Source: Marinobacter orientalis
Lineage (GTDB): Bacteria > Pseudomonadota > Gammaproteobacteria > Pseudomonadales > Oleiphilaceae
NCBI RefSeq assembly: GCF_004792665.1
Contig: NZ_SRZX01000001.1
Span: forward strand, 1,240,001-1,304,000
DNA: 64,000 nt
Reading direction: 5' to 3'
Shown here piece by piece: positions 1 through 64,000 of this stretch. The stretch's first letter is position 1; every line of letters starts with the position of its first letter. The notes beneath the pieces were generated by a model, which worked only from the letters and a program-made list of their open reading frames with translations, ran no database searches and had not been told where the DNA came from. The position numbers were made by a program, and so were the translations under genes.

Positions 1-12
1 GATTTGAAACTT

Positions 13-1089
13 ATGCATCGTAAACAGCTCACTGGTTTCCTTGTCTCCTGGCTGGCGCTAGTGCTGGCTCCCCCTCTGCAGGCAGAATCCGAGCGGCAGG
101 CCACCGGTGCCGAACTCAGTGCCGAGCAGTCGGAAAATGAGTCTGGCGACAAGCCCCGTGTTCCCAGATTTGCCATCGAAGGCGACCTGGCCGGGGAACT
201 GTCAGTCATTACGACTCGCTACGAGGACACGTTCGCGGCAATTGGTAATCGCGACAGCCTTGGCTATCTGGAACTGGTGAAAGCCAATCCGGGGGTAGAT
301 CCATGGCTGCCGGGTGAAGGAACCCGTATCACCGTGCCCCGTCATTACGTGCTGCCCGACGTGAAGCGTGAAGGCATTGTTATCAACCTGGCTGAGTACC
401 GGCTGTATTATTTCACGGAGGGCAGCGTGCAGGTGTACCCGGTGGGTGTCGGCACAGAAGACAATCCCTCGCCACTGACGGACGCAGAAGTAACCATGCC
501 GCTGGAGTCCCCGGCCTGGTATCCGCCCGCGAGCATTCGTGCCGAATACGAGGCAGACGGAGACTATCTTCCGCGGATGATTCCGCCGGGCCCGGATAAC
601 CCCCTCGGAAGCCATGCCCTGATGTTGAGCGAAAAAGGTTATCTGATTCACGGCACTAACAAGCAGTTTGGTGTCGGCATGCAGGTCAGTCATGGCTGCT
701 TCCGGATGTATAACGAGGACATTTCCCGGTTCGTTTATGAAGTTGGCAAGGGCACGCCGGTGCGGGTGATCAGGGAGCCGGTGAAGATCGGCCTGAAAGG
801 TAATGAGGTGTGGATGGAAGTACACCGTCCACATGAGGAATACAGCGAGCAGGACCGTGAAAAACTGTGGCGCGAAGTTTCAGGGGCTGTCGAAGAACTC
901 CGCAGCAAGATGCCTGCCGTGGAAGTTCAGCGTATGGCCATTGAACTGGCCGTTGACCAGGCTGACGGACTTCCGCGGATGATTGGCGAGCGTGTCAACC
1001 GGGTTGCCAACGAGACCATTGAACCTCTGCAGAACACCCCTGATGGCACTGATGGTAAAGACGGCAGGGAACAACGTCTCTGGTTCTGA
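13..1089 (+). CDS. LysM-like / YkuD L,D-transpeptidase
   Basis: Predicted exported L,D-transpeptidase that would form 3-3 crosslinks in peptidoglycan or attach proteins to it in the periplasm. The ATG at 13 starts a typical signal peptide ending near LQA; a TTG nine bases upstream is in frame but less likely. Residues about 60-115 resemble a LysM module ending in GTRITVP. The YkuD domain follows, with an HGTN motif and the catalytic SHGCFRM motif, whose cysteine is about residue 229. A charged C-terminal extension of about 100 residues follows the catalytic domain. The upstream region lies outside the window. A second, shorter YkuD protein is encoded at 4805-5392. Confidence 0.9.
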   Translation: MHRKQLTGFLVSWLALVLAPPLQAESERQATGAELSAEQSENESGDKPRVPRFAIEGDLAGELSVITTRYEDTFAAIGNRDSLGYLELVKANPGVDPWLPGEGTRITVPRHYVLPDVKREGIVINLAEYRLYYFTEGSVQVYPVGVGTEDNPSPLTDAEVTMPLESPAWYPPASIRAEYEADGDYLPRMIPPGPDNPLGSHALMLSEKGYLIHGTNKQFGVGMQVSHGCFRMYNEDISRFVYEVGKGTPVRVIREPVKIGLKGNEVWMEVHRPHEEYSEQDREKLWREVSGAVEELRSKMPAVEVQRMAIELAVDQADGLPRMIGERVNRVANETIEPLQNTPDGTDGKDGREQRLWF

Positions 1090-1118
1090 ACCTGAACTGC
1101 TGTCGACAAGGAGAACCA

Positions 1119-1871
1119 ATGACCCGCACCATACTGATTACCGGCGGCAGTTCCGGCCTTGGCGAAGGCATGGCCCGGGAGTTTGCTGCCCGGGGCAACA
1201 ACCTGGCGCTGTGTGCCCGCCGTACCGGGAGGTTGGAAGAATTGCGGGATGAATTGCTGCAGAAGTACCCGGGCCTGGCCGTCAGTGTCCGGGCACTGGA
1301 TGTGAATGATCATGATCAGGTGTTCGAGGTGTTCCGCGAATTTGCGGCAGAATTCGGTTCCCTGGACCGCATCATCGTCAACGCGGGTATCGGCAAAGGG
1401 CAACCTCTCGGCACCGGCAACTTCATTGCCAATAAACAGACCGCCGAAACCAATTTCGTTGCGGCCCTGGCGCAGATGGAAGCGGCCATGGAAATTTTCC
1501 GTGAGCAGAACCGGGGACACCTTGTGGCCGTATCTTCTGTATCAGCGATACGGGGCATGCCTAAAAACATTACCACCTACGGCGCTACCAAGGCCGGGTT
1601 GGCCTCATTGGCGGAAGGGCTGAGGGTGGAGCTGGCCAGGGCGCGCTCGCCGATACGTGTGTCCACCCTTTATCCCGGGTATATTCGCACCCAGATAAAT
1701 GAGAAAGTTAAGAACGCACCATTTATTGTGGATGCAGCTACCGGCTGCAAGGCAATGGTCAAAGCCATTGAATCCGGAAAAGCGGAATGCTTTGTGCCTT
1801 CATGGCCCTGGCGACCGATCGGCTTTCTGATGAGGAGGTTGCCGGTTTCGGCTTTGGCCCGTCTGTTCTGA
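1119..1871 (+). CDS. SDR family oxidoreductase
   Basis: Short-chain dehydrogenase/reductase of 250 residues, a usual length for the classical family. It has the N-terminal nucleotide-binding TGGSSGLG motif at about residues 8-15, the NAG motif, and the catalytic YGATK (YxxxK). The ATG has a good AAGGAG site a few bases upstream. It lies 29 bases after the L,D-transpeptidase gene and 27 before nfeD on the same strand, so the three may be cotranscribed. The C-terminal end is basic and hydrophobic. The substrate cannot be read from the sequence. Confidence 0.9.
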   Translation: MTRTILITGGSSGLGEGMAREFAARGNNLALCARRTGRLEELRDELLQKYPGLAVSVRALDVNDHDQVFEVFREFAAEFGSLDRIIVNAGIGKGQPLGTGNFIANKQTAETNFVAALAQMEAAMEIFREQNRGHLVAVSSVSAIRGMPKNITTYGATKAGLASLAEGLRVELARARSPIRVSTLYPGYIRTQINEKVKNAPFIVDAATGCKAMVKAIESGKAECFVPSWPWRPIGFLMRRLPVSALARLF

Positions 1872-1898
1872 TCCGGTAAACGGGTTCGGGGAGGAGAG

Positions 1899-3374
1899 AT
1901 GAACGCGAATCGAGCCACCAGATCAATGCTTTCCTGGCGCCTGAAGTGGTGGCTGGCGGTCTTCTTTCTGGGTCTGGCTCTGGCTCTTGGCTCGCTGACC
2001 CACACTGTCCTTGCACAACAGGAAGACGATACTCCTACCGGCCTTGTGCTCACCGTCGAAGGCGCCATAGGCCCCGCCACCATGGATTATGTGGTGCGGG
2101 GCATTGCTCGTGCAGAAACCGAGGGCGCTGACCTGCTGATTATCCAGATGGACACGCCGGGTGGCCTGATGAATTCCATGCGCGGCATCATCAAGGAAAT
2201 CCTCTCCTCCCGGGTGCCTGTTGTCACCTGGGTGTCACCTGCCGGAGCCCGTGCGGCCAGTGCAGGAACGTACATACTGTATGGCAGCCACGTGGCGGCC
2301 ATGGCGCCAGCTACCCATCTGGGCTCTGCCACGCCCGTGCAGATGGGCGGATTACCGGGCTCCGAAGAACCGGACCAGACAACAGACGATGATTCCGGTA
2401 CCGATGCGGGCAGCAGCGAAGGTGAGGAGGTCGACGGAGACACCGGCAACGACAGTGCGAAGCCCGAAAAGCGTCGTGGTGGATCGGCCATGGAGCGCAA
2501 GGTTCTCGAGGACGCGGTCAGCTACATTCGCGGGCTGGCGGAACGTCACGGACGCAACGCAGACTGGGCGGAAGAGGCGGTAAGGGAAGCGGTCAATCTG
2601 GGGGCCAGGGAAGCCCTGGAAAAGAATGTGGTGGACGTCCTTGCCGATAATATGACCAGTCTGCTGGAGCAGCTGGACGGTCACACCGTGAAGATGGCAG
2701 ACGGTGAAAGGACCCTGGCTACCGCCAATCTGGAACTGATACGGGCCGACCCGGATTGGCGCACCCGCCTGCTCTCGGTGATCACCGATCCCAATGTGGC
2801 CTATTTCCTGATGATTATCGGGTTCTACGGCATCATCTTTGAGCTGTCCAATCCCGGCGCTGTTTTTCCGGGTGTGATCGGCGCCATCTGTCTTGTTCTC
2901 GCGTTGTTTGCTTTCCAGGTGTTGTCTGTCAATTACGCTGGTCTGGCGCTGATCCTGTTGGGACTGGCCTTTATTGTGGGTGAAGCTTTCATGCCCAGCT
3001 TCGGCATATTGGGGGTGGGGGGTATTGTTGCCTTCGTGACCGGTTCGATCATTCTGATGGATGGCAGTCACCGGGATGTTTCCCTGCCCACCGTCGGGGG
3101 CACCGCACTGGTCGTCGCCGGGTTCATGCTCTGGACTGTCATTCGCTTCATTGGCTTGCGCCGCAAACATCCGGTCAGTGGCAGCGAGCAGATAGTTCAT
3201 GAACGGGTCACGGCACTGGACGAATTTCAGCAAAGTGACGGGCATTACAGGGGCCACGTCCGCATGAACGGTGAGCGCTGGAATGCCCTGAGCCAGGCGC
3301 CCGTCAAAGCAGGAGAAAGATTGCGCGTAACAGCCATTGAGGGCTTGACGGTTTACGTGGAAGCAGAGTCGTGA
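1899..3374 (+). CDS. nfeD: NfeD-family membrane serine protease (long form)
   Basis: Long NfeD protein: an exported ClpP-like serine protease domain followed by a membrane block and a soluble OB-fold NfeDC domain. Residues about 14-40 form a signal peptide or anchor. The nucleophile is probably Ser121 in the ARAASAGTYIL motif. A very acidic linker (about residues 150-190, rich in D, E, S and T) interrupts the protease domain. Several membrane segments follow at about residues 300-420, then the OB-fold tail. Proteins of this type work with a stomatin/slipin partner, and the next gene encodes one. The proteolytic target is unknown. Confidence 0.92.
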   Translation: MNANRATRSMLSWRLKWWLAVFFLGLALALGSLTHTVLAQQEDDTPTGLVLTVEGAIGPATMDYVVRGIARAETEGADLLIIQMDTPGGLMNSMRGIIKEILSSRVPVVTWVSPAGARAASAGTYILYGSHVAAMAPATHLGSATPVQMGGLPGSEEPDQTTDDDSGTDAGSSEGEEVDGDTGNDSAKPEKRRGGSAMERKVLEDAVSYIRGLAERHGRNADWAEEAVREAVNLGAREALEKNVVDVLADNMTSLLEQLDGHTVKMADGERTLATANLELIRADPDWRTRLLSVITDPNVAYFLMIIGFYGIIFELSNPGAVFPGVIGAICLVLALFAFQVLSVNYAGLALILLGLAFIVGEAFMPSFGILGVGGIVAFVTGSIILMDGSHRDVSLPTVGGTALVVAGFMLWTVIRFIGLRRKHPVSGSEQIVHERVTALDEFQQSDGHYRGHVRMNGERWNALSQAPVKAGERLRVTAIEGLTVYVEAES

Positions 3375-3432
3375 ACCCCATTTTGATGAGCAATCGCAGG
3401 TTCCAGGCAATTGAACCGACCAAGGAGGCGTT

Positions 3433-4224
3433 ATGAATATCACCGATCTCGTTCCCTATATTGCACCCCTCGTGGTGTTGCTGCTGATTCTCGGATCAGC
3501 GATCAAGATTTTGCCGGAATACCAGCGTGGCGTGGTGTTCTTCCTGGGCCGTTTCCAGGGCGTAAAAGGGCCGGGCCTGATCATCGTCATTCCCGGTATC
3601 CAGCAGATTGTGAGGGTCGACCTGCGTGTTATTACCCTGGATGTTCCCAGCCAGGATGTGATCTCCAAGGACAACGTCACGGTGCGGGTGAATGCTGTAC
3701 TGTATTTCCGGGTGGTTGATCCCGAGCGGGCTATTATTCGGGTAGAGGATTTTGGCTCGGCGACCAGCCAGCTGGCACAGACCACACTGCGTTCAGTGCT
3801 GGGTAAACACGATCTGGATGAGATGCTATCGGAGCGCGACAAGCTTAATTCCGACATTCAGGAGATCATTGATGCCCAGACTGAAGAATGGGGTATCAAG
3901 GTTGCCAATGTTGAGATCAAGCATGTTGATCTGAATGAGTCCATGATTCGGGCTATCGCACGACAGGCTGAAGCGGAACGTGAGCGGCGCGCCAAGGTTA
4001 TTCATGCCGAGGGTGAATTGCAGGCATCGAAAAAACTGGTTGAGGCAGCAGAGGTGATGTCGGTTGATTCCGGGGCCATGCAGTTACGCTACATGCAGAC
4101 CCTGGCGGATATGAGCACCAACAACAGCTCCACAATCGTGTTTCCGCTGCCGATGGAAATGATGTCGACCTTTATGAGCAAGCATTCTCCCAAGGCCCCA
4201 AAGGACGATAACGAGGACTCCTGA
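3433..4224 (+). CDS. Slipin/stomatin family SPFH protein
   Basis: Membrane-anchored SPFH (band 7) protein of 263 residues with one N-terminal membrane segment (about residues 8-28) and the band 7 domain, including the PGLIIVIPG and [11 protein letters not shown] stretches. A charged helical region rich in [10 protein letters not shown] follows, as in stomatins and slipins. A strong AAGGAGG site precedes the ATG. It follows nfeD by 58 bases, the usual nfeD-slipin pairing, so the two products probably form a membrane microdomain protease complex. A rho-independent terminator follows directly. Confidence 0.93.
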
Positions 4225-4244
4225 CAGTTGGGGGTTTCAGGCAT

Positions 4245-4275
4245 AAAAAAGGCCGGGATTTCCCGGCCTTTTTTA
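4245..4275. terminator. Bidirectional rho-independent terminator
   Basis: Perfect inverted repeat GGCCGGGA/TCCCGGCC flanked by A6 on one side and T6 on the other. It can therefore stop transcription both from the slipin gene (+) and from the lipoprotein gene (-), which converge here. Confidence 0.9.
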
Positions 4276-4293
4276 TGATGCTATGCGGCAGCC

Positions 4294-4575
4294 TTACTTC
4301 TGGCTGGCACGCTCGAGCATGCGCTTGGCGCGCTCGTTTGCTTCGTCAGCAGATTTCTGGGCAGCTTTGGCGGCAGCCAGTGCTTCATCAGCTGTGCTCT
4401 GTGCAGAACGTGCTGTGCTGGAAGCGCTGTTCGCGGTTTCCAGTGCATTTTCAGCAGTTTGTTCCGCGGAAGAAGCGGTTGCATTCGCTTCATCCATAGC
4501 GCCCTGGTCTGAAGTCGCACAACCTGCGGTCAGTGCTACGGCAGCTGCAAGCCCTGCGATCGTAAGTTTACGCAT
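4294..4575 (-). CDS. Alanine-zipper outer-membrane lipoprotein (Lpp/OprI-like)
   Basis: Small lipoprotein of 93 residues. The start at 4575 is preferred because it opens the signal peptide MRKLTIAG and has an AAGGGG site upstream; a longer in-frame reading to 4635 has no such support. The lipobox is LTAGC, with Cys19 as the lipidated residue. The mature chain is almost wholly Ala, Ser, Glu and Lys heptads, predicted to form a trimeric coiled coil as in Lpp and OprI. It ends in RASQK, so a C-terminal lysine is available for peptidoglycan attachment as in Lpp. L,D-transpeptidases, which make that link, are encoded on both sides. Confidence 0.85.
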   Translation of the reverse strand: MRKLTIAGLAAAVALTAGCATSDQGAMDEANATASSAEQTAENALETANSASSTARSAQSTADEALAAAKAAQKSADEANERAKRMLERASQK

Positions 4576-4804
4576 TGTAAATCCCCTTATTGGTCGTTTT
4601 ATTTCCTGCGTTCCAGAAGTCGTTGGAGCAGACATTCTGTCAAATCGGGGCCGATAGCATTAACTGCTAACGGCGTCGTTAAACAGTGTAAAACACTATA
4701 GCCAGAAATGTTAACCAAGGATACGTAAAAGTTCCCATGTCATGACAACAACTTAATTTTTTGCCAGCAAACTACGGCGACTGAAAGCCGCTGGATCAAA
4801 GGTG

Positions 4805-5392
4805 TCAGGGGACGATCCTGATGGGCGTTCCATCCGCAACCAGCTGCCAGATTTCGTCCATTTCTTCATTACTCACGGCGATGCAGCCATCCGTCCAGTC
4901 CAGCCCCAGGAAGGCAAATGCCAGGTCACCAGCATCATTGGGCAGGCCATGGATCATGATGCTGCCTCCGGGGTCCAGCCCCCAGGATGACGCCAGTTCG
5001 CGATCCTGTTTATTTGGATAGGATATGTGGATGGACTTGTAGAAGTCGCTGTCAGGATTGCGCCAGTCCAGCACGTATTCGCCCTCCGGCGTGCGTTTAT
5101 CGCCCTCATAGAGCTTGTGGCCGGAAGGGTTGTCACCAAGCCCGATGCGATAACTGCGAACCACCTGTTCCCCTGACAGGAGGTAGAGCCGGCGTTCCTG
5201 CTTGCGAACCAGTACCTCACTGACTTCCGGTGCTTCGGCCATTGCGCCCATCGGAAGCTCTGACGCCGTCACCGGCTTGCTGGCAATGGTGAGCATGCAG
5301 ACCAGGGCCGTCATGCAGATGGCTCTCAGGCCTTTGAATCCCTTGGCAGGGGTTAACAATAAAGTCGTCAAGGACATGGTTGAATCAATCAT
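4805..5392 (-). CDS. YkuD-family L,D-transpeptidase
   Basis: Exported L,D-transpeptidase of 195 residues with a hydrophobic signal sequence at about residues 20-42. The YkuD core includes the RRLYLLSG strand, IMIHGLPND and the catalytic WTDGCIAVSN motif, whose Cys is the nucleophile. It resembles the YafK/ErfK group of small periplasmic enzymes. There are two close candidate starts (MIDSTM). It is transcribed in the same direction as the lipoprotein gene downstream, 229 bases away, and may act on it; that link is inference. Confidence 0.88.
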   Translation of the reverse strand: MIDSTMSLTTLLLTPAKGFKGLRAICMTALVCMLTIASKPVTASELPMGAMAEAPEVSEVLVRKQERRLYLLSGEQVVRSYRIGLGDNPSGHKLYEGDKRTPEGEYVLDWRNPDSDFYKSIHISYPNKQDRELASSWGLDPGGSIMIHGLPNDAGDLAFAFLGLDWTDGCIAVSNEEMDEIWQLVADGTPIRIVP

Positions 5393-5468
5393 TACTATTT
5401 GTACACTTTATAGCACAGGAAGTTTATTAATCGAACCAGCGTTTCGACGTGATTTTGTAAAAAGGTGT

Positions 5469-7187
5469 TCATTGGCTGTCCATCTTCAGACCGACCTTGG
5501 TCACCCTGTCGGCCTCGGTGGCCCTGGCCACCAGCGTGACTGGCCCTAATTTTACCTTGTCGCCGACTACCGGATGCCCTTTGGTGCGACGGGCGAAGCA
5601 CTCGGCAAGAGACAGCTCCGGGGGCAACTCGTCAAACTCAATGCCGTAAACCTGTTCCACATCACCCAGCAGGGCATCACCATTAAGCACGAAATCACCA
5701 AAGAATGCCCGCTCTGCGAGGTAGCGCGGAGCGTGTCGAGCGCTGAGGGCCTTGCTCAGCTCCGGTAATGCGGCTGGCGTGGCAAACATGGCCAGCACGT
5801 CACCAGCGGAAACCTCCATATCCGGACTGGGCTGGAGGCAAACACGTTGGCGGAAAACCCCGGCAATCGCGGTGTTGTCCGGAAGGCGTAGCTGGCCCAG
5901 CGGCTTGGGCGTTTCCCAGACGTCACCCTTCAGCGGGAAAAGCATCAACTCGTGGTCGCCGGCGGCTGCAATGTCCAGTGGCAGCCGTCGATACGGTCCT
6001 TCCCCTGCGGGAACCTCCAGCCGCAGTTTTCTTGCCAGGGGCGCCATTGTAGTGCCCTGAACCAACAGCGATACCAGGACGATGAAAAAGGCCACGTGAA
6101 AAATAAGCTGGGCCTGAGGAATGTCAGCGATGATCGGAAACAGGGCCAGCACAATCGGCACCGCCCCTCTCAAGCCTACCCAGCTGATAAAACCCAGCTC
6201 CCGCCGATTAAAACCGAAAGGCCAGAGTGTCGCCATGACCATAACTGGCCGGATCACGAAAATCAGCGCAAACGCGAGAATCAGGGCGCCGCCGGCCAAT
6301 GGTAAAAGGTCAGATGGCGTTACCAGCAAACCGAGCATCAGAAACAGGCACAGCTGTGCGAGCCAGGCCAGGCCATCATGAACCTGCAGTATCATCGGCA
6401 TCATGCGTACGGGCCGGTTGCCGATGACTACCCCGGTCAGGTAGATCGCCAGGAAGCCACTGCCACCGAGGGCATTGGTGCCTGAAAACACCATGATGCC
6501 GGCTGCCACCACCAGTAAAGGGTAAAGTGACGGCGTAAGCCTGATGCGGTTGGCCATTTCCACCACGATGAAGCCACCGGCCACGCCCATGGCACCGCCA
6601 ATACCGAACTGTTTCACCAGCATTATCAGTGCCGCCATCCAGCCTTCGGAGGCACCACCGGCTTCGATCATGGTAACCAGCATCAGGGTAAGGAAAATCG
6701 CCATCGGGTCGTTGCTGCCCGATTCTATTTCCAGGGTAGCGCTGACCCGTTCATTCAGGTGAAGGCCACGCCCCTGCAGCAGTGAGAAAACGGCTGCCGC
6801 GTCTGTGGAGGAGATGATGGCACCAATCAATAGTGCGGTGAGCCAGTGCAGATCAAACACCCACCAGGCGACCAGTCCTGCACCGCCAGCGGTCAGGAAC
6901 ACGCCCAGGCTGGCGAGCATCAGGGCCGGGCGCAGCCCGACGCGGAAGGTCTCGGCCCGGGTACGCATGCCGCCATCAAGCAGAATCACGCCAAGGGCGA
7001 GGTTGGCTATCAGGAACGCCAGTTCGAAGTCTTCAAACAGCAGGCCGCCCGGGCCGTCCTCCCCCATCATCATGCCGACCACGAGAAAAATCAGCAGCAC
7101 CGGCATGCCCAGTCTGCTGGACAGCGGGCTGAGCATGATACTGATAACCAGCATCAGTGCGCCGATCAGGGTGAGAATCGGATCCAT
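5469..7187 (-). CDS. nhaP2: Potassium/proton antiporter (CvrA/NhaP2-like)
   Basis: CPA1-family cation/proton antiporter of 572 residues, close to the length of E. coli CvrA. The first 390 residues hold about 12 membrane segments, with the conserved acidic pair in the SSTDAAAVFS and SGSNDPMA stretches. The cytoplasmic tail carries a TrkA_C (RCK_C) regulatory domain (about 400-480) and a CorC/HlyC-type transporter-associated domain (about 490-565). This arrangement is typical of K+/H+ antiporters that protect against high internal potassium. It stands alone, 76 bases upstream of the L,D-transpeptidase gene on the same strand. Confidence 0.93.
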   Translation of the reverse strand: MDPILTLIGALMLVISIMLSPLSSRLGMPVLLIFLVVGMMMGEDGPGGLLFEDFELAFLIANLALGVILLDGGMRTRAETFRVGLRPALMLASLGVFLTAGGAGLVAWWVFDLHWLTALLIGAIISSTDAAAVFSLLQGRGLHLNERVSATLEIESGSNDPMAIFLTLMLVTMIEAGGASEGWMAALIMLVKQFGIGGAMGVAGGFIVVEMANRIRLTPSLYPLLVVAAGIMVFSGTNALGGSGFLAIYLTGVVIGNRPVRMMPMILQVHDGLAWLAQLCLFLMLGLLVTPSDLLPLAGGALILAFALIFVIRPVMVMATLWPFGFNRRELGFISWVGLRGAVPIVLALFPIIADIPQAQLIFHVAFFIVLVSLLVQGTTMAPLARKLRLEVPAGEGPYRRLPLDIAAAGDHELMLFPLKGDVWETPKPLGQLRLPDNTAIAGVFRQRVCLQPSPDMEVSAGDVLAMFATPAALPELSKALSARHAPRYLAERAFFGDFVLNGDALLGDVEQVYGIEFDELPPELSLAECFARRTKGHPVVGDKVKLGPVTLVARATEADRVTKVGLKMDSQ

Positions 7188-7238
7188 TCATGCTCCGGTT
7201 CAGGAATAGACTTTGATAATAACAGCCTGAGAGCCGTG

Positions 7239-8549
7239 TCAGTGCAGTTTCAGGCGCGGATGCATGGCTCGGGTAATCCGGTCCATCAGCCAGATAATGC
7301 TGGTACGCAGGAAACCGTGCAATGCCAGCTGGTGCATTCGGTACAGGGAAAGATAGAACAGTCTCGCCACCTTGCCTTCGATATACATGTTGCGACCGGA
7401 AAGGTTGCCCATCAGGTTACCGACGGTGGTGTAGCGGCTGAAGTTGATCAGCGAGCCATGGTCATTGTAGACGAAAGGCACGGCCTTCTCGCCCTGCAGG
7501 CGGTTGCGCAGGGTTTTGAACAACACAGCGGCCTGCTGGTGAGCTGCCTGTGCGCGCGGCGGTACCGGGCGATCTGAATCCGGCTGGGGACATTCCGCAC
7601 AGTCACCGAAAGCAAAAATATCCGCATCGGTGGTGGATTCGAGGGTTTGTCTGACCTTTAGCTGATTGCTGCGATTGGTTTCAAGCCCCTCCAGCTCGGC
7701 CAGGAACGCCGGGGCCTTGATGCCTGCCGCCCATATGGTCATCTCGGAGGGCAGCTCCGTACCGTCCTTCATCACCAGGGTGCCATCGCGGACCTCGCTG
7801 ACTGGCTGGCCAGTCATCACCCTGACGTTCTGGTGTTCCAGTTCACGGGTTGCCGCAGCTGAAAGCCGGGCCGGTAGCGCTGGCAGAATTCGCTCTGCTG
7901 CCTCAATAACCGTGATTGAGATATCCTCCGGCCGCAGGTGGTTCATGCCGTAAACCGGCAATTCCCGGGAAGCCAGGCGCAGCTCGGCAGCCAGCTCCAC
8001 ACCGGTAGCGCCGGCACCGATGATAGCGATGGGCAACTCATGGCCATTGCCGGAGTGGGCCTCATGATTCTTGCGCAAAAAGGCGTTGAGCATCAGGTTG
8101 TGAAAGCGTCTTGCCTGGTTCAGGCTGTCCAGAAACAGGCAATTATCCTGGGCTCCGGGCGTTCCGAAATCGTTGGCGGTACTTCCGACAGCGATCACCA
8201 GGGTGTCGTAGTCAATATGGCGCTCCGGAACTACTTCCTTTCCTTCGTTGTCGTGAAAGGGCGCAATCACCACTTCCTTTGACTGGCGATCAAGCCCGCT
8301 CATCCGGCCCAACTGGAACTCGTAGTGATGCTTACGGGCATGGGCCCGATAGTTGATTTCATTGGCGTTGGCATCCAGGGAGCCGGAAGCCACCTCATGA
8401 AGTAACGGCTTCCAGACATGGGTCAGGCCGGCATCCACCAGGGTAATACGGGCTTTGCGTTTTTTTCCCAGTTTGTTGCCAAGGCGGGTGACCAGCTCAA
8501 GACCACCGGCGCCGCCGCCAACGACAACGATGTGATGCAGGTTTTCCAT
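7239..8549 (-). CDS. NAD(P)/FAD-dependent oxidoreductase, type II NADH dehydrogenase-like
   Basis: Two-dinucleotide-binding-domain flavoprotein of 436 residues. It has an N-terminal FAD motif (VVGGGAGGLEL) and a second Rossmann motif (IIGAGATGVELAAEL), as in Ndh-2. The FAD C-terminal motif is present as ADIFAFGDCA, and the C-terminus has a basic amphipathic membrane-binding region. The ATG at 8549 matches the domain start; the longer reading to 8720 runs into the neighbouring regulator gene and is rejected. It would oxidise NADH at the membrane and pass electrons to quinone without pumping protons. Confidence 0.9.
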   Translation of the reverse strand: MENLHHIVVVGGGAGGLELVTRLGNKLGKKRKARITLVDAGLTHVWKPLLHEVASGSLDANANEINYRAHARKHHYEFQLGRMSGLDRQSKEVVIAPFHDNEGKEVVPERHIDYDTLVIAVGSTANDFGTPGAQDNCLFLDSLNQARRFHNLMLNAFLRKNHEAHSGNGHELPIAIIGAGATGVELAAELRLASRELPVYGMNHLRPEDISITVIEAAERILPALPARLSAAATRELEHQNVRVMTGQPVSEVRDGTLVMKDGTELPSEMTIWAAGIKAPAFLAELEGLETNRSNQLKVRQTLESTTDADIFAFGDCAECPQPDSDRPVPPRAQAAHQQAAVLFKTLRNRLQGEKAVPFVYNDHGSLINFSRYTTVGNLMGNLSGRNMYIEGKVARLFYLSLYRMHQLALHGFLRTSIIWLMDRITRAMHPRLKLH

Positions 8550-8578
8550 AACAGGCAGTTCCTGAAAGGCGGTCGGCT

Positions 8579-9184
8579 TCAGTGGCGGACCCGATACTGA
8601 TCCAGAATGCTCGCCATGTCTTCGGCGAGGTCGGTAACCTGTTCCGGCTCGATGTCTCTTTGTGCGAACGACCGCAGGCCGATAAGCTGGGCCTGAAGCA
8701 ACCTTGCCAGTCGTGCACAATCAGTGCCGGCAACCAGTTCGCCCCGCGTTTTTGCCTGCTCCAGGAGCTCCCTGAGGGACTGTTCTATCGCGTGCAGGAT
8801 TGTATTGGCCTGATCCGCCACCACCGTATTGGTATAGCTTGCTTCCAGCAGTGTTTTCACGATCATGCAGGCTCGCGACGGGGTCTCCGTGCCCGGCCTG
8901 GACTGGCGGGCGGTGCGGCGAAGATACTCCTGCAGTCCGTCCAGTATTGACTCATAGCCGGCAAGATGCTCCCGAAGTTCAGCTCCACCCCTTTCTGCGT
9001 AGGCGGCGAGGGCCTCCCTGAACAGGCCGTCTTTGCTGCCGAAGGTGGCGTAGATGCTTCCCGGGCGCATATCCAGCGCCAGCTCTATCTGCTTCATGGA
9101 GGCACCTGCGTAGCCCTTTTCCCAAAACAGGTTCATCGCTTTTTCAAGGGCGATCTGTCGATCATAGCGAGCGTTTCTGGCCAT
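8579..9184 (-). CDS. TetR/AcrR family transcriptional regulator
   Basis: TetR-type repressor of 201 residues. The N-terminal DNA-binding domain (about 8-55) has the family pattern: ALEKAMNLFWEKGYAGASMKQIE, then GSIYATFGSKDGLF. The remaining two-thirds is the helical ligand-binding domain. It is divergent from the carboxymuconolactone decarboxylase-like gene, and the 126-base gap carries two TTGA-N8-TCAA palindromes that are good operator candidates. The NADH dehydrogenase gene lies 29 bases downstream on the same strand and may be in the same transcript. Confidence 0.92.
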   Translation of the reverse strand: MARNARYDRQIALEKAMNLFWEKGYAGASMKQIELALDMRPGSIYATFGSKDGLFREALAAYAERGGAELREHLAGYESILDGLQEYLRRTARQSRPGTETPSRACMIVKTLLEASYTNTVVADQANTILHAIEQSLRELLEQAKTRGELVAGTDCARLARLLQAQLIGLRSFAQRDIEPEQVTDLAEDMASILDQYRVRH

Positions 9185-9229
9185 TGATAGCTACCCACTC
9201 CCGGTGGTTGAAATATTCCCGATTATAAC

Positions 9230-9245
9230 TTGAATGGACACTCAA
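9230..9245. promoter_or_regulatory. Putative TetR operator 1
   Basis: Sixteen-base imperfect palindrome TTGAATGGACACTCAA between the divergent TetR and decarboxylase-like genes. A second site of the same form lies 39 bases downstream. Confidence 0.55.
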
Positions 9246-9268
9246 AAACAGGTACCGTTGGGCTGTAA

Positions 9269-9284
9269 TTGAGCATTCACTCAA
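9269..9284. promoter_or_regulatory. Putative TetR operator 2
   Basis: Sixteen-base palindrome TTGAGCATTCACTCAA with the same TTGA-N8-TCAA frame as the site at 9230. It is close enough to the start at 9311 to block the promoter or early elongation. Confidence 0.55.
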
Positions 9285-9310
9285 AAAAGCATTTCTAAAA
9301 GGAGAACGCT

Positions 9311-9865
9311 ATGTCAGATTTCCCGCTTCACAATGTGGAATCCGCACCGGAAAAATCCAGGCCGCTTCTGGAAAAGTCCCAGAAGGGATTTGGCATGATT
9401 CCGGGCCTGCACGCTGTTATGGCGGAAGCGCCGGGCGTTCTTGAAGCCTATCAGACTCTCCACCAGCTTGTGCTCGACAGCAGTTTCGACAACGACGAGA
9501 AAACGGTGGTCTGGCAGACCATCAACGTCGAAAATGCCTGTCACTACTGTGTGCCCGCGCACACCGGTATCGCCAAGATGATGGAAGTATCAGACGACAT
9601 CATTAACGCCTTGCGGGATGAAACACCGCTGCCCGGCGACAAGCTGGAAACATTGCGAACCTTCACGCTCGCGGTAATGAAGAAGAAGGGCAACGTCAGC
9701 AAGGAAGACCTTGATGCCTTCTACGAAGCCGGCTACAAGCACCGGCAGGTTCTTGAAGTCATCCTGGTACTGTCCCAGAAAACCATGAGCAACTACATCA
9801 ACCATATCGCGGAAACGCCGGTTGATGAGCCATTCAGGAAGTTCGAATGGAAAAAGAACAAGTAA
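9311..9865 (+). CDS. Carboxymuconolactone decarboxylase family (AhpD-like) protein
   Basis: Alkylhydroperoxidase D-like fold protein of 184 residues. The active-site motif is ENACHYCVPAHT: a CxxC pair followed by His, as in AhpD-type peroxidase reductants rather than true decarboxylases. The C-terminal part (VILVLSQKTMSNYINH) matches the second helix pair of the family. An AAAAGGAGA site precedes the ATG. It faces the TetR gene across two operator-like palindromes and is probably its target. The natural substrate, an organic peroxide or other electrophile, is not known. Confidence 0.88.
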   Translation: MSDFPLHNVESAPEKSRPLLEKSQKGFGMIPGLHAVMAEAPGVLEAYQTLHQLVLDSSFDNDEKTVVWQTINVENACHYCVPAHTGIAKMMEVSDDIINALRDETPLPGDKLETLRTFTLAVMKKKGNVSKEDLDAFYEAGYKHRQVLEVILVLSQKTMSNYINHIAETPVDEPFRKFEWKKNK

Positions 9866-9899
9866 CGGGACTGTATTGCCCCGGCGCCACGGTTGCGGC

Positions 9900-12002
9900 T
9901 CAGCCCACATCCGTGGCCAGGATATTGGCCTGCCGCTGACGTTTCTTCTGTAACACCTTATCCACGCACTGCTCTTCATCTTTCAGAATCACCACACACT
10001 CAAGACACTGAATACACTCGTTGTAGTCAATGCGCCCGTCCTTGTGGATGGCGTTGATGCCACAACTGTTCCTGCAGTGCTGGCAAGGTTTTCCGCAAAG
10101 CTCCACCCGGTCCAGCCAGCTGAACAGACGCAACTTGCCCAGAACCGCCAGTCCAGCCCCCAGCGGGCACAGGTAGCGGCAGTAGAACTTGTGAATGAAC
10201 ATACCGATTACCAGCAGGCCAACGGCATAGACCACGAAGGGCCAGGAACGCACGAAGAAAAGTGTGATGCTGGTTTTGAACGGCTCCACCTCCACCAGCT
10301 TTTCCGCCAGCTCCAGTGAGTAGAAGGCCGTGCCCACCAGCACCAGTAGAATGGGATACTTCAGCAGAATCAGCCGGCGATGCCACTTCTCCGGTACTTT
10401 GACCTGCCGGAATTTCAGCTTTTCTCCCAGCCAGGCAGCCATTTCCTGCAGCGCACCAAAGGGGCACAGCCAGCCGCAGAACAAACCCCTGCCCCATATG
10501 AACAGAGTGATGAAGGTATAGGTCCACAGAATGAACAGTACCGGGTCCATCAGGAATACGTTCAGGGAGAAACCATCCCAGATCGATAGCAACAGCGTAT
10601 AGATATTCACCACTGAAAGCTGACCCTGGGCATAAAAGCCGATAAAGAACAGGGTGAAAAACAGGAAGCCCCAACGGAAACGGTGCACCAGTTTGGGGTG
10701 CCGGCTCAGGGTGCGCTGGCGGGCAAAAAAGACCGTCAGAACAGTCAGGCTGATGACCAGTATGGAAATCGTCAGCCAGCGTTCTTTCCAGAGCCCCACC
10801 CACACCGGTTGGCGAGTGTCTTCCTGGCGCGGGGCAACCTCCACGGTTTCAAAAAGCTCTTCGGAAAAGACCACTGGAATATCAAGTGTGGTGCTGTCAG
10901 AAACCAGATGGTTTTTGCGCAGTGTCACGCTCATTTTCAGCGTGGCCTCCGCGCCCGGGTTGAACCCGGCATTGCCACCAACCCGGAACAGGGTTGACCG
11001 CTCCATGTCCGGCATACTGTCGCTGCGGAGGCGGAGATTCTCGTTGAACACATTGATATCCCGAATCTCGACCGCCAGATTGTTCTGTTGCAGGCCGAGC
11101 CGGTCTGGAGAGCTGCCGGGCGTGAAATCCTCGGACAGGTGAGGATAAAGTCCCCGGGACATGACCGCCATTATCTGGGCATCCGCGCCGATACGTTCTT
11201 TGAGCTGCGAAAAGCCTTCATCTCCCAGCAGGTTACGGCCGACCATGGGGGCGTTGATGTAACCGAAGAAGAGTTCCGTGAACGGCTCGTCAGGCTCCGG
11301 CTGCGGCATTTCAGGATAGTCGGAAAGGCGGAATCCGGTTTTTTGCTCGAAATCCCCGGGGCTGAGACGAAAATGGCCGATGTACCCGCGGTCAATCAGC
11401 TCCGACCAGGAAAGTGGTTCGTAAAAATCCGGTTTCGCCCGGGTGGGTGCCTCCTGGGAAAATCCCTCCAGTTTTTCCCGCGCCACTTTCAGGGCCGATG
11501 ACAGAATCGTGTCGTTGATGATGAGTACCGAAACCGTGGCTTTGCTCACACCATCAAACTGAACCACATTGTTGTCCGAATCCTTGCCGGAACGGTTACC
11601 GGACGTGCTGACGATGATCTGTTCTGTCAGCGAACGGTCCTCATACTGGCTGATGAACTCTGCCAGGGGTTCTTCCCCCAGCCCATGGAGGAACACGGGT
11701 TCATGATGGTTGAGGATGCGAACACCGGTAAAGCGTCCGCGTGTATCCAGGCCAATCAGCATACTGATGGGCTTGCCGGCAAATCCCTGGAGCCGGCTCA
11801 GATCGATGGACTCGTAGGCGTAACCCAGCAGTTCCTGAAGCTGATACACCGGATAGACCGGGTAATCCGGCAACTTGTCGCGGATTTCCGTGGCCTTGGG
11901 GAACAGTTCCTGGATCATCGCGCGCTTTTCCTCGTCCAGCGCACCGTGGGCCGCCGGAAAAAAGCAGACAATGACCAACAGCAGCAACAGCCGCCCGGGC
12001 AT
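9900..12002 (-). CDS. NosR/NirI-like FMN-binding, iron-sulfur membrane protein
   Basis: Polytopic electron-transfer protein of 700 residues. A signal peptide (MPGRLLLLLVIVCFF) is followed by a periplasmic FMN-binding domain with a covalent-flavin-type motif in DGVSKATVSV. About six membrane segments follow, with polyferredoxin-type motifs CGWLCPFGALQE and CRYLCPLGA. The C-terminal cytoplasmic Fe-S region has CGKPCQHCRNSC and CIQCLEC. The start at 12002 opens the signal peptide and is preferred to 12068. NosR proteins feed electrons to nitrous oxide reductase, but no nos or nir gene is present here, so the partner is unknown. Confidence 0.85.
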   Translation of the reverse strand: MPGRLLLLLVIVCFFPAAHGALDEEKRAMIQELFPKATEIRDKLPDYPVYPVYQLQELLGYAYESIDLSRLQGFAGKPISMLIGLDTRGRFTGVRILNHHEPVFLHGLGEEPLAEFISQYEDRSLTEQIIVSTSGNRSGKDSDNNVVQFDGVSKATVSVLIINDTILSSALKVAREKLEGFSQEAPTRAKPDFYEPLSWSELIDRGYIGHFRLSPGDFEQKTGFRLSDYPEMPQPEPDEPFTELFFGYINAPMVGRNLLGDEGFSQLKERIGADAQIMAVMSRGLYPHLSEDFTPGSSPDRLGLQQNNLAVEIRDINVFNENLRLRSDSMPDMERSTLFRVGGNAGFNPGAEATLKMSVTLRKNHLVSDSTTLDIPVVFSEELFETVEVAPRQEDTRQPVWVGLWKERWLTISILVISLTVLTVFFARQRTLSRHPKLVHRFRWGFLFFTLFFIGFYAQGQLSVVNIYTLLLSIWDGFSLNVFLMDPVLFILWTYTFITLFIWGRGLFCGWLCPFGALQEMAAWLGEKLKFRQVKVPEKWHRRLILLKYPILLVLVGTAFYSLELAEKLVEVEPFKTSITLFFVRSWPFVVYAVGLLVIGMFIHKFYCRYLCPLGAGLAVLGKLRLFSWLDRVELCGKPCQHCRNSCGINAIHKDGRIDYNECIQCLECVVILKDEEQCVDKVLQKKRQRQANILATDVG

Positions 12003-12139
12003 GGCATCTCTCCAGAGTCTTCTTGTTGTTGGTTCTGCCAATGCTAGAGGTTTATCCGTGCCGCACAATGCTACCTGCGGGCCGGGGGCGTGCTACTTTG
12101 TGAGGAGAGATGAAAGCGGATATCGATGCCAGTGGATGC

Positions 12140-12877
12140 TCAGGTAAGGCGTATCACCCGTGCCATCAGCCGGCGCCAGTCGATCGGCAGATTCTTTTCC
12201 AGCGCCACCAGTGCCGGGTCTCTGGCATGCAGTGCCTCAAAGGGGCCCTTGCTGGCAAAAATCACCGTGTTGTCGGTTTTGCTCTTGAACAGCAGCAGTG
12301 CCGCAAACTCTCCCCGTAGCTGGCGGAAGAACGGCCCGTCGAGATCGGGCGGGCGGTGATAGTTGATGGAAAGCCAGCCGCTGTCGCTGAGTGCCCGGCT
12401 GCATTGTCTGATAAACTCCCGCTGGGCCTGGGCCGGGCTCATGCGGTCGGAGCTGTACATGTCGGCCAGAATCAGGTCGGTGCCGCTGTCCGGCGCTTTG
12501 CTCAGGGCATCCCGGGCATCCCCGATAGTGACGGTGAAATTGGCCGGATGCGGCAGGCTGAAGTATTCACGGGCCACTTGCAGCACGCTGGAGCGAAGCT
12601 CTACGGCATGAACCTGGCAGTCAGGCAGCAGATGCAGCAGCGCACCGGCCATTACCCCGCCACCGAGCCCCAGAACGGTTACGTGTGAAGGCCGTGAAAA
12701 GGCAACCGGTAACAGCATGGCACGGCTGTATTCATGGACGGGAAGATAAGGCCTGCGGCGGTCAATCTTGCTCTGTTCAAACACCGAATCAAAGGTCATT
12801 ACCCGATGTTTGCGATAGTCGATTACCAGAATGCCACCGAGTGTGTCCCTGGTGTAATGGATAATCTCGCCCTTCAC
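12140..12877 (-). CDS. Spermidine synthase-like methyltransferase-fold protein
   Basis: Protein of 245 residues with the spermine/spermidine synthase fold. It has the SAM or decarboxylated-SAM motif VLGLGGGVMAGALL, an acidic residue after the second strand (VHAVELRSS), and the IGDARDAL and LILADMYS stretches. It starts at a GTG. Many bacteria have such orphan paralogues that lack the polyamine-binding residues and do not make spermidine, so the substrate is left open. It is transcribed in the same direction as the NosR-like gene, 137 bases upstream of it. Confidence 0.8.
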   Translation of the reverse strand: MKGEIIHYTRDTLGGILVIDYRKHRVMTFDSVFEQSKIDRRRPYLPVHEYSRAMLLPVAFSRPSHVTVLGLGGGVMAGALLHLLPDCQVHAVELRSSVLQVAREYFSLPHPANFTVTIGDARDALSKAPDSGTDLILADMYSSDRMSPAQAQREFIRQCSRALSDSGWLSINYHRPPDLDGPFFRQLRGEFAALLLFKSKTDNTVIFASKGPFEALHARDPALVALEKNLPIDWRRLMARVIRLT

Positions 12878-12969
12878 GGTGGCTTTCCTCGTCTGGTCAC
12901 TGCGCCGCTATTCTGGGCATTTACCCGCCGGTTCTCAAGCGCGATGCAATTACCGGAGTTACCCCTGCA

Positions 12970-13818
12970 ATGATTATCGATGCCTTCAATGCCCTTGCCT
13001 GCCCGATGGACGGGCAGGCTCTGGCCGATTCCGGAAGCTGCTGGCAATGCCCCGCCGGCCACAGCTTCGACATGGCCCGCCAGGGTTATCTGCACCTGCT
13101 GCCGGTGCAGAAAAAACGTTCTCTGGACCCCGGCGACAGCAGGGAAATGGTCGCCGCCCGCCGGCGTTTCCTGAATGCCGGTTACTACCGGCCGGTTGCG
13201 GAGGCGGTAAATGCTGCTGCGCTGCCGTGTACAACCGGAAAAGCCGCTCCACTGGCCTGCCTGGATGCGGGCTGCGGCGAAGGATATTACCTCAGGGAAC
13301 TGGCACAGGGAAACACGGACATTCGTCTTTCGCTGGTGGGGCTGGACATCTCCAAATGGGCGGCTCTGGCAGCTGCAAAACAGGACAAACGCCCGCGCTG
13401 GGTGGTTGGCAGCAACGCCAATATCCCGGTATTAGCGGGCACCCTGGACCGGGTACTCTGTCTGTTTGGATTTCCGGTCTATGCCGAATTTGCCCGGGTA
13501 TTGAAATCCGGTGGAATCCTGATCCGGGCAGACGCCGGCCCCAATCACCTGCGGGAACTGCGGGAGATTATCTACCCGGCATTGAAGCCCGAAAAACCGC
13601 CAGCGTCAGGAGCTCCGGACGGTTTCTCCATAGTCGGTACGGAGACTGTCTGCTACCAATTGACCCTGGAAACCCCTGAGGTAATCGCTGACCTGCTGGC
13701 GATGACGCCGCACCTGTATCGGGCTTCCCCAGAAGGAAGGGAAAGGGCGTCGCAGTTGCATAAGTTAACCGTAACGGTGGAGGTCAACCTGATGCGCCTA
13801 CAACGACTGGCGCGATGA
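12970..13818 (+). CDS. rlmA: 23S rRNA (guanine-N1)-methyltransferase RlmA-like
   Basis: RlmA/RrmA-type methyltransferase of 282 residues that would methylate a guanine in helix 35 of 23S rRNA. The N-terminus is the zinc-ribbon-like part (ACPMDGQAL, then CWQCPAGHSFD), followed by the family signature VQKKRSLDPGDS and the SAM motif LDAGCGEGYYLREL. In E. coli RlmA the first ribbon half reads CPLC; here the second Cys is Asp, although an extra Cys appears in CWQC, so the metal site may be altered. The 3' end overlaps the convergent EAL gene by 21 bases. Confidence 0.87.
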   Translation: MIIDAFNALACPMDGQALADSGSCWQCPAGHSFDMARQGYLHLLPVQKKRSLDPGDSREMVAARRRFLNAGYYRPVAEAVNAAALPCTTGKAAPLACLDAGCGEGYYLRELAQGNTDIRLSLVGLDISKWAALAAAKQDKRPRWVVGSNANIPVLAGTLDRVLCLFGFPVYAEFARVLKSGGILIRADAGPNHLRELREIIYPALKPEKPPASGAPDGFSIVGTETVCYQLTLETPEVIADLLAMTPHLYRASPEGRERASQLHKLTVTVEVNLMRLQRLAR

Positions 13819-15582
13819 CGGCCTGGCAGTTACGGTGTTGATCGGCGCCATGAACCAGCGGGTGAATTCTGTGCTGGTGAATGGCCTGGCAATCAGATAA
13901 CCCTGGATTTCGTCGCACCCCAGGGAGTGCAGTACCTGTTTTGCTTCCTCGGTCTCCACGCCCTCCGCAACGACGCTGTAGCCAAGCTCATGGGCCATGG
14001 CGATCATGGCGCTGACCAGGGTCTGGCTGCGCTGATGCTGGTTGAGGCCAGTGATGAACGAACGGTCAATCTTCACAACATGGGCCGGGATCGTCTGCAG
14101 GTAGGCAAGGCTGCTGTAGCCGGTTCCGAAATCATCTATCGCAATTTTCACCCCCCGCGCCATGAGCTCCTCAAGCTGTCGCCTTGCTGCCTGACCGTTA
14201 CTGATGAGACCGCTCTCGGTCAACTCCAGTTCCACGGCCCGCAGTGGAAGCCCCTCGCTGCCCAGGTATCCCAGCAAGCGCTCCGTGAAGTCTCCTTCTT
14301 CCAGATTGGCGGCGGCTATATTGAGCGACACTCGCAATTGCAGCCCCTGGTGGTACCAGGCCGCAGCCTGCCGAATGGCATTGCGCATGACCCAATCGGT
14401 CAGGTCACGGGCCATGGTGGTGTTTTCCACCAGCGGAATGAATTCTGCCGGCGACACGTTGCCCACTGTCGGATGCTGCCACCGGATCAGTGCTTCGGCA
14501 CTGACGCAGCGGCCGGAGGTCATGTCTACCCGTGGTTGGTATGCCAGGTGCAACTGGTCCTCGGATTGTAGTGCCTCCTGAAAATCCGAAATCAGACTGA
14601 ATCTGCGTTGATACCGATTGTCGGAGCTTCTGGAATAGAAGCCGGCGCCTGTTTCATTGTCCCGGGCGTCACGGCAGGCAGTGTGAGCGAGTCGCAACAC
14701 GGCGTCTGGCTGGGTACGGCCAAGCTGGACCGGTGCCACGCCAACTACTGGCCGTAACATGAAGGGCGCACTTCCGTTAACAGTGACCTCAAGCAGGGAC
14801 TTTCGCAGGTTCACGGCGCGCACCAGTATGTCAGCCCTGTCACCGGTTTCGAGATGCGCAAACTGGCAAGGTCCGACGTGATAAATTTTCGCCTGTTCTC
14901 CCAGCGCTTTGCGGATCCGGCGGGCTGCGGTCTGTGACAGTGCATCCAGGTAAGCGGGGCCCATTACCCGTTGGAGTGCATTAATCTGTTCAAGGTCGAC
15001 CAGTTCGGTGCCAAGGACATAGCGCTGACTATCAGGGAGGTCCCGTGCCAGGTCATTCAGATCTTCAACAAAGCTCAGATAATTGGGCAGTCCGGTTGAC
15101 GGCTCGACGCGCCCAACCGCGTGTTGGAGATCGACCTGTGCCATCACCATGGCAGCCAGATCCTTCAGAATACCCCTTTCCTGATCAGTGACCTGGCGAG
15201 GCTCGGTGCCAAGAACGCACATGGCGCCAAGAGTATGGCCATCATGGGTGACCAGCGGTGCACCGGCATAGAAGCGGATACCCGACTCAGCCAGATGGCT
15301 ATCATGGTAGTGCGATGCAAGCAGGTCGTTTATCACCAGAACGGAACTGTTATCCGCCACATCTCCACAGCAGGCCTTGAACCGGGGGATTTCCCGGTGA
15401 TCTACGCCAACTCTGGACTTGAACCACTGGCGATCCCGGTCGGTCAGAGATACCGCAGCAATGGGCAGGTCGAACAGCAGGCTTGCCAATCGGGTAATTC
15501 GATCAAAGCTCTCGCTGGGGGGAGTGTCCAGCAGATTCAGCTGTCTCAGTACCGAGAGACGAGCTTCTTCACTATTACTCAT
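13798..15582 (-). CDS. GAF - degenerate GGDEF - EAL cyclic-di-GMP phosphodiesterase
   Basis: Cytoplasmic signalling protein of 594 residues. Residues about 20-150 form a GAF sensor domain. Residues about 160-320 look like a GGDEF domain with a ruined active site: VGPCQF stands where GGDEF should be. Residues about 340-585 form an EAL domain with the catalytic SAEALIRW motif, DDFGTGYSSL and VVAEGVET intact, so c-di-GMP hydrolysis is expected. No membrane segment is seen. A diguanylate cyclase is encoded at 57160-58260, but nothing ties the two directly. Confidence 0.92.
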   Translation of the reverse strand: MSNSEEARLSVLRQLNLLDTPPSESFDRITRLASLLFDLPIAAVSLTDRDRQWFKSRVGVDHREIPRFKACCGDVADNSSVLVINDLLASHYHDSHLAESGIRFYAGAPLVTHDGHTLGAMCVLGTEPRQVTDQERGILKDLAAMVMAQVDLQHAVGRVEPSTGLPNYLSFVEDLNDLARDLPDSQRYVLGTELVDLEQINALQRVMGPAYLDALSQTAARRIRKALGEQAKIYHVGPCQFAHLETGDRADILVRAVNLRKSLLEVTVNGSAPFMLRPVVGVAPVQLGRTQPDAVLRLAHTACRDARDNETGAGFYSRSSDNRYQRRFSLISDFQEALQSEDQLHLAYQPRVDMTSGRCVSAEALIRWQHPTVGNVSPAEFIPLVENTTMARDLTDWVMRNAIRQAAAWYHQGLQLRVSLNIAAANLEEGDFTERLLGYLGSEGLPLRAVELELTESGLISNGQAARRQLEELMARGVKIAIDDFGTGYSSLAYLQTIPAHVVKIDRSFITGLNQHQRSQTLVSAMIAMAHELGYSVVAEGVETEEAKQVLHSLGCDEIQGYLIARPFTSTEFTRWFMAPINTVTARPSSRQSL

Positions 15583-15718
15583 ATATCTTTACACGACAGT
15601 ACAGCTGGCGGAGTGCCTGCTGAATTGCGCAAATAATGAAGGAAAGCCGCGAAAGGTATAATTGAATATTTCCGGGTCTATAATAGAAAATAATTATTAA
15701 ACCGGCAGCCAGTTAACA

Positions 15719-16078
15719 CTATCCGGGACGCCCGGCACTGGCGCCATATTCCAGTAGCAGATTCACGATCTCCTTGTGGCCTCGGGAGTCCGCGCACATC
15801 AGCGGCGTTTGCAGCTGACTATTGCGCAGGTCGGGGTTTGCGCCTTTTTCCAGCAGCATGCGGGCAGTGTCGGGGTGGCCGTGGCTGCAGGCCAGCATCA
15901 GCAGGCTGTCACCGGTGTTGGTGCGGATGTCCACGGGTACGCCAGCATCGAGCATAATGTTAAGAGGGCCAGTGCCGCCGTTTCGGGCCAGCTCGAAAAG
16001 CCCCTCCCCAAAGGCGATGGCATCTTCATCCTGCTGATTTTCGGGGTTGCGGGGTGCGGCTGATTTGTCGTCGTTCAT
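15719..16078 (-). CDS. Small ankyrin-repeat protein
   Basis: Protein of 119 residues with about three ankyrin repeats: NGGTGPLNIMLDAGVPVDIR, then GDSLLMLACSHGHPDTARML, then QTPLMCADSRGHKEIVNLLL. The start at 16078 (MNDDKSAAP) is chosen over 16111 because the extra eleven residues overlap the upstream region and lack a site. A polar N-terminus of about 30 residues precedes the repeats. Such small proteins are usually binding partners; in some bacteria they sit beside catalase genes, which is not the case here. Confidence 0.8.
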   Translation of the reverse strand: MNDDKSAAPRNPENQQDEDAIAFGEGLFELARNGGTGPLNIMLDAGVPVDIRTNTGDSLLMLACSHGHPDTARMLLEKGANPDLRNSQLQTPLMCADSRGHKEIVNLLLEYGASAGRPG

Positions 16079-16241
16079 GGGATTCCTCTGGTTTTTCGTG
16101 AAGCGGAGCAAACGGTATCATGCCTGTAACCGTGTACGAATCCGGACTGGGCCGAGCATGGTTCTGGACAGACCCACGATACCACTGTTACAAACATGGT
16201 ATCAGGCGAGGCAAATCACCAAAGATACAGGAGACAGGACT

Positions 16242-16865
16242 GTGAAAATCAAGGTTCAAGGTATTGAAGAAGGGAAGCCGGTGCCGGAGAAGTTTGCATT
16301 CGGCGTCTACAGTGAGCAGGACCACATGAGTTTCGGTCCCAATCGCAACCCGGAAGTGATCTGGGAGGACGCCCCCGAGGGCACCAGGAGCTTTGTGGTA
16401 ATGATGTTTGATCCTGACGTGCCCAGCGTTGCGGATGACGCCAATCAGGAAGGCAAGACGGTGTCGAAGGATATTCCGCGGGTGGATTTCTTCCACTGGC
16501 TGCTGGTGGATATTCCGGCTTCCGTTTCACGTATTCCCGAAGGCGAGGACAGCGACGGCGTGATTCCAAAGGGCAAGGAACCCGGCCCTGGCCCAATAGG
16601 ACGTCGCGGTGTCAACAATTTCACCCAGTTCCTGGCCGACAATCCGGACATGGCCGGCACCTACAGTGGTTACGACGGCCCCTGCCCACCTTGGAACGAT
16701 GAGATCATTCATCATTACCACTTCGAAGTGCATGCACTGGATGTGGAAAGCCTGGGCCTGGAAGGCGAGTTTGACGGTGCCGTCGTGCGTGAGGCCATGG
16801 CGGGCCATGTACTGGCCAGTGCGCGAGTAACCGGTACCTATACCCTGAATCCCGACTTGCGTTGA
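16242..16865 (+). CDS. YbhB/YbcL family (PEBP-like) protein
   Basis: Phosphatidylethanolamine-binding-protein-fold protein of 207 residues, in the Raf kinase inhibitor-like family. The GTG at 16242 is preferred: it has AGGAG eight bases upstream and starts at the conserved VKIKVQGIEEGKPVP, whereas the open frame upstream shows no family similarity. Key motifs are FGPNRNPEVIWEDAPEGTRSF, MMFDPDVP and FFHWLLVDIP. It has no signal peptide, so it is cytoplasmic. Its ligand and role are unknown. The VTT-domain membrane gene follows by 13 bases, which suggests an operon. Confidence 0.87.
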   Translation: MKIKVQGIEEGKPVPEKFAFGVYSEQDHMSFGPNRNPEVIWEDAPEGTRSFVVMMFDPDVPSVADDANQEGKTVSKDIPRVDFFHWLLVDIPASVSRIPEGEDSDGVIPKGKEPGPGPIGRRGVNNFTQFLADNPDMAGTYSGYDGPCPPWNDEIIHHYHFEVHALDVESLGLEGEFDGAVVREAMAGHVLASARVTGTYTLNPDLR

Positions 16866-16878
16866 TGCTGGAAACCCA

Positions 16879-17586
16879 ATGAGGGTGCCCTCCAGCTGGC
16901 CATTCAGGCTGGGCATTTCAGCGGCTGTTGTTTTGCTGATGCTGGTTCTGTGGCTGGTGCTGAGGCAGATGGGAATGCCTGCAAGCCTGTCGCCGGATGC
17001 CCTCTCGGCCTGGCTGAACGGCCAGGGTGTCTGGGGGCCGGTGTTTCTGTTTCTGATGATGGTGCTGGCAGTGGTGGTGGGGCCGATACCAACCCTGCCG
17101 GTCAGCGCTGCCGCTGGCCTTGCCTTTGGCGTGTTCACCGGCACCTTGCTGGCCGCGGCTGGCGCATTGACCGGTGCCATGATCGCATTTTCTGTCGCCC
17201 GTATACTGGGCCGGGAAGCTCTCAGGGAAAGGCTGTCGGCTAATCCGGTCTTTGCTTCCGACGGTTCCCAGCGTCTTTTGTTCTGGATGGTTTTCCTGAC
17301 CCGCCTGATTCCATTGTTTTCTTTCGCGCTGATCAGCTACGCCGCCGGGGTGACGGCTATCCATGGTTGGCGGTTTGCTGTGGCTTCGCTGTTGGGGATG
17401 CTTCCCATGACCTTTGTGTTCGCCGGCCTTGGCACGACGTTTGAGCTGAACCCGGTTGTAACGGTGATGGCTGCCGTCGTCATTCTGTTCGTGATGACGA
17501 TGCTGCCCTGGTATCTCAGCCGCAGGCCGGGCTCCAGGCTGGCACGCTGGTTGCGCCTGGACCTGAAACGCTGGAGGAATCCGTAA
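16879..17586 (+). CDS. TVP38/TMEM64 (VTT/DedA-like) membrane protein
   Basis: Integral membrane protein of 235 residues with five to six hydrophobic segments. It carries the VTT (SNARE-associated) signature: VGPIPTLPVSAAAGLAFG, a re-entrant loop region, then FLTRLIPLFSFALISYAAGV. Proteins of this superfamily move or scramble lipids across membranes. A second VTT domain in this window is fused to a flavoprotein at 37921-40110. It begins 13 bases after the YbhB gene. Confidence 0.87.
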   Translation: MRVPSSWPFRLGISAAVVLLMLVLWLVLRQMGMPASLSPDALSAWLNGQGVWGPVFLFLMMVLAVVVGPIPTLPVSAAAGLAFGVFTGTLLAAAGALTGAMIAFSVARILGREALRERLSANPVFASDGSQRLLFWMVFLTRLIPLFSFALISYAAGVTAIHGWRFAVASLLGMLPMTFVFAGLGTTFELNPVVTVMAAVVILFVMTMLPWYLSRRPGSRLARWLRLDLKRWRNP

Positions 17587-17612
17587 AGGTGGGTGGATCC
17601 CTCCATGGCGGA

Positions 17613-17772
17613 TCATTCCGCAGAGACTTTGGCAACCGCAACCTCCTCTACAGTTTTGTCCGGGTAGCTGCGTGCCTCATTTACCCGGTCAGCCTGGCCA
17701 TTCATGGCCAGTGCGGCAGTGGCTGAGAACGAAAGTGCGATAGCGCCGAGAATCAGTGTCAGTTTTTTTCAT
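17613..17772 (-). pseudogene. Small exported peptide gene with an A7 frameshift
   Basis: Reading leftwards, an ATG with a GAGGTAAC ribosome site at 17785-17778 is followed by seven A residues. With six, the frame would read MKKLTLILGAIALSFSATAALA, a clear signal peptide with an AxA site, then about 30 mature residues including NGQADRVNEARSYPDKTVEE and a TGA at 17613. With seven, the product stops after 27 unrelated residues. It may be a true mutation, a sequencing error in the homopolymer, or a gene that depends on slippage at A7. The family is not recognised. Confidence 0.65.
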
Positions 17773-18119
17773 GATTTGTTACCTCGTTTTCTATGGGGAG
17801 ATGCGGCGCTTTCCAGTGACCGGTCAGGCCGCGCTTACGGGATATAGACAACCGACAAGCCCTTTTCGTTACATGTTGTCAATGAGCCGGGGGAAACCCG
17901 GGCCGGGGTTGCCGGCAACGGGCTCACCCTGTCCATCGGTGGCGCACCCTGAAGCATTACCTTTGCGTTCAACTCAGGCCAGGGTAACGTGGAGACAGCG
18001 TTGAGCCAACGCGATGAAACGGCCTGTGCGCCCTGCGGGGCGCCGTGTCCGTCAACACGGGAATGACCAGTTTCTGATACTGACAAACGAGCCGGTGCAG
18101 CCGGCAGGAGAGACAGCAG
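17773..18119. other. Gene-free interval
   Basis: About 350 bases between the small exported peptide gene (-) and an SDR gene (+). The left end holds the peptide's ribosome site. I see short GC-rich inverted repeats (for example CCGGG GGAAA CCCGG near 17889-17903) but no convincing small ORF, promoter or known riboswitch. Confidence 0.5.
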
Positions 18120-18818
18120 ATGAACAAGGTATGCGTAGTGATGGGTGTGGGTCCGGGCAATGGCGAGGCCTATGTGCGGCGTTTCAGCGACGAAGGCTTT
18201 CAGGTGGCGATGCTGGCCCGCAGCGAAGACTATCTGAAGCAGCTGGAGCAATCGGTCACCGGTGCCCATGCTTTTACCTGTGACATGATGGAACCGGAGC
18301 AGATCACCGCGGTGCTGGCCGCCATCGAGAGCGAGCTCGGACCGGTTTCGGTGATGATGTATAACGCCGGTGGCGGTGTGTTCAAGAACGTGGAAGAGGC
18401 CAGCCTGGAAGAGTTCGAAGCCAACTGGCGTCTCAATGTTCGAGGTCTTGTGGCGGCCACCAAGGCTGTATTACCGCAGCTGCGTCAGCATGATACCGCC
18501 AGTATTATAATTACCAGTGCGTCGGCGGCGACCCGGGGCCGTGCCAACACCGCGCCCTTTGCCTCTGCCAAGGCGGCCCAGCGTAGCCTGGCCCAGTCAC
18601 TGGCTCGCCAACTGGGACCGGAGAAGATCCATGTGGCGAATGTCGTGATTGATGGCGTGGTCGACCTGCCCCGGACTCGCGAGTGGCTGGCGGACAAGCC
18701 GGATGACTTTTTTGTGCAACCGGCGGCGGTGGCAGATGCGGTCTGGAATCTGAGCCAGCAGGACCCGTCTGCCTGGACCTTCGAGCTGGATATCCGCCCG
18801 TTCGGGGAAAACTGGTAA
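18120..18818 (+). CDS. SDR family oxidoreductase
   Basis: Short-chain dehydrogenase-like protein of 232 residues with a modified nucleotide motif (MGVGPGNGEAYVRRF), the YNAGGG stretch and an ITSASAATRGR region. At the position of the catalytic YxxxK it reads FASAKAAQRSL, so Tyr is replaced by Phe and catalysis may be altered. A GGAGAGA site precedes the ATG. The gene stands alone and converges on the ADP-ribosylglycohydrolase gene ten bases away. Confidence 0.85.
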   Translation: MNKVCVVMGVGPGNGEAYVRRFSDEGFQVAMLARSEDYLKQLEQSVTGAHAFTCDMMEPEQITAVLAAIESELGPVSVMMYNAGGGVFKNVEEASLEEFEANWRLNVRGLVAATKAVLPQLRQHDTASIIITSASAATRGRANTAPFASAKAAQRSLAQSLARQLGPEKIHVANVVIDGVVDLPRTREWLADKPDDFFVQPAAVADAVWNLSQQDPSAWTFELDIRPFGENW

Positions 18819-18828
18819 AAGGCAATTC

Positions 18829-20052
18829 TTACTGCACCGGACAGCCTTTTGGTTCGTTCTCCTGCTCCGTGGGTGCCCAAGTACCATTTACCAGTGACTC
18901 AATATCTGCAAACAGAGTATCGGCGTCCGTCACACGTGCCAACCAGCTCAGAGGGATGCCGCGCTCACCGCCGACGCCATGGAGCGCGGCCATGGCAGGA
19001 CCGATAATCCAGGCGCGTCCACAGGAATCGCCCCCGCACTGGATATTGGCCCGGACAGCGTCGGTATAGCTGTCGGCGTGGCTGAGGATATGAAAGATCA
19101 CCGGCATGGCCTCATGCAGATAGCAGGTGCGGCCAAAGGTGTCGCCGGCGCCTGCAGCATCCAGAAGGGAGCCGGACCGGGCTTTGTTGAGGTTTTCCGG
19201 GTCCGGAGCTTCCGGGGTAGCAGCATCCAGTGCTGCTGATAAGGGTTCACCCCTGAACAGCTGGTCCAGAAGTCGCGCTGCGCACCTCGCCCAGGCTACG
19301 GCTTCGTCATTATGATTGGTGACCCGGACAGCGGTTTCGGTGACTTCCATCAGTTTGTCGCTGCCACAATAGCAGGCCACCAGTGGCGGCAATTTGGAAA
19401 CTGCCGGCAGTTGCATGTCATCGGCGCCACTTTCCGGCAGCAGTTGCCGGTCTATGGTTTCAGCAAGATAAACCCCTGCTTCCTGAACCTCCGTTTCAGG
19501 GTAGGTAGCGTTGATGGCCCGACGAACCGGTGCTGCCAGTTGCTCGCCACTCAGGCGCCGGGTGTAGGGCAAAACCTTCTGCACCAGTATCCGTTTCTGT
19601 TTTTCCGTCAGTTCGGTAGTGGTGGTCGATTGCGCGTGTTCAATGGCTTTCTGTTCGATGGTGTTCAGGTTGTCCAGAGTCACCCGGGTAGGGTTGTCGA
19701 TATAACCACGCCAGTGGCCACCGGGCCCGAAGAACGCCCGAAAGCGCCGCTGGTAATCGCGGATGTCCAGTTTGCCCTCACTGGCCAGAAGACTGTCGGT
19801 CAGTACCCCCGTGGCGGCGCCGTAGTGGCTGATATCTCCGGACTGTTTGCCGCCGTGGGCAAAGTAACCGACTCCGCCTTTGAAATAGTCGGACTTCGGT
19901 GGCAGGAATTCCGGCGACTGCCCGCCCACCTCATGGATACGCTGGCTGTCGTAAAGCCAGTGCAAGCCCAGGCTGGCCGCATCCGCAACCCAGCCACCGG
20001 CGAGGGCGGCGATTATTACAGGCTTTCTGTTATTGGACACGTTGCTGGTCAT
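18829..20052 (-). CDS. ADP-ribosylglycohydrolase family protein
   Basis: Protein of 407 residues with the ADP-ribosylglycohydrolase/J1-crystallin fold. N-terminal GGWVADAASLGLHWLYD matches the family's first metal-binding region. Near the C-terminus, where active hydrolases usually have GGD-[ST]-D, this protein reads QCGGDSCGRAWIIG, so one Asp ligand is Cys and the magnesium site may be changed. The start at 20052 (MTSNVSNN) has an AAGAGG site; the frame open to 20094 is less likely. It lies just downstream of the glutamate synthase-like gene, 51 bases apart, on the same strand. Confidence 0.82.
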   Translation of the reverse strand: MTSNVSNNRKPVIIAALAGGWVADAASLGLHWLYDSQRIHEVGGQSPEFLPPKSDYFKGGVGYFAHGGKQSGDISHYGAATGVLTDSLLASEGKLDIRDYQRRFRAFFGPGGHWRGYIDNPTRVTLDNLNTIEQKAIEHAQSTTTTELTEKQKRILVQKVLPYTRRLSGEQLAAPVRRAINATYPETEVQEAGVYLAETIDRQLLPESGADDMQLPAVSKLPPLVACYCGSDKLMEVTETAVRVTNHNDEAVAWARCAARLLDQLFRGEPLSAALDAATPEAPDPENLNKARSGSLLDAAGAGDTFGRTCYLHEAMPVIFHILSHADSYTDAVRANIQCGGDSCGRAWIIGPAMAALHGVGGERGIPLSWLARVTDADTLFADIESLVNGTWAPTEQENEPKGCPVQ

Positions 20053-20103
20053 TGGAAAACCTCTTTGGTCATGGTCAGTATTCGGAATCGGCAAAGCGTA
20101 TGC

Positions 20104-21690
20104 CTAACGCCAACTGTACCCAGTTGCCTGACGCCAGTCACCGGCCCAGTCATCCGGGGCGCAGTCCGTATGTAACAGACACCCGCTTTCAATATGTGGA
20201 TAAAGCTGAGCATAGTTCATAATGCTGCCCTGATTGACCCGACGGTTGATATCCGCGGCGTCCAGTTCCCCGAGCCGGTCCTTGCCCAGGATACTGAGCA
20301 GTTCCGCCAGGGTTTCCATGGAGGAATGGTGGTAGTTGGCAACCCGCATGCCCTTGTCAGTGACGTCGAGCTGTTTATAACGGGCGGGGTTCTGGGTAGT
20401 GATGCCGGTGGGGCATTTATCGGTATTGCAGCTGCGGGACTGGATGCAGCCCAGTGCCAGCATCATGCCGCGGGCTGAATTCACGGTGTCGGCCCCCAGC
20501 ACCATCATCCGCAGCATGTGAAACGCAGAGAAGGCCTTGCCGGAAGCAATAATTCTGATCCTGTCGCGAACACCGATACCCCGCAGGGCATTGTGCACAA
20601 AATTCAGGCCGTCCCGCAGTGGCATGCCCACCGAGTTGGTCAGTTCCACCGGTGCCGCTCCGGTACCCCCTTCACCGCCGTCCACAGTAATGAAATCCGG
20701 CAGCAGGCCGGTTTCCAGCATCGCCTTGCAGATTCCGAGGAACTCGCGCCGGTTACCGGGGCAGAATTTGAATCCCACCGGCTTGCCACCGGACAGCTTG
20801 CGAAGCCGGGCTACGAAATGCAGCAATTCCAAGGGGTTGGTGAAGGCAGAGTGCACGGGCGGTGACAACACATCCTCCCCCAGGGGCACCATGCGGATAC
20901 GGGCAATTTCTTCGGTAACCTTGGCAGCCGGCAACACTCCCCCATGTCCGGGCTTGGCACCCTGGGACAGTTTGACCTCGATCATCCTGACCACGTCGCG
21001 ACCTGCCTGCTCCGAGAACAGCTGCGGATCGAAGACACCCTCTGGTGTGCGGCATCCAAAATAACCGGTCCCGATTTGCCAGATCAGGTCACCCCCGTAT
21101 TCAAGATGCCAATCGCTGATTCCACCCTCGCCGGTGTTATGGGCAAAATTCCCAAGTTTCGCGCCACGGTTCAGTGCCATTACGGCATTGCGGCTCAGGG
21201 CGCCATAACTCATGGCAGAGATATTCAACGGCGAGGCTTCATAGGGCCTGGTACATTCCGGCCCGCCAAAAGTAACCCGCAGATCAACTGGAAGGCATTC
21301 CTTGGGTGCCAGCGAGTGGTTTACCCATTCGTAGCCGTCGCGGTAAACATCGAAGATGGTGCCGAAGGCGCGGGTGTCGTTGTCTTTTTTGGCGCGTTGA
21401 TAGATCAGGCTGCGGAATTCGCGGTTGACCGGAGCGCCATCCAGATCGGATTCCACAAAGTACTGTTGCAGCTCCCGCCGAACCGACTCAAACAGGTAAC
21501 GGAAATGGCCAACAACCGGATAGATCTTGAGCAGTGTGTGTTTTTTCTGGAAGAGGTCACGAATACCCAGTGCAATGAACGGGCCGATGACCAGCCAGGC
21601 CCAGTTAACGCCCGGCCAGACGATACCGGCGATAATCAACAAGGCGCTCAGCGCCAGACTCGAGATTATGAAAGCTTGACGGAAGACCAT
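20104..21690 (-). CDS. FMN-binding glutamate synthase family protein
   Basis: Protein of 528 residues homologous to the central FMN domain of glutamate synthase (GltB), but without the glutamine amidotransferase domain. Two N-terminal hydrophobic segments (about residues 8-45) suggest membrane anchoring. The FMN/TIM-barrel core has NTGEGGISDWH, KPGHGGVLPAAK and DGGEGGTGAAP. The 3Fe-4S cluster cysteines are in LGCIQSRSCNTDKCPTG. It would transfer electrons or ammonia to 2-oxoglutarate with an unidentified partner; the physiological reaction of this family is poorly defined. Confidence 0.9.
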   Translation of the reverse strand: MVFRQAFIISSLALSALLIIAGIVWPGVNWAWLVIGPFIALGIRDLFQKKHTLLKIYPVVGHFRYLFESVRRELQQYFVESDLDGAPVNREFRSLIYQRAKKDNDTRAFGTIFDVYRDGYEWVNHSLAPKECLPVDLRVTFGGPECTRPYEASPLNISAMSYGALSRNAVMALNRGAKLGNFAHNTGEGGISDWHLEYGGDLIWQIGTGYFGCRTPEGVFDPQLFSEQAGRDVVRMIEVKLSQGAKPGHGGVLPAAKVTEEIARIRMVPLGEDVLSPPVHSAFTNPLELLHFVARLRKLSGGKPVGFKFCPGNRREFLGICKAMLETGLLPDFITVDGGEGGTGAAPVELTNSVGMPLRDGLNFVHNALRGIGVRDRIRIIASGKAFSAFHMLRMMVLGADTVNSARGMMLALGCIQSRSCNTDKCPTGITTQNPARYKQLDVTDKGMRVANYHHSSMETLAELLSILGKDRLGELDAADINRRVNQGSIMNYAQLYPHIESGCLLHTDCAPDDWAGDWRQATGYSWR

Positions 21691-21876
21691 TTGGGGAATC
21701 CTGTTTCCAGCGCTGATGGTTGATTATTTGTCTGGATTAAGGGACACGCTTGCGGCCTGCCTGTTACAGGCTTCAGGAGATGGCAGATGCGTGGGGTAAA
21801 TTTCTTTGTAACGAAGCAGGTGCGTGAGAGTCTATAGTGGTGGGAGTTCAGACAACGGGTTTAACAGAGAGTTACC

Positions 21877-22635
21877 ATGACAAGATCCAAAGTAGAGTTT
21901 GTAAACGCACAGGGGCACAGCCTTGCCGGCTTGCTGGAACTGCCGGGCCAGGGCAAGCCTCGCGCCATGGCGCTGTTCGCCCATTGCTTCACCTGCGGGA
22001 AAGATATTGCTGCAGCCTCCAGGATCGGACGTGCACTGGCAAAGCATGGCATCGGCGTGCTGCGTTTTGACTTTACCGGGCTGGGTAGCAGTGATGGCGA
22101 CTTCGGCAATACCAGTTTCTCTTCCAACATCGAAGACCTGCTGTCGGCCGGCGAATTTCTCGAGGAACATTATCAGGCACCCCGTATCGTCATTGGCCAT
22201 AGCCTTGGCGGAGCTGCTGTGCTGGCGGCGGCCCAGCGCATGGCGTCCGTAGAAGCGGTTGCCACCATCGGGGCGCCGTCTACCGCCGATCACGTACAGC
22301 ATCTGTTCGACGGCAAGGCCAACGAGATTCGTGAGCTCGGTGAAGCCGAGGTGACCCTGGCCGGGCGTAAATTCAATGTAAAGTCGCAGATGCTGGATGA
22401 CCTGGTGCAATGGAATACACCGGACCACATCGGCAACCTGCGCAAGGCGTTGATCATATTTCACTCGCCGGTTGACCAGGTCGTGGACATCAGCGAAGCC
22501 GCCGCCATCTATCAGGCCGCGAAGCATCCCAAGAGCTTTATTTCCCTGGACAATGCCGACCACCTGCTCTCGAGGGCGGCGGATGCGGAATACGTGGCAG
22601 ATATGCTGGTGGCCTGGTCCAGCCGGTATCTATAG
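21877..22635 (+). CDS. Alpha/beta hydrolase
   Basis: Alpha/beta hydrolase of 252 residues. The nucleophile elbow is IGHSLGGAA, the oxyanion region HCFTCGKD, and the late acid and His are in SPVDQVVD and DNADHLL. Close homologues are often fused or next to an OsmC-type peroxidase, suggesting handling of peroxidised or thioester compounds, but no osmC gene is adjacent here. The ATG at 21877 follows GAGAGTTACC. It stands between the divergent glutamate synthase-like gene and the aldehyde dehydrogenase gene. Confidence 0.88.
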   Translation: MTRSKVEFVNAQGHSLAGLLELPGQGKPRAMALFAHCFTCGKDIAAASRIGRALAKHGIGVLRFDFTGLGSSDGDFGNTSFSSNIEDLLSAGEFLEEHYQAPRIVIGHSLGGAAVLAAAQRMASVEAVATIGAPSTADHVQHLFDGKANEIRELGEAEVTLAGRKFNVKSQMLDDLVQWNTPDHIGNLRKALIIFHSPVDQVVDISEAAAIYQAAKHPKSFISLDNADHLLSRAADAEYVADMLVAWSSRYL

Positions 22636-22724
22636 GGCTATGTAGGCTAGCGCACCGACCTGGTAGCGCCTCGCAGTCTAGTGTCGGGGTTTCTTCCCTC
22701 ATATTCCCCCACGGAGAAAACCTG

Positions 22725-24104
22725 ATGTCAGACTCCAACAAGACCATTAACCCTGCCACCGAAGAAGCTCTTGAAACCTATCCCCTGATGTCCCGGCAAG
22801 AGGCCGAGGGTATTATCGAGCAGACCCACGATGCGTTTCTGAGCTGGCGCAAAACGACATTCAGCGAACGTGCCGGGATTTTGCGCAAGACCGCCGCGCT
22901 GATCCGGGAACGCCAGGACGACTACGCCGCACTGATGACCCGGGAAATGGGCAAGACCCTGACCGAAGGCAAGCAGGAGTGCGAGCTGTGTGCGGCTGTG
23001 TGTGAGTACAGTGCCGAGCACGGCCCCAAAGAGCTGGCGGATGAAACCCGGGAGCTCCCGGGTGGCCAAGCCCTGGTGTCCTATCAGCCTCAGGGCGTGA
23101 TCTACGGCATACAGCCGTGGAACTTTCCGCTTTACCAGGTCATCCGTTACAGCGCCGCCAACCTGATGGCGGGCAACACGGTGCTGTTGAAGCACGCTGC
23201 CAATGTCTGGGGTATGGCGCTGGAAGTTGAAAAGCTTTACCGGGATGCCGGGTTGCCGGAAAACGCCTTCCGCACCCTGCTGATTGGCCACGATGTGTCG
23301 GATGCAGTCATCGAGCACAAACTGGTGCGGGGTGTCACGCTCACCGGTAGTCCCAACGCGGGACGCGCGGTGGCCCAGCGTGCGGGTAAAGTGCTGAAGA
23401 AGACCGTACTTGAGCTGGGCAGCAACGATGCCTATCTGGTGCTGGCGGACGCTGACGTGCAGAAGGCGGCCGAAGCCTGTGTCCTGGGCCGTACCAATAA
23501 TGCCGGCCAGACCTGCGTGGCCGCGAAGCGTTTTATCGTTGTTGACTCGGTCTACGACGAGTTTCGGGATGCTTTCCTGGCCGGGATGAAAAAACTCGCC
23601 GTCGGTGACCCCACCCGCAGTGACACCCAGATGGGCCCCATGGCGCGTTCGGATCTGCGAGATGGCCTTCATGAACAGGTTCGGAAATCGTTTGATGCAG
23701 GTGTCACTTGTACTCTGGGGGGTGAAATCCCCGAAGGCAAAGGCTACTTCTATCCGGCAACCGTGCTGGAAAATGTTGCGCCAGGGCAGCCGGCCTATGA
23801 CGACGAGTTATTTGGCCCGGTGGCCGCGCTGATCCGGGTAAAAGACGACGCCGAGGCGATGCGGGTTGCCAACGACTCCATCTACGGTCTGGGCGGCGGC
23901 ATCTTCTCTGCCAATGAAGACGAAGCCCTGCGCCTGGCCCGCGACGAATTCGACACCGGCATGATCAATATCAATGGCTACAACCTGGCCCTGCCCAATC
24001 TGCCCTTTGGTGGTGTCAAGCAGAGTGGCTATGGCCGTGAACACGGCGGTTTTGGCATGCGCGAGTTTGTGAATGTGAAGGCGGTTATGGTGGCCCAGTC
24101 CTGA
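22725..24104 (+). CDS. NAD-dependent succinate-semialdehyde dehydrogenase
   Basis: Aldehyde dehydrogenase superfamily enzyme of 459 residues, the short Sad/YneI type. The catalytic Glu is in LELGSNDAYLVL and the catalytic Cys in NNAGQTCVAAKRF. The NAD fold has QPWNFP and LTGSPNAGRAVA. A GGAGAAAACC site precedes the ATG. It would oxidise succinate semialdehyde, or a related semialdehyde, to the acid. No GABA aminotransferase gene is adjacent. A weak hairpin follows. Confidence 0.9.
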   Translation: MSDSNKTINPATEEALETYPLMSRQEAEGIIEQTHDAFLSWRKTTFSERAGILRKTAALIRERQDDYAALMTREMGKTLTEGKQECELCAAVCEYSAEHGPKELADETRELPGGQALVSYQPQGVIYGIQPWNFPLYQVIRYSAANLMAGNTVLLKHAANVWGMALEVEKLYRDAGLPENAFRTLLIGHDVSDAVIEHKLVRGVTLTGSPNAGRAVAQRAGKVLKKTVLELGSNDAYLVLADADVQKAAEACVLGRTNNAGQTCVAAKRFIVVDSVYDEFRDAFLAGMKKLAVGDPTRSDTQMGPMARSDLRDGLHEQVRKSFDAGVTCTLGGEIPEGKGYFYPATVLENVAPGQPAYDDELFGPVAALIRVKDDAEAMRVANDSIYGLGGGIFSANEDEALRLARDEFDTGMININGYNLALPNLPFGGVKQSGYGREHGGFGMREFVNVKAVMVAQS

Positions 24105-24115
24105 TTCAGACTTCA

Positions 24116-24141
24116 GCGGCCTCGGTTAACGCGAGGTCCGC
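24116..24141. terminator. Possible terminator hairpin between convergent genes
   Basis: GCGGCCTCG and CGAGGTCCGC form a stem with one bulged T and a seven-base loop, in the 50-base gap between the convergent aldehyde dehydrogenase and alpha/beta hydrolase genes. No U tract follows. Confidence 0.35.
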
Positions 24142-24154
24142 GATGATCTGGTGC

Positions 24155-24997
24155 TTAATGCTGGTTCAGAAAATCCTGGATCAGGGCGCTGATCTGATCG
24201 GGTTTTTCTTCCAGCAGAAAGTGGCCGACATCGTCAATTACGGTAAGTTTGGCGTTGGGTATCGCCTGTTCCAGGCGAGGGCCATACTCTGGTTTCTGGA
24301 AGGGGTCCTTCTCCCCCCAGACAATCAGGGTGAAATGCGGTAACTGTGAAAGCTCGTCGGATATAGCGAGAGTGTATTCGCTGTTCAGGCGCCGCAGATT
24401 TCGGAAAAAGGCCCGCTTTCCTTTTTCGGTGGACCAGGGTTTCGTGTAGAGGTCAACGACCGATTCGGTCATGACCTGCGTATCGACAACGCCCTTTGGC
24501 AGAAAGCCACGAATCATCTCGACGAAATCATCGAGTGCCATGTCGTCTTCAGCTCCGGGTTTCTGCAAGGGCTCGAATTCCGGAATGGGCCAGGAGTCGA
24601 AGCAGATGCTGTCAATCAGCACCAATCGGTCGACGCGCTCGGGTCTTTCGACCGCCATGAGTTGTGCCACGCCGCCACCAATGTCATGGGCAATCACATG
24701 AGCCCGCCGGATACCCAGTGAATCGAGGAGCCCGAACAGGATGCGTCGCTGGGCGTTGATTGAAACATCGGCGTTTGCGGGCATCCCCGACTGGCCATAG
24801 TTGAGAAGGTCCGGCGCAATAACGCGAAACTGTTTTGACAGCACCGGAATGACTTCGCGCCACATAAGGCCATTGCTCGGGATACCATGGATCAGCAGCA
24901 GGGGTACGCCCTTGCCTTCATCGATGTAGGCGATTTGATGGCCATCGACCTGGGTGAATTGTTGGGTGGATGTCGAGTTGACCTGATTACTGTCCAT
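24155..24997 (-). CDS. Alpha/beta fold hydrolase
   Basis: Alpha/beta hydrolase of 280 residues of the haloalkane dehalogenase/epoxide hydrolase-like group. It has HGIPSNGLMWREV, the elbow IAHDIGGGVAQLMA (nucleophile Asp, unlike the Ser enzyme at 21877), and DDVGHFLLEEKP carrying the His. The Asp elbow with W after HG-x-P-S-x(2) is typical of enzymes that open epoxides or remove halide. The start at 24997 has GGAG eight bases upstream; the 12-residue extension is rejected. It is downstream of the isochorismatase-like gene by 32 bases and probably cotranscribed. Confidence 0.85.
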   Translation of the reverse strand: MDSNQVNSTSTQQFTQVDGHQIAYIDEGKGVPLLLIHGIPSNGLMWREVIPVLSKQFRVIAPDLLNYGQSGMPANADVSINAQRRILFGLLDSLGIRRAHVIAHDIGGGVAQLMAVERPERVDRLVLIDSICFDSWPIPEFEPLQKPGAEDDMALDDFVEMIRGFLPKGVVDTQVMTESVVDLYTKPWSTEKGKRAFFRNLRRLNSEYTLAISDELSQLPHFTLIVWGEKDPFQKPEYGPRLEQAIPNAKLTVIDDVGHFLLEEKPDQISALIQDFLNQH

Positions 24998-25029
24998 AAA
25001 CTGATCTCCAGGTGAATGTGTCGTTCTGT

Positions 25030-25677
25030 TCAATCCAGCGAATTGACAGCTTCCCGGGTGGTCAGGGCCTCGCTGGCGATAAATTTAAAGTTGACCAGGG
25101 CGGCCTGATAGCCATCACCAAGCTCCGGATCGATGGCGGCTGCGGTGGCATCCGTGACCACGAACACCTCGAAGCCCTGTTCCACCAGGTCACGCAGGTG
25201 CGATTCGACGCACAGGTTCGCCGACATTCCGGCCAGGATGACCTTGCTGATTCCGTGCTTGCGAAGATTGAGTGCCAGGTCGTTGTTCTGGGGGCCGTAG
25301 ACCTTGTGCGGGCTAACCACGATGGTGTTGTCGTCGTTCAGCAATGGCTTGAGCCGCTCCAGCCAGTCAGCGCCGGAGCCTTCAAATCCGGTCAGATCCA
25401 GCGGTCCACGGCGGGTGAACATGCCGATTTCATGCATTTTGGTCTCGAGCGTGCCGCCGAACTGCCACTCCTTGTCAGCGGGGTAATAGTAATGCGGCGA
25501 CACAAACGTCCGGTAGCCGCCATTGCGGGCGGCGGTCAACAAGGCTTCCAGGTTGGCGATGGTGTTGTTCTCGCGAACGCTGTCGCTGACCAGACCCCAG
25601 GCGGCACCGTTTTCGCTGAGGAAATCATTCTGGGGGTCAGTCACAACCAGCGCGGTGGTTTTGTTGTCGATGTTCAT
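25030..25677 (-). CDS. Cysteine hydrolase (isochorismatase-like)
   Basis: Cysteine hydrolase of 215 residues in the isochorismatase superfamily. The catalytic Asp is in VVTDPQNDFL, the Lys in SPHKVYG, and the nucleophilic Cys in AGMSANLCVESHLRDL, followed by VVTDATAAA. The start at 25677 (MNIDNK) follows GAGGATCCCGGT; the 8-residue extension is less likely. It shares an operon-like arrangement with the alpha/beta hydrolase gene downstream. The substrate is unknown; relatives hydrolyse amides such as nicotinamide or ureidoacrylate. Confidence 0.87.
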   Translation of the reverse strand: MNIDNKTTALVVTDPQNDFLSENGAAWGLVSDSVRENNTIANLEALLTAARNGGYRTFVSPHYYYPADKEWQFGGTLETKMHEIGMFTRRGPLDLTGFEGSGADWLERLKPLLNDDNTIVVSPHKVYGPQNNDLALNLRKHGISKVILAGMSANLCVESHLRDLVEQGFEVFVVTDATAAAIDPELGDGYQAALVNFKFIASEALTTREAVNSLD

Positions 25678-25926
25678 ACCGGGATCCTCGGAATTGGCCA
25701 AATTTATTCAGAACACACTTCAAAGGCCAGTTTTAGGAATGACGGTAGCGGTGTCGGTGCGTTGTCGCACTTAGCGGAGGACAGCGGCAACTCCAAAGCG
25801 GCGTAAGCGTTCGCTATCGAACAGACAGATCCCGCCAGATAATTCAGCTTCACATTCAAATTCACGAACATAGAGCAAACGAAACTCGCTAGCTCGCCCA
25901 TTTCATTCAACCTGAAGGATTCCTCT

Positions 25927-26529
25927 ATGAGCATGACCATTCTTGTCGCCGGCGCGACCGGCGGAACCGGCCAGCATCTGGTCCAGTACCTGATCGACCA
26001 GGGCCATAAGCCGACCGCGCTGGTTCGCGAAAGCTCTGACACCAACGCATTACCCAAGGGCCTCGACCTGCGGCATGGTGATCTGGCCGATCTGCAGGCT
26101 GGCGTTTGCGACGGCATGGACGCTGTAATCTTTGCGGCAGGCTCGGGTGGATCCACGGGCCCCGAAATGACCCGCAAAGTGGATCGGGAAGGCGCCAAAC
26201 GCCTGATCGATCTGGCCCGTGAATCCGGCGTGAAACGTTTCGTGATGCTCAGCTCGATCGGCGCAGACCAAGCCAACCCCACGGGCGACATAGCCCCTTA
26301 CCTGAATGCCAAACATGAAGCGGACGAACACCTGAAGGGCTCTGGAATGACCTACTCAATCCTGCGACCGGTGGCACTGACCAACGACGGGCGCTGCAGG
26401 AACGTGATCCTGGGCGCGAAGGTCGACAAATCTGCAAAGGCCTCCCGTGCGGACGTGGCCTATGTGCTGGCCGAGGCCGCCACGACAGGCCGTTACGACG
26501 GTATGGCGCAGGATATGCGGTCCGCCTGA
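25927..26529 (+). CDS. NAD(P)H-binding SDR-like protein
   Basis: Atypical short-chain dehydrogenase of 200 residues, the NAD(P)H-binding NmrA/YwnB-like type. It starts with the Rossmann motif [15 protein letters not shown], has [14 protein letters not shown] and [12 protein letters not shown], and ends in a short substrate domain. It is about the usual length for the group. It lies 28 bases before the decayed SDR gene and may once have shared a transcript with it. Confidence 0.87.
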
Positions 26530-26557
26530 CTCATTCATATTCAAAGGAGAAGAACCC

Positions 26558-26956
26558 ATGTCAGAAATCAATGGCAAGGTCGTCATCGTCACCGGCGCCA
26601 GCAGTGGTCTCGGTAAAGCCATCGCCCACCGCCTGGCCAAGGGTGGCGCAAAACTGGTGCTGCCCACCATGCGCGAACAGCATGGCGGCCAAATAATCAA
26701 TCTCTCCTCCGTCGCCGGGCATAAAGTATTTCCCGCGTCGGCTGTCTACTCTGCAACCAAGTATGCGGTGAAGGCGCTTTCAGAAGGGCTTCGTCAGGAA
26801 GGCGACGGGGAAATCCATTCCACCAATATCTCGCCGGGGGCTGTGGCGACCGAGCTGACCAGGCAGGCTCAACGCGAATGCCCGGGTCCGTTGCGGTTGC
26901 AGCAATGTCAGAGGCGGCATGCAGTGCGTCACGAACAATGTGTCGCCTGGCCCTGA
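26558..26956 (+). pseudogene. SDR oxidoreductase remnant with internal deletion
   Basis: Begins as a normal classical SDR with a good AAGGAG site: [20 protein letters not shown]. It then jumps from GGAKLVL straight to [20 protein letters not shown], losing roughly 80-90 residues that should include the NNAG motif, but keeping the [15 protein letters not shown] catalytic YxxxK. After GAVATEL the reading frame loses similarity. The total of 132 residues compares with about 245 for the family. The in-frame internal deletion and the lost C-terminus make it a pseudogene. Confidence 0.8.
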
Positions 26957-27147
26957 GGGGCATGTCCGGTTGATCTGGCGCTGGCTGGCGGGTGGTGACC
27001 GGTTCGAAAGCCATGGCGTTCTCCGCCAGCCACTCAGGGGTTGCTGTGAAATCCGTGCGTCCAGGGCGTCGCCCTGAACCAGCCGAGCCAGAATGCAGCT
27101 GTAGCCAACGCCCGGGCTTCATCACATGGCTGCCGTCTTCCGGCTCT

Positions 27148-27369
27148 TCACTTGTTTTTCAGATATTTAATCAGTGCCAGAATCGCAAGCACCAGAAGGG
27201 CGATAAGAAGAAGCCAGACAACTATCGTAAATATCCCCATGACTCCCGTACCGGGCATCATAAAGCCATCCATCATGCCGCCTCCCATACGCCCGGGACC
27301 GTCGGCAAGAGCTAAGAGGGGCAGGAAAAGCCCTGTCATCAAAATACACAGCTTCTCAAAAACTTTCAT
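27148..27369 (-). CDS. Small exported or membrane protein, Met/Gly-rich
   Basis: Hypothetical protein of 73 residues. The start at 27369 (MKVFEKLC) has a GGAGAAACTG site. A signal-like hydrophobic segment (about 5-20) is followed by a Gly/Met-rich stretch, GPGRMGGGMMDGFMMPG, which could bind copper or another soft metal. One strong membrane helix (about 38-65) precedes a KYLKNK end. Similar Met-rich short membrane proteins occur with SHOCT domains and in copper regions, but no copper gene is next to it. The function is unknown. Confidence 0.6.
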   Translation of the reverse strand: MKVFEKLCILMTGLFLPLLALADGPGRMGGGMMDGFMMPGTGVMGIFTIVVWLLLIALLVLAILALIKYLKNK

Positions 27370-27696
27370 TTCAGTTTCTCCATATGTTTGGTGCCTCAAT
27401 GCCATAAAAGGCGTTGCGGATGAGTCTGTAACACCTGTTCGCCTCTTGCAATAAATACAAAAAATCCGCGATTAGATCCGCAATCTATGCTGCATCGAGA
27501 CGGTTTTATCCAGGATTTTGGAGGAATGTTCAGGGAAAAGTCCAGTGGGGCTGGCGGGCATCATCGCCCATGAAATCTGTGGCGCCGCGTGAGTCTTACC
27601 GGTAACCGGGTCGAGAAATGGCAACCTCTGAGCTAGGCTGACTGGAGCGGTAGGACAAAGAAATCCCATTTATTTGCAAGATCAAGGAGATTCTTC

Positions 27697-28128
27697 ATGG
27701 GCAAAACCTATCAATCAATCGTGGTCAATACGCCGGCTGAGGCGGTCTGGGAAAAGCTTCGCGACTTTCATGACCTGAGCTGGGCGCCGGATGTGATAAC
27801 CAATGTTGATGTTGTCGGGGACAAGGCAGGCGATCAGCCAGGCGCCAGGCGGGTGCTGAACGGGGCATTTCACGAGACCCTGCATGCTCTCGACGACGAC
27901 AACCGGGAGCTCACCTACAGCATTGACGAGGGCCCTTCTCCGGTCTCTTCCGGCGAAGTCAGCAGTTACGAGGGGCATGTCCGGGTTCGTCCGGTAACCG
28001 AAGGCGATGGCGGCACCTTTGTGGAGTGGTACTCACAATGGAAAGGTAATGACGAGTCTGCCGCTGAATTCTGTCACGGCATTTACGCCGGACTGCTGGA
28101 GCAGCTCAAGAAAACCCTGGAGCACTAA
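27697..28128 (+). CDS. SRPBCC family protein
   Basis: Protein of 143 residues with the START/Bet v1-like helix-grip fold typical of polyketide cyclase/SRPBCC proteins. It starts MGKTYQSIVVNTPAEAVWEKL and has the W-x-P-D-V and GARRVL features seen in MxaD-like members. A CAAGGAG site lies upstream of the ATG. It ends overlapping the convergent sterol desaturase gene by four bases. The hydrophobic pocket should bind a small lipid or aromatic, but the ligand is unknown. Confidence 0.85.
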   Translation: MGKTYQSIVVNTPAEAVWEKLRDFHDLSWAPDVITNVDVVGDKAGDQPGARRVLNGAFHETLHALDDDNRELTYSIDEGPSPVSSGEVSSYEGHVRVRPVTEGDGGTFVEWYSQWKGNDESAAEFCHGIYAGLLEQLKKTLEH

Positions 28129-28952
28129 ACGTTCAGCCTGGCTTTTTCGTGAGCAGGCCGGAAAGGCTGGATCAGCATCCGGTCCAGGCGCAGATCCTGC
28201 ACCGTGCGAAAGTCCTCAATTCCGATGGTCATGCCCAGATGGCCCTTTTCCGGCTGAGCGCGGTAGGTGCCGAACAGCCGATCCCACCAGGGCAGGTTGA
28301 AGCCGAAGTTGCTGTCGGTCTCCCGCACGATGACGGAGTGGTGGACCCGATGCATGTCGGGTGTCACCACAAACAGCCGCAAATATCTGTCAAACCAGAG
28401 CGGAAGGCGTGCGTTGCCATGGTTGAACATGGAAGTGGCATTCAGCAATACCTCAAAAATCACCACGGCCAGCGCCGGGGCACCCAGTGCCAGAACTACG
28501 GCCAGTTTGATGGCCATGGACAGAATAATCTCTATGGGATGGAAGCGCAGGCCGGTGGTCACGTCAAACTCCAGATCCGCGTGGTGCATCCGGTGCAGGC
28601 GCCAGAGCCAGGGCACGGCATGGAACAGCCGGTGCTGGAAGTAGATGGCGGCATCCAGCAGCAGAACCGATACAATGACCGTAAGCCAGCCTGGCAGCGA
28701 CACCAGATTCAGCAAGCCCCAACCGTTTTCCGATGCCATAAAGGCTGTACCAACCGCCGCCACCGGAAATACCAGGCGTACCGCCAGGGTGTCCACAACA
28801 ACGATAAGCAGATTGTTGGGCCAGCGGGTCAGTCGACCGATCTGCTGGGGCCTGCGCGCCGCAAACACTTCCCATACAGCCATCACGGCCAGCACTGAAA
28901 GAAAAAAACTGACCCGAATGAGGGGTTCGTGTTCAAGCAGTGTGTCGGTCAC
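28125..28952 (-). CDS. Sterol desaturase / fatty acid hydroxylase family protein
   Basis: Integral membrane di-iron oxygenase-like protein of 275 residues. It has the three histidine clusters of the superfamily: FQHRLFH, HRMHHAD and HRVHHS, spread over about four membrane segments. It starts at GTG; no better ATG is visible at the N-terminus. It would hydroxylate or desaturate a lipid, but bacterial members vary and the substrate is not known. It follows the ArsR-rhodanese gene by 14 bases on the same strand and may be cotranscribed with it. Confidence 0.88.
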   Translation of the reverse strand: MTDTLLEHEPLIRVSFFLSVLAVMAVWEVFAARRPQQIGRLTRWPNNLLIVVVDTLAVRLVFPVAAVGTAFMASENGWGLLNLVSLPGWLTVIVSVLLLDAAIYFQHRLFHAVPWLWRLHRMHHADLEFDVTTGLRFHPIEIILSMAIKLAVVLALGAPALAVVIFEVLLNATSMFNHGNARLPLWFDRYLRLFVVTPDMHRVHHSVIVRETDSNFGFNLPWWDRLFGTYRAQPEKGHLGMTIGIEDFRTVQDLRLDRMLIQPFRPAHEKARLNV

Positions 28953-28966
28953 AACAGCGTCTCAGG

Positions 28967-29641
28967 TTAATGGATGGGCAGCCCAGCTGCTTTCCATTCT
29001 GGAAAGCCTTCGTCGAAACGACGCACCTGATAGCCCAGTTTCCTCAGGCGCTGAACCGCCTCGTGGGAAAGCACGCAATAGGGGCCGCGGCAGTAGGCAA
29101 TAATTTCCCGGTCCCTGGGCAACTCGTCCAGCATGGACTCAAGCTGCCCCAGCGGAATATTGATCGCCGTGGGCAGGTGTCCTGCCTCAAACTCCTCTTC
29201 CGGGCGCACATCAAGTAATGCCACGTCACCACTATTCAGGCCCGAAAGCAGTTCATCCCGGGAGATGGCTTCCAGGGCTCCATCCGGGTTGGCATCGGGA
29301 AACATCCGGCTGACCAGGCGTTCCATTTCCGCAAGATTGGTTTCAGCCACCTCTCGCATCAGCCCCATGAGCGTCACAATCCGCTGGTCAGTGAGCCGGT
29401 AAAGCATCTGCTTGCCGCAGCGGGTGGCTGTAACCAGCCCGGCTCTGCGCAGATGTTGCAGATGCGCCGAGGCATTTCCGACTGTCAGGTCCGCTGTGCT
29501 GGCGAGGGTTTCCACGGAAGCCTCACCCTGGGCAATACGCTCCAGCAGCATGAGGCGGTGGCCACTTCCCAGAGCCTTGCCAACCTGGGCCAGGGTATCG
29601 AACAGATCCTGTCGGGATGTCATTGCTGTTTTGAGCTCCAT
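28967..29641 (-). CDS. ArsR-type regulator fused to a rhodanese domain
   Basis: Two-domain protein. Residues about 10-100 form an ArsR/SmtB winged helix (LASTADLTVGNASAHLQHLRRAGLV and KQMLYRLTD). Residues about 125-222 form a rhodanese domain whose loop reads AYCRGPYCVLSHEAV, with the sulfur-carrying Cys in CRGPYC. Such fusions sense or carry sulfane sulfur. The ATG at 29641 is taken; an internal ATG at 29623 is possible. It is divergent from the dsrE-like gene, with a perfect palindrome over that gene's promoter, which suggests repression of both. Confidence 0.88.
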   Translation of the reverse strand: MELKTAMTSRQDLFDTLAQVGKALGSGHRLMLLERIAQGEASVETLASTADLTVGNASAHLQHLRRAGLVTATRCGKQMLYRLTDQRIVTLMGLMREVAETNLAEMERLVSRMFPDANPDGALEAISRDELLSGLNSGDVALLDVRPEEEFEAGHLPTAINIPLGQLESMLDELPRDREIIAYCRGPYCVLSHEAVQRLRKLGYQVRRFDEGFPEWKAAGLPIH

Positions 29642-29661
29642 CAAATTCTCGGAATTGTTAC

Positions 29662-29704
29662 TTGACAGGTGATGACGTTATTTTATTCTAATGATAATTA
29701 GAAT
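29662..29704 (+). promoter_or_regulatory. Promoter of the DsrE gene with ArsR-type operator
   Basis: A -35 TTGACA at 29662-29667 and -10 TATTCT at 29684-29689 with a 16-base spacer. The perfect inverted repeat ATTCTAAT-GATA-ATTAGAAT spans 29685-29704, covering the -10. This is the expected operator for the ArsR-rhodanese regulator encoded divergently. Confidence 0.75.
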
Positions 29705-29724
29705 GTTGGCAAGAGGGAAAAGCC

Positions 29725-30069
29725 ATGAATACGCTGATTATCATCAACGATCCTCCCTACGGTACCGAACGGCTCTATAACGGATTGCGACTGGCTCACG
29801 CCCTGCTGAAAAAGGAGTGTGATGTGACGGTGTTCCTGATGGGCGACGCAGTTACCGGGGCCAAGGCCGGGCAGAAAACCCCGGACGGTTTCTATAACGC
29901 GGAACGGATGATCAAACGCGTTGCTATCAAGGGCGCTGTGCTGATGTGCGGAACCTGTATGGATGCCCGCGGAATTACTGAAGAAGAAATGGTTGAAGGC
30001 GCCGACCGCAGCACCATGGACGCTCTGGCGGAGGCGACGCTGAGCGCCGACAGGGTGCTGGTGTTCTGA
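29725..30069 (+). CDS. DsrE family protein
   Basis: DsrE/DsrF-like protein of 114 residues, a fold used in sulfur relay. It starts TLIIINDPPYGTERLYNGLRLA and has an active-region pair of cysteines in VLMCGTCMDARGI, matching the persulfide-carrying position of DsrE/YchN proteins. It lies under a promoter overlapped by a palindrome and opposite an ArsR-rhodanese regulator, so it is likely induced by sulfide or polysulfide. This regulation is inferred from the layout. Confidence 0.87.
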   Translation: MNTLIIINDPPYGTERLYNGLRLAHALLKKECDVTVFLMGDAVTGAKAGQKTPDGFYNAERMIKRVAIKGAVLMCGTCMDARGITEEEMVEGADRSTMDALAEATLSADRVLVF

Positions 30070-30103
30070 ACAGGGGTTTCTCGCCGGTCAGATTGATGTA
30101 TGT

Positions 30104-30128
30104 CACCCATAACGTCCGCTTATGGGTG
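30104..30128. promoter_or_regulatory. Hairpin or operator upstream of oleate hydratase
   Basis: Perfect inverted repeat CACCCATA ... TATGGGTG with a nine-base loop, between the DsrE stop and the oleate hydratase start. No T tract follows, so it is either a weak terminator or a regulator site. Confidence 0.4.
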
Positions 30129-30171
30129 CAGACTACGGGGATATTCGCCTCTCAGGAAAGGAGATCCTTCA

Positions 30172-32190
30172 ATGGCCCGTCCAGATATCCCCGCAACAGC
30201 ATCCTCAAAACTGCAAGTCCATATCGACGCTCTGCAGGCGCAGGAGGTCGAAGTCACCCCCGACGCTTCCTCCCGGCACCTGCACAACGGTCTCGATACG
30301 CCGCTGCCACCGGCGGACCTGCACGGTGCCTATGTCAATAATCGCCCGCTGCCCACCGAAGGTATCACAAACCGGCGCACCTGGATTGTGGGTAGTGGTA
30401 TCGCCGGCCTGTCCGCCGCTTTCTTTCTGATCCGCGACGGTCATATGCCGGCTGGCAATATAACCTTCCTGGAAGAGCAGGACATTGAGGGCGGTTCCCT
30501 TGATGGCGCCGGTAACGCCGAGGACGGTTACATCGTGCGCGGTGGCCGGGAAATGGAAATGACCTACCAGAATTTCTGGGATGTTTTCTCGGAAATACCA
30601 GCTCTGGAATTGCCGGAACCTTTTACCGTGCTGGATGAATACCGCATCGTAAATGATGCTGACAAGAACTGGTCAAAGGCACGGTTGCTGGAGAAGCAGG
30701 GCCAGATCCGGGACTTTTCGACCATGGAGCTGAGCAAACGGCAGCAGCTGGAAGTGGTCAGGCTTCTGCTTGCGCGCAAGGAGGACCTGGATGACATCAC
30801 CGTTGAGGAATGGTTCAGTGAAGGGTTTCTGAACAGCAACTTCTACACCTTCTGGCGGACGATGTTTGCCTTCCAGAACTGGCATTCCGTGCTTGAAATG
30901 AAACTCTACATGCACCGTTTCCTGCACCTGATGGACGGGCTCAACGACATGACCTCGCTCGTCTTTCCGAAATACAATCAATACGATGCTTTCGTGCGCC
31001 CACTGATGAACTGGCTGAAAAACCAGGGTGTTAACATCCAGTACGACACGATTGTCGAAAACCTGGAGATGGAAACCTCTGGTGACACCCGAACGGTCAC
31101 GGCTATCCAGTGCCATGGCAGCGAAGGAGACAAGACCTTTAACGTCGGCGAGCGTGACCTGGTGTTCATTACCACCGGCTCGATGACCGAAGACACTGCC
31201 TACGGCGATGACGACACGGCGCCGCAACTGAAAGAAAGCAGCGAGGCGGGCGCGGGTTCAGGCTGGCAGTTGTGGAAAAACCTGGCGCAGCAATCGGACG
31301 TGTTTGGCCGGCCGGAGAAGTTTTGCGGCAACATACCGGGTTCAACCTGGGAGTCCGTCACCCTGACCTGCAGGCCCTCCCCCTTGATGGACAAGCTCCG
31401 GGAGCTGTCGGTCAACGACCCCTGGTCCGGTTTCACGGCAACAGGGGGCATCATCACCTTTACCGATTCTGCCTGGCTGATGAGCTTCACCTGCAACCGT
31501 CAGCCACACTTCCCGGATCAGCCTGATGACGTGATTGTGCTGTGGACCTATGCCCTGTTGATGGAAAGGCCCGGCGATTACGTCAAAAAGCCGATGCCGG
31601 AATGTACCGGCAAGGAGGTGCTGGCCGAGATGTGCTATCACCTGGGCCTGGTTGATCAGCTCGACGAGGTGATGGCCGCCACTAAAACCCGGATTGCGCT
31701 GATGCCCTACATCACCGCCCAGTTCATGCCGCGCGCCAAAGGTGACCGGCCATGGGTCGTGCCGCAAGGCTGCAGCAACCTGGCCTGCATGGGCCAGTTT
31801 GTGGAGACCCACAACGATGTGGTGTTCACCCTGGAAAGCTCGGTGCGCACAGCCCGGGTTGGCGTCTACAGCCTGCTGGGTATCAATAAACAGGTGCCGG
31901 ACATCTATCCGGGCCAGTACGATATCCGCCGGCTGCTGCGGGCGACCCGTACCCTGAACAACGATGAGGCGTTTCTGGGCGAAGGCTTCCTGCGTAGGAT
32001 TCTCGGCGGCACCTATTTCGAACATATCCTGCCGCTGGGCCCGGATGAGAAGGCCGAGGAGCTGAGCCGGCCGGGATTGTTCGAGCAGCAGGTCCAGGCT
32101 GTTCGGGGCCTTGTCGAAGACAATCACACACTGGAAGAAGCCAGGGACTGGGTTCAGGGTGTATTGAGCAAGTTGCGAGGGCGCCGCTGA
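30172..32190 (+). CDS. ohyA: Oleate hydratase
   Basis: FAD-dependent oleate hydratase (myosin-cross-reactive antigen family) of 672 residues. It adds water to the cis-9 double bond of oleate, giving 10-hydroxystearate. The FAD motif is [19 protein letters not shown], and the conserved active-site region [15 protein letters not shown] is intact. The ATG at 30172 has an AAAGGAGA site; the longer frame to 30100 is rejected. The enzyme detoxifies or stores unsaturated fatty acids. It fits a lipid-rich lifestyle with the wax ester synthase at 59061, although the two are not linked. Confidence 0.93.
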
Positions 32191-32206
32191 CGCCAGTCGT
32201 CTGAAA

Positions 32207-32233
32207 CCGCCAGCCAGGCCCCTGAGCTGGCGG
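32207..32233 (+). terminator. Possible terminator hairpin after oleate hydratase
   Basis: CCGCCAGC and GCTGGCGG pair perfectly around an eleven-base loop, 17 bases after the stop codon. There is no clear T tract. Confidence 0.45.
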
Positions 32234-32348
32234 ATTCATTACCTCACCAGAATGACTCCATTGTAGCTACCCCTCCAGATCTCGCACCTGCAACAACGCC
32301 GGGTTACGTGTGTCTTGTCCATAAGTCGCAGTAAATCATCTGAATTCT

Positions 32349-32373
32349 GTAACACCCGCTGATGTGATGTGTC
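32349..32373 (+). promoter_or_regulatory. ECF-type promoter motif upstream of the TTLL gene
   Basis: GTAACA at 32349, then 14 bases, then GTGTC at 32369-32373. The same pair with the same spacing and a shared CTGTAACAYCC context occurs at 37853-37877. An inverted repeat CACCCGC/GCGGGTG (32353-32359 and 32377-32383) brackets the -10 element. Confidence 0.6.
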
Positions 32374-32433
32374 CATGCGGGTGTGCAACAGAGAATAAAG
32401 ACAGGTTCAGGGCGCAAGGGAGAACAGTTCGAC

Positions 32434-34860
32434 ATGACTCGACACTACTGGATGGGCGGCAACCGCACCTACGAGCAGGACCGCTTTTTTGAAGCATCAC
32501 TTGATCAGGACCGCTGGCAGAAAGGCGACAGCCCGGACGACTGGAACGCCTGCTGGTATACGGGCATGCCCGACCCGGAGTTTTTCAGGCACGTCGGCCC
32601 CGGGCGCAAGATCAACCATATCCCGGGCAACAATGCCCTGACCGTCAAAAGCCGGCTTTACCAGAGCCTTCTGACGCTTCGCGACCGGGTGAGCCTCCAG
32701 GATACCGGACAGAACGGTCAGGTTGATCGTCTGCAGTTTTTCCCGCGAGTCTATTCCATGCCCGGGGATTACCATGCCTTCCAGCAGGAAGCACTGGATG
32801 AGCCTTCCAAACGCTGGATCCTGAAACCCAAGAACGCGGCACGTGGCAAGGGCATTCAACTGGTTAAGGACCCGGCTAATGTGCCCATGGATTCGTCGTG
32901 GATGGTGCAGGAGTACATAGAGAACCCCCATACCATGCACGGGCGCAAGTATGTGTTGCGGTTGTATGTTGCGGTCACATCGGTTGCACCTTTGCGGGTG
33001 TATCTCTACCGCCAGGGCTTTGCCAAGCTGGCATCGGCGCCTTATGACGAGGAAAACGCAGACAATCCCTATAGTTACCTCACCAATCCCGATGTTAACG
33101 CGCTGAATCTTGACGCCGATGTACCCGTGGAGTTTGTCGATCTGGATCGTTACCGTGCCTGGTTGAGGGAGCAGGGGCACGATGATGATGCCCTGTTTGC
33201 CAGGGTTGAGGATATGGTGGCCCTGACCTGCCTGTCGGCTGTCGAATCCATGCGCGAACGCTCAAGGGTGGTGGGAGCCGACACCCGTGGCTGTTATGAA
33301 TTGCTCGGGATCGACTGCCTGGTCGACAACAGGCTGAAACCCTGGGTACTGGAATGCAATCTCAGCCCTTCCCTGGAGGTCTGTGCCGGGCCTGAAAGCG
33401 GTGGTGATATTGAAGAGAGCGTCAAGGGTTCGCTGGTGGCGGACCTGGTAAGCCTGGTGGGACTGAATGGCAAGCCCGAAGCCGTTTCCGGCGCGTCTGC
33501 GGAGCAACAGTTGATCCTGGAAACAGAGAGCGAGCAGTCCCGGGCGGGCAATTTCAAGCGTCTGTTGCCGTCGGAAAACCCCGCGGCCTATCTGCCCTTT
33601 TATACGCTGCCACGGCTGGAGGACTGGGTCGTGGCGAAAGCCCTTTCCGGCAACGGCTTACCACAGCCAACCCTGCAAAGGCGCTGCGCCGAGGATATGA
33701 TCAGTGAGGATCGGGTGTATGTCTACGATACCCGGCTGGGGCATCTCAGTGTGCTGAACGAAACGGCGTCGCTGATCTGGCTTATGGCCACCGATGGTAT
33801 TGCGCCTGACGACATTGCCGATGCCCTGACCCAGTCAGCCCGGCAGAACGCTTCAGCAGAGCCCGATGCCTGGGCCATTCGGCGGGACGTCTGGAATTCT
33901 CTGGCGGACTGGGTCAACAATGGTTTTCTGGTTCAGGCGAACGCGGGTGGCGCACCCGCCACTGACCTTTCCCCTGCAGCGAATATCCCCCTGCCGCAGG
34001 TGTCCGAGCCCTATTCGTGTGTTCTTGAATGTGGCGGATTCCATGTGGAACTTTTCACCGACAGCCCGGCGGTAGTGAGCCGGATCGGCTCGTTACTTTT
34101 CCCGCTTGAATCGAAAAGCCGGCCCGGTTCCCGTTCAAGGCTCGAGGTTGTGCGTGATACCCCGGGATACACACTGATCCTTGATGGCAAGGTTGTGCAA
34201 TCGCGGCTCGCCCTTTCCCGGGTGGCGCCGGCGGTCATGGTCTGCCTGACCGGACACGCGGCAGACGAGGGCGACATCATCATTGACGCGGGCGTTGTTA
34301 CCCGGCCGGACGATCCGGCAAGTGCAGTGCTGGTTGCCAACAGTGACCCCGAGCTCGGTGATGCGCCAGCGTTGGCGCTGGCCAGCCATATCAGTGCGAG
34401 ATTTGGCCGTGCCCTGAGGATTTCCGCGAAGCCGGATGCGGCACTGTTTGCGCTTGGCCTGCCGGCACAGGTGCCTCCGGCCAGGGCTGATGATCCTGTG
34501 ATCTCGGGTCATTTTTCCGTGCATTCACCGAAGGATGGTCATGAAGTTGCGCTGCAACCGGCGTCGCTGGGGATGGCTGGCAAGGGATACCAGGTTACGA
34601 CGGTTCTGATACCCGCCCGGTCACCGTCGCAGTACGGAAGCGGTCTGCAGTCCGTGTCAGTGAACGAAACCTTGCGTTATCTCATCCCCGGTTGCTGTGG
34701 CCCTGACGGGCAACCTTTGGATGCGGCGGGGTTCTCGCGCTTTGCAGAATGGCTCGAGACAGCAGACCGATATCTGGTGGACGCAGATAACCTCGATGGC
34801 ATTGCGGCAGAGCTATCAGATGCGGATCGGCCAGAGATAGATCAAGCATTCGGGCAGTAG
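32434..34860 (+). CDS. TTLL-type ATP-grasp ligase fused to PqqD-like and HprK-like domains
   Basis: Protein of 808 residues. Residues about 1-330 match tubulin-tyrosine-ligase-like enzymes: WILKPKNAARGKGI (about 128-141) for ATP, QEYIENPHTMHGRKYVLRLY, VAVTSVAPLRVYLYRQG, YLTNPDVNA and PWVLECNLSPSLEV (about 304). Residues about 415-505 resemble a PqqD-type peptide-binding domain (RVYVYDTRLGHLSVLNETAS). Residues about 530-790 resemble an HPr-kinase-like domain without a P-loop, ending in VTTVLIPARS. The start at 32434 is favoured. TTLL enzymes ligate amino acids to protein Glu residues; the PqqD-like part could hold the leader of a substrate. Two EG-repeat exported proteins follow. Substrate and amino acid donor are unproven. 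Confidence 0.8.
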   Translation: MTRHYWMGGNRTYEQDRFFEASLDQDRWQKGDSPDDWNACWYTGMPDPEFFRHVGPGRKINHIPGNNALTVKSRLYQSLLTLRDRVSLQDTGQNGQVDRLQFFPRVYSMPGDYHAFQQEALDEPSKRWILKPKNAARGKGIQLVKDPANVPMDSSWMVQEYIENPHTMHGRKYVLRLYVAVTSVAPLRVYLYRQGFAKLASAPYDEENADNPYSYLTNPDVNALNLDADVPVEFVDLDRYRAWLREQGHDDDALFARVEDMVALTCLSAVESMRERSRVVGADTRGCYELLGIDCLVDNRLKPWVLECNLSPSLEVCAGPESGGDIEESVKGSLVADLVSLVGLNGKPEAVSGASAEQQLILETESEQSRAGNFKRLLPSENPAAYLPFYTLPRLEDWVVAKALSGNGLPQPTLQRRCAEDMISEDRVYVYDTRLGHLSVLNETASLIWLMATDGIAPDDIADALTQSARQNASAEPDAWAIRRDVWNSLADWVNNGFLVQANAGGAPATDLSPAANIPLPQVSEPYSCVLECGGFHVELFTDSPAVVSRIGSLLFPLESKSRPGSRSRLEVVRDTPGYTLILDGKVVQSRLALSRVAPAVMVCLTGHAADEGDIIIDAGVVTRPDDPASAVLVANSDPELGDAPALALASHISARFGRALRISAKPDAALFALGLPAQVPPARADDPVISGHFSVHSPKDGHEVALQPASLGMAGKGYQVTTVLIPARSPSQYGSGLQSVSVNETLRYLIPGCCGPDGQPLDAAGFSRFAEWLETADRYLVDADNLDGIAAELSDADRPEIDQAFGQ

Positions 34861-34869
34861 CCTGAAGAT

Positions 34870-34889
34870 CCGGGCACACATATGCCCGG
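34870..34889 (+). terminator. Hairpin between the TTLL gene and the EG-repeat peptide gene
   Basis: CCGGGCA and TGCCCGG pair around a six-base loop directly after the TTLL stop. It has no T tract, so it may act as a processing or attenuation site that sets the ratio of enzyme to peptide. Confidence 0.4.
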
Positions 34890-34924
34890 TGTTAACCAGA
34901 GAAACGGATAGGAGAGGAAATATC

Positions 34925-35233
34925 ATGTCCAGAGATATTCAGAAAAGACAGTTGTTGCGAAAGCTTGCCAGGGGTATCACCTACACCGGGCCGATGCTGG
35001 CTGTTGTGGTTGGCGCTTCGGCCTTGGGTACGGCTACCGCTGCAGAAGTGAATGCCCAGAGTGAGTACATGATGCTTGCAGCGGGTGAAGCGGAAGCAGA
35101 AGGCGAGGCCAAAGGTGAAGCTGAAGGTAAAGCCGAGGGTGAAGGAGAAGGAGAACGAGAAAGCGAAGGCGAAGGTGAAGGAGAAAGCGAAGCCGAAGGT
35201 GAAGGAGAGGGTGAAGGTGAAGCCGAGGGCTGA
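34925..35233 (+). CDS. Exported EG-repeat peptide, putative TTLL substrate
   Basis: Protein of 102 residues with a strong AGGAGAGG ribosome site. N-terminal KRQLLRKLARG (residues 7-17) is followed by a hydrophobic segment (about 20-40) with a signal peptidase-like ATA-A end. Residues 54-102 strictly alternate: every odd position from 55 to 101 is Glu (22) or Lys (63 and 69), and the others are Gly, Ala, Ser or one Arg. The codons vary, so this is selected protein sequence rather than a slipped DNA repeat. The leader motif occurs at the same residues in the cytochrome at 35996. The tail resembles the Glu/Gly-rich tails modified by TTLL enzymes. No known family is recognised. Confidence 0.75.
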   Translation: MSRDIQKRQLLRKLARGITYTGPMLAVVVGASALGTATAAEVNAQSEYMMLAAGEAEAEGEAKGEAEGKAEGEGEGERESEGEGEGESEAEGEGEGEGEAEG

Positions 35234-35270
35234 GCCGGAATCTGCGGCACCTGAAAAGGCAGTGGCCCGG

Positions 35271-35302
35271 CCAGGGGGAATCGGATTTATCGATAACCCT
35301 GG
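35271..35302 (+). terminator. Hairpin after the EG-repeat peptide gene
   Basis: CCAGGG and CCCTGG pair at the ends, with a further inner ATCG/CGAT pairing and, with a bulge, an outer GGCC/GGCC. It lies 38 bases after the stop of the EG-repeat peptide. A T tract is not obvious. Confidence 0.45.
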
Positions 35303-35374
35303 CGCCGGGGCCAGTCTGCGGCTCCTTTGCTGCTTTCAGTGAATGAATCAACCCAGACGATACGGGTGAAAAAA

Positions 35375-35938
35375 ATGCCAAATTCAAGTTCCGGGTCTGT
35401 TAGTTGTGAAGAACTTGTTGCCGAAAATGCCCACGCCATCAACCAGCTTGCAGAGCTGCTTGTTGAGTTGCCTGGAAAGCTTTATCGGCAAACGTTCGGG
35501 GCGAAAAAACAGCACGTAATCGGTAAACATGTGCGCCATATCATTGACCACTACATGGCTCTTCTGAAAGCCGTTAACGGACGATCCGCCGGGCCACTCG
35601 ATTACGAGAAAAGGGAGCGTGAGGAAAGGCTGGAGCTGGATAATTACGCCGCCTGCAACAGGCTTCTTGCCATCATCAACTTGCTGGGTCGTTTCGCTGA
35701 TGTGCCGCAGAATGCGCCACTGGAGATGGAACATCTCAGTGATAATCAGCGTCGCACTGTCGCCACCAGTATTGACCGGGAACTGGTGTTCCTGGCCAGT
35801 CACACCATTCACCACATGGCCATTATCGCGATGCTGGCGGAACAGGGCGGGGTCGAAATCCGTGACGGATTCGGAGTTCATCCTTCAACCCTGCGCCATC
35901 AAAAGCAGCTCAAAGCGCAGATGGCAAAGATCGCATGA
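35375..35938 (+). CDS. DinB-like metal-dependent protein
   Basis: Protein of 187 residues with a four-helix DinB/YfiT-like fold. The histidines that would bind a metal are in IGKHVRHIIDHYMALL and LASHTIHHMAIIAML, and the tail reads FGVHPSTLRHQ. DinB-like proteins include thiol transferases and hydrolases; which this one is cannot be told. The ATG at 35375 is preferred to 35327. It sits between the two EG-repeat genes, 141 bases after the peptide and 57 before the cytochrome, so it is probably part of the same cluster. Confidence 0.75.
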   Translation: MPNSSSGSVSCEELVAENAHAINQLAELLVELPGKLYRQTFGAKKQHVIGKHVRHIIDHYMALLKAVNGRSAGPLDYEKREREERLELDNYAACNRLLAIINLLGRFADVPQNAPLEMEHLSDNQRRTVATSIDRELVFLASHTIHHMAIIAMLAEQGGVEIRDGFGVHPSTLRHQKQLKAQMAKIA

Positions 35939-35995
35939 ACACCGGGTTCATGCCAAAAAAAATCCAATAATCAATGATGATCGGAGAGTGATCAA

Positions 35996-36580
35996 ATGAA
36001 TACTGACAGTCATCGTAAAGAACTCCTGCGTAAGCTTTCCCGAAATCTCATGGTGTCGGTACCCGTGATGACGGTAGTGGCAATGGCAGGTGTATCGGCA
36101 GTATCCGAACATGGCCTGGGACTGATCCCTTCAGCCGAAGCAGCCCAGGGTGAAGCCGAGGGCGAAGCGAAAGGAGAAGGAGAAGGCGAGGCCGAGGGAG
36201 AAGGCGAAGGCGCTTCCGAAGCCATGAAAGAGGCGGTTCGGCGCCCTGAAGGGTATGAGCCCTATGACGGCGATGCCGAATCCCTGGCCAGGAAAGGGGA
36301 AGCTCTGTTCAATGACACATCCCTTTCCTCCAATGGCTTATCCTGTGCGACCTGCCATACCAACGGCGCCGGTTACGCTGATACCTTCTCCAACGAGTAC
36401 CCGCATTTCGTCGCCATGGGCAAAAGCGATTTCGGGATGGACAAGGTCCATCTGGATGAGATGGTCCAGATCTGCATGGCTGCTCCCATGGCAGCAGAGC
36501 CGCTGGACTGGGATTCCGAGGAGCTGGCTGCTCTGACCGAGTACATGCGCATCGAGCAGGAGAAATTCCGGAAGCGTTGA
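35996..36580 (+). CDS. c-type cytochrome with an EG-repeat tract
   Basis: Exported protein of 194 residues. Leader motif RKELLRKLSRN (residues 7-17) is at the same position as in the EG-repeat peptide. A hydrophobic segment (about 18-36) follows, then an alternating tract at 52-72 (Glu at nine positions, Lys59) that shares EAEGEAKGE with the peptide. A single-heme cytochrome c domain follows, with CATCH at 117-121 and Met residues near 161-165 as candidate sixth ligands. A GGAGAG site precedes the ATG. It would carry electrons in the periplasm or at the membrane; the tract may be an attachment or modification site. Confidence 0.82.
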   Translation: MNTDSHRKELLRKLSRNLMVSVPVMTVVAMAGVSAVSEHGLGLIPSAEAAQGEAEGEAKGEGEGEAEGEGEGASEAMKEAVRRPEGYEPYDGDAESLARKGEALFNDTSLSSNGLSCATCHTNGAGYADTFSNEYPHFVAMGKSDFGMDKVHLDEMVQICMAAPMAAEPLDWDSEELAALTEYMRIEQEKFRKR

Positions 36581-36651
36581 GGGAACCAGTTCATTGCCAT
36601 GATGAATGTGCAGATTGAATAGGATGTCGTAGGTCGACTGGAGGAAAACTG

Positions 36652-36795
36652 ATGAAGATGCAAGTCCGGACGTTTATGGTGTTAGGTATGTTGCTTCTGG
36701 TGGCCGCTCGCCGGGGCCTGACCCAGGAGAAAAACGGGTTTGATCTGAGTAATGCGCTGATACCGGTGGATGAGATTCTCAGTGGCGGGACACTA
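36652..36795 (+). pseudogene. Truncated DUF3179 protein gene (5' remnant)
   Basis: A good GGAGGAAAA site and ATG open a signal-like N-terminus (MKMQVRTFMVLGMLLLVAA) followed by NGFDLSNALIPVDEILSGG. That is the usual N-terminus of DUF3179 proteins, which normally continue with a PPRDGIPAL-like stretch and some 250-350 more residues. Here similarity stops at SGG, and the frame runs on antisense into the anti-sigma gene. I read it as the 5' stump left by a deletion. The cut-off point is approximate. Confidence 0.65.
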
Positions 36796-36824
36796 GGCGC
36801 TGAATTCAAGTCGGGAGAGGGTAA

Positions 36825-37085
36825 TCAGTCAGAGTTGCCGTTTCCCGAGTTTCGCGCATTCAGCGACTCGGTGACACGTTCGTCGATCCGGCGAACAAAC
36901 TCTTCGTCCACCTGCTGGCTGGAATGGGCGTTTATCAGGTCCACGCTGGCGCGGAGGTTGCCAATAAAAGTCCGGCAGTGCCCGCACATCATCAGGTGCA
37001 TCTTCACAGACACCCTATCCATGGGGCCCAGCTCGCCATCAATGTAATCGCTGGCGATACGGGCCAGATCCCGGCACATTAACAT
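36825..37085 (-). CDS. Anti-sigma factor, zinc-finger (zf-HC2) type
   Basis: Small protein of 86 residues with a zinc-binding anti-sigma domain: CRDLARIASDYIDGEL near the start, then HLMMCGHCRTFIGNL, giving the H-x3-C-x2-C ligands. No membrane segment follows, so it is a soluble sensor like ChrR or RsrA rather than a membrane anchor. It overlaps the end of the ECF sigma gene by seven bases, a translational coupling typical of sigma/anti-sigma pairs. Redox or metal loss at the finger would free the sigma factor. Confidence 0.85.
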   Translation of the reverse strand: MLMCRDLARIASDYIDGELGPMDRVSVKMHLMMCGHCRTFIGNLRASVDLINAHSSQQVDEEFVRRIDERVTESLNARNSGNGNSD

Positions 37086-37699
37086 TCACCTGTCTCCTGA
37101 AACGTCTCGACCATCAGAAAGATTTTTTGCCGTCCCCTATGAAGGAGCACCCGCAGGTTAGAGGCACTGACATCCAGAATGTTACACACATCTTCGGATT
37201 TGTGCTGGTGTGCCTCATAAAGCATCAGCGCGGATCGTTGCGTTTCCGGCAATGCGGCCAGATGTTGGTCAAGGCAGTCGCTGAGGGCGTCGTTTTCCAT
37301 CAGTGCCTGGGCGGACTCGTTGATTTTCAGGCTTGGAGGGGTGGCCCAGCGGCCATTGGGCGCAAAGCGATCGGCAAGTTCCGGATCCAGCGTCTCGGAA
37401 AAATCTGCGCTGACTTCCCGCTTTGCTTTGCGGAGGTGATTCTTGGCCCGGTTGGCCACAATACGGTGAAGCCACGTTTTCAGGCCGGACCGGCCCTCGA
37501 ATTTCTGTATGGCATCAATCACCGTCACCCAGCAGTCCTGGACGGTTTCTTCCGCTGCCGAGTGGTCCAGGTAGAAGCGGGCAACTGCCAGCATGCCCGG
37601 TGTGTATAAACGAACAGCTTTGCGAAAGGCAGACTGATTGCCGGATTTCAGGCCTTGGATGAGGATATCCTCGTCAGACTGATGTGTCGCGGTGTCCAT
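37079..37699 (-). CDS. ECF RNA polymerase sigma factor
   Basis: ECF sigma factor of 206 residues. Region 2 (about 25-95) includes ARFYLDHSAAEETVQDCWVTV and the LKTWLHRIVANRAKNHLR stretch. Region 4 (about 135-195) includes LPETQRSALMLYEAHQHKSEDVCNILDVSASNLRVLLHRGRQ. It is followed by its zinc anti-sigma, overlapping. Likely targets are the two genes with a CTGTAACAYCC-N12-GTGTC motif: the TTLL gene (motif at 32349) and the TVP38-flavoprotein gene (37853). I see no equal motif upstream of the sigma gene itself. Confidence 0.92.
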   Translation of the reverse strand: MDTATHQSDEDILIQGLKSGNQSAFRKAVRLYTPGMLAVARFYLDHSAAEETVQDCWVTVIDAIQKFEGRSGLKTWLHRIVANRAKNHLRKAKREVSADFSETLDPELADRFAPNGRWATPPSLKINESAQALMENDALSDCLDQHLAALPETQRSALMLYEAHQHKSEDVCNILDVSASNLRVLLHRGRQKIFLMVETFQETGEC

Positions 37700-37852
37700 T
37701 CCGTATACCCCCGGATCTCTGCGTTAGTGCGCTGTTATAAAGATGTTATTGGTCTTCGAGAACTGACTGGAGCATGGTATGTCCATGGTGGTGGCTCTAA
37801 GTTCCTGTGTTGATGAGTAAACGCTCAAAAAAAAGTTTAGACTGAAGCCGCT

Positions 37853-37877
37853 GTAACATCCAGCGCAGCTCCGTGTC
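37853..37877 (+). promoter_or_regulatory. ECF-type promoter motif upstream of the TVP38 fusion gene
   Basis: GTAACA, 14 bases, GTGTC, ending 43 bases before the ATG at 37921. It matches in sequence and spacing the motif at 32349-32373, and lies in the intergenic region shared with the ECF sigma gene. Confidence 0.6.
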
Positions 37878-37920
37878 TTTCAGGGCAACCCGTTTTCATT
37901 CTTGACCAATGGATTTAGTT

Positions 37921-40110
37921 ATGAACTCCAAAAAGCTCATTCTGCTGCTGATTATCGGTGCCGTGGTTGCGCTGTTTATCGGTTTCGGCGGTCCTGAGAT
38001 ACTGACCCTGGAAAACCTGCAGAAGCACCAGTCGTCGATTGAACAATGGATCAGTCAGAATCTGTTGGTGGCTGTGCTCGGCTTTGCCGCCATTTATGTG
38101 GTTGTCACTGCATTGTCGCTTCCCGGCGCAACCATCATGACGCTGGCTGGCGGTGCCTTTCTGGGCAACATTTATGGTTTGCTTGCTGTCTCTGTCGCTT
38201 CAACCATTGGTGCCTCGCTCGCCTTTCTGGTGGCAAGATTCCTGATGCGCGACACGCTGCGCAAGCGCTACGCGGCTACCGTCGCAAAAATGGACCGGGG
38301 CATCAGAAAAGACGGAGCGTTCTATCTGGCAACCCTGCGACTGGTGCCGGTGTTCCCCTTCTTCCTGATCAACCTGGCCATGGGCCTGACCGGCATGAAG
38401 TTGAGGACTTATGCGCTGGTGAGCTGGGTGGCGATGTTGCCGGGAACCTTTGTTTATGTGAACGCGGGGACCCAGCTTTCCCAGATTGAGTCCACTGGTG
38501 ACATCCTTTCCGCCGACCTGCTGCTGTCGTTCGCACTGCTGGGTCTGTTCCCGCTGATTGCCAAGTTCATTGTCGGCTTTATTCGCAAGCGCCGGGTGTA
38601 TGCCGGTTGGCAGAAGCCGGAGTCGTTTGATTACAATCTGCTGGTGATTGGCGGGGGCTCCGCCGGCCTTGTATCGGCCTACATTGCAGCCGCCGTCAAG
38701 GCCAGGGTGGCGCTGATCGAGAAAGACAGGATGGGCGGTGATTGCCTGAATACCGGTTGCGTGCCTTCAAAAGCACTGATTCGCAGCGCCAGGGCCGCGG
38801 ACACCATGCGCCATGCCAACCGCTATGGCCTGGAGTCTGTGCCGGTGAAAGGCTCGTTCAAAAACATCATGGACCGCGTCAAGGACGTGATTGCCAAGGT
38901 GGAGCCCCACGACTCGCCGGAGCGTTATCGCAAGCTGGGTGTGGACTGCATCTCCGGTAACGCCAGCTTCGTATCACCCTGGGAGCTGGAAGTTGTTCAT
39001 AATGATGGCCGCACCGAACGTCTGACTGCCCGCAGCATTGTGGTTGCCACTGGCGGCAAACCGGCAGTCCCCCCCATTCCGGGACTGGCGCAAATGGAGC
39101 CTTTGACTTCCGACAATCTCTGGTCGCTGGACACCCGGCCGGAGCGGTTGCTGGTGCTGGGCGGTGGGCCCATCGGCTCCGAGCTTGCCCAGGCCTTTGC
39201 ACGACTTGGCAGTAAGGTGACCCAGGTGGAGATGGGTGACCGCCTGCTGGCGAAGGAGGACAGTGATGTCGCTGACGTGGTCATGAAGCAGTTTGAGCGG
39301 GATGGTATCGACCTCAGGCTGAACCATGCTGCCAAAGAGTTTGCTGTCGAGGACGGCGAGAAAGTGGCGTACTGTGATCACAACGGTGAACGTGTCAGGA
39401 TCCCGTTTGATCAGGTTCTGGTGGCCGTGGGCCGTACCGCCAACACCAGGGGCCTGGGGCTGGAAAAGATCGGTGTCGAGCCCCTGTCCAACGGTACTGT
39501 GCCGGTGGAGGAAGACATGAGCATGCGCTTCCCCAACGTATTCGCCTGCGGCGATGTTGCCGGCCCCTATCAGTTTACCCATGCCGCCGCCCATCAGGCG
39601 TGGTACGCGGCTGTAAATGGTCTGTTCGGGCAGTTCAAACGCTTCCGGGTGGATTACCGGGTGATGCCCTGGGTGACCTTCACCTCGCCGGAAGTGGCCC
39701 GCGTGGGTCTCAGTGAAGCAGAAGCGAAGGAGAAGGGCATCGCCTACGAGCTAACCCGTTACGGCCTCGATGATCTGGACCGCGCCATTGCCGAGAGCGA
39801 GGATTACGGTTTCATCAAGATTCTCACCCCGCCGGGCAAGGACAAGATACTGGGTGCCGTGGTGGTGGGTATGCATGGGGGCGAAATCCTCGCGGAATTC
39901 ACCCTGGCCATGAAGCATGGCCTGGGCCTCAGCAAGATTCTGGGTACGATCCATCCCTACCCGACCTGGAATGAATCGGCCAAGTATGCTGCCGGCGAAT
40001 GGAAGCGTGAACACGCGCCACAGGGCATCCTCAACCTGCTTGAGAAGCTTCATGGCTGGCGCCGTGGCAGAAAGCCCCGGGACAAGGCCGTAAAAGAAGT
40101 GACAACGTAA
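37921..40110 (+). CDS. TVP38/TMEM64 domain fused to FAD-dependent disulfide oxidoreductase
   Basis: Fusion of 729 residues. Residues about 1-225 form a VTT membrane domain (SLPGATIMTLAGGAFLG, then LRLVPVFPFFLINLAMG). Residues about 235-720 form a class I pyridine nucleotide-disulfide oxidoreductase related to mercuric reductase and lipoamide dehydrogenase: VIGGGSAGLVSAYIAAAV, redox pair GGDCLNTGCVPSK, NAD motif VLGGGPIGSELAQAF, FACGDVAGPYQFTH and HPYPTWNE. The extra CC tail of mercuric reductase is absent. The start at 37921 is preferred to 37909. The ECF-type motif at 37853 lies upstream. The substrate may be a membrane-linked thiol or quinone, which is unproven. Confidence 0.9.
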   Translation: MNSKKLILLLIIGAVVALFIGFGGPEILTLENLQKHQSSIEQWISQNLLVAVLGFAAIYVVVTALSLPGATIMTLAGGAFLGNIYGLLAVSVASTIGASLAFLVARFLMRDTLRKRYAATVAKMDRGIRKDGAFYLATLRLVPVFPFFLINLAMGLTGMKLRTYALVSWVAMLPGTFVYVNAGTQLSQIESTGDILSADLLLSFALLGLFPLIAKFIVGFIRKRRVYAGWQKPESFDYNLLVIGGGSAGLVSAYIAAAVKARVALIEKDRMGGDCLNTGCVPSKALIRSARAADTMRHANRYGLESVPVKGSFKNIMDRVKDVIAKVEPHDSPERYRKLGVDCISGNASFVSPWELEVVHNDGRTERLTARSIVVATGGKPAVPPIPGLAQMEPLTSDNLWSLDTRPERLLVLGGGPIGSELAQAFARLGSKVTQVEMGDRLLAKEDSDVADVVMKQFERDGIDLRLNHAAKEFAVEDGEKVAYCDHNGERVRIPFDQVLVAVGRTANTRGLGLEKIGVEPLSNGTVPVEEDMSMRFPNVFACGDVAGPYQFTHAAAHQAWYAAVNGLFGQFKRFRVDYRVMPWVTFTSPEVARVGLSEAEAKEKGIAYELTRYGLDDLDRAIAESEDYGFIKILTPPGKDKILGAVVVGMHGGEILAEFTLAMKHGLGLSKILGTIHPYPTWNESAKYAAGEWKREHAPQGILNLLEKLHGWRRGRKPRDKAVKEVTT

Positions 40111-40118
40111 AACAAAGA

Positions 40119-40150
40119 AATGGCACCGGTAACGTAACGCCGGTGCCATT
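40119..40150 (+). terminator. Strong hairpin after the TVP38 fusion gene
   Basis: Perfect 11-base stem AATGGCACCGG/CCGGTGCCATT with a ten-base loop, nine bases after the stop. The downstream bases (GGTTTG) give only a short T tract. Confidence 0.6.
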
Positions 40151-40193
40151 GGTTTGTCCGTACAGACAGATTCACCGTAAACACGGAGCAGCT

Positions 40194-41156
40194 ATGCCCC
40201 TGACAGAAACCGCCGAAAGACGTATTCCCGCCGTGGAAGTGCTGGAACCCAGGGCCCGAGACAGCTGGACCCACACCCGCAACGGCGACCCGCGCGGCTA
40301 CATTGACTCGGATAGGCTCAAGGAACTGTGGATTCATACCGGCACCGCCTGCAACCTGGCCTGCCCATTCTGCCTTGAAGGCTCACATCCCGGCGACGGC
40401 CGTATTCCTGGCATGAAGCTGAGTGACGTGAAACCGTTTATCCACGAAGCCCTGGATATGGGAGTGGAACAGTTCTCCTTCACCGGCGGCGAGCCGTTTG
40501 TGATCAGGGATTTTATCAATATCCTGGATTACGCCAGTCACCACCGCCCGTGTTTCGTGCTCACCAACGCCACCGACCCGCTGCTGAAACGCCGCCACCA
40601 GGTATTGCCGCTGCTGGGCAATCCCTATCCGATCCATTTCCGCGTCAGCCTGGATTTCCCGGATCGCGCCCGCCACGACGTCGACCGCGGCGAAGGCAGC
40701 TTCGACAAGGCGCTTGAGGGTATTCGCTGGCTGGTGCATCAGGGCTTCAAGGTGTCCATTGCCCGCCAGACCGACCCGGACGAAATCCCTGCCAATGTGG
40801 AATCGGCTTTTCGCGGTATCTTCCGCGCATGGGGGATTCCGGAAACCCTGGCTTTCACGGCCTTTCCGGACCTGGGTACACCAGGCTCCGAGGACGGTAG
40901 CCCGGAGATTACTGAAACCTGCATGGAGAAGTATCCCACCAAAGAGGCCCGTTCCCATTTCATGTGTACCTATACCCGCATGCTGGTGAAGCGGGGCGAC
41001 CGGGTGCGGGTATATGCCTGCACTCTGGTGGATGACGACCCTGAGTACGATCTTGGGGGGACGCTGGCGGAGAGTATGGATGAGCGCATTATGTTGCGGC
41101 ATCACCGGTGTTTTTCCTGTTATCGGTTTGGGGCTAGTTGTTCGGCGCCTGGGTGA
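40194..41156 (+). CDS. Radical SAM protein with C-terminal cysteine cluster
   Basis: Radical SAM enzyme of 320 residues. The cluster motif is CNLACPFC (CxxxCxxC) at about residues 51-58, followed by FSFTGGEPF, the GGE motif that contacts SAM. The C-terminus has more cysteines (FMCTYTRM, YACTLVDD, then HRCFSCYRFGASC), consistent with an auxiliary SPASM- or twitch-type iron-sulfur cluster. The ATG at 40194 has a GGAG site. Substrate unknown. The next genes on the strand are a symporter and a phosphoesterase-like gene, separated from it by two long inverted repeats. Confidence 0.85.
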   Translation: MPLTETAERRIPAVEVLEPRARDSWTHTRNGDPRGYIDSDRLKELWIHTGTACNLACPFCLEGSHPGDGRIPGMKLSDVKPFIHEALDMGVEQFSFTGGEPFVIRDFINILDYASHHRPCFVLTNATDPLLKRRHQVLPLLGNPYPIHFRVSLDFPDRARHDVDRGEGSFDKALEGIRWLVHQGFKVSIARQTDPDEIPANVESAFRGIFRAWGIPETLAFTAFPDLGTPGSEDGSPEITETCMEKYPTKEARSHFMCTYTRMLVKRGDRVRVYACTLVDDDPEYDLGGTLAESMDERIMLRHHRCFSCYRFGASCSAPG

Positions 41157-41196
41157 TTTTCTTTTTTTTTAGGATTGCTTGCTTGGAGTTGGCGGC

Positions 41197-41283
41197 CTGG
41201 GGGTGGTGTTTTATTTCCTTGGGAAAAAGAACTCGCTGCGCTCAGACACCTTTTTCCTGGCGGAAATAAAACACCACCCCCAG
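41197..41283. repeat. Long inverted repeat with conserved loop, copy A
   Basis: Perfect 22-base arms (CTGGGGGTGGTGTTTTATTT... and its complement) enclose a loop containing ACTCGCTGCGCTCAGACACC. The loop is nearly identical to that at 58355-58440, but the stem differs. It follows the radical SAM gene and can act as a terminator. Confidence 0.85.
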
Positions 41284-41391
41284 ACCGCGGTAAATACACT
41301 GCCATTCGTTTGGTTAAAAGAAAAAGCAGGTTCTGACGGGGTTGCTATGCCTTAGGTGTCGGGGATGGCATGGCGACGTTGATGACAGAGG

Positions 41392-41494
41392 CAGTGGTGG
41401 AGGGGGTTCAAAAAATGTGGAGCGCCAGGGATGGCGCGACCAAGCCCCCCATGGATGGGTTCACGGGCGTTTTTTTGAACCCCCTCCACCACTG
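41392..41494. repeat. Long inverted repeat with two nested hairpins
   Basis: Perfect 24-base arms (CAGTGGTGGAGGGGGTTC... A6 and T6 ...) enclose a 55-base loop that itself contains GCGCCA-GGGA-TGGCGC and CCC-ATGGAT-GGG hairpins. The layout resembles a structured intergenic element or a bidirectional terminator. Confidence 0.8.
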
Positions 41495-41566
41495 ACTCAG
41501 GCACCCCAGCCCGAAGTAACCGAACCAGCCCCGGACTGCAAACAAAGAACGAGGACAGGACAGATA

Positions 41567-42982
41567 ATGAATTTTACGGAAGCCTCCCTGTTTTGGGGAT
41601 TTTTGGTGGTTTATGGGGTGGTGATGTATGTGTTGTCGCCCAGGAGCAGGAACGCCAATTCTTTTTACAAGGGAGCGGATGACGAAGGCAATCCGGTGGG
41701 GCAGTGGTCGCTGACGGCTAGCATTTTTATCAGCTGGATCTTTGCCAAGTCGGTGACCAATGCTGCCAACCTGGGTGCCGCCTACGGTGTGACCGGGGGG
41801 CTTGCCTATGCCAGTTACTGGCTGTCGATTCCGGTGGCCGGATACATTATTTACCTGATTCGTACGCAGACCGGTGCCCGTAGTCTGCAGGAATTCCTGA
41901 CGTCCCGTTTTGGGCGGCTTGCCAGTCTGGCGTTTGCGGCGGCCATTCTGATCCGGCTGTACAACGAGGTCTGGAGTAATACCGCTGTGGTTGGCGGTTA
42001 TTTCGGGTTGCCGGGGGAGTGGGAATACTATGGCGCAGCCATGCTGTTTACGGTGTTTACCCTGGCCTACAGCCTCAAGGGCGGTTTGCGGTCTTCGATT
42101 TTTACCGATGTGATCCAGACGTTTGTGTTTGTGTTCTTCGTCGGCGCGGTGCTGTTTCTGATCTTACCGGCCAACGATACCAGTGCCCTGCTCAGCAACG
42201 GCGAATTCAGGCTCAACGCCGGTGTTGACCTGTTGCTGGTGGCTCTGTTGCAGATGTTCAGCTATCCCTTCCACGACCCTGTGCTCACGGACCGGGGCTT
42301 CGTGAACAGGGAGAAGACCATGCTGAAGAGCTTTGTGGTGGCCGGGCTGTTGGGATTTGTGGCGGTGTTTATCTTCAGTCTGGTGGGTGTGCATGCGCGG
42401 CTGAACGGTATCGAGGCCATGGGCAATGCGCCCGCAGCGGTAGGGCAGTCTTTGGGTCTGGCGGCGCTGTTCTTTATGAGTGTGGTGATGATGACCTCCG
42501 CCGGCTCGACGCTGGATTCCACCTTCAGCTCGCTGGCCAAGTCGCTGGCGGTGGATCTGCCGCGGCTGGCGAAGCGGGCGAAAGAACGGTTGCCCAGTGT
42601 GCGTGTGGGGGCGGTGATCATGATTGTCTTCGCATTTCTGGGCAACCTGCCGATGTTTGCAGGCACCGACATCCTCAAGGCCACGACCATCTCCGGCACC
42701 ATGGTGATGGGGCTGGCGCCGGTGTTCCTGTTCTATGGGTTTACGCGCTGGTCGCCCTGGAGTTTCCACCTGAGTTTCTGGACCGGCCTGGGGTTGGGCT
42801 TGTTGCTGGCCACGGGTCTGATCCCATCGAGCTGGGCTATAGGTGACGGAGCCTACGCGATGCTTCTTGGCGTGAATGCCTATGGCTTCCTGATCTGTAC
42901 CGCCGGGTTCTTCCTGCCCCTGGCGGCTCGCAGGCTGGCCGGGCGCACGCTCGCGACCGGCGAGGCTTGGAAACTGCCATGA
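41567..42982 (+). CDS. Sodium:solute symporter family protein
   Basis: SSS-family transporter of 471 residues with about 12 hydrophobic segments. It starts MNFTEASLFWGFLVVYGVVMY after an AGGACA site; the 75-residue upstream extension in the open frame covers the inverted repeat and is rejected. Family features include the GQWSLTASIFISWIFAK region and DPVLTDRGFVNREKTMLKSF, with Na+-site-like SSxDS variants in SAGSTLDSTFSSLAKSL. The substrate is unknown. Its stop overlaps the next gene's start in ATGA, so the two are translationally coupled. Confidence 0.87.
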   Translation: MNFTEASLFWGFLVVYGVVMYVLSPRSRNANSFYKGADDEGNPVGQWSLTASIFISWIFAKSVTNAANLGAAYGVTGGLAYASYWLSIPVAGYIIYLIRTQTGARSLQEFLTSRFGRLASLAFAAAILIRLYNEVWSNTAVVGGYFGLPGEWEYYGAAMLFTVFTLAYSLKGGLRSSIFTDVIQTFVFVFFVGAVLFLILPANDTSALLSNGEFRLNAGVDLLLVALLQMFSYPFHDPVLTDRGFVNREKTMLKSFVVAGLLGFVAVFIFSLVGVHARLNGIEAMGNAPAAVGQSLGLAALFFMSVVMMTSAGSTLDSTFSSLAKSLAVDLPRLAKRAKERLPSVRVGAVIMIVFAFLGNLPMFAGTDILKATTISGTMVMGLAPVFLFYGFTRWSPWSFHLSFWTGLGLGLLLATGLIPSSWAIGDGAYAMLLGVNAYGFLICTAGFFLPLAARRLAGRTLATGEAWKLP

Positions 42983-43929
42983 ACGAAGGTCGAAGCTGCC
43001 CTCTGGCCTATCGATACCGGCCCTCCGAGTTGTGCCGGAAACCCCGCCAGGTGTCAGAAGATGTGCTCTACATTATCGGTGGGCTCTACGGGAACCCTTA
43101 CGCGCTTGATGAAATTGAGCGGATGGCGCTTGCGGAGGAGCGGCAGGGGCGCAGGGTGAGGCTGGTTTTCAATGGGGATTTTAACTGGTTCAATGCCAGC
43201 GACAGCCTCTTCCGCGAGATCAACAGCCGCGTGCTGAAGCATATGGTCAGCCTGGGTAATGTGGACTATGAACTGGCCAATCCGAATGATGGCGCGGGTT
43301 GCGGCTGTGCCTATCCGGACTTTGTTGATCAGGGCGTGGTGGAGCGCTCCAATACCATCATGGAGCGGCTGCAGCGCGTGGCTGGCAACCATCCGGATAT
43401 CCAGAAACGGCTCCGCCTTCTGCCCCGCTATCGGTGCCTGTTGTTTGGAGGCCTAAAGGTTTTGGTGGTGCATGGTGATCCTGAGTCCCTCGCCGGATGG
43501 GGACTGGCACGTGAATCCTTTGTGGCGGGCAATCAGTTGAAGCTTGCGGAGTGGTTTGTTGAGTCCGGTGCCGATGTGATTGCCTCCACCCATACCTGCC
43601 TGCCTGTGCTCTGGTCGGGAACCGTGGAGGGGCGCAGCTGTATTGTGGCGAACAACGGCTCTGCGGGTATGGGTAACCTGGCGCAGGACCCGCGGGGCCT
43701 GATTACGCGCATTGGTTTGAGAGGTCCTTTGGCTGAGCCTGTTGCCGGTCTTGATGGGAGAGGATTGAGCGTATCCCTGATGCCCGTAGCCTACGATCTC
43801 GATGCCTGGCTGCCCCGATTCGACCAGCTATGGCCTTCCGGCTCGGCAGCAGCAGAATCCTACCGTAAGCGGATAGCAGGTGGAACGTCCCTGACCCCTG
43901 GCAGCGTGGATTTTCCTTACACTGTTTAA
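42979..43929 (+). CDS. Metallophosphoesterase-like protein with altered metal site
   Basis: Protein of 316 residues with a calcineurin-like fold. The usual first ligands DxH are lost: IIGGLYGNPYALDEI stands where SDIHGN is expected. VFNGDFNWF keeps the GD, LVVHGDPES keeps a His, and ASTHTCLP replaces GHTH. Where GNHD normally falls it reads NPNDGAGCGC, rich in Cys. It may bind a different metal or an iron-sulfur unit, or be non-catalytic. It overlaps the symporter stop (ATGA). With the radical SAM gene upstream this makes an uncharacterised set. Confidence 0.72.
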   Translation: MNEGRSCPLAYRYRPSELCRKPRQVSEDVLYIIGGLYGNPYALDEIERMALAEERQGRRVRLVFNGDFNWFNASDSLFREINSRVLKHMVSLGNVDYELANPNDGAGCGCAYPDFVDQGVVERSNTIMERLQRVAGNHPDIQKRLRLLPRYRCLLFGGLKVLVVHGDPESLAGWGLARESFVAGNQLKLAEWFVESGADVIASTHTCLPVLWSGTVEGRSCIVANNGSAGMGNLAQDPRGLITRIGLRGPLAEPVAGLDGRGLSVSLMPVAYDLDAWLPRFDQLWPSGSAAAESYRKRIAGGTSLTPGSVDFPYTV

Positions 43930-44016
43930 TCCATTTGTCACTGGCCTGCGCCATAATCCGGTCTATTATTAAAGAACGGACGGTGGCTCCTGCGGGCGCA
44001 CTCCCGTAAGCACGAC

Positions 44017-44049
44017 TTGAAATATATTTTGTGGTCTATATAATTAGAC
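44017..44049 (+). promoter_or_regulatory. ectA promoter with operator-like palindrome
   Basis: A -35 TTGAAA at 44017-44022, 16-base spacer, and -10 TATAAT at 44039-44044. A perfect inverted repeat GTCTA-TATAAT-TAGAC at 44034-44049 is centred on the -10, so a dimeric repressor (EctR/CosR-like by analogy) could block it. No such regulator gene is adjacent. Confidence 0.7.
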
Positions 44050-44079
44050 GCTAACTTTTTGGGACAAATCGATCACGCT

Positions 44080-44595
44080 ATGACATCAGAAGGCTCGAAT
44101 TCCACCGCCATCAACCTCCGCAAACCGGTCAAGGATGATGGCTACAGGCTTCACCAGCTGGTGGCAGAATGCCCGCCGCTGGATACCAACTCGATCTACT
44201 GCAACCTCCTGCAGTGCAGCCATTTTGCCGAAACCGGCGTGGCCGCGGAGATAGATGGCGACATGGTCGGCTTTATTTCCGGATATATTCCCCCCAAACA
44301 GCCCGAAACCGTCTTTGTCTGGCAAGTGGCCGTTCACGAGAAAGGTCGTGGGCAGGGCCTGGCGAAGCGGATGCTGAAGGCGATTGTGGCCCGGGACGCG
44401 TGCAAAGACGTGACCCACATGGAAACCACCATCACCGAGGACAACGCGGCTTCCTGGGCGCTGTTCCGGTCATTTGCCCGTGACATGGGTGCCGAGCTCA
44501 CATACCACGAGCACTTCGAGAAAGACACCCACTTTGGCGGCAAGCACGACTCCGAATTCCTGCTCCGCATCGGGCCTTTCACAAAGCCGGCGTAA
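44080..44595 (+). CDS. ectA: L-2,4-diaminobutyrate acetyltransferase
   Basis: GNAT-family acetyltransferase of 171 residues, the second enzyme of ectoine synthesis. It acetylates L-2,4-diaminobutyrate at N4. Conserved features are DTNSIYCNLLQCSHFAET, the acetyl-CoA pocket VHEKGRGQGLAKRML, and ETTITEDNAASWALF. The ATG at 44080 is used; a TTG 21 bases upstream is possible. It is the first gene after a strong promoter. The following ectB is 132 bases away. The product works with EctB and with EctC, which is not in this operon. Confidence 0.95.
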   Translation: MTSEGSNSTAINLRKPVKDDGYRLHQLVAECPPLDTNSIYCNLLQCSHFAETGVAAEIDGDMVGFISGYIPPKQPETVFVWQVAVHEKGRGQGLAKRMLKAIVARDACKDVTHMETTITEDNAASWALFRSFARDMGAELTYHEHFEKDTHFGGKHDSEFLLRIGPFTKPA

Positions 44596-44727
44596 CCGCC
44601 GCCTTCCCGAACGACCGATACCCTTCTGGACTGGCCGGCAGATTGCTGAGGTGAATCTGTCACAACGGCTTTAACCAACGTGCCACAGCACAACTACCTC
44701 GAACCTGACATGCTAAGAGGCAAGACC

Positions 44728-45996
44728 ATGGAACTTTTCAAGTCGACCGAATCCGAAGTACGTGTCTATTCCCGTGCCTTTCCGGTGATTTTCAACCGCG
44801 CCAAGAACGCACATCTTTACACCGAAGATGGCAAGGAATACCTGGATTTTCTCGCCGGTGCCGGCTCACTGAACTATGGCCACAACAACGACATTCTCAA
44901 GAAAGCACTGCTTGAGTACATTGAAAGCGATGGTGTCAGCCAGGGCCTGGATATGTTCACCACCGCCAAGCATGACTTTATCGAGTCCTACAAGAAGCAC
45001 ATCCTGGATCCCCGTGGCCTGGACTACAAAATGCAGTTCACCGGCCCTACCGGCACCAACTGTGTGGAAGCGGCCCTCAAGCTGGCGCGCAAGGTTAAGG
45101 GCCGTAATGGCATCGTTTCCTTCACCAATGGCTTCCACGGTGTGACCATGGGCGCAGTCGCTGCCACCGGCAACAAGCACCACCGTGGTGGCGTTGGTAC
45201 CCCGCTGGGCAACGTGGACTTCATGTTCTACGACGGCTACCTGGGCGAAAACGTGGATACCCTGGAGATCATGGACAAGGTACTGTCTGACGGTTCTTCC
45301 GGCTTCGAGCTGCCGGCTGCGGTGATTGTTGAAGCGGTCCAGGGCGAAGGTGGCCTGAACGCGGCTCGCGCCGAATGGCTTCAGGGCCTTGATAAGCTGT
45401 GCAAAAAGCACGACATCCTGCTGATTCTGGATGATATCCAGGCGGGTAACGGTCGCACCGGCGAGTTCTTCAGCTTTGAATTTGCAGGTATCAAGCCGGA
45501 CATTGTAACCGTTTCCAAGTCACTGAGCGGTTACGGCCTGCCCATGGCGCTGGTGCTGTTCAGGCCGGAGCTCGATATCTGGGGCCCGGGTGAGCACAAC
45601 GGTACCTTCCGCGGTAACAACATGGCTTTTGTAACGGCCCGCGCAGCCGTCGAGACTTACTGGAAAGACGACGCCTTTGCCAATGAGGTGAAGGCCAAGA
45701 CCCGGGTGCTCGGTGAAGGTCTGCAGGCCATTTGTGACCGGTACCCGGGCGAGTTTAAAATGAAAGGCCGCGGCCTGATGCGTGGCATTGAAGCTACCCG
45801 CGCCGGGCTGACAGACAGGATTACCAGTCGCGCCTTTGAAAAGGGGCTGATTATCGAAACCAGTGGCCCCAACGACGAAGTGATCAAATGCCTGATGCCG
45901 CTGACTACCAGCGAGGAGGATCTGCGCAAAGGTGCTAGACTTTTAGCTCAGAGCGTGGAGGAAGTCATGCAGGAAGGAATGAGCAAGGCGTCCTGA
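44728..45996 (+). CDS. ectB: Diaminobutyrate-2-oxoglutarate transaminase
   Basis: PLP-dependent class III aminotransferase of 422 residues that makes L-2,4-diaminobutyrate from aspartate semialdehyde and glutamate. It starts [19 protein letters not shown], as EctB proteins do, after an AGAGG site; the 16-residue extension is rejected. Typical parts are [16 protein letters not shown], the PLP region [16 protein letters not shown] and the Schiff-base lysine in [12 protein letters not shown]. The gene that follows is the aspartokinase, 51 bases downstream; the usual ectC between them is missing. Confidence 0.96.
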
Positions 45997-46047
45997 GACG
46001 CCGGCCATCTCCCCAAATTCATTCTGCAGGATAACGACGGTAACACT

Positions 46048-47490
46048 ATGACTAGCGAACTACATACCGTAGAGAAGATTGGCGGCACCTCAATGAGCAA
46101 CTATGAGGCTGTACGCGACAACATCGTTCTCGGCGGGCGCGAAAAAGACGACCTCTACCAGCGCATATTCGTGGTCTCCGCCTATGGCGGTGTCACCGAT
46201 GAACTGCTGGAACACAAGAAAACCGGGGAGCCGGGCGTTTATGCCCTGTTCGCTGATGCGGAATCGGATTGGGCCTGGGGCGACGACCTGACCAAGCTGA
46301 TCAAGTTCCTGACCGATATCAACGGCGAGCTGTTCGGCGATCCCATGCTCAAGCAGCAGGCCGATCAGTTTATTACCGACCGCATTGAAGGTGTCCGTGG
46401 TTGCCTGATCGACCTGCAGCGTCTGTGTTCCTATGGCCAGTTCCAGCTGGAAGAACACTTGCTGACGGTTCGGGAAATGCTGGCCGGAATCGGTGAGGCC
46501 CACAGTGCCTTCAATACCGCCCTGAAACTTCAGCAGGAGGGTATCAATGCACGCTTCGTGGACCTGACAGGCTGGCGCGACAATGAACTGCTGCCACTGG
46601 ACGAGAAACTCAAGCAGGCCTTCGATGCGGTGGACCTGACCCGTGAGCTGCCTGTCGTTACCGGCTATGCCCAGTGCAAGGAAGGCCTGATGCGGACCTT
46701 TGACCGGGGTTACAGCGAGATGACCTTCAGCCGGGTGGCGGTCATCACCAACGCCCGCGAGGCCATCATCCACAAGGAATACCATCTCAGCTCTGCCGAC
46801 CCCAATATTGTGGGCGCGGACAAGGTGGTGCCTCTGGGCCGCACCAACTACGACGTGGCCGACCAGCTGGCGAACCTGGGTATGGAAGCCATCCACCCCC
46901 GTGCCGGCAAGGGCCTGCGCCAGAACGAGATTCCGCTGCGGGTCATGAACACCTTCGAACCGGAACACACGGGTACCCTGATCACCGGCGATTACGTCAG
47001 TGAGAAGCCTCAGGTAGAGATCATTGCCGGCAACAAGGGTGTGTTTGCCATCGAGGTCTTTGACCAGGACATGCAGGGTGAGCCCGGCTCCGACCGTCGT
47101 ATCCTCGAGGTACTTGGCCGCTTCAAGGTGCGCTTCGTGTCCAAGGACACCAACGCCAACACCATCACCCACTATGTCGACAGCACCCTCAAGCACGTCA
47201 AGCGGGTAGTACGGGCGTTGAAAGACGAATTCCCCAACGCCGAAGTCAACACGCGCAAGGTAGCAATTGTTTCTGCCATCGGCAGTGATATCAAGATACC
47301 GGGCATTCTGGCGCGGTCGGTCAAGGCCCTGGCGGATGAGGAGATCAGCGTTCTGGCACTGCACCAGTGTATGCGCCAGGTGGACATCCAGTTTGTGGTG
47401 GACGAAGACGCCTACAAAAAGACCGTTGTGGCGCTCCACGCCGTCCTGATCGAGCCCTATAACCACGAGTACGCGATCGTCGCGGCGTAA
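46048..47490 (+). CDS. ask: Ectoine-type aspartate kinase (Ask_Ect)
   Basis: Aspartate kinase of 480 residues, the specialised type found in ectoine operons. It phosphorylates aspartate to feed aspartate semialdehyde to EctB. The N-terminus KIGGTSMSNYEAVRDNI carries the kinase KxGG motif. The C-terminus has the ACT regulatory pair (GVFAIEVFDQDM, VAIVSAIGSDIKIPGILARS). It differs from housekeeping lysC in its long inserted middle segment. It is directly downstream of ectB. Confidence 0.93.
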   Translation: MTSELHTVEKIGGTSMSNYEAVRDNIVLGGREKDDLYQRIFVVSAYGGVTDELLEHKKTGEPGVYALFADAESDWAWGDDLTKLIKFLTDINGELFGDPMLKQQADQFITDRIEGVRGCLIDLQRLCSYGQFQLEEHLLTVREMLAGIGEAHSAFNTALKLQQEGINARFVDLTGWRDNELLPLDEKLKQAFDAVDLTRELPVVTGYAQCKEGLMRTFDRGYSEMTFSRVAVITNAREAIIHKEYHLSSADPNIVGADKVVPLGRTNYDVADQLANLGMEAIHPRAGKGLRQNEIPLRVMNTFEPEHTGTLITGDYVSEKPQVEIIAGNKGVFAIEVFDQDMQGEPGSDRRILEVLGRFKVRFVSKDTNANTITHYVDSTLKHVKRVVRALKDEFPNAEVNTRKVAIVSAIGSDIKIPGILARSVKALADEEISVLALHQCMRQVDIQFVVDEDAYKKTVVALHAVLIEPYNHEYAIVAA

Positions 47491-47610
47491 TCCGGGCCGG
47501 GTTCGCCCTGTCCGTAATTGCCGCAACTTGCCCTCGTGGCCCCGCCAGCCGGGGATCCATGGCACTGTTCCGCGCGTATCTTCTGGAAATTTACGATCGG
47601 AACCTGTGCC

Positions 47611-48609
47611 ATGAATGACCTTCAGAGCCCGGGGCCGTCTCCGACCATAGCCCACTCCGGCGAAACGGAATCCCTGGTAGGGCTGTACTTCAGGGATGCG
47701 TCCCGTTATGAACTGCTGACCAACGAAGGTGAGCGCCGTCTGTCCCGCAGATTGTCTTTCTGTTACCGGATCATCTCTGCGGAGCTGGGCTTGCCGGACG
47801 ACACTTCCCAGACCTTTCGTGAAGTCGTCGGGAGCCTGGGTGATGCCTGTTCATTTTCCACCCGCTGCCGTCGCGCCTACCATCTTGCCACTGACAGCCG
47901 TCAGCGGCTGATCCGCAGTAATCTCCGCCTGGCAGTGCATATTGCACGGCGCTATGCCAACCGTGGTATCCCCATGTCGGATGTGATCCAGGATGCCAAC
48001 GTTGGTCTGATCAAGGCAGTGGAGCGGTTCGATCCCACCAAGGGATTCCGTTTTTCAACCTATGCCTACTGGTGGATCAGCGAAGAGGTGAAACGCTGCA
48101 TGAAGCGGGGCACCCGTCTGGTGCATACGCCTGAAAACGTGGTGGATGAAATCCGCCTGTTGCAGAAAAAGTCCCTGATACTCCACCAGTCCCTGGGCCG
48201 CACGCCATCACAAAGCGAGCTGGCACATGAGATTGAGGTATCGCCTTCGCGCATCGGAGAGCTGCGCGCCCTCGCGAGCATGGAAGTGTCTGTGGATGCG
48301 CCGGTGACCACAGAGGGTAGCGTCACCCTCGGTGACAGTTTGAGCGCCAGTGAGCAGTCGGCGCCGGAGCATGAGATGGTCCAACGGGATCGCAAGCGCA
48401 CCCTCGCAGCCCTGCTGGCCGACCTGAGTTCGCGGGAAAAAGAGGTGTTGTCGAGACGTTTCGGGCTGGGCCTGCCCGAGCCTGAAACCCTGCAGGTGAT
48501 TTCTGACAATCTCGGCATCAGCCGCGAGCGGGTAAGACAGATCGAGAAAGGCGCTCTGAAGAAGCTGAGAAATCTGGTGGATAGTCCGGGCGACTCTCTC
48601 CGGGGCTAG
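47611..48609 (+). CDS. RpoS-like group 2 sigma-70 factor
   Basis: Sigma-70 family protein of 332 residues with regions 1.2 to 4 (ESLVGLYFRDASRYELL; LIRSNLRLAVHIARRYANRG; GFRFSTYAYWWISEEVKR; SREKEVLSRRFGL; GISRERVRQIEKGALKKLRNL). It is like RpoS and RpoH in size, but the -10-recognition stretch differs from RpoS (YWWISEEVKRCMKR instead of TWWIRQTIERAI). It is probably an additional stress sigma factor. Its place just after the ectoine operon suggests osmotic stress control, which is inference. A hairpin covers its stop codon. Confidence 0.85.
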   Translation: MNDLQSPGPSPTIAHSGETESLVGLYFRDASRYELLTNEGERRLSRRLSFCYRIISAELGLPDDTSQTFREVVGSLGDACSFSTRCRRAYHLATDSRQRLIRSNLRLAVHIARRYANRGIPMSDVIQDANVGLIKAVERFDPTKGFRFSTYAYWWISEEVKRCMKRGTRLVHTPENVVDEIRLLQKKSLILHQSLGRTPSQSELAHEIEVSPSRIGELRALASMEVSVDAPVTTEGSVTLGDSLSASEQSAPEHEMVQRDRKRTLAALLADLSSREKEVLSRRFGLGLPEPETLQVISDNLGISRERVRQIEKGALKKLRNLVDSPGDSLRG

Positions 48610-48616
48610 GCCCCGG
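48600..48616 (+). terminator. Hairpin terminator spanning the sigma gene stop
   Basis: CCGGGGC-TAG-GCCCCGG: the stop codon TAG is the loop of a perfect seven-base GC stem, followed by CATTTCGCTTG. It sits between the sigma gene and the convergent DUF3429 gene. Confidence 0.5.
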
Positions 48617-48672
48617 CATTTCGCTTGCCAGTGACGCGGATGGCGGCAAGTGCCGGCCGTGGGATGTAAGTC

Positions 48673-49125
48673 TCAGCCGTGAACCATTAAAAACCAGGTT
48701 CCGGCTGCAATCTGACATAGCAGAACCACCGCCGTCAGCACCAATCGCAGTTTCAGATACCAGTCCGGCCAGTACACCTTCATCCAGCGCGCATCAACCA
48801 CGTAGAGCCCCAGGTAGGCGGCAGTGTAGAGCACGATTTGAGCTGCAACGGGCAGCAAAAGCCCGATGCCGGCGGTAATGAAAAAAACCTGGCTGAGGAG
48901 CATGGTGACCAGTGGCGAAATCGGGTAGCACCGGTTTTCAAGCTGCATGGCCAGTGGCCAGTAGATACCAGCCATAAACGCCAGGATGCCCGCGCTGTAA
49001 AGATAGAAATAACTGATAATGGTCAGGCTCTTGGCCGGCATCATGAACAGGCCGAGTATTGCCGCGAGAAATGGCAGTAGCCCGGCAATGCCAACGACAA
49101 TCGCCAGTCTGGCGACCGCAATCAC
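48673..49125 (-). CDS. DUF3429 membrane protein
   Basis: Small integral membrane protein of 150 residues with five hydrophobic segments. It has the family's YFYLYSAGILAFMAGIYWP and YPISPLVTMLLSQVFF parts and an ending near LMVHG. The function is unknown. It overlaps the DUF6482 gene upstream by four bases, so the two are cotranscribed and probably coupled. Confidence 0.8.
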   Translation of the reverse strand: MIAVARLAIVVGIAGLLPFLAAILGLFMMPAKSLTIISYFYLYSAGILAFMAGIYWPLAMQLENRCYPISPLVTMLLSQVFFITAGIGLLLPVAAQIVLYTAAYLGLYVVDARWMKVYWPDWYLKLRLVLTAVVLLCQIAAGTWFLMVHG

Positions 49126-49502
49126 GAGTTGCGCCCCTGCACCCGTATTCTCATGGGCCCGATGTCAGCGGGCTCCATACCAATCATTTCATGGTAAGCA
49201 GAGGGGTGAACAACATCGGTGGCAACGACATTGAATAATGCCAGGGCATCCTGGATTTCCCAGCTGCTGCGGAATAATTGCGTCCTGCTGTTGGCATCGG
49301 ACAGCAGAAAATATTCGCCATCGATTACCAGCCTCGCCATGTACTGCTGGCCTTCCAGCGAAATGATTTCCAGCAGGTCGACGGAAAGGTCTGGCGTTTG
49401 CCTCAGATCTTGAATAGTTATTCTCACCGTTTCGCTCTCATAGTAGTACCGGGGATGATGTGCTACCCCCGGACTTACGAGCGATGAATGGTTTGGGATC
49501 AT
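49122..49502 (-). CDS. DUF6482-like protein
   Basis: Cytoplasmic protein of 126 residues. Residues about 30-115 match the short DUF6482 type: DLLEIISLEGQQYMARLVID, then YFLLSDANSRTQLFRSS and HPSAYHEMIGM. Some N-terminal residues (to about 20) may lie upstream of the true start. It overlaps the DUF3429 gene. No biochemical role is known for the family. Confidence 0.72.
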   Translation of the reverse strand: MIPNHSSLVSPGVAHHPRYYYESETVRITIQDLRQTPDLSVDLLEIISLEGQQYMARLVIDGEYFLLSDANSRTQLFRSSWEIQDALALFNVVATDVVHPSAYHEMIGMEPADIGPMRIRVQGRNS

Positions 49503-49544
49503 CCGGCGGCCTGAAACCGGCAGGTCAACAGTGCCTCACGCGTT

Positions 49545-50123
49545 TCAGGCCAGTTCCCGGCAGACAGCGTGTTGGGGGCATGTGGTCAGGTGGTCATTCA
49601 CCATTCCCACCGCCTGCATGAACGCATAAACAATGGTGGGACCGACAAAATTGAAACCGCGCTTCTTCAGGGCCCTGGACAGGGACTCCGCTTCCGGGGT
49701 GTAGACCGGAACGTCTTCGATGGTCTGCCAATGATTCTGGATCGGCTTACCATCAACGTACGACCACAGGAAGTCACTGAAAGAGTGGCCCTGCGTCTGC
49801 AGATCCAGGTATCCCCGCGCGTTACGGATGATGGACTCCACTTTCAGGCGGTTGCGGACAATGCCCCGGTCCTGCAGCAGGGACTCGATCTTTCTGTCGT
49901 CGTAACGGGCGATCCGTTCCGGGTCGAAGTGATCGTAGGCTGCCCGGTAGTTTTGCTGCTTTTTCAGAATGGTAAGCCAGCTCAGTCCCGCCTGCTGGCC
50001 GTCGAGGCACAGTTTTTCGAACAGCGCCAGGTCATCATATTCGGGGCGGCCCCAGACCTCATCGTGGTAGGCAACATAGAGAGGGTCGTTGCCACACCAC
50101 GGGCACCGTTGCTGATCATCCAT
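49545..50123 (-). CDS. tag: DNA-3-methyladenine glycosylase I
   Basis: Tag-type glycosylase of 192 residues that removes 3-methyladenine from alkylated DNA. It has the RCPWCGNDPLYVAYHDEVWG start, including zinc-binding Cys and His, then LDGQQAGLSWLTILKKQQ and the helix-hairpin-helix-like core. C-terminal zinc ligands occur near HLTTCPQHAVC. The length is normal for the family. It stands alone between the DUF6482 and pdxH genes. Confidence 0.95.
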   Translation of the reverse strand: MDDQQRCPWCGNDPLYVAYHDEVWGRPEYDDLALFEKLCLDGQQAGLSWLTILKKQQNYRAAYDHFDPERIARYDDRKIESLLQDRGIVRNRLKVESIIRNARGYLDLQTQGHSFSDFLWSYVDGKPIQNHWQTIEDVPVYTPEAESLSRALKKRGFNFVGPTIVYAFMQAVGMVNDHLTTCPQHAVCRELA

Positions 50124-50150
50124 GGTTGCTCCTGTTTGTAGGGTGCGGTA

Positions 50151-50786
50151 TCAGGGCTGCAGCCGGTCGATGGTCCAGCCGCTGTCCTGTTTCACGTACT
50201 CGAACCGGTCGTGAAGCCGGCTTGGCCGGCCCTGCCAGAACTCGACCCGTTCCGGTACTACCCGATAACCGCCCCAGAAATCCGGCAGTGGAATCTCGCC
50301 CTCACTGAAACGGCGCTTCATTTCGGCAACTTTCTGTTCAAGCAGCCCCCGGGAGGTAATGGCCCGGCTTTGTTCCGATACCCAGGCGCCGATCTGGCTG
50401 CCCCGCGGGCGAGATGCGAAGTAACGCAGTGACTCGGATTTGCTGACCTTCTCCACCCTGCCCTGTATTCGCACCTGGCGGTTAAGGGCTATCCAGGGAA
50501 ACAGCAAAGCCGCTTTCGGATTCTCAGTCAGTTCCCGGGCCTTACGACTGCCATAATTGGTGTAGAAAACAAAACCGGACTCATCAAAATATTTCAGCAG
50601 TACCGTCCGTATGTCCGGCATGCCGCTATCGCCTGTAGTGGCCAGTGACATGGCATTGGGCTCGAGAATGCCAGCTTCGCGGGCATCCCCGAACCAGCTC
50701 TGGAACTGTTTGACCGGGTTGTCATCGAGAGCGTCACGATCAAGGCCCTGGCTCTCGAATTCGCGCCGCATATCGCTAATGTCCAT
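50151..50786 (-). CDS. pdxH: Pyridoxamine 5'-phosphate oxidase
   Basis: PdxH of 211 residues, which oxidises pyridoxamine or pyridoxine phosphate to PLP with FMN. It has PNAMSLATTGDSGMPDIRTVLLK, GFVFYTNYGSRKARE, PRGSQIGAWVSEQS and the C-terminal family signature with WQGRPSRLHDRF. The ATG at 50786 is used; the frame open to 50819 adds eleven residues without support. It stands 27 bases upstream of tag on the same strand. Confidence 0.96.
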   Translation of the reverse strand: MDISDMRREFESQGLDRDALDDNPVKQFQSWFGDAREAGILEPNAMSLATTGDSGMPDIRTVLLKYFDESGFVFYTNYGSRKARELTENPKAALLFPWIALNRQVRIQGRVEKVSKSESLRYFASRPRGSQIGAWVSEQSRAITSRGLLEQKVAEMKRRFSEGEIPLPDFWGGYRVVPERVEFWQGRPSRLHDRFEYVKQDSGWTIDRLQP

Positions 50787-50967
50787 CAGGATTACCTGTG
50801 TCGTGAGTTCGTCGTTCAATACGTTGATAACAGAATATCGGGTTCATTGCGCCTTGTCAGTCCGCAGGCGTTTTCCGGCTGACAAAACCGGCACTTACGG
50901 ACTATCCTTATAAAACAGGAAAGGGGCAGCGCTGTGCCCGTCGCTGACAGTGGACAAGGAGAAAACG

Positions 50968-53874
50968 GTGGTTGCAAACCGCACACGACGATTGTCGGCA
51001 AGAAATATTTCCATTGCTGTACTGGTTCTGGTCGTGATTTACGCCCTTGTCGGGTTTCTGGCGCTGCCCTGGTGGCTGGAACGGGAGCTGCCAGAACGGC
51101 TGCAGCGGCACTTGGGCTGGCAGGCGGAGATCGGAGACGTCGGTGTGAATCCGTTCGTCATGAGCGTTGAAGTGCTTGGCCTGGATGCCGAAGACAGCGA
51201 TGGAGAGCCGGTTCTCGCCTTTGACCGCCTTTTCGCCAATCTCGGGGTGTGGCGACTGGTTACCGGTACGGTAGCGTTACAGAACATTGAACTGGAAGAA
51301 CCCTATATCCGTCTGGACCTGCTGGATGACTACAGCGTCAATGTTGCCCGGGACTGGCTGGCGAACAATCCACCGGCAGAGGAAACCGCCAGTGATGAGA
51401 CCACATCCGACGAGCCGGCCCGTCTGCAGTTTGACCGGGTCCGTGTGGCCGGGGGTGAGCTGTTATTCCGGGACTTCAGCCAGGAAAGCCCGGAGGAATT
51501 CCGGGTGGCTCCGCTGGACCTGGCACTCAATGACCTGGCTACCTGGCCGCGGGAAGACACCGATAGCAATTACTACCTGCTGGCAGTGGTTGGCACCCAG
51601 ACCATCGAATGGGAAGGCGACCTCAGTATTGCCCCGCTGTATTCCAGGGGGTTTATCAAGCTCGGAGGAGTGACTCATGCCACGCTCCAGCATTTTCTCA
51701 AACCGTACCTCCCGTACCGGCTCCATGACGGCAGGGTAACCCTGAGCTCCGACTATGAGCTGCAATCCGCAGAAGAATTCCTGCTGACCACTGCCAACGG
51801 GCAGCTGAACATCGAAAATCTTGGTCTTGGCCTGGCGAATAGTGACGACTTGCTGCTCGAGACGGACAGCATCCGTGTCGGCGAAATCAGTTTCGGGCTC
51901 AACAGCCGCGAGGCGTCTAGCGGAACCGTCACCATTGATGGCATGAACCTGTCGCTGCATCGCGACCCGGAGGGGTTGGTCAACCTGCTCAAGCCGTTTC
52001 AGGGTAATACTGACGATGAGCAGACAGACGGTTCTGCTGGCAGCAATATGCCATTCCGCTGGACCGTGGCAGGCCTGGAGGTCGATAACAGTTCAGTGAG
52101 CTGGCGGGATGAGCAACCCCAAACCGAGGCCAAGCTGTCGTTAACGGACCTGAATATTCGCGTTGACGAGCTTTCCCACCAGCTGGAAGACCCGGTCAAT
52201 TACAAGGCTGACGCCACACTGGGTGGTGGCGGCCACCTGATGTTCAACGGCCAGACAACACCAATGCCTTTCACGCTGGAGGCGGGAATAACCGGCTCCG
52301 ATATTGTCCTGGCCCAGTTTGAAGCCTATTTCAACGAAGCGGCAAACCTGAACGTCAGGGATGGCCGTCTGAATGTGGATGGTAACCTGGATCTGGACCA
52401 GCAGCAGGATCCCCTCACCGGAACCTTCAGTGGCACCGGTGAAGTTGCGTCGCTTGATCTTCGGCTCGGCGACACTGAGGAGCGACTGATTGGCTGGCAG
52501 ACTCTGCGCCTGCAACCAGTGGAATACAATGTCGCCCCGGCGCGCCTGGAAATCGGCACCGTTACCCTGGCGGGGCCAACCGTTAACGTGGTTCGGGAAG
52601 GGGATGGTGGCTACAACCTGCAGCGTATTGTGCGGTCGACATCGACGGAAGGCTCCGCCGGGGATTCATCAGCGGATGACAGTGAGCCGGAGTTTATTTT
52701 CCGTATCGGGCAGGTGATGCTGGAAGAGGGTGCTATTTCCTATACCGACCGCACCCTCGACCCGACCTTTACCACCCGTTTTGATCGGCTGCGGGGTTCA
52801 GTAACCGGGCTAAGCAATGTTGCCCCGCAACAGGGCAAGGTGTCTGTCCAGGGCCGTGCTGGAGACGTTGCCAGCATGACGCTTGACGGCTCTCTGGCGG
52901 CTCTGGGAACAGACGATACCAGTGAGCTCAGGCTGAGCATGGAGAATCTCTCCCTGCCCATGTTGTCGCCCTACTTTGGCCGCTACCTGGGTTATGGTGT
53001 TGACAGCGGTAAACTGAATCTTGATCTGGATTACAAATTTTCCGGTAGCACCATTGATGCCGGTAACACGGTTGTTCTGGACCGTCTCGAGCTCGGGCAA
53101 CCGGTGCCCAGTGACCAGGCGGTCAGCGCTCCGGTCAAGCTCGGTCTGGCGCTGCTGAGAGACAGTGACGGGGTTATCGACATTAATATTCCCGTCAGTG
53201 GTGATCTGGAGAGCCCGGACTTCAGTGTGGGCCAGGTCGTCATGAATGCGTTCGTCAACCTTGTAGCCAAGGCAGCTACATCGCCGTTCAGTATGCTGGG
53301 CTCGATCGTGGATATGGCTGGCCTGTCGGGAGAGGATCTGGGCAGGATCAGCTTTGAACCCGGACAGGTTGAGCTGGCCGAGGGCGAGAATGCCAAGCTG
53401 GAGGCGTTAGGGGCAGCGCTCAATGACCGCCCCTCCCTGGTGTTGAACATTCGTGGTGCAGTTGCACCGCAGGCCGATGCCCGCGGACTGAGACGGCAGC
53501 GGCTGTTCGATCAGGCGGGTATCGCGGAAACTGCCCCGCCAGCCAAGCGTATCGCCAGGCTTGAGCAGGCTTACAGCAACTCGGATAACCTCGCCTCGCT
53601 GGACGCTTTCCGGGAGAATGTTGCCGGCGAGGATGGTGAGCTCAGTCAGGCGCAATGGGAGCAGGCGCTGGTGGACAGGCTGATTACGGACATCGATCTG
53701 CCACCGCAAGCCCTTGATAATCTGGCCTCGGCACGGGGGGGCTGGTTACGCCGGCAAATGCTGGAAAACCATGACGTGCCGGAAAGCCAGGTCTTCCTGC
53801 TTGACCCCGTACGTGACGCAAGTGCCAAGGAGGACGGAAAGGTTACCATCGACTTTGAACTGGATGCCCGCTGA
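50968..53874 (+). CDS. DUF748 (AsmA-like) envelope protein
   Basis: Large protein of 968 residues, with a single N-terminal membrane segment (about residues 15-38) and a long periplasmic part. DUF748 parts are seen at LALPWWLERELPERLQ and in the repeats of beta-strand-rich sequence; the C-terminus carries an OmpA-like region beginning FEPGQVELAEGENAKLEAL. It is related to the AsmA/TamB repeat proteins that span the envelope. The start is a GTG at 50968 with a perfect AAGGAG six bases upstream; the longer frame is rejected. It likely moves phospholipids or helps outer-membrane assembly, by family analogy. Confidence 0.85.
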   Translation: MVANRTRRLSARNISIAVLVLVVIYALVGFLALPWWLERELPERLQRHLGWQAEIGDVGVNPFVMSVEVLGLDAEDSDGEPVLAFDRLFANLGVWRLVTGTVALQNIELEEPYIRLDLLDDYSVNVARDWLANNPPAEETASDETTSDEPARLQFDRVRVAGGELLFRDFSQESPEEFRVAPLDLALNDLATWPREDTDSNYYLLAVVGTQTIEWEGDLSIAPLYSRGFIKLGGVTHATLQHFLKPYLPYRLHDGRVTLSSDYELQSAEEFLLTTANGQLNIENLGLGLANSDDLLLETDSIRVGEISFGLNSREASSGTVTIDGMNLSLHRDPEGLVNLLKPFQGNTDDEQTDGSAGSNMPFRWTVAGLEVDNSSVSWRDEQPQTEAKLSLTDLNIRVDELSHQLEDPVNYKADATLGGGGHLMFNGQTTPMPFTLEAGITGSDIVLAQFEAYFNEAANLNVRDGRLNVDGNLDLDQQQDPLTGTFSGTGEVASLDLRLGDTEERLIGWQTLRLQPVEYNVAPARLEIGTVTLAGPTVNVVREGDGGYNLQRIVRSTSTEGSAGDSSADDSEPEFIFRIGQVMLEEGAISYTDRTLDPTFTTRFDRLRGSVTGLSNVAPQQGKVSVQGRAGDVASMTLDGSLAALGTDDTSELRLSMENLSLPMLSPYFGRYLGYGVDSGKLNLDLDYKFSGSTIDAGNTVVLDRLELGQPVPSDQAVSAPVKLGLALLRDSDGVIDINIPVSGDLESPDFSVGQVVMNAFVNLVAKAATSPFSMLGSIVDMAGLSGEDLGRISFEPGQVELAEGENAKLEALGAALNDRPSLVLNIRGAVAPQADARGLRRQRLFDQAGIAETAPPAKRIARLEQAYSNSDNLASLDAFRENVAGEDGELSQAQWEQALVDRLITDIDLPPQALDNLASARGGWLRRQMLENHDVPESQVFLLDPVRDASAKEDGKVTIDFELDAR

Positions 53875-53995
53875 GCTTCCGGAGTTCACCGCCCGCTTTC
53901 CTCAGCGATAACAATTGAACGTACGTTCACATCAACATCGCTGTTTCATTCTCAGAAGAGATTAATGATAAACTCATGCAAAACCGGAAATACTT

Positions 53996-54589
53996 GTGAG
54001 CCGCCCTCTCAGCCATTTTTTTGCCTACGTATCCCGGCTCCGGTGGATCAAGCGCTGGGGGTTGATGCGTAATGCCATCGAAGAAAACGTCGCTACCCAT
54101 TCCTGGGAGGTGGCAACGCTGGCACACGCCCTGGCTATTATTCGCAATCGGCACTTTGGCGGGCAGGTGAATGTTGACCGCATTGCAGCGGCAGCGCTCT
54201 ATCACGACGCTACCGAGGTGATAACCGGTGATATGCCGACACCGGTCAAATATCATTCCAAAGTCATGCGGGAAGCTTTCGGCGATATAGAGCACAAGGC
54301 CGAGGCGGAGTTGCTGGCTTTGCTGCCCGACGATCTGCGTGATGAATTTGCGCCCTACATCCGCGAGTGCGCTTGGGCACCGGAAGAAAAGGAACTGATC
54401 AAGGCAGCGGACCGCCTGTCAGCACTGTTGAAATGCCAGGCGGAAATGCAGGCGGGTAACAAGGAGTTCGAGTCAGCGGCGGGCCACATCCTCAAAAAGC
54501 TGGAGCAGGATGCCCTGCCGGAGGTGATGTACTTCCTGGAAGTATTCGCGCCGGGTTACCAGCGGCCGCTCGACAACCTTCTGGGATAA
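53996..54589 (+). CDS. yfbR: 5'-deoxynucleotidase YfbR
   Basis: HD-domain nucleotidase of 197 residues that removes the 5'-phosphate from deoxyribonucleoside monophosphates. The metal-binding HD motif is ALYHDATEVITGDMPTP, with the first His in ENVATHSWEVA and the last Asp in IKAADRLSALL. It starts at GTG. The length equals that of E. coli YfbR. It stands alone, with the DUF748 gene upstream and the convergent SPFH operon downstream. Confidence 0.93.
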   Translation: MSRPLSHFFAYVSRLRWIKRWGLMRNAIEENVATHSWEVATLAHALAIIRNRHFGGQVNVDRIAAAALYHDATEVITGDMPTPVKYHSKVMREAFGDIEHKAEAELLALLPDDLRDEFAPYIRECAWAPEEKELIKAADRLSALLKCQAEMQAGNKEFESAAGHILKKLEQDALPEVMYFLEVFAPGYQRPLDNLLG

Positions 54590-54622
54590 GGCTGGCGACG
54601 GCCACCACGGGCCAGTGTACTG

Positions 54623-55657
54623 TCAGCTATTGCCGGCAGAGGCCACCATACCGCCGCGCAGGCCATCCTGCTTCCCGCTCTGGCGCACTATATCCTCGGG
54701 ACTGCCGGCCAGTTCCCGGAACATACCCATGGAGCCCAGCAGGGCGGAGGACTCGTAAGGCACGAAGACCCGCTCACCATCCTTCGCCATGTTGGGCAAC
54801 ACCTTGATATAGCTCTGGCCGAGCAGGTAACCGATAACCGTCTGCTTGTTGTCCTCGGTATCGCCGATGGCGCTCAGCACCAGGCGGATCGATTCCTGTT
54901 CACCCTGGGCGCGCAGGATTGCCGATTCCTTGTCACCCTCGGCATTGAGAATCGCCGATTCACGCTGGCCCTGGGCCATGGCGATGGCGGCTGATTTCTC
55001 ACCTTCCGCCTCGGTCACTGTGGCGCGGCGTTTACGTTCCGCCGCCATCTGCAGGCGCATGGCCTCTTCCACTTCTTCCGGCATGCTGATGTCCTGAACT
55101 TCGACACGGGTCAGTTTCACCCCCCATTTGGAGGCCGCTTCTTCCATCTCCGCCTGGATCGCGTTATTGACCTCGCTGCGGGATTCAAACAGCTTGTCCA
55201 GCTCCATCTTGCCCACCACCGAACGCAGGGTGGTCTTGGCAAGTACTTCCACCGCCTGGCTCATATTGGCCACTTCATACACGGCACGGCGCGGGTCGAT
55301 GATCTGGTAGTACAGTGCGCCATTGATGTTGACGGTGACGTTATCAGTGGTCACCACCGGCTGGCCGGGAAAGTCCATCACCGTTTCGCGACGGTCGATG
55401 CGGGTTTCGAAGCTGCTGCTGGGGTGGTATTCGTCACCCATGCGGACATAACGGGTCATGATGATGGCGCGGGGACGCTCGATAAACGGGATGATGATGT
55501 TCACACCGCTTTCCAGGACCCGGTTGAACGAACCCAGCCGCTCGATAACCATCACCTCGGACTGGCGCACGATAACCAGGCCCTTGGCGATGATGAAAAT
55601 ACCGATAATCACGAGAATAAGGCTGATAACCAGCCCCGGGGAAATAACCGATTCCAT
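54623..55657 (-). CDS. qmcA: SPFH-domain protein, QmcA-like
   Basis: Membrane-anchored SPFH protein of 344 residues, of the paraslipin/QmcA type. One N-terminal membrane segment (about 5-27) precedes the SPFH domain (VRQSEVMVIERLGSFNRVLE, VTTDNVTVNINGALYYQI). A long heptad region (AERKRRATVTEAEGEKSA...) and a Gly-rich tail follow. It lies two bases downstream of the NfeD-type gene, as E. coli qmcA pairs with ybbJ. A second, unrelated SPFH gene is at 3433. Confidence 0.9.
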   Translation of the reverse strand: MESVISPGLVISLILVIIGIFIIAKGLVIVRQSEVMVIERLGSFNRVLESGVNIIIPFIERPRAIIMTRYVRMGDEYHPSSSFETRIDRRETVMDFPGQPVVTTDNVTVNINGALYYQIIDPRRAVYEVANMSQAVEVLAKTTLRSVVGKMELDKLFESRSEVNNAIQAEMEEAASKWGVKLTRVEVQDISMPEEVEEAMRLQMAAERKRRATVTEAEGEKSAAIAMAQGQRESAILNAEGDKESAILRAQGEQESIRLVLSAIGDTEDNKQTVIGYLLGQSYIKVLPNMAKDGERVFVPYESSALLGSMGMFRELAGSPEDIVRQSGKQDGLRGGMVASAGNS

Positions 55658-55659
55658 GT

Positions 55660-56118
55660 CTACTGTTCCTTGTTACTGATTGTGTGAACAACGGCGGTGG
55701 TGCCGTCAAAACGTTCGAAGATGACCGTTGTGCCTTCCGGCAGTTCGGTCATGCCGGTATCGCTGGTACGCAGGCGGTAGAAATCGCCATTGACCTTGAT
55801 GCCGCTGGCGTTGTCGAAATCCCGTTTCAGCGTCCGGTACCGGTTGCCCTGCTCGACGCCTGTGCCGGTTGTTCCGTAGGCGACGCCTGTGGGGGAAAAT
55901 CGTGGCTTGATCCAGCGCACGGCGACCGGCACCAGAATACCTGAAAACGCGCCCATCCCTACCAGCTGCCATTCAAAGGGTACGCCCAGGAAGCTCAGCA
56001 CTGCTGTCAGCGCAGCCGCCATGCCCAGAGCCAGCAGCACCAACACGCCGGACGTTACCTCGGCAAGACTCAGCGCCAGTGCGAGAATCAGCCAGAAATG
56101 CGTGAGACTCCATTCCAT
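55660..56118 (-). CDS. Short NfeD-family protein, YbbJ-like
   Basis: Protein of 152 residues, the same length as E. coli YbbJ. It has three to four N-terminal membrane segments and a C-terminal OB-fold NfeDC domain (GDFYRLRTSDTGMTELPEGTTVIFERFDG). It lacks a protease domain, unlike the long form at 1899. The ATG at 56118 is chosen over 56130. It pairs with the QmcA-like gene downstream. Confidence 0.87.
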   Translation of the reverse strand: MEWSLTHFWLILALALSLAEVTSGVLVLLALGMAAALTAVLSFLGVPFEWQLVGMGAFSGILVPVAVRWIKPRFSPTGVAYGTTGTGVEQGNRYRTLKRDFDNASGIKVNGDFYRLRTSDTGMTELPEGTTVIFERFDGTTAVVHTISNKEQ

Positions 56119-56215
56119 ACAAGAGAACATCCGTTAGTGGCAGAGAAATGATGAGAGCAACGGATTGTACCCTGTTAGAGTTAGCAACACATCGCATAAC
56201 AGAAGGTCATCAACG

Positions 56216-57031
56216 ATGAAGGATCTGAACAACAGGGTAGCCGTGGTCACCGGAGCGGGTTCCGGTATTGGCCGGGCACTGGCAGTCGCTCTGGCGGCAA
56301 AGGGGTGTCGTCTGGCGCTGTCGGACATTAATGACGGAGGCCTTGCTGAAACTGCGGCGCAATGCAGCGTCACCGAGGTCAGAACCTATCATCTGGACGT
56401 CTCGGACCGGGATGCCATCTATGCCCATGCGGACAAGGTTGTGGGTGATTTCGGGCAGGTCAGTCTGGTGGTCAATAATGCCGGCGTCGCCCTGTCGTCC
56501 AGTGTCCGCGAAATGACCGACGAAGATTTCCGGTGGATCATGGACATCGACTTCTGGGGAGTGGTCCACGGCACCCGCGCGTTCCTGCCGCACCTGATTG
56601 CCTCCGGAGCCGGCCATGTGGTCAACGTTTCCAGTGTGTTCGGATTGATTGGCGTACCCAAACAAAGTGCCTACAACGCCGCGAAGTTCGCGGTTCGGGG
56701 CTTTACCGAGTCCCTGCGCCAGGAAATGAAACTGGAAAAGCAGCCGGTAGCCGTGAGTTGTGTGCATCCCGGGGGTATCCGCACCAACATCGCCAATTCG
56801 GCCCGTATGGGCAAATCCGAAAATGCCGATGCCCAGCGCAAGGGCTTCGACAAGATCGCCATGACCACACCGGAAAAAGCAGCCGACACCATTGTGAAGG
56901 GTATCCTCAAGGATGAGTCCCGCATTCTGGTGGGACCGGATGCCTGGGGCATTGACGTCCTGAACCGGGTTCTGGGGTCTGCCTATCAACCTCTGGTTGA
57001 GCGGTTTTCCCGCAAGAACCTGTACCTCTGA
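56216..57031 (+). CDS. SDR family oxidoreductase
   Basis: Classical short-chain dehydrogenase of 271 residues: VVTGAGSGIGRALAV, VNNAGVALSSSV, and YNAAKFAVRGFTESL (YxxxK). The C-terminal SFSRKNLYL-type end is basic. The start at 56216 follows an AAGG site; a 17-residue extension is rejected. It is one of four intact SDR-fold genes in the window and resembles acetoin or ketoacyl reductase types, but the substrate is open. It is divergent from the NfeD/QmcA pair. Confidence 0.9.
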   Translation: MKDLNNRVAVVTGAGSGIGRALAVALAAKGCRLALSDINDGGLAETAAQCSVTEVRTYHLDVSDRDAIYAHADKVVGDFGQVSLVVNNAGVALSSSVREMTDEDFRWIMDIDFWGVVHGTRAFLPHLIASGAGHVVNVSSVFGLIGVPKQSAYNAAKFAVRGFTESLRQEMKLEKQPVAVSCVHPGGIRTNIANSARMGKSENADAQRKGFDKIAMTTPEKAADTIVKGILKDESRILVGPDAWGIDVLNRVLGSAYQPLVERFSRKNLYL

Positions 57032-57159
57032 TTCGCAGCCCGGTCGCTGGAGTGATTGAAGCCCGATAACGGGCGCTGTATATTTTGCGTTCAGGGCTGG
57101 TGTGCCGGGCAGGCGGGACGCCAGCACCATGTTCGCTGTATTTCAGGGAAAGAGGCAGC

Positions 57160-58260
57160 ATGAAAGCACCACAGCACCCGGACCTTGGTGCGTCGCTTGA
57201 ACAGAGCCGCTCAGGTCTCCGGGATACCCATCGCCGCTCACTGACGCGGATGCTGTTTCTGGTTACCGGTTCCGCGCTGGTGGTTTTTGCCTGCCTGCAG
57301 GTTCTTAATGGTTATCTCTGGCTGGCTGCCGGGGAGTTTGTTGCCGGCGCAATGCTGTTTCTTGGTGTCACCAGAATCAACCGCACGCCTCACCTGCAGG
57401 GCTGGATATACAGTTACCTGATCAGCGGATTTTCCTTTTTTCTGCTCATAATGCTGGTGCCCGAGGCTTCCGTTACCGCGTTCGTGTGGGTGCTGATGAT
57501 GCCGGTGCTGGCCTATCTGCTGCTGGGCAAGAAGGAAGGCTTTCTTCTCAGTGCGCCGTTCATGCTGGCCGGCTGTGTGGCCTATTACTTCCATCTGGAA
57601 TTCATTGTCGAAGCGGGGAGCATGATCGATCTGCTGAACATGGTGCTTTGCGCCGTGCTGATGCTGGTCTTTATCCACCTCTATGAAACCCGGCGCGAAG
57701 AAGCCGAGCAGAAGCTGTTCACCCTGGCGCAGACTGACGCACTTACCGGTCTGTCCAACCGCGCCAGCTTCCAGAGCGCCCTGAGCCGCACTCTCGCGGA
57801 GTGCGATCGCAGTGGCTCGGGTTTTGCCCTGGTGATCATGGATATCGACCACTTCAAGGTGGTGAACGACACCATGGGTCACGATGCCGGAGACCACGTG
57901 CTGCAGAGTATCGGCCACCGGTTGACTGAGCGCTTGCGCACCACCGATTCTGTTGGCAGGCTTGGAGGAGAGGAATTCGGGCTGATTCTGCGGGACGTGA
58001 AACCCGAGGACTCTTTTGAACTGATGGATGAACTGCGCCAGCGTATTGCAGACAGCGAACTGCGGTACGGCGAAGCCGTTATCCACGTGACTGCGTCGTT
58101 TGGCATTGCCCACTATCCCGACCATGGCAGGGAAGTGGAAACACTTTTCCGGACCGCTGACCGCTGCCTGTTCAACGGCAAACGCGCCGGCCGCAACACC
58201 GTCGCCAGGGCGGGGGTATCACCGGTCAGGGGTCAGCGCCTTGCCGGCAGACCTGGTTAG
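57160..58260 (+). CDS. Diguanylate cyclase (GGDEF)
   Basis: Membrane-bound diguanylate cyclase of 366 residues. Six or so N-terminal membrane segments (about 30-185) form a sensor of the MASE-like kind. The GGDEF domain (about 205-355) has TDALTGLSNRASF, the DIDHFKVVND metal site and the active GGEEF in LGGEEFGLIL. I see no RxxD inhibitory site four residues upstream of the motif. The ATG at 57160 has AGAGGCAGC upstream. It makes c-di-GMP, opposite in effect to the EAL protein at 13798. Confidence 0.9.
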   Translation: MKAPQHPDLGASLEQSRSGLRDTHRRSLTRMLFLVTGSALVVFACLQVLNGYLWLAAGEFVAGAMLFLGVTRINRTPHLQGWIYSYLISGFSFFLLIMLVPEASVTAFVWVLMMPVLAYLLLGKKEGFLLSAPFMLAGCVAYYFHLEFIVEAGSMIDLLNMVLCAVLMLVFIHLYETRREEAEQKLFTLAQTDALTGLSNRASFQSALSRTLAECDRSGSGFALVIMDIDHFKVVNDTMGHDAGDHVLQSIGHRLTERLRTTDSVGRLGGEEFGLILRDVKPEDSFELMDELRQRIADSELRYGEAVIHVTASFGIAHYPDHGREVETLFRTADRCLFNGKRAGRNTVARAGVSPVRGQRLAGRPG

Positions 58261-58354
58261 CTTGCCCCCGCATTACCGGCCCACATGGCTGGTGCATGTC
58301 TTCGGGTTGGGAGCATGCTTATCCTTCGGGCCTCAGGATTGAGAGCGTGGTTGC

Positions 58355-58440
58355 GGGGTGGGGGTATTTATTTTTTTCGAAAAATGAACTCGCTTCGCTC
58401 AGACACCATTTTTTGCGAAAAAAATAAATACCCCCACCCC
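58355..58440. repeat. Long inverted repeat with conserved loop, copy B
   Basis: Perfect 25-base arms (GGGGTGGGGGTATTTATTTT... and complement) around a loop with ACTCGCTTCGCTCAGACACC. The loop is one base different from copy A at 41197, and the arms are unrelated. Confidence 0.85.
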
Positions 58441-58529
58441 ACACCCAGTGACCATGGGGTAGGCCGTCTGTCGTTTTATTCACTTTTTTCAGTTTATATT
58501 TTACAACTATGCCCTAATAGTCTGACGGA

Positions 58530-58576
58530 CGGGGGGAGGGATTCTTTTTCCCAAGGAAAAAGAATCCCTCCCCCCG
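58530..58576. repeat. Long perfect hairpin with 3-base loop
   Basis: Perfect 22-base arms (CGGGGGGAGGGATTCTTTTT... and complement) with a CAA loop. Placed between same-strand genes, it should be a very stable RNA hairpin, probably a terminator or mRNA stabiliser. Confidence 0.8.
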
Positions 58577-58649
58577 GCCAGGCACCACAACTAACAGGCC
58601 GGCGCCAAAGAATCAGGCAACCACCAAAGTCAGAAGGAAACCCAACTGA

Positions 58650-59057
58650 ATGCCAATCAACCAGGATACACACAGCAAACTCATCGGATACCTGCTCTGG
58701 ATCTTCGGATTCCTCGGGGCACACCGGTTCTATTACGGCAAGCCGATTACCGGCACCATCTGGTTCTTTACGCTGGGGCTGCTGTTTATTGGCTGGTTTA
58801 TTGACCTGTTCCTGATTCCCGCCATGGACCGGGAAGCCGACATTCGGTACGAGGCCGGTGAAGTGAGTTACAACATCAGCTGGATTCTGCTGACGTTCCT
58901 CGGGGTATTTGGTCTTCACCGGATGTATATGGGCAAGTGGGTCACCGGGATCATTTACCTGCTGACCGGTGGTCTGTTCCTGATAGGTGTGCTCTATGAC
59001 TTCTGGACGCTGAATGATCAGATTTCGCAGCGCAATCGTGAAGCCAGGTTCGGTTAA
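58650..59057 (+). CDS. TM2 domain-containing protein
   Basis: Small membrane protein of 135 residues with two TM2-type units, LLWIFGFLGAHRFYYGK and LTFLGVFGLHRMYMGKWVTG, each a G-x-H-R-F/M-Y-x-G-K hairpin. The ATG at 58650 has an AGAAGGAAA site upstream. The function of bacterial TM2 proteins is not settled. It converges with the wax ester synthase gene three bases away. Confidence 0.88.
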   Translation: MPINQDTHSKLIGYLLWIFGFLGAHRFYYGKPITGTIWFFTLGLLFIGWFIDLFLIPAMDREADIRYEAGEVSYNISWILLTFLGVFGLHRMYMGKWVTGIIYLLTGGLFLIGVLYDFWTLNDQISQRNREARFG

Positions 59058-59060
59058 ACC

Positions 59061-60428
59061 TCAAATCCCGGCCGCGTTTTCCAGCTCTGCCAGGCCGTCC
59101 TCCAGGTAATCCAGCATCCGCTGCAGGCTGGGCAGGGTGCGGCGGCAGCCGATCAGCCCGAATTCTATCTGATCGCAGTAGCTGGTCAGGGTCATGTTCA
59201 GGGCAATCCGGTCCATGGCGATGGACACCGGGTACATCCCTTCAAGCCTGGCGCCATTCCAGTAACTGGGTTCTTTCGGTCCGGGCACGTTGGAAATCAC
59301 CACATTGAAGGTCTGCCACTTCGGAGCCAGGCCCGTGAGCAGGTTGAAGCCTGCCGGCGCCAGCAGCAGGGCAGTGTAATTCAGGATTCCCTCCGGTGAC
59401 ATGTTGGCATAGCGCTCCTTGGAGGCTTTCACGTCCTCATGGATATAGCGCAGCCGTTCGGCAGCGTCATTCAGGTGGGTGCCCAGCGAGGCCAGGATGA
59501 TACCCACCTGGTTGCCGCCAGAGCTGTCGTCCTTGCGCAGGGAAACGGGCACCATCGCCACCAGGGGCTTCTCTGGCAGTGCGTCCCGGTTCATCAGGTA
59601 GGTTCGGAGTGCCGTGGCGCACATGGCCATAACCACGTCGTTAACCGTTGTATCGTAAGCCCTGCACACGGCCTTGATGCGCTTCAGGCAATAGGACTGG
59701 GCCGCGAAGCGGCGGGAGCCTGTGATCTTGCCGTTGAGGACGCATTGGGGGGCGTGGAAGATGGAGTCGTAGGCCGGGTCTTTTCGCGCCCGGTTGACGG
59801 TGCCCAGCAATGCCCTGGTTACTGCTGGCACCGTGCCCAGCTGTTTTCCGGATTCCCCCAGCAGATGGGCGATGTTACGCCACATGGAGGGGCCGTTGTC
59901 ATCGGTGTTATTGCGACTGCGCAGTGGCAGGGACCAGATCGGGGGCATGTTTCGTTCGTCCGGGTCCGCGGACAGCATACGCTGGAACAACCGCATCGCT
60001 GACACGCCATCCACCAGGGAGTGGTGTATCTTGATGTAGACGGCGAACTGCCGGTCTTTCAGGCCCTCGATCAGGTGAAACTCCCACATGGGGCGTTCCC
60101 GGTCCATCAGGTGGCTGTGTTCCGCAGAAACGAACGCCAGCAATTCACGAATCCGGCCCGGCGTTGGCAGGGCCTCGAAGCGGAAATGATGCTCCAGATC
60201 CAGGTGCTCGTCATTCACCCAGAACGGCTGACCGAACCGGTTGGTCAGGCGCTGGTCGAACGGCGCTGTGACAATGCCCTGCTTTCGTAACTGGTCCGCC
60301 AGCTGTGCCACATAGTCATCCGCTGCGTCCTCGGGGAAGGAAAACAGTTGCAGGCCGCCAACGTGCATGGGTTGCTGGCGCTTTTCCAGCCACAGAAATA
60401 CCTGATCTAACGGGCTCAGTGGTTTCAC
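59061..60428 (-). CDS. Wax ester synthase/diacylglycerol acyltransferase (WS/DGAT)
   Basis: WS/DGAT of 455 residues that esterifies fatty alcohols or diacylglycerol with acyl-CoA to make neutral lipids. The catalytic motif is KIHHSLVDGVSAM (HHxxxDG). The start is GTG (MKPLSPLDQVFLW). The C-terminal part has SNVPGPKEPSYW. Storage wax esters are characteristic of Marinobacter, so this supports the proposed taxonomy. It stands alone. Confidence 0.93.
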   Translation of the reverse strand: MKPLSPLDQVFLWLEKRQQPMHVGGLQLFSFPEDAADDYVAQLADQLRKQGIVTAPFDQRLTNRFGQPFWVNDEHLDLEHHFRFEALPTPGRIRELLAFVSAEHSHLMDRERPMWEFHLIEGLKDRQFAVYIKIHHSLVDGVSAMRLFQRMLSADPDERNMPPIWSLPLRSRNNTDDNGPSMWRNIAHLLGESGKQLGTVPAVTRALLGTVNRARKDPAYDSIFHAPQCVLNGKITGSRRFAAQSYCLKRIKAVCRAYDTTVNDVVMAMCATALRTYLMNRDALPEKPLVAMVPVSLRKDDSSGGNQVGIILASLGTHLNDAAERLRYIHEDVKASKERYANMSPEGILNYTALLLAPAGFNLLTGLAPKWQTFNVVISNVPGPKEPSYWNGARLEGMYPVSIAMDRIALNMTLTSYCDQIEFGLIGCRRTLPSLQRMLDYLEDGLAELENAAGI

Positions 60429-60633
60429 TGTACAAATCTCGCATTGTTTCTGGTTGTTGTCTGATTACCAGTGTTGCAGCATTTCAGGTTCGGTGGAAGT
60501 GTCGCCTGCTGGCCTGACGGGTCCGAAACACCGGTTTCGACAGGTCTGTCCGGGGATTCCGGGCGTAGGTTAAAGTTGACTTCAGGAGACAGAATTCAAC
60601 GCGATAGCCGCACAGGAATAAAGGGGTAACGCA

Positions 60634-61716
60634 GTGAAACCAATCGTCCGGCAACTGGTCGCCCTGGCTGGTTTGTGGTGTTTTGCGCTTCCACAGGTCC
60701 AGGCGCAGGACCGACCGGGGGTTGAACTGGCACCGGTTGAAACATCCGATATCATCAGTGAAGTCAGTCTCAATGGCACCGTCAATGCGCTGCGTACCTC
60801 CGAGCTGTCTACCGCAGTGGCCGGGCTTGTGGAGGATGTGCGGGTCGAAACCGGTGACAGGGTTGCCCGCGGCGATCTGCTGGTCGGACTTGATGACGAA
60901 CAGGCGGAATTTGAGCTGGCAAGCGCCCGCGCCGAAGCCTCCGAAGCCCTGGCCCGGCTTGAAGAGGCGCAGCGGAGGCTGGCGGAAGCCCGCTCGGTGG
61001 GTGCGGGGCGCAATATTGCCGCCACTGAAGTCAGCGCCCGCGAGAGCGAAGTCGCTGCCACGGAAGCCGCACTCGCCCGCCTGCGTGCCGAGGAGAAACG
61101 CAGACAGGTTGTACTTGACCGGCATCGCATCGAAGCGCCATTCGACGGCGTCGTCAGTGACCGGATCAGTGACCTGGGAGAATGGGTCACCCCCGGCGAC
61201 CAACTGCTGACCCTGGTAGACACCACCAACCTGCGCCTGGACTTCCGGGTACCCCAGGATTATTACCAGCGCATAACCGACGACTCCAGGCTGTTGGTGC
61301 AGGCCAGGGGCGCTGACCAGAAACCGGTGCCGGTCACCATTGAGTCCCTGGTGCCGGTCAGTGATCCCCAGGCCAGAACCTTCCTGATTCGGGCTACAGC
61401 GCCCGAAGATCTGAATGTGCTGCCCGGTATGGCGGTGCAGGCCACGCTGAGGGTTTCCACGGGTGAACGGGGGCTGACGGTCTCCCGCGATGCCATCAAC
61501 CGCTACCCGGACGGCCGCATCACGGTGTGGATTGCCGAGGCGGTGGATGAAGACCTCTATGAAGTCCGGGAAAAGCGGGTGGAGGTAGGCTCCGGCTTTG
61601 ATAATCGGATGGAAATCCTCAGCGGTCTGGAGGGCGATGAAGAAGTGGTGATCCGTGGCAATGAATCCCTGGAAGAGGGTGCCAGGGTAAGGCTGGCAGA
61701 GCGGGGATCGCGCTGA
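60634..61716 (+). CDS. RND efflux periplasmic adaptor (HlyD/MexA-like)
   Basis: Membrane fusion protein of 360 residues with a signal peptide (LVALAGLWCFALPQVQA). It has the lipoyl-like half-motifs TAVAGLVEDVRVETGDRVARGD and IEAPFDGVVSDRISDLGEWV, a coiled-coil hairpin (about 95-155), and a C-terminal beta domain. It starts at GTG after AAAGGGG. Its stop overlaps the permease start by one base (TGATG). It joins the inner-membrane pump to an outer-membrane channel not encoded here. Confidence 0.93.
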   Translation: MKPIVRQLVALAGLWCFALPQVQAQDRPGVELAPVETSDIISEVSLNGTVNALRTSELSTAVAGLVEDVRVETGDRVARGDLLVGLDDEQAEFELASARAEASEALARLEEAQRRLAEARSVGAGRNIAATEVSARESEVAATEAALARLRAEEKRRQVVLDRHRIEAPFDGVVSDRISDLGEWVTPGDQLLTLVDTTNLRLDFRVPQDYYQRITDDSRLLVQARGADQKPVPVTIESLVPVSDPQARTFLIRATAPEDLNVLPGMAVQATLRVSTGERGLTVSRDAINRYPDGRITVWIAEAVDEDLYEVREKRVEVGSGFDNRMEILSGLEGDEEVVIRGNESLEEGARVRLAERGSR

Positions 61717-64000
61717 TGTTTGCCGGCGTCATTCGCCACGGCACCCTGGTGACCGTGGTTACGCTGATTATCGCTATTATTGGTGCCGCGGCGGCCTTCC
61801 GGATCCCAGTGCAGATGATTCCCGACCTGGAAGTCCGCACCATTACCGTGGAAACCCGGTGGCCGGGGGCGACGCCACAGGATATCGAGAAGGAAATCCT
61901 GATCGAGCAGGAGCGTTATCTCCGCAATGTGCCCAACCTGAGTGAGATGGCCGCCACCGCCTCCAGCGGTTCTGCTGAAATCGAGCTGGAGTTTCCTTTC
62001 GGCGTTGATATCACCGAAACCCTGATTCAGGTAAACAACGCACTGAGCCAGGTTTCCGACTATCCCACCAACGTGGACGAGCCGCGTATTGTCGCGGCCT
62101 CTTTCTCCTCCAATGCATTCATGTATTTCCGGGTTTCCACGCTGCCCGACAATCCTCGGGAGCTGGATATCGATCTGATGCGGGATTTCGTGGAAGACCG
62201 GGTTCGCCCCCGCATGGAAAGCGTGGCCGGGGTTTCGGAAGTGACAGTCGGCGGCGGTGCCGATCGCCAGATGCAGATCACTGTGGATGAGGCAAAACTG
62301 GCGCAGCGCGGCCTTAGCCTGCTGGACCTACGGGATGCCATCACCAGCCGCAACCAGGATGTTTCCGGCGGCGAAGTGGACGCAGGCAAGCGCCGTTACC
62401 TGCTGCGCACCGTGGGGCGATTCCGTGACCTTGACGAACTGCGCAACCTGGTTGTCTCCCGCACCGGCGACAGTGTGGTCCGGCTCTATGATGTGGCCAC
62501 TGTGCGCCAGGACCATTCCCGTATCCGCCAACTGTCCTTTATCAATGGCCAGCGGGTTCTGGGCCTGCAGGTGCGCCGGGAAAGCGGCTCCAACGTCATC
62601 GATATCAAACAGGCGATGCTGGAGGAAGTTGATGCCATCAACCGCGAGGTGCTGGAGCCGGAGGGCATGGAGCTGGCCCTGACCGCAGACGACGCCCGCT
62701 ATGTGGAGGCTTCGGTTGCCAATGTCTGGACCAATCTGGGTATCGGCGCCGTGTTTGCCACTCTGGTGATGTTCCTGTTCCTGCGGTCGTCCCGGGCCAC
62801 CTTCGTGGGCGTAGTGGGTATTCCCCTGTGCGCTATCGCCGCCTTCCTGGGACTGATGATCACCGGCCGCACCATCAACGTGATCTCCCTGGCCGGCGTC
62901 GCCTTTGCCATCGGCATGACGGTGGACAACAGCATCGTGGTGCTGGAGAACATTGAACGCCACCGCCGCCTGGGCCTGGACCGCTTCGAGTCGGCGCTCA
63001 AAGGTGTGCAGGAAGTCTGGCCCGCGGTACTGGCCTCCACGATGACCACCATCCTCGTGTTTTTGCCGATCCTGTTTATCGAGGAAGAAGCCGGGCAGTT
63101 GTATTCCGATGTGGCCATTGCCATTTCGGCGGCCATTTTTGCATCAATGCTGGTGGCGGTCACGGTGATTCCCACCCTCAGTGCGCGGCTGGATTTCGGC
63201 AAGCGCAAAGGCGACATAGACCAGTATGGCAACACCGTGACACCGGGCTGGGGCACCAGAGTGGTTGCCGCCGTACGCTGGATGGTCAGTGGCACGGTCA
63301 GGCGGCTTGTGGTGATTATCGGAACAATTATGCTGAGTTTCTGGATCATTATTTTCCTGACGCCGCCGGCGGAATACCTGCCCGAGGGTGAGGAGCCCAA
63401 GACCTTCGCCTCCATGAGCGCCCCGCCAGGGTACAACCTGACCGAGATGGAAAGTATCGCCAAACAGGTGGAAGATCGCTTCCTGCCCCACGTCCGGGCG
63501 AACCGGGAAGCCTATGAGAGCGGCGAAACTCCGATTCCGCCGCTGGCCTACCTGAACATGCAGGTAAGCCCCACCAATGTGCGTATCATCGCAGAGACAA
63601 TCAACGCCCGTGATATTGAAGTGTTGATGGACCAAATCACCGGTTTCTATGAGCAGTTCCCGGGCATGCGGGCGTTTGCTGCCAAGGGCTCCATCATCTC
63701 CAGCAACGACGGTGGTACCCGCAGTATCAGCCTGGATATCTCCGGGCCGGACCTGGCCTCTATCTATGAAGTCGCCAACACAGCCTATGGCCGCGCCCAG
63801 ACGATTTTCGACAACCCCCGCATCCAGACCCGGCCCGCCACACTCTCCCTGGCCCAGCCACTGATCCAGGTGCGGCCGGACTGGGACCGGGCCGCGGAAC
63901 TGGGCCTTGATACCGAGGCAATCGGTTTCACCGTGGCCTCGCTGACCGAAGGCTCCTATGTGGACGACTTCTTTCTGGACGACGACAAGATCGACATTTA
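61716..64000 (+). CDS. RND efflux permease (3' end outside window)
   Basis: Start of an AcrB/MexB-type inner-membrane transporter; about 760 of some 1,030 expected residues are inside the window. It starts MFAGVIRHGTLVTVVTLIIA and has the first membrane helix, the PGATPQDIEKEI porter region and several membrane segments (for example VIGIPLCAIAAFLGL and GMTVDNSIVVLENIERHRR). The latter carries the proton-relay Asp. The start overlaps the adaptor stop. The substrate class, drug or metal, cannot be decided from this part. Confidence 0.92.
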   Translation, partial: MFAGVIRHGTLVTVVTLIIAIIGAAAAFRIPVQMIPDLEVRTITVETRWPGATPQDIEKEILIEQERYLRNVPNLSEMAATASSGSAEIELEFPFGVDITETLIQVNNALSQVSDYPTNVDEPRIVAASFSSNAFMYFRVSTLPDNPRELDIDLMRDFVEDRVRPRMESVAGVSEVTVGGGADRQMQITVDEAKLAQRGLSLLDLRDAITSRNQDVSGGEVDAGKRRYLLRTVGRFRDLDELRNLVVSRTGDSVVRLYDVATVRQDHSRIRQLSFINGQRVLGLQVRRESGSNVIDIKQAMLEEVDAINREVLEPEGMELALTADDARYVEASVANVWTNLGIGAVFATLVMFLFLRSSRATFVGVVGIPLCAIAAFLGLMITGRTINVISLAGVAFAIGMTVDNSIVVLENIERHRRLGLDRFESALKGVQEVWPAVLASTMTTILVFLPILFIEEEAGQLYSDVAIAISAAIFASMLVAVTVIPTLSARLDFGKRKGDIDQYGNTVTPGWGTRVVAAVRWMVSGTVRRLVVIIGTIMLSFWIIIFLTPPAEYLPEGEEPKTFASMSAPPGYNLTEMESIAKQVEDRFLPHVRANREAYESGETPIPPLAYLNMQVSPTNVRIIAETINARDIEVLMDQITGFYEQFPGMRAFAAKGSIISSNDGGTRSISLDISGPDLASIYEVANTAYGRAQTIFDNPRIQTRPATLSLAQPLIQVRPDWDRAAELGLDTEAIGFTVASLTEGSYVDDFFLDDDKIDI

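Follow-up and report, generated by a model that had tools for sequence, protein, structure and literature searches.

Here, we describe a gene cluster of Marinobacter orientalis that probably encodes an RRE-guided TTLL amino-acid ligase together with its dedicated exported substrates, the most likely reaction being the ligation of glutamate to the side chains of glutamates in Glu-Gly (EG) tracts. This reading draws on the fold and motifs of the enzyme, its exact co-occurrence with the EG proteins, conserved synteny, a leader common to both EG proteins and the co-decay of enzyme and cytochrome genes. Proteins with a TTL domain have been on record in bacteria since 2010 or earlier, and in the open-licence PMC literature, as far as its accessible text goes, we found an identified peptide partner for none of them. 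Here a bacterial TTLL comes with candidate substrates that are linked to it, a domain likely to recruit them and a strong pattern of co-occurrence, and its function therefore becomes directly testable by co-expression.

Organization of the gene cluster

The window, by which we mean the whole 64,000-nt stretch of DNA analysed, comprises positions 1,240,001-1,304,000 of the forward strand of contig NZ_SRZX01000001.1 (assembly GCF_004792665.1; GTDB lineage Bacteria; Pseudomonadota; Gammaproteobacteria; Pseudomonadales; Oleiphilaceae). The enzyme ORF spans 32383..34860 on the plus strand and has an alternative GTG start at 32383, while the ATG at 32434 gives the MTRHYW start found in most relatives (Table 1). 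The original prediction had named an ORF with a TTLL domain followed by two exported EG proteins, one of them a c-type cytochrome. All three ORFs are present, and the PF03133 match, the CATCH motif and the strict Glu alternation agree with what had been claimed. A DinB-like ORF lies between the two EG genes and was absent from that prediction.

Table 1. Features of the cluster, in positions of the window.
Feature	Position	Strand	Basis
TTLL / PqqD-like (RRE) / HprK-PEPCK-like fusion enzyme, 808 aa	32434..34860	+	ORF list, Pfam, profile, AF2 model
TTLL catalytic domain, residues 1-390	32434..33603	+	Fold and profile match to TTLL6
PqqD-like / RRE domain, residues ~412-502	33667..33939	+	Sub-threshold PF05402; TbiB1-leader structural match
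PEPCK/HprK-like domain without Walker A, residues ~527-795	34012..34818	+	PEPCK Foldseek matches
EG-repeat exported peptide, 102 aa: leader/signal-like segment, then EG tail	34925..35233 (ATG 34925)	+
Peptide tail with alternating Glu: 49 aa, 22 Glu, 2 Lys	35084..35230	+
DinB-like protein, conserved His-rich motifs (KHVRH..DH, HTIHH)	35375..35938	+	Pfam PF05163, E 5.1e-7
SoxA/TsdA-like c-type cytochrome, EG tail between leader and haem domain	35996..36580	+
CATCH motif of the cytochrome	36344-36358	+
Cytochrome tail with alternating Glu, lying internally and not at the C-terminus	36149..36211	+

The TTLL domain and its likely donor

The enzyme matches the TTL family PF03133 with an E-value of 7.3e-56 (190 bits, cut-off 20.1; residues 75-332 of the GTG-start form). 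Its other ATP-grasp Pfam matches are weak and under the cut-off, and none of them is known to us as a graspetide ligase model. A first AF2 model from 18 sequences had a mean pLDDT of 64 and was poor across most of the TTLL part; addition of five distant sequences gave a second model with a mean pLDDT of 82 and a pTM of 0.77. Model residues 1-390 align in VIA-align with TTLL6 (6vzt) at a Z-score of 41.4 and an rmsd of 2.6 Å over 366 residues with 27% identity, compared to a Z-score of 29.7 against tubulin tyrosine ligase. The model thus predicts the TTLL fold that had been proposed from the sequence. The profile match to TTLL6 reaches 1.3e-42 and 149 bits, whereas TTL scores 51 bits and 5vlq, which we take to be the glycylase TTLL3, 54 bits. 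Among the matches listed, the glutamylases TTLL6, TTLL7 and TTLL11 are the solved structures nearest to the enzyme, in profile as well as in fold.

The alignment shows ATP-grasp motifs and LTN, LKPW and E-x-N-x-SPS elements common to the enzyme and TTLL6/TTLL7. Residues K131, D294, E307 and N309 are invariant in 23/23 aligned enzymes, R176, T217 and N218 are kept in at least 90%, and E307 and N309 sit in the ECNLSPS of the window enzyme. The K, R, TN, D and E-x-N motif residues of TTLL enzymes are presumably those that act on ATP/Mg and in catalysis. R137 and L310 of the window enzyme align with Q180 and H362 of TTLL6; at the positions of TTLL6 C179/Q180/H362 it carries A/R/L, and an engineered TTLL6 (6vzq) carries A/R/I in the same alignment. 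Across 22 fusions the Q180-equivalent position is Arg in 19 and Lys in three, and the H362-equivalent is always Leu. Judged by these positions, the active site looks like that of the TTLL6 engineered into an "initiase". Q180 has been described as the primary determinant of TTLL6 selectivity (PMC12366701), and a review states that Arg at this position favours gamma-linked glutamylation (PMC7970040).

Amino acids other than Glu, such as Gly or Tyr, could also serve as donor. It is unlikely, though the most serious of the alternatives, that the same machinery ligates Gly in a polyglycylation-like manner, or some other amino acid, instead of Glu: the EG tails are rich in Glu and Gly, and eukaryotic TTLL3, TTLL8 and TTLL10 glycylate tubulin tails, TTLL3 and TTLL8 doing so on internal Glu (PMC12340829), yet the nearest solved relatives among the matches listed are glutamylases, and 5vlq scores far below TTLL6. 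Glutamate is therefore our preferred donor.

The RRE-like and PEPCK/HprK-like domains

Behind the TTLL domain, residues ~412-502 are modelled with a winged-helix RRE fold and likely form a peptide-docking domain. In the first AF2 model this region matches the TbiB1-leader complexes 5v1v and 5v1u (TMt 0.78; E 2.7e-4 and 4.8e-4), and TfuB1 and TbiB1 give weak profile matches to the enzyme. PqqD (PF05402) is detected at an E-value of 8.4e-4, with scores under the Pfam cut-off of 23.4 bits in all four proteins scanned (window 20.1, L066 16.1, L040 21.2, L073 23.2). The PqqD-like domain of the original prediction thus holds in its fold match to a TbiB1-leader complex, while the Pfam score falls short.

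The C-terminal region resembles PEPCK (2pc9/1xkv; E 1.6e-4 to 4.8e-4, TMt ~0.3; Foldseek, first AF2 model), and the pLDDT of this region in the second model is mostly 80-93 by block of ten, with dips to ~58. An HprK chain was not among the best 50 structural matches listed for the first model, and the Pfam scan of the enzyme gave no HprK family match; the HprK-like assignment is drawn from structure, through the PEPCK matches. Since the P-loop G-x4-GK is found past residue 440 in none of 21 full-length enzymes, window included, kinase activity of this domain is unlikely. From the HprK-like domain suggested before, the resemblance to PEPCK remains, without the P-loop or a match to the HprK family. 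TTL-family chains fill the best 50 matches listed for the second model and likewise the VIA-align list, and these lists are therefore uninformative on both domains; for RRE and PEPCK the matches were obtained with the first model.

The EG proteins and their leader

In the peptide tail 22/22 Glu stand in one phase over 49 residues, which was reached by 0/20,000 shuffles. The tail is written with GAA (18) and GAG (4), three Gly codons and four Ala codons, and this synonymous mix argues that the pattern is kept at the protein level and not by simple DNA slippage. Chance slippage as the origin of the tract is ruled out by codon mix and phase. The cytochrome matches SoxA-TsdA_cyt-c (Pfam, E 4.8e-9). 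Because the EG tract stands at the end of the peptide but inside the cytochrome chain, a shared acceptor chemistry should use the Glu side chain. Ligation to the C-terminus, as by TTL, is disfavoured as the general reaction by the internal tract of the cytochrome and by the variable C-termini of the peptides.

Peptide and cytochrome share the leader motif basic-x-x-L-[LM]-x-x-L-[SA]-[RK] and, behind it, a conserved Pro. In the search pattern the basic, Leu, Ser/Ala and Arg/Lys positions were preset, and the evidence lies in the positions left free: the Pro at +13, present in 60/60 sequences, the Tyr at +10 in peptides, and others. A short precursor with a conserved leader thus adjoins a putative modifying enzyme with an RRE-like domain, as in RiPP pathways; the term RiPP would suit only the peptide, the cytochrome being a complete protein. 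The EG peptide is present in 32/33 distinct genomes, and a separate one was not found in G084/L038. The count of 33 peptides leaves out a 443-aa row of L047, a false positive of the search pattern; the cytochrome of L047, which the pattern had missed, has been added to the cytochromes. No EG cytochrome was found in the stretch read of L040, L066, L067 and L068.

Distribution and co-occurrence

The original prediction proposed a search for co-occurrence in other genomes. Within the genus Marinobacter, EG-leader proteins are found in 27/27 genomes with a TTL domain and in 0/97 without it (124 genomes; Fisher p 7e-28, for genomes of one genus that are not independent, uncorrected for relatedness, and with an EG-leader profile built from peptides lying beside TTLLs). 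Outside the genus the pairing is seen with enzymes of 38-43% identity in Tamilnaduibacter, Chromohalobacter, G348/G458/G553 and G923, including families f201 and f36. Three genomes without an intact TTLL contain broken cytochromes, and in L039, L045 and L068 the enzyme frame is interrupted past the TTLL part and the EG proteins remain. TTL matches at E <= 0.001 occur in 48/398 genomes, with two further weak ones outside the genus. Four of the weak matches were read, L028, L029, L076 and L086; by eye they look like ATP-grasp proteins of other kinds (D-Ala ligase, RimK-like, synthase-like). Weak rows were excluded from the TTLL counts. The plasmid collection gave no match to the system, and none of 16 pattern matches in viral contigs was confirmed. 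The two collections thus give no hint that the system travels on mobile elements.

Halophiles often have acidic tails of low complexity. The EG tails might accordingly be acidic linkers of halotolerant bacteria that merely share an operon with a TTLL whose target lies elsewhere, for example in DinB or a small molecule. DinB is indeed conserved about as well as the EG proteins at related loci (27/29 by tblastn, compared to 27/29 and 26/29). We nevertheless consider this explanation improbable: the EG-leader proteins are confined to the TTL genomes, and the enzyme has a domain of leader-binding type next to proteins that share a leader motif. Furthermore, the haem domain occurs in 60/124 genomes, and 17 TTL-free examples read had no intact EG tail save one at a contig edge; 13 had a Cys-rich tail. 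The EG proteins as substrates remain our preferred reading. By motif, DinB was detected at 29/33 loci, with near-invariant residues across the 29 sequences, and it was not found in L067 and L068.

Proposed mechanism

Amino-acid addition to the EG tails is what can best be inferred, from sequences and models, as the activity of the enzyme. In the cytoplasm, the PqqD/RRE-like domain would dock the leader common to EG peptide and EG cytochrome. The TTLL domain would then use ATP to activate the side-chain carboxylate of a Glu within the EG tract. The amino acid ligated to this internal Glu would most likely be Glu itself, giving gamma-linked (mono)glutamate branches. Modification would precede export, and the Sec-like signal segment would subsequently carry the modified protein out. 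In the periplasm, the branched polyanionic tail might serve as a ligand or docking module around the c-type cytochrome and the small peptide.

Since the TTLL-RRE fusion is found with exported Glu-Gly-tailed proteins in Marinobacter and some relatives, it may correspond in bacteria to the system by which human cells decorate the tails of tubulin and RPGR. It is quite possible, although we would stop short of calling it probable, that the RRE-fused TTLL writes gamma-linked Glu branches on disordered Glu-Gly tails of secreted peptides and a c-type cytochrome, as the bacterial counterpart of the tubulin/RPGR glutamylation code and a new class of RRE-guided protein modification, possibly showing a pre-tubulin function of TTLLs. 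If true, TTLL chemistry on Glu-Gly repeats, the kind of substrate concerned in RPGR-linked retinal disease, would become accessible in a small bacterial system, RRE-guided pathways would gain a new modifying enzyme, and the finding would bear on TTLL origins.

Relation to known systems

The enzyme shares motifs and the fold over ~366 residues with the tubulin polyglutamylases TTLL6, TTLL7 and TTLL11, but identity is low (27% to TTLL6) and the candidate substrate here is a bacterial exported protein. We know of no PqqD or HprK-like domains in TTLL6, TTLL7 or TTLL11, and of no signal-like leader in the TTLL5/RPGR-ORF15 system. The closest known analogue would be the TTLL5 system, in which the Glu-Gly repeats present in RPGR-ORF15 are glutamylated. 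Like the system proposed here, it combines a TTLL-family enzyme and an initiase-type signature with a non-tubulin Glu-Gly repeat substrate; in contrast, it is eukaryotic (mammalian photoreceptors) and recruits via a CID-BD interface, not an RRE (PMC13052805).

Among RRE proteins, the lasso-peptide B1 proteins TbiB1 and TfuB1 have a similar PqqD-like fold that docks the leader. LPP RiPPs also bring RRE and HprK-like parts into one pathway, but there the RRE is a discrete unit and phosphorylation of the precursor is the task of the HprK-like protein (PMC13381572), whereas in the Marinobacter enzyme both are fused to a TTLL and the P-loop is missing. In graspetides an ATP-grasp enzyme likewise acts on a genetically encoded precursor (PMC8939145), but the reaction is crosslinking, not ligation, and the EG tails lack a conserved Lys nucleophile. 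It is very improbable that the TTLL domain forms graspetide-like intramolecular isopeptide crosslinks from Glu side chains to Lys in the EG tails, a role the original prediction had allowed for these Lys: ATP-grasp enzymes do form lactam and lactone links in graspetides (PMC8939145) and in many EG tails Lys recurs at regular places, as in EAKGEAEGEAKGEAEG, but Lys is absent from 7/33 distinct peptide tails and 3/26 cytochrome tails, L038, L040, L067 and L068 have none in any EG tail found, which speaks against crosslinks as a general mechanism, and the enzyme matches TTL, with other ATP-grasp matches weak and under the cut-off.

A search of open-licence PMC articles, within their accessible text, found no TTLL-RRE or bacterial TTLL-peptide system, and the graspetide and CDC123-clade literature seen there does not describe a TTLL-RRE/EG system. 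A paper from 2010 counted 19 bacterial TTL-domain proteins and, in its accessible part, gives no peptide partner (PMC2824747). The standalone TTL of G386 (L069) likewise has no EG partner within the 9 kb read, and TTL alone does not imply EG substrates. A further TTL match, L075 (G855, E 8.5e-13), is intermediate and has another architecture.

Co-occurrence of the enzyme and the EG proteins

The enzyme in the window, a fusion of TTLL, PqqD-like (RRE) and PEPCK/HprK-like domains, lies beside two proteins with tracts in which Glu strictly alternates with Gly or Ala (EG tracts). In the peptide tail all 22 of 22 Glu share one phase across 49 residues, a count reached by 0 of 20,000 shuffles, and the tail is encoded by a mixture of synonymous codons. 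That the fusion belongs with EG proteins, as the original prediction had claimed, is supported by three profile searches of one set of 124 genomes of the genus. PF03133 matched 27 of them, and a profile of the EG leader (A5, from peptides beside TTLLs) matched the identical 27 at E <= 1e-4 (Fisher p 7e-28, shared ancestry ignored). The leader matches include an EG peptide in 26 of these 27 genomes and consist of the EG cytochrome alone in G084. The haem-domain profile (A4) matched 60 of the 124: the 27 with TTL plus 33 without it, and 17 of these 33 were fetched for reading.

Features of the gene cluster and its flanks in the window
Feature	Coordinates	Strand	Remarks
Oleate hydratase gene	30100-32190		immediately upstream of enzyme; matched in just 5/29 related loci
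Enzyme, 808 residues	32434-34860	+	Pfam TTL 7.3e-56; PqqD 8.4e-4, sub-threshold
EG-repeat exported peptide (predicted)	34925-35233	+	downstream of enzyme, same strand
DinB-like protein	35375-35938	+	downstream of enzyme; absent from the original prediction
SoxA/TsdA-like c-type cytochrome	35996-36580	+	EG tract follows the leader and precedes the haem domain
DUF3179-like gene	36652-36830		truncated, start only (NGFDLSNALIPVDEILSGG)
ECF sigma factor and zf-HC2 anti-sigma pair	36825-37699	-	just downstream of cluster

The C-terminal parts of the EG peptide and the EG cytochrome are unrelated, and it is the leader that is common to both. It runs from a basic position through LL/LM, L, S/A and R/K into a hydrophobic segment with a Pro at a fixed place, found in 60 of 60 sequences (33 peptides, 27 cytochromes) although its position was left free in the search pattern. 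A Tyr three residues ahead of this Pro is present in 33/33 peptides and 1/27 cytochromes. The leader fits a signal-peptide-like segment that would double as the predicted docking site of the RRE.

Domains of the enzyme

A profile from 18 enzyme relatives (A1), compared with solved structures, matched TTLL6 polyglutamylases (1.3e-42, positions 29-391) and TTLL7 (9.6e-42); its best match to tubulin tyrosine ligase was 6.2e-13. Structure prediction bore out the proposed TTLL fold: a model built from 23 sequences (mean pLDDT 82, pTM 0.77) aligns to TTLL6 over 366 residues at Z 41.4, with an rmsd of 2.6 and 27% identity. In the profile alignment A136, R137 and L310 of the enzyme fall on TTLL6 C179, Q180 and H362; the same alignment places A, R and I at these positions in engineered TTLL6 (6vzq-6vzs). 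Of 22 fusions, 19 have R at the Q180 position; the other three (L038, L040, L073) have K there and also carry S in place of A136. All 22 have L at the H362 position. A standalone TTL (L069) has N and R at the Q180 and H362 positions, respectively.

The second domain is similar to the lasso RRE TbiB1 in its leader-bound form (TMt 0.78) in a first model, built from 18 sequences, and its profile matches are weak (TfuB1, E 0.014; TbiB1, E 0.044). The third domain in that model shows likeness to PEPCK (E 1.6e-4); PEPCK and HprK have one common fold. A P-loop was found in this domain in 0 of 21 full-length enzymes.

Proposed activity

The peptide carries its EG tract at the C-terminus, the cytochrome carries it internally, and peptide C-termini are variable; a reaction common to both proteins should therefore take place on Glu side chains. 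The original prediction had also considered crosslinks through Lys residues within the tails. However, 7/33 peptide tails and 3/26 cytochrome tails are free of Lys, and four genomes (L038, L040, L067, L068) have no Lys in any EG tail found, so that Lys crosslinking fails as a general mechanism. Taken together, this favours an activity in which an amino acid, probably Glu, would be ligated onto internal Glu residues of the EG tract. Since ATP is needed, ligation would precede export. According to a review (PMC7970040), an Arg at TTLL6 Q180 forms a hydrogen bond with the acceptor glutamate and so promotes glutamylation through a gamma linkage. A close precedent for TTLL action on Glu-Gly repeats is mammalian TTLL5, which glutamylates the repeats of RPGR-ORF15 and has an initiase-type active-site signature (PMC13052805).

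The existence of bacterial TTLs was already known (PMC2824747). Among the open-licence PMC papers listed, titles and abstract openings yielded neither a TTLL-RRE fusion nor a bacterial TTLL with peptide substrates; on this basis the separate parts are of familiar kinds, and what is new is their combination.

Distribution and variation

Among the loci found with the enzyme, 9/12 are named Marinobacter, which puts the window's genome in this genus or very close to it. A search of the class matched 5/369 genomes, counting the window's own and that of the standalone TTL (G386); the remaining three come from a single further family (f201: L066, L067, L068); a search of the phylum matched 3/398, two of these from the window's genus, and gave one genome of family f36 (L073). 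In these four, in Tamilnaduibacter (L041) and in Chromohalobacter (L040), the fusion is accompanied by an EG peptide that bears the common leader; L040 has two such peptides, one of which contains GEASPEGEASPE repeats. The most distant full-length enzymes (L040, L066, L067, L073) are 38-43% identical to that of the window.

The 34 loci examined represent 33 distinct genomes, since L032 and L048 are from one genome; 32 of the 33 have an EG peptide, and a cytochrome lies nearby in 28/34 loci. The cytochrome was not found in L036 and L049, which run into contig ends, or in L040, L066, L067 and L068; the L073 copy is some 4 kb away from the peptide, on the opposite strand. The DinB motif occurs in 29/33 related loci; the four without it are L036 and L049, both at contig ends, and L067 and L068. 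In L039, L045 and L068 the reading frame of the enzyme is broken after the TTLL part.

Outside the genus, genes for DoxX (L040, L067) and rhodanese (L068, L073) and sub-threshold DUF302 matches (L040, L073) recur near the cluster; with the SoxA/TsdA-like cytochrome, these neighbours hint at a sulfur or redox role. For the standalone TTL (L069 6759-7862, PF03133 6.5e-44) no EG partner was found in the stretch read. After it, at 8058-8804, comes a protein that looks exported, with an N-terminus of twin-Arg-like character, the motif LPAHAQTS and no EG tract; it is perhaps another type of bacterial TTLL substrate.

Cytochromes in TTL-free genomes

In 13 of the 17 TTL-free genomes read, the same cytochrome domain is present, but its leader differs and its tail is Cys-rich, of the form (NPCAAK/NPCATK)n (L134-L138, L140-L143, L145-L148; e.g. 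L136 3704-4648, + strand). Three of these neighbourhoods were read (L135, L136, L138): DUF6969 adjoins the cytochrome in L136 and L138, as does DUF3179 in L135 and, by eye, L136. Such loci may represent another tail system, served by a modifier of its own. The 16 unfetched haem-domain genomes score 183-189 bits, compared with 183-193 for the 13 Cys-tail ones, which suggests that they resemble this group. Since this cytochrome bears a Cys-rich tail in sister species, we speculate that the tail is an exchangeable ligand- or metal-binding module.

Three further loci of the 17 are remnants. In G004 nothing is left of the TTLL gene beyond its start, and the DinB frame continues into the cytochrome's second half, with the EG part gone; G063 has TTLL fragments and a cytochrome fragment containing a stop; in the stretch of G026 read, TTLL and EG peptide were not found, and the cytochrome is interrupted by a stop where its tail begins and has lost one haem Cys. 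Thus, the EG form appears to decay once the TTLL is lost. In G107, from a genome that is 76% complete, an EG tail is present and the locus is cut by the contig end.

Flanks of the cluster in the window

The ECF sigma gene has matches in 23/29 related loci at variable distance, one of them with only 28% identity. At the place corresponding to the truncated DUF3179-like gene, L030 has a full-length DUF3179 gene (PF11376 1.5e-78) and several kb of further genes, so that, judged from sequence, the window seems to carry a deletion here relative to L030.
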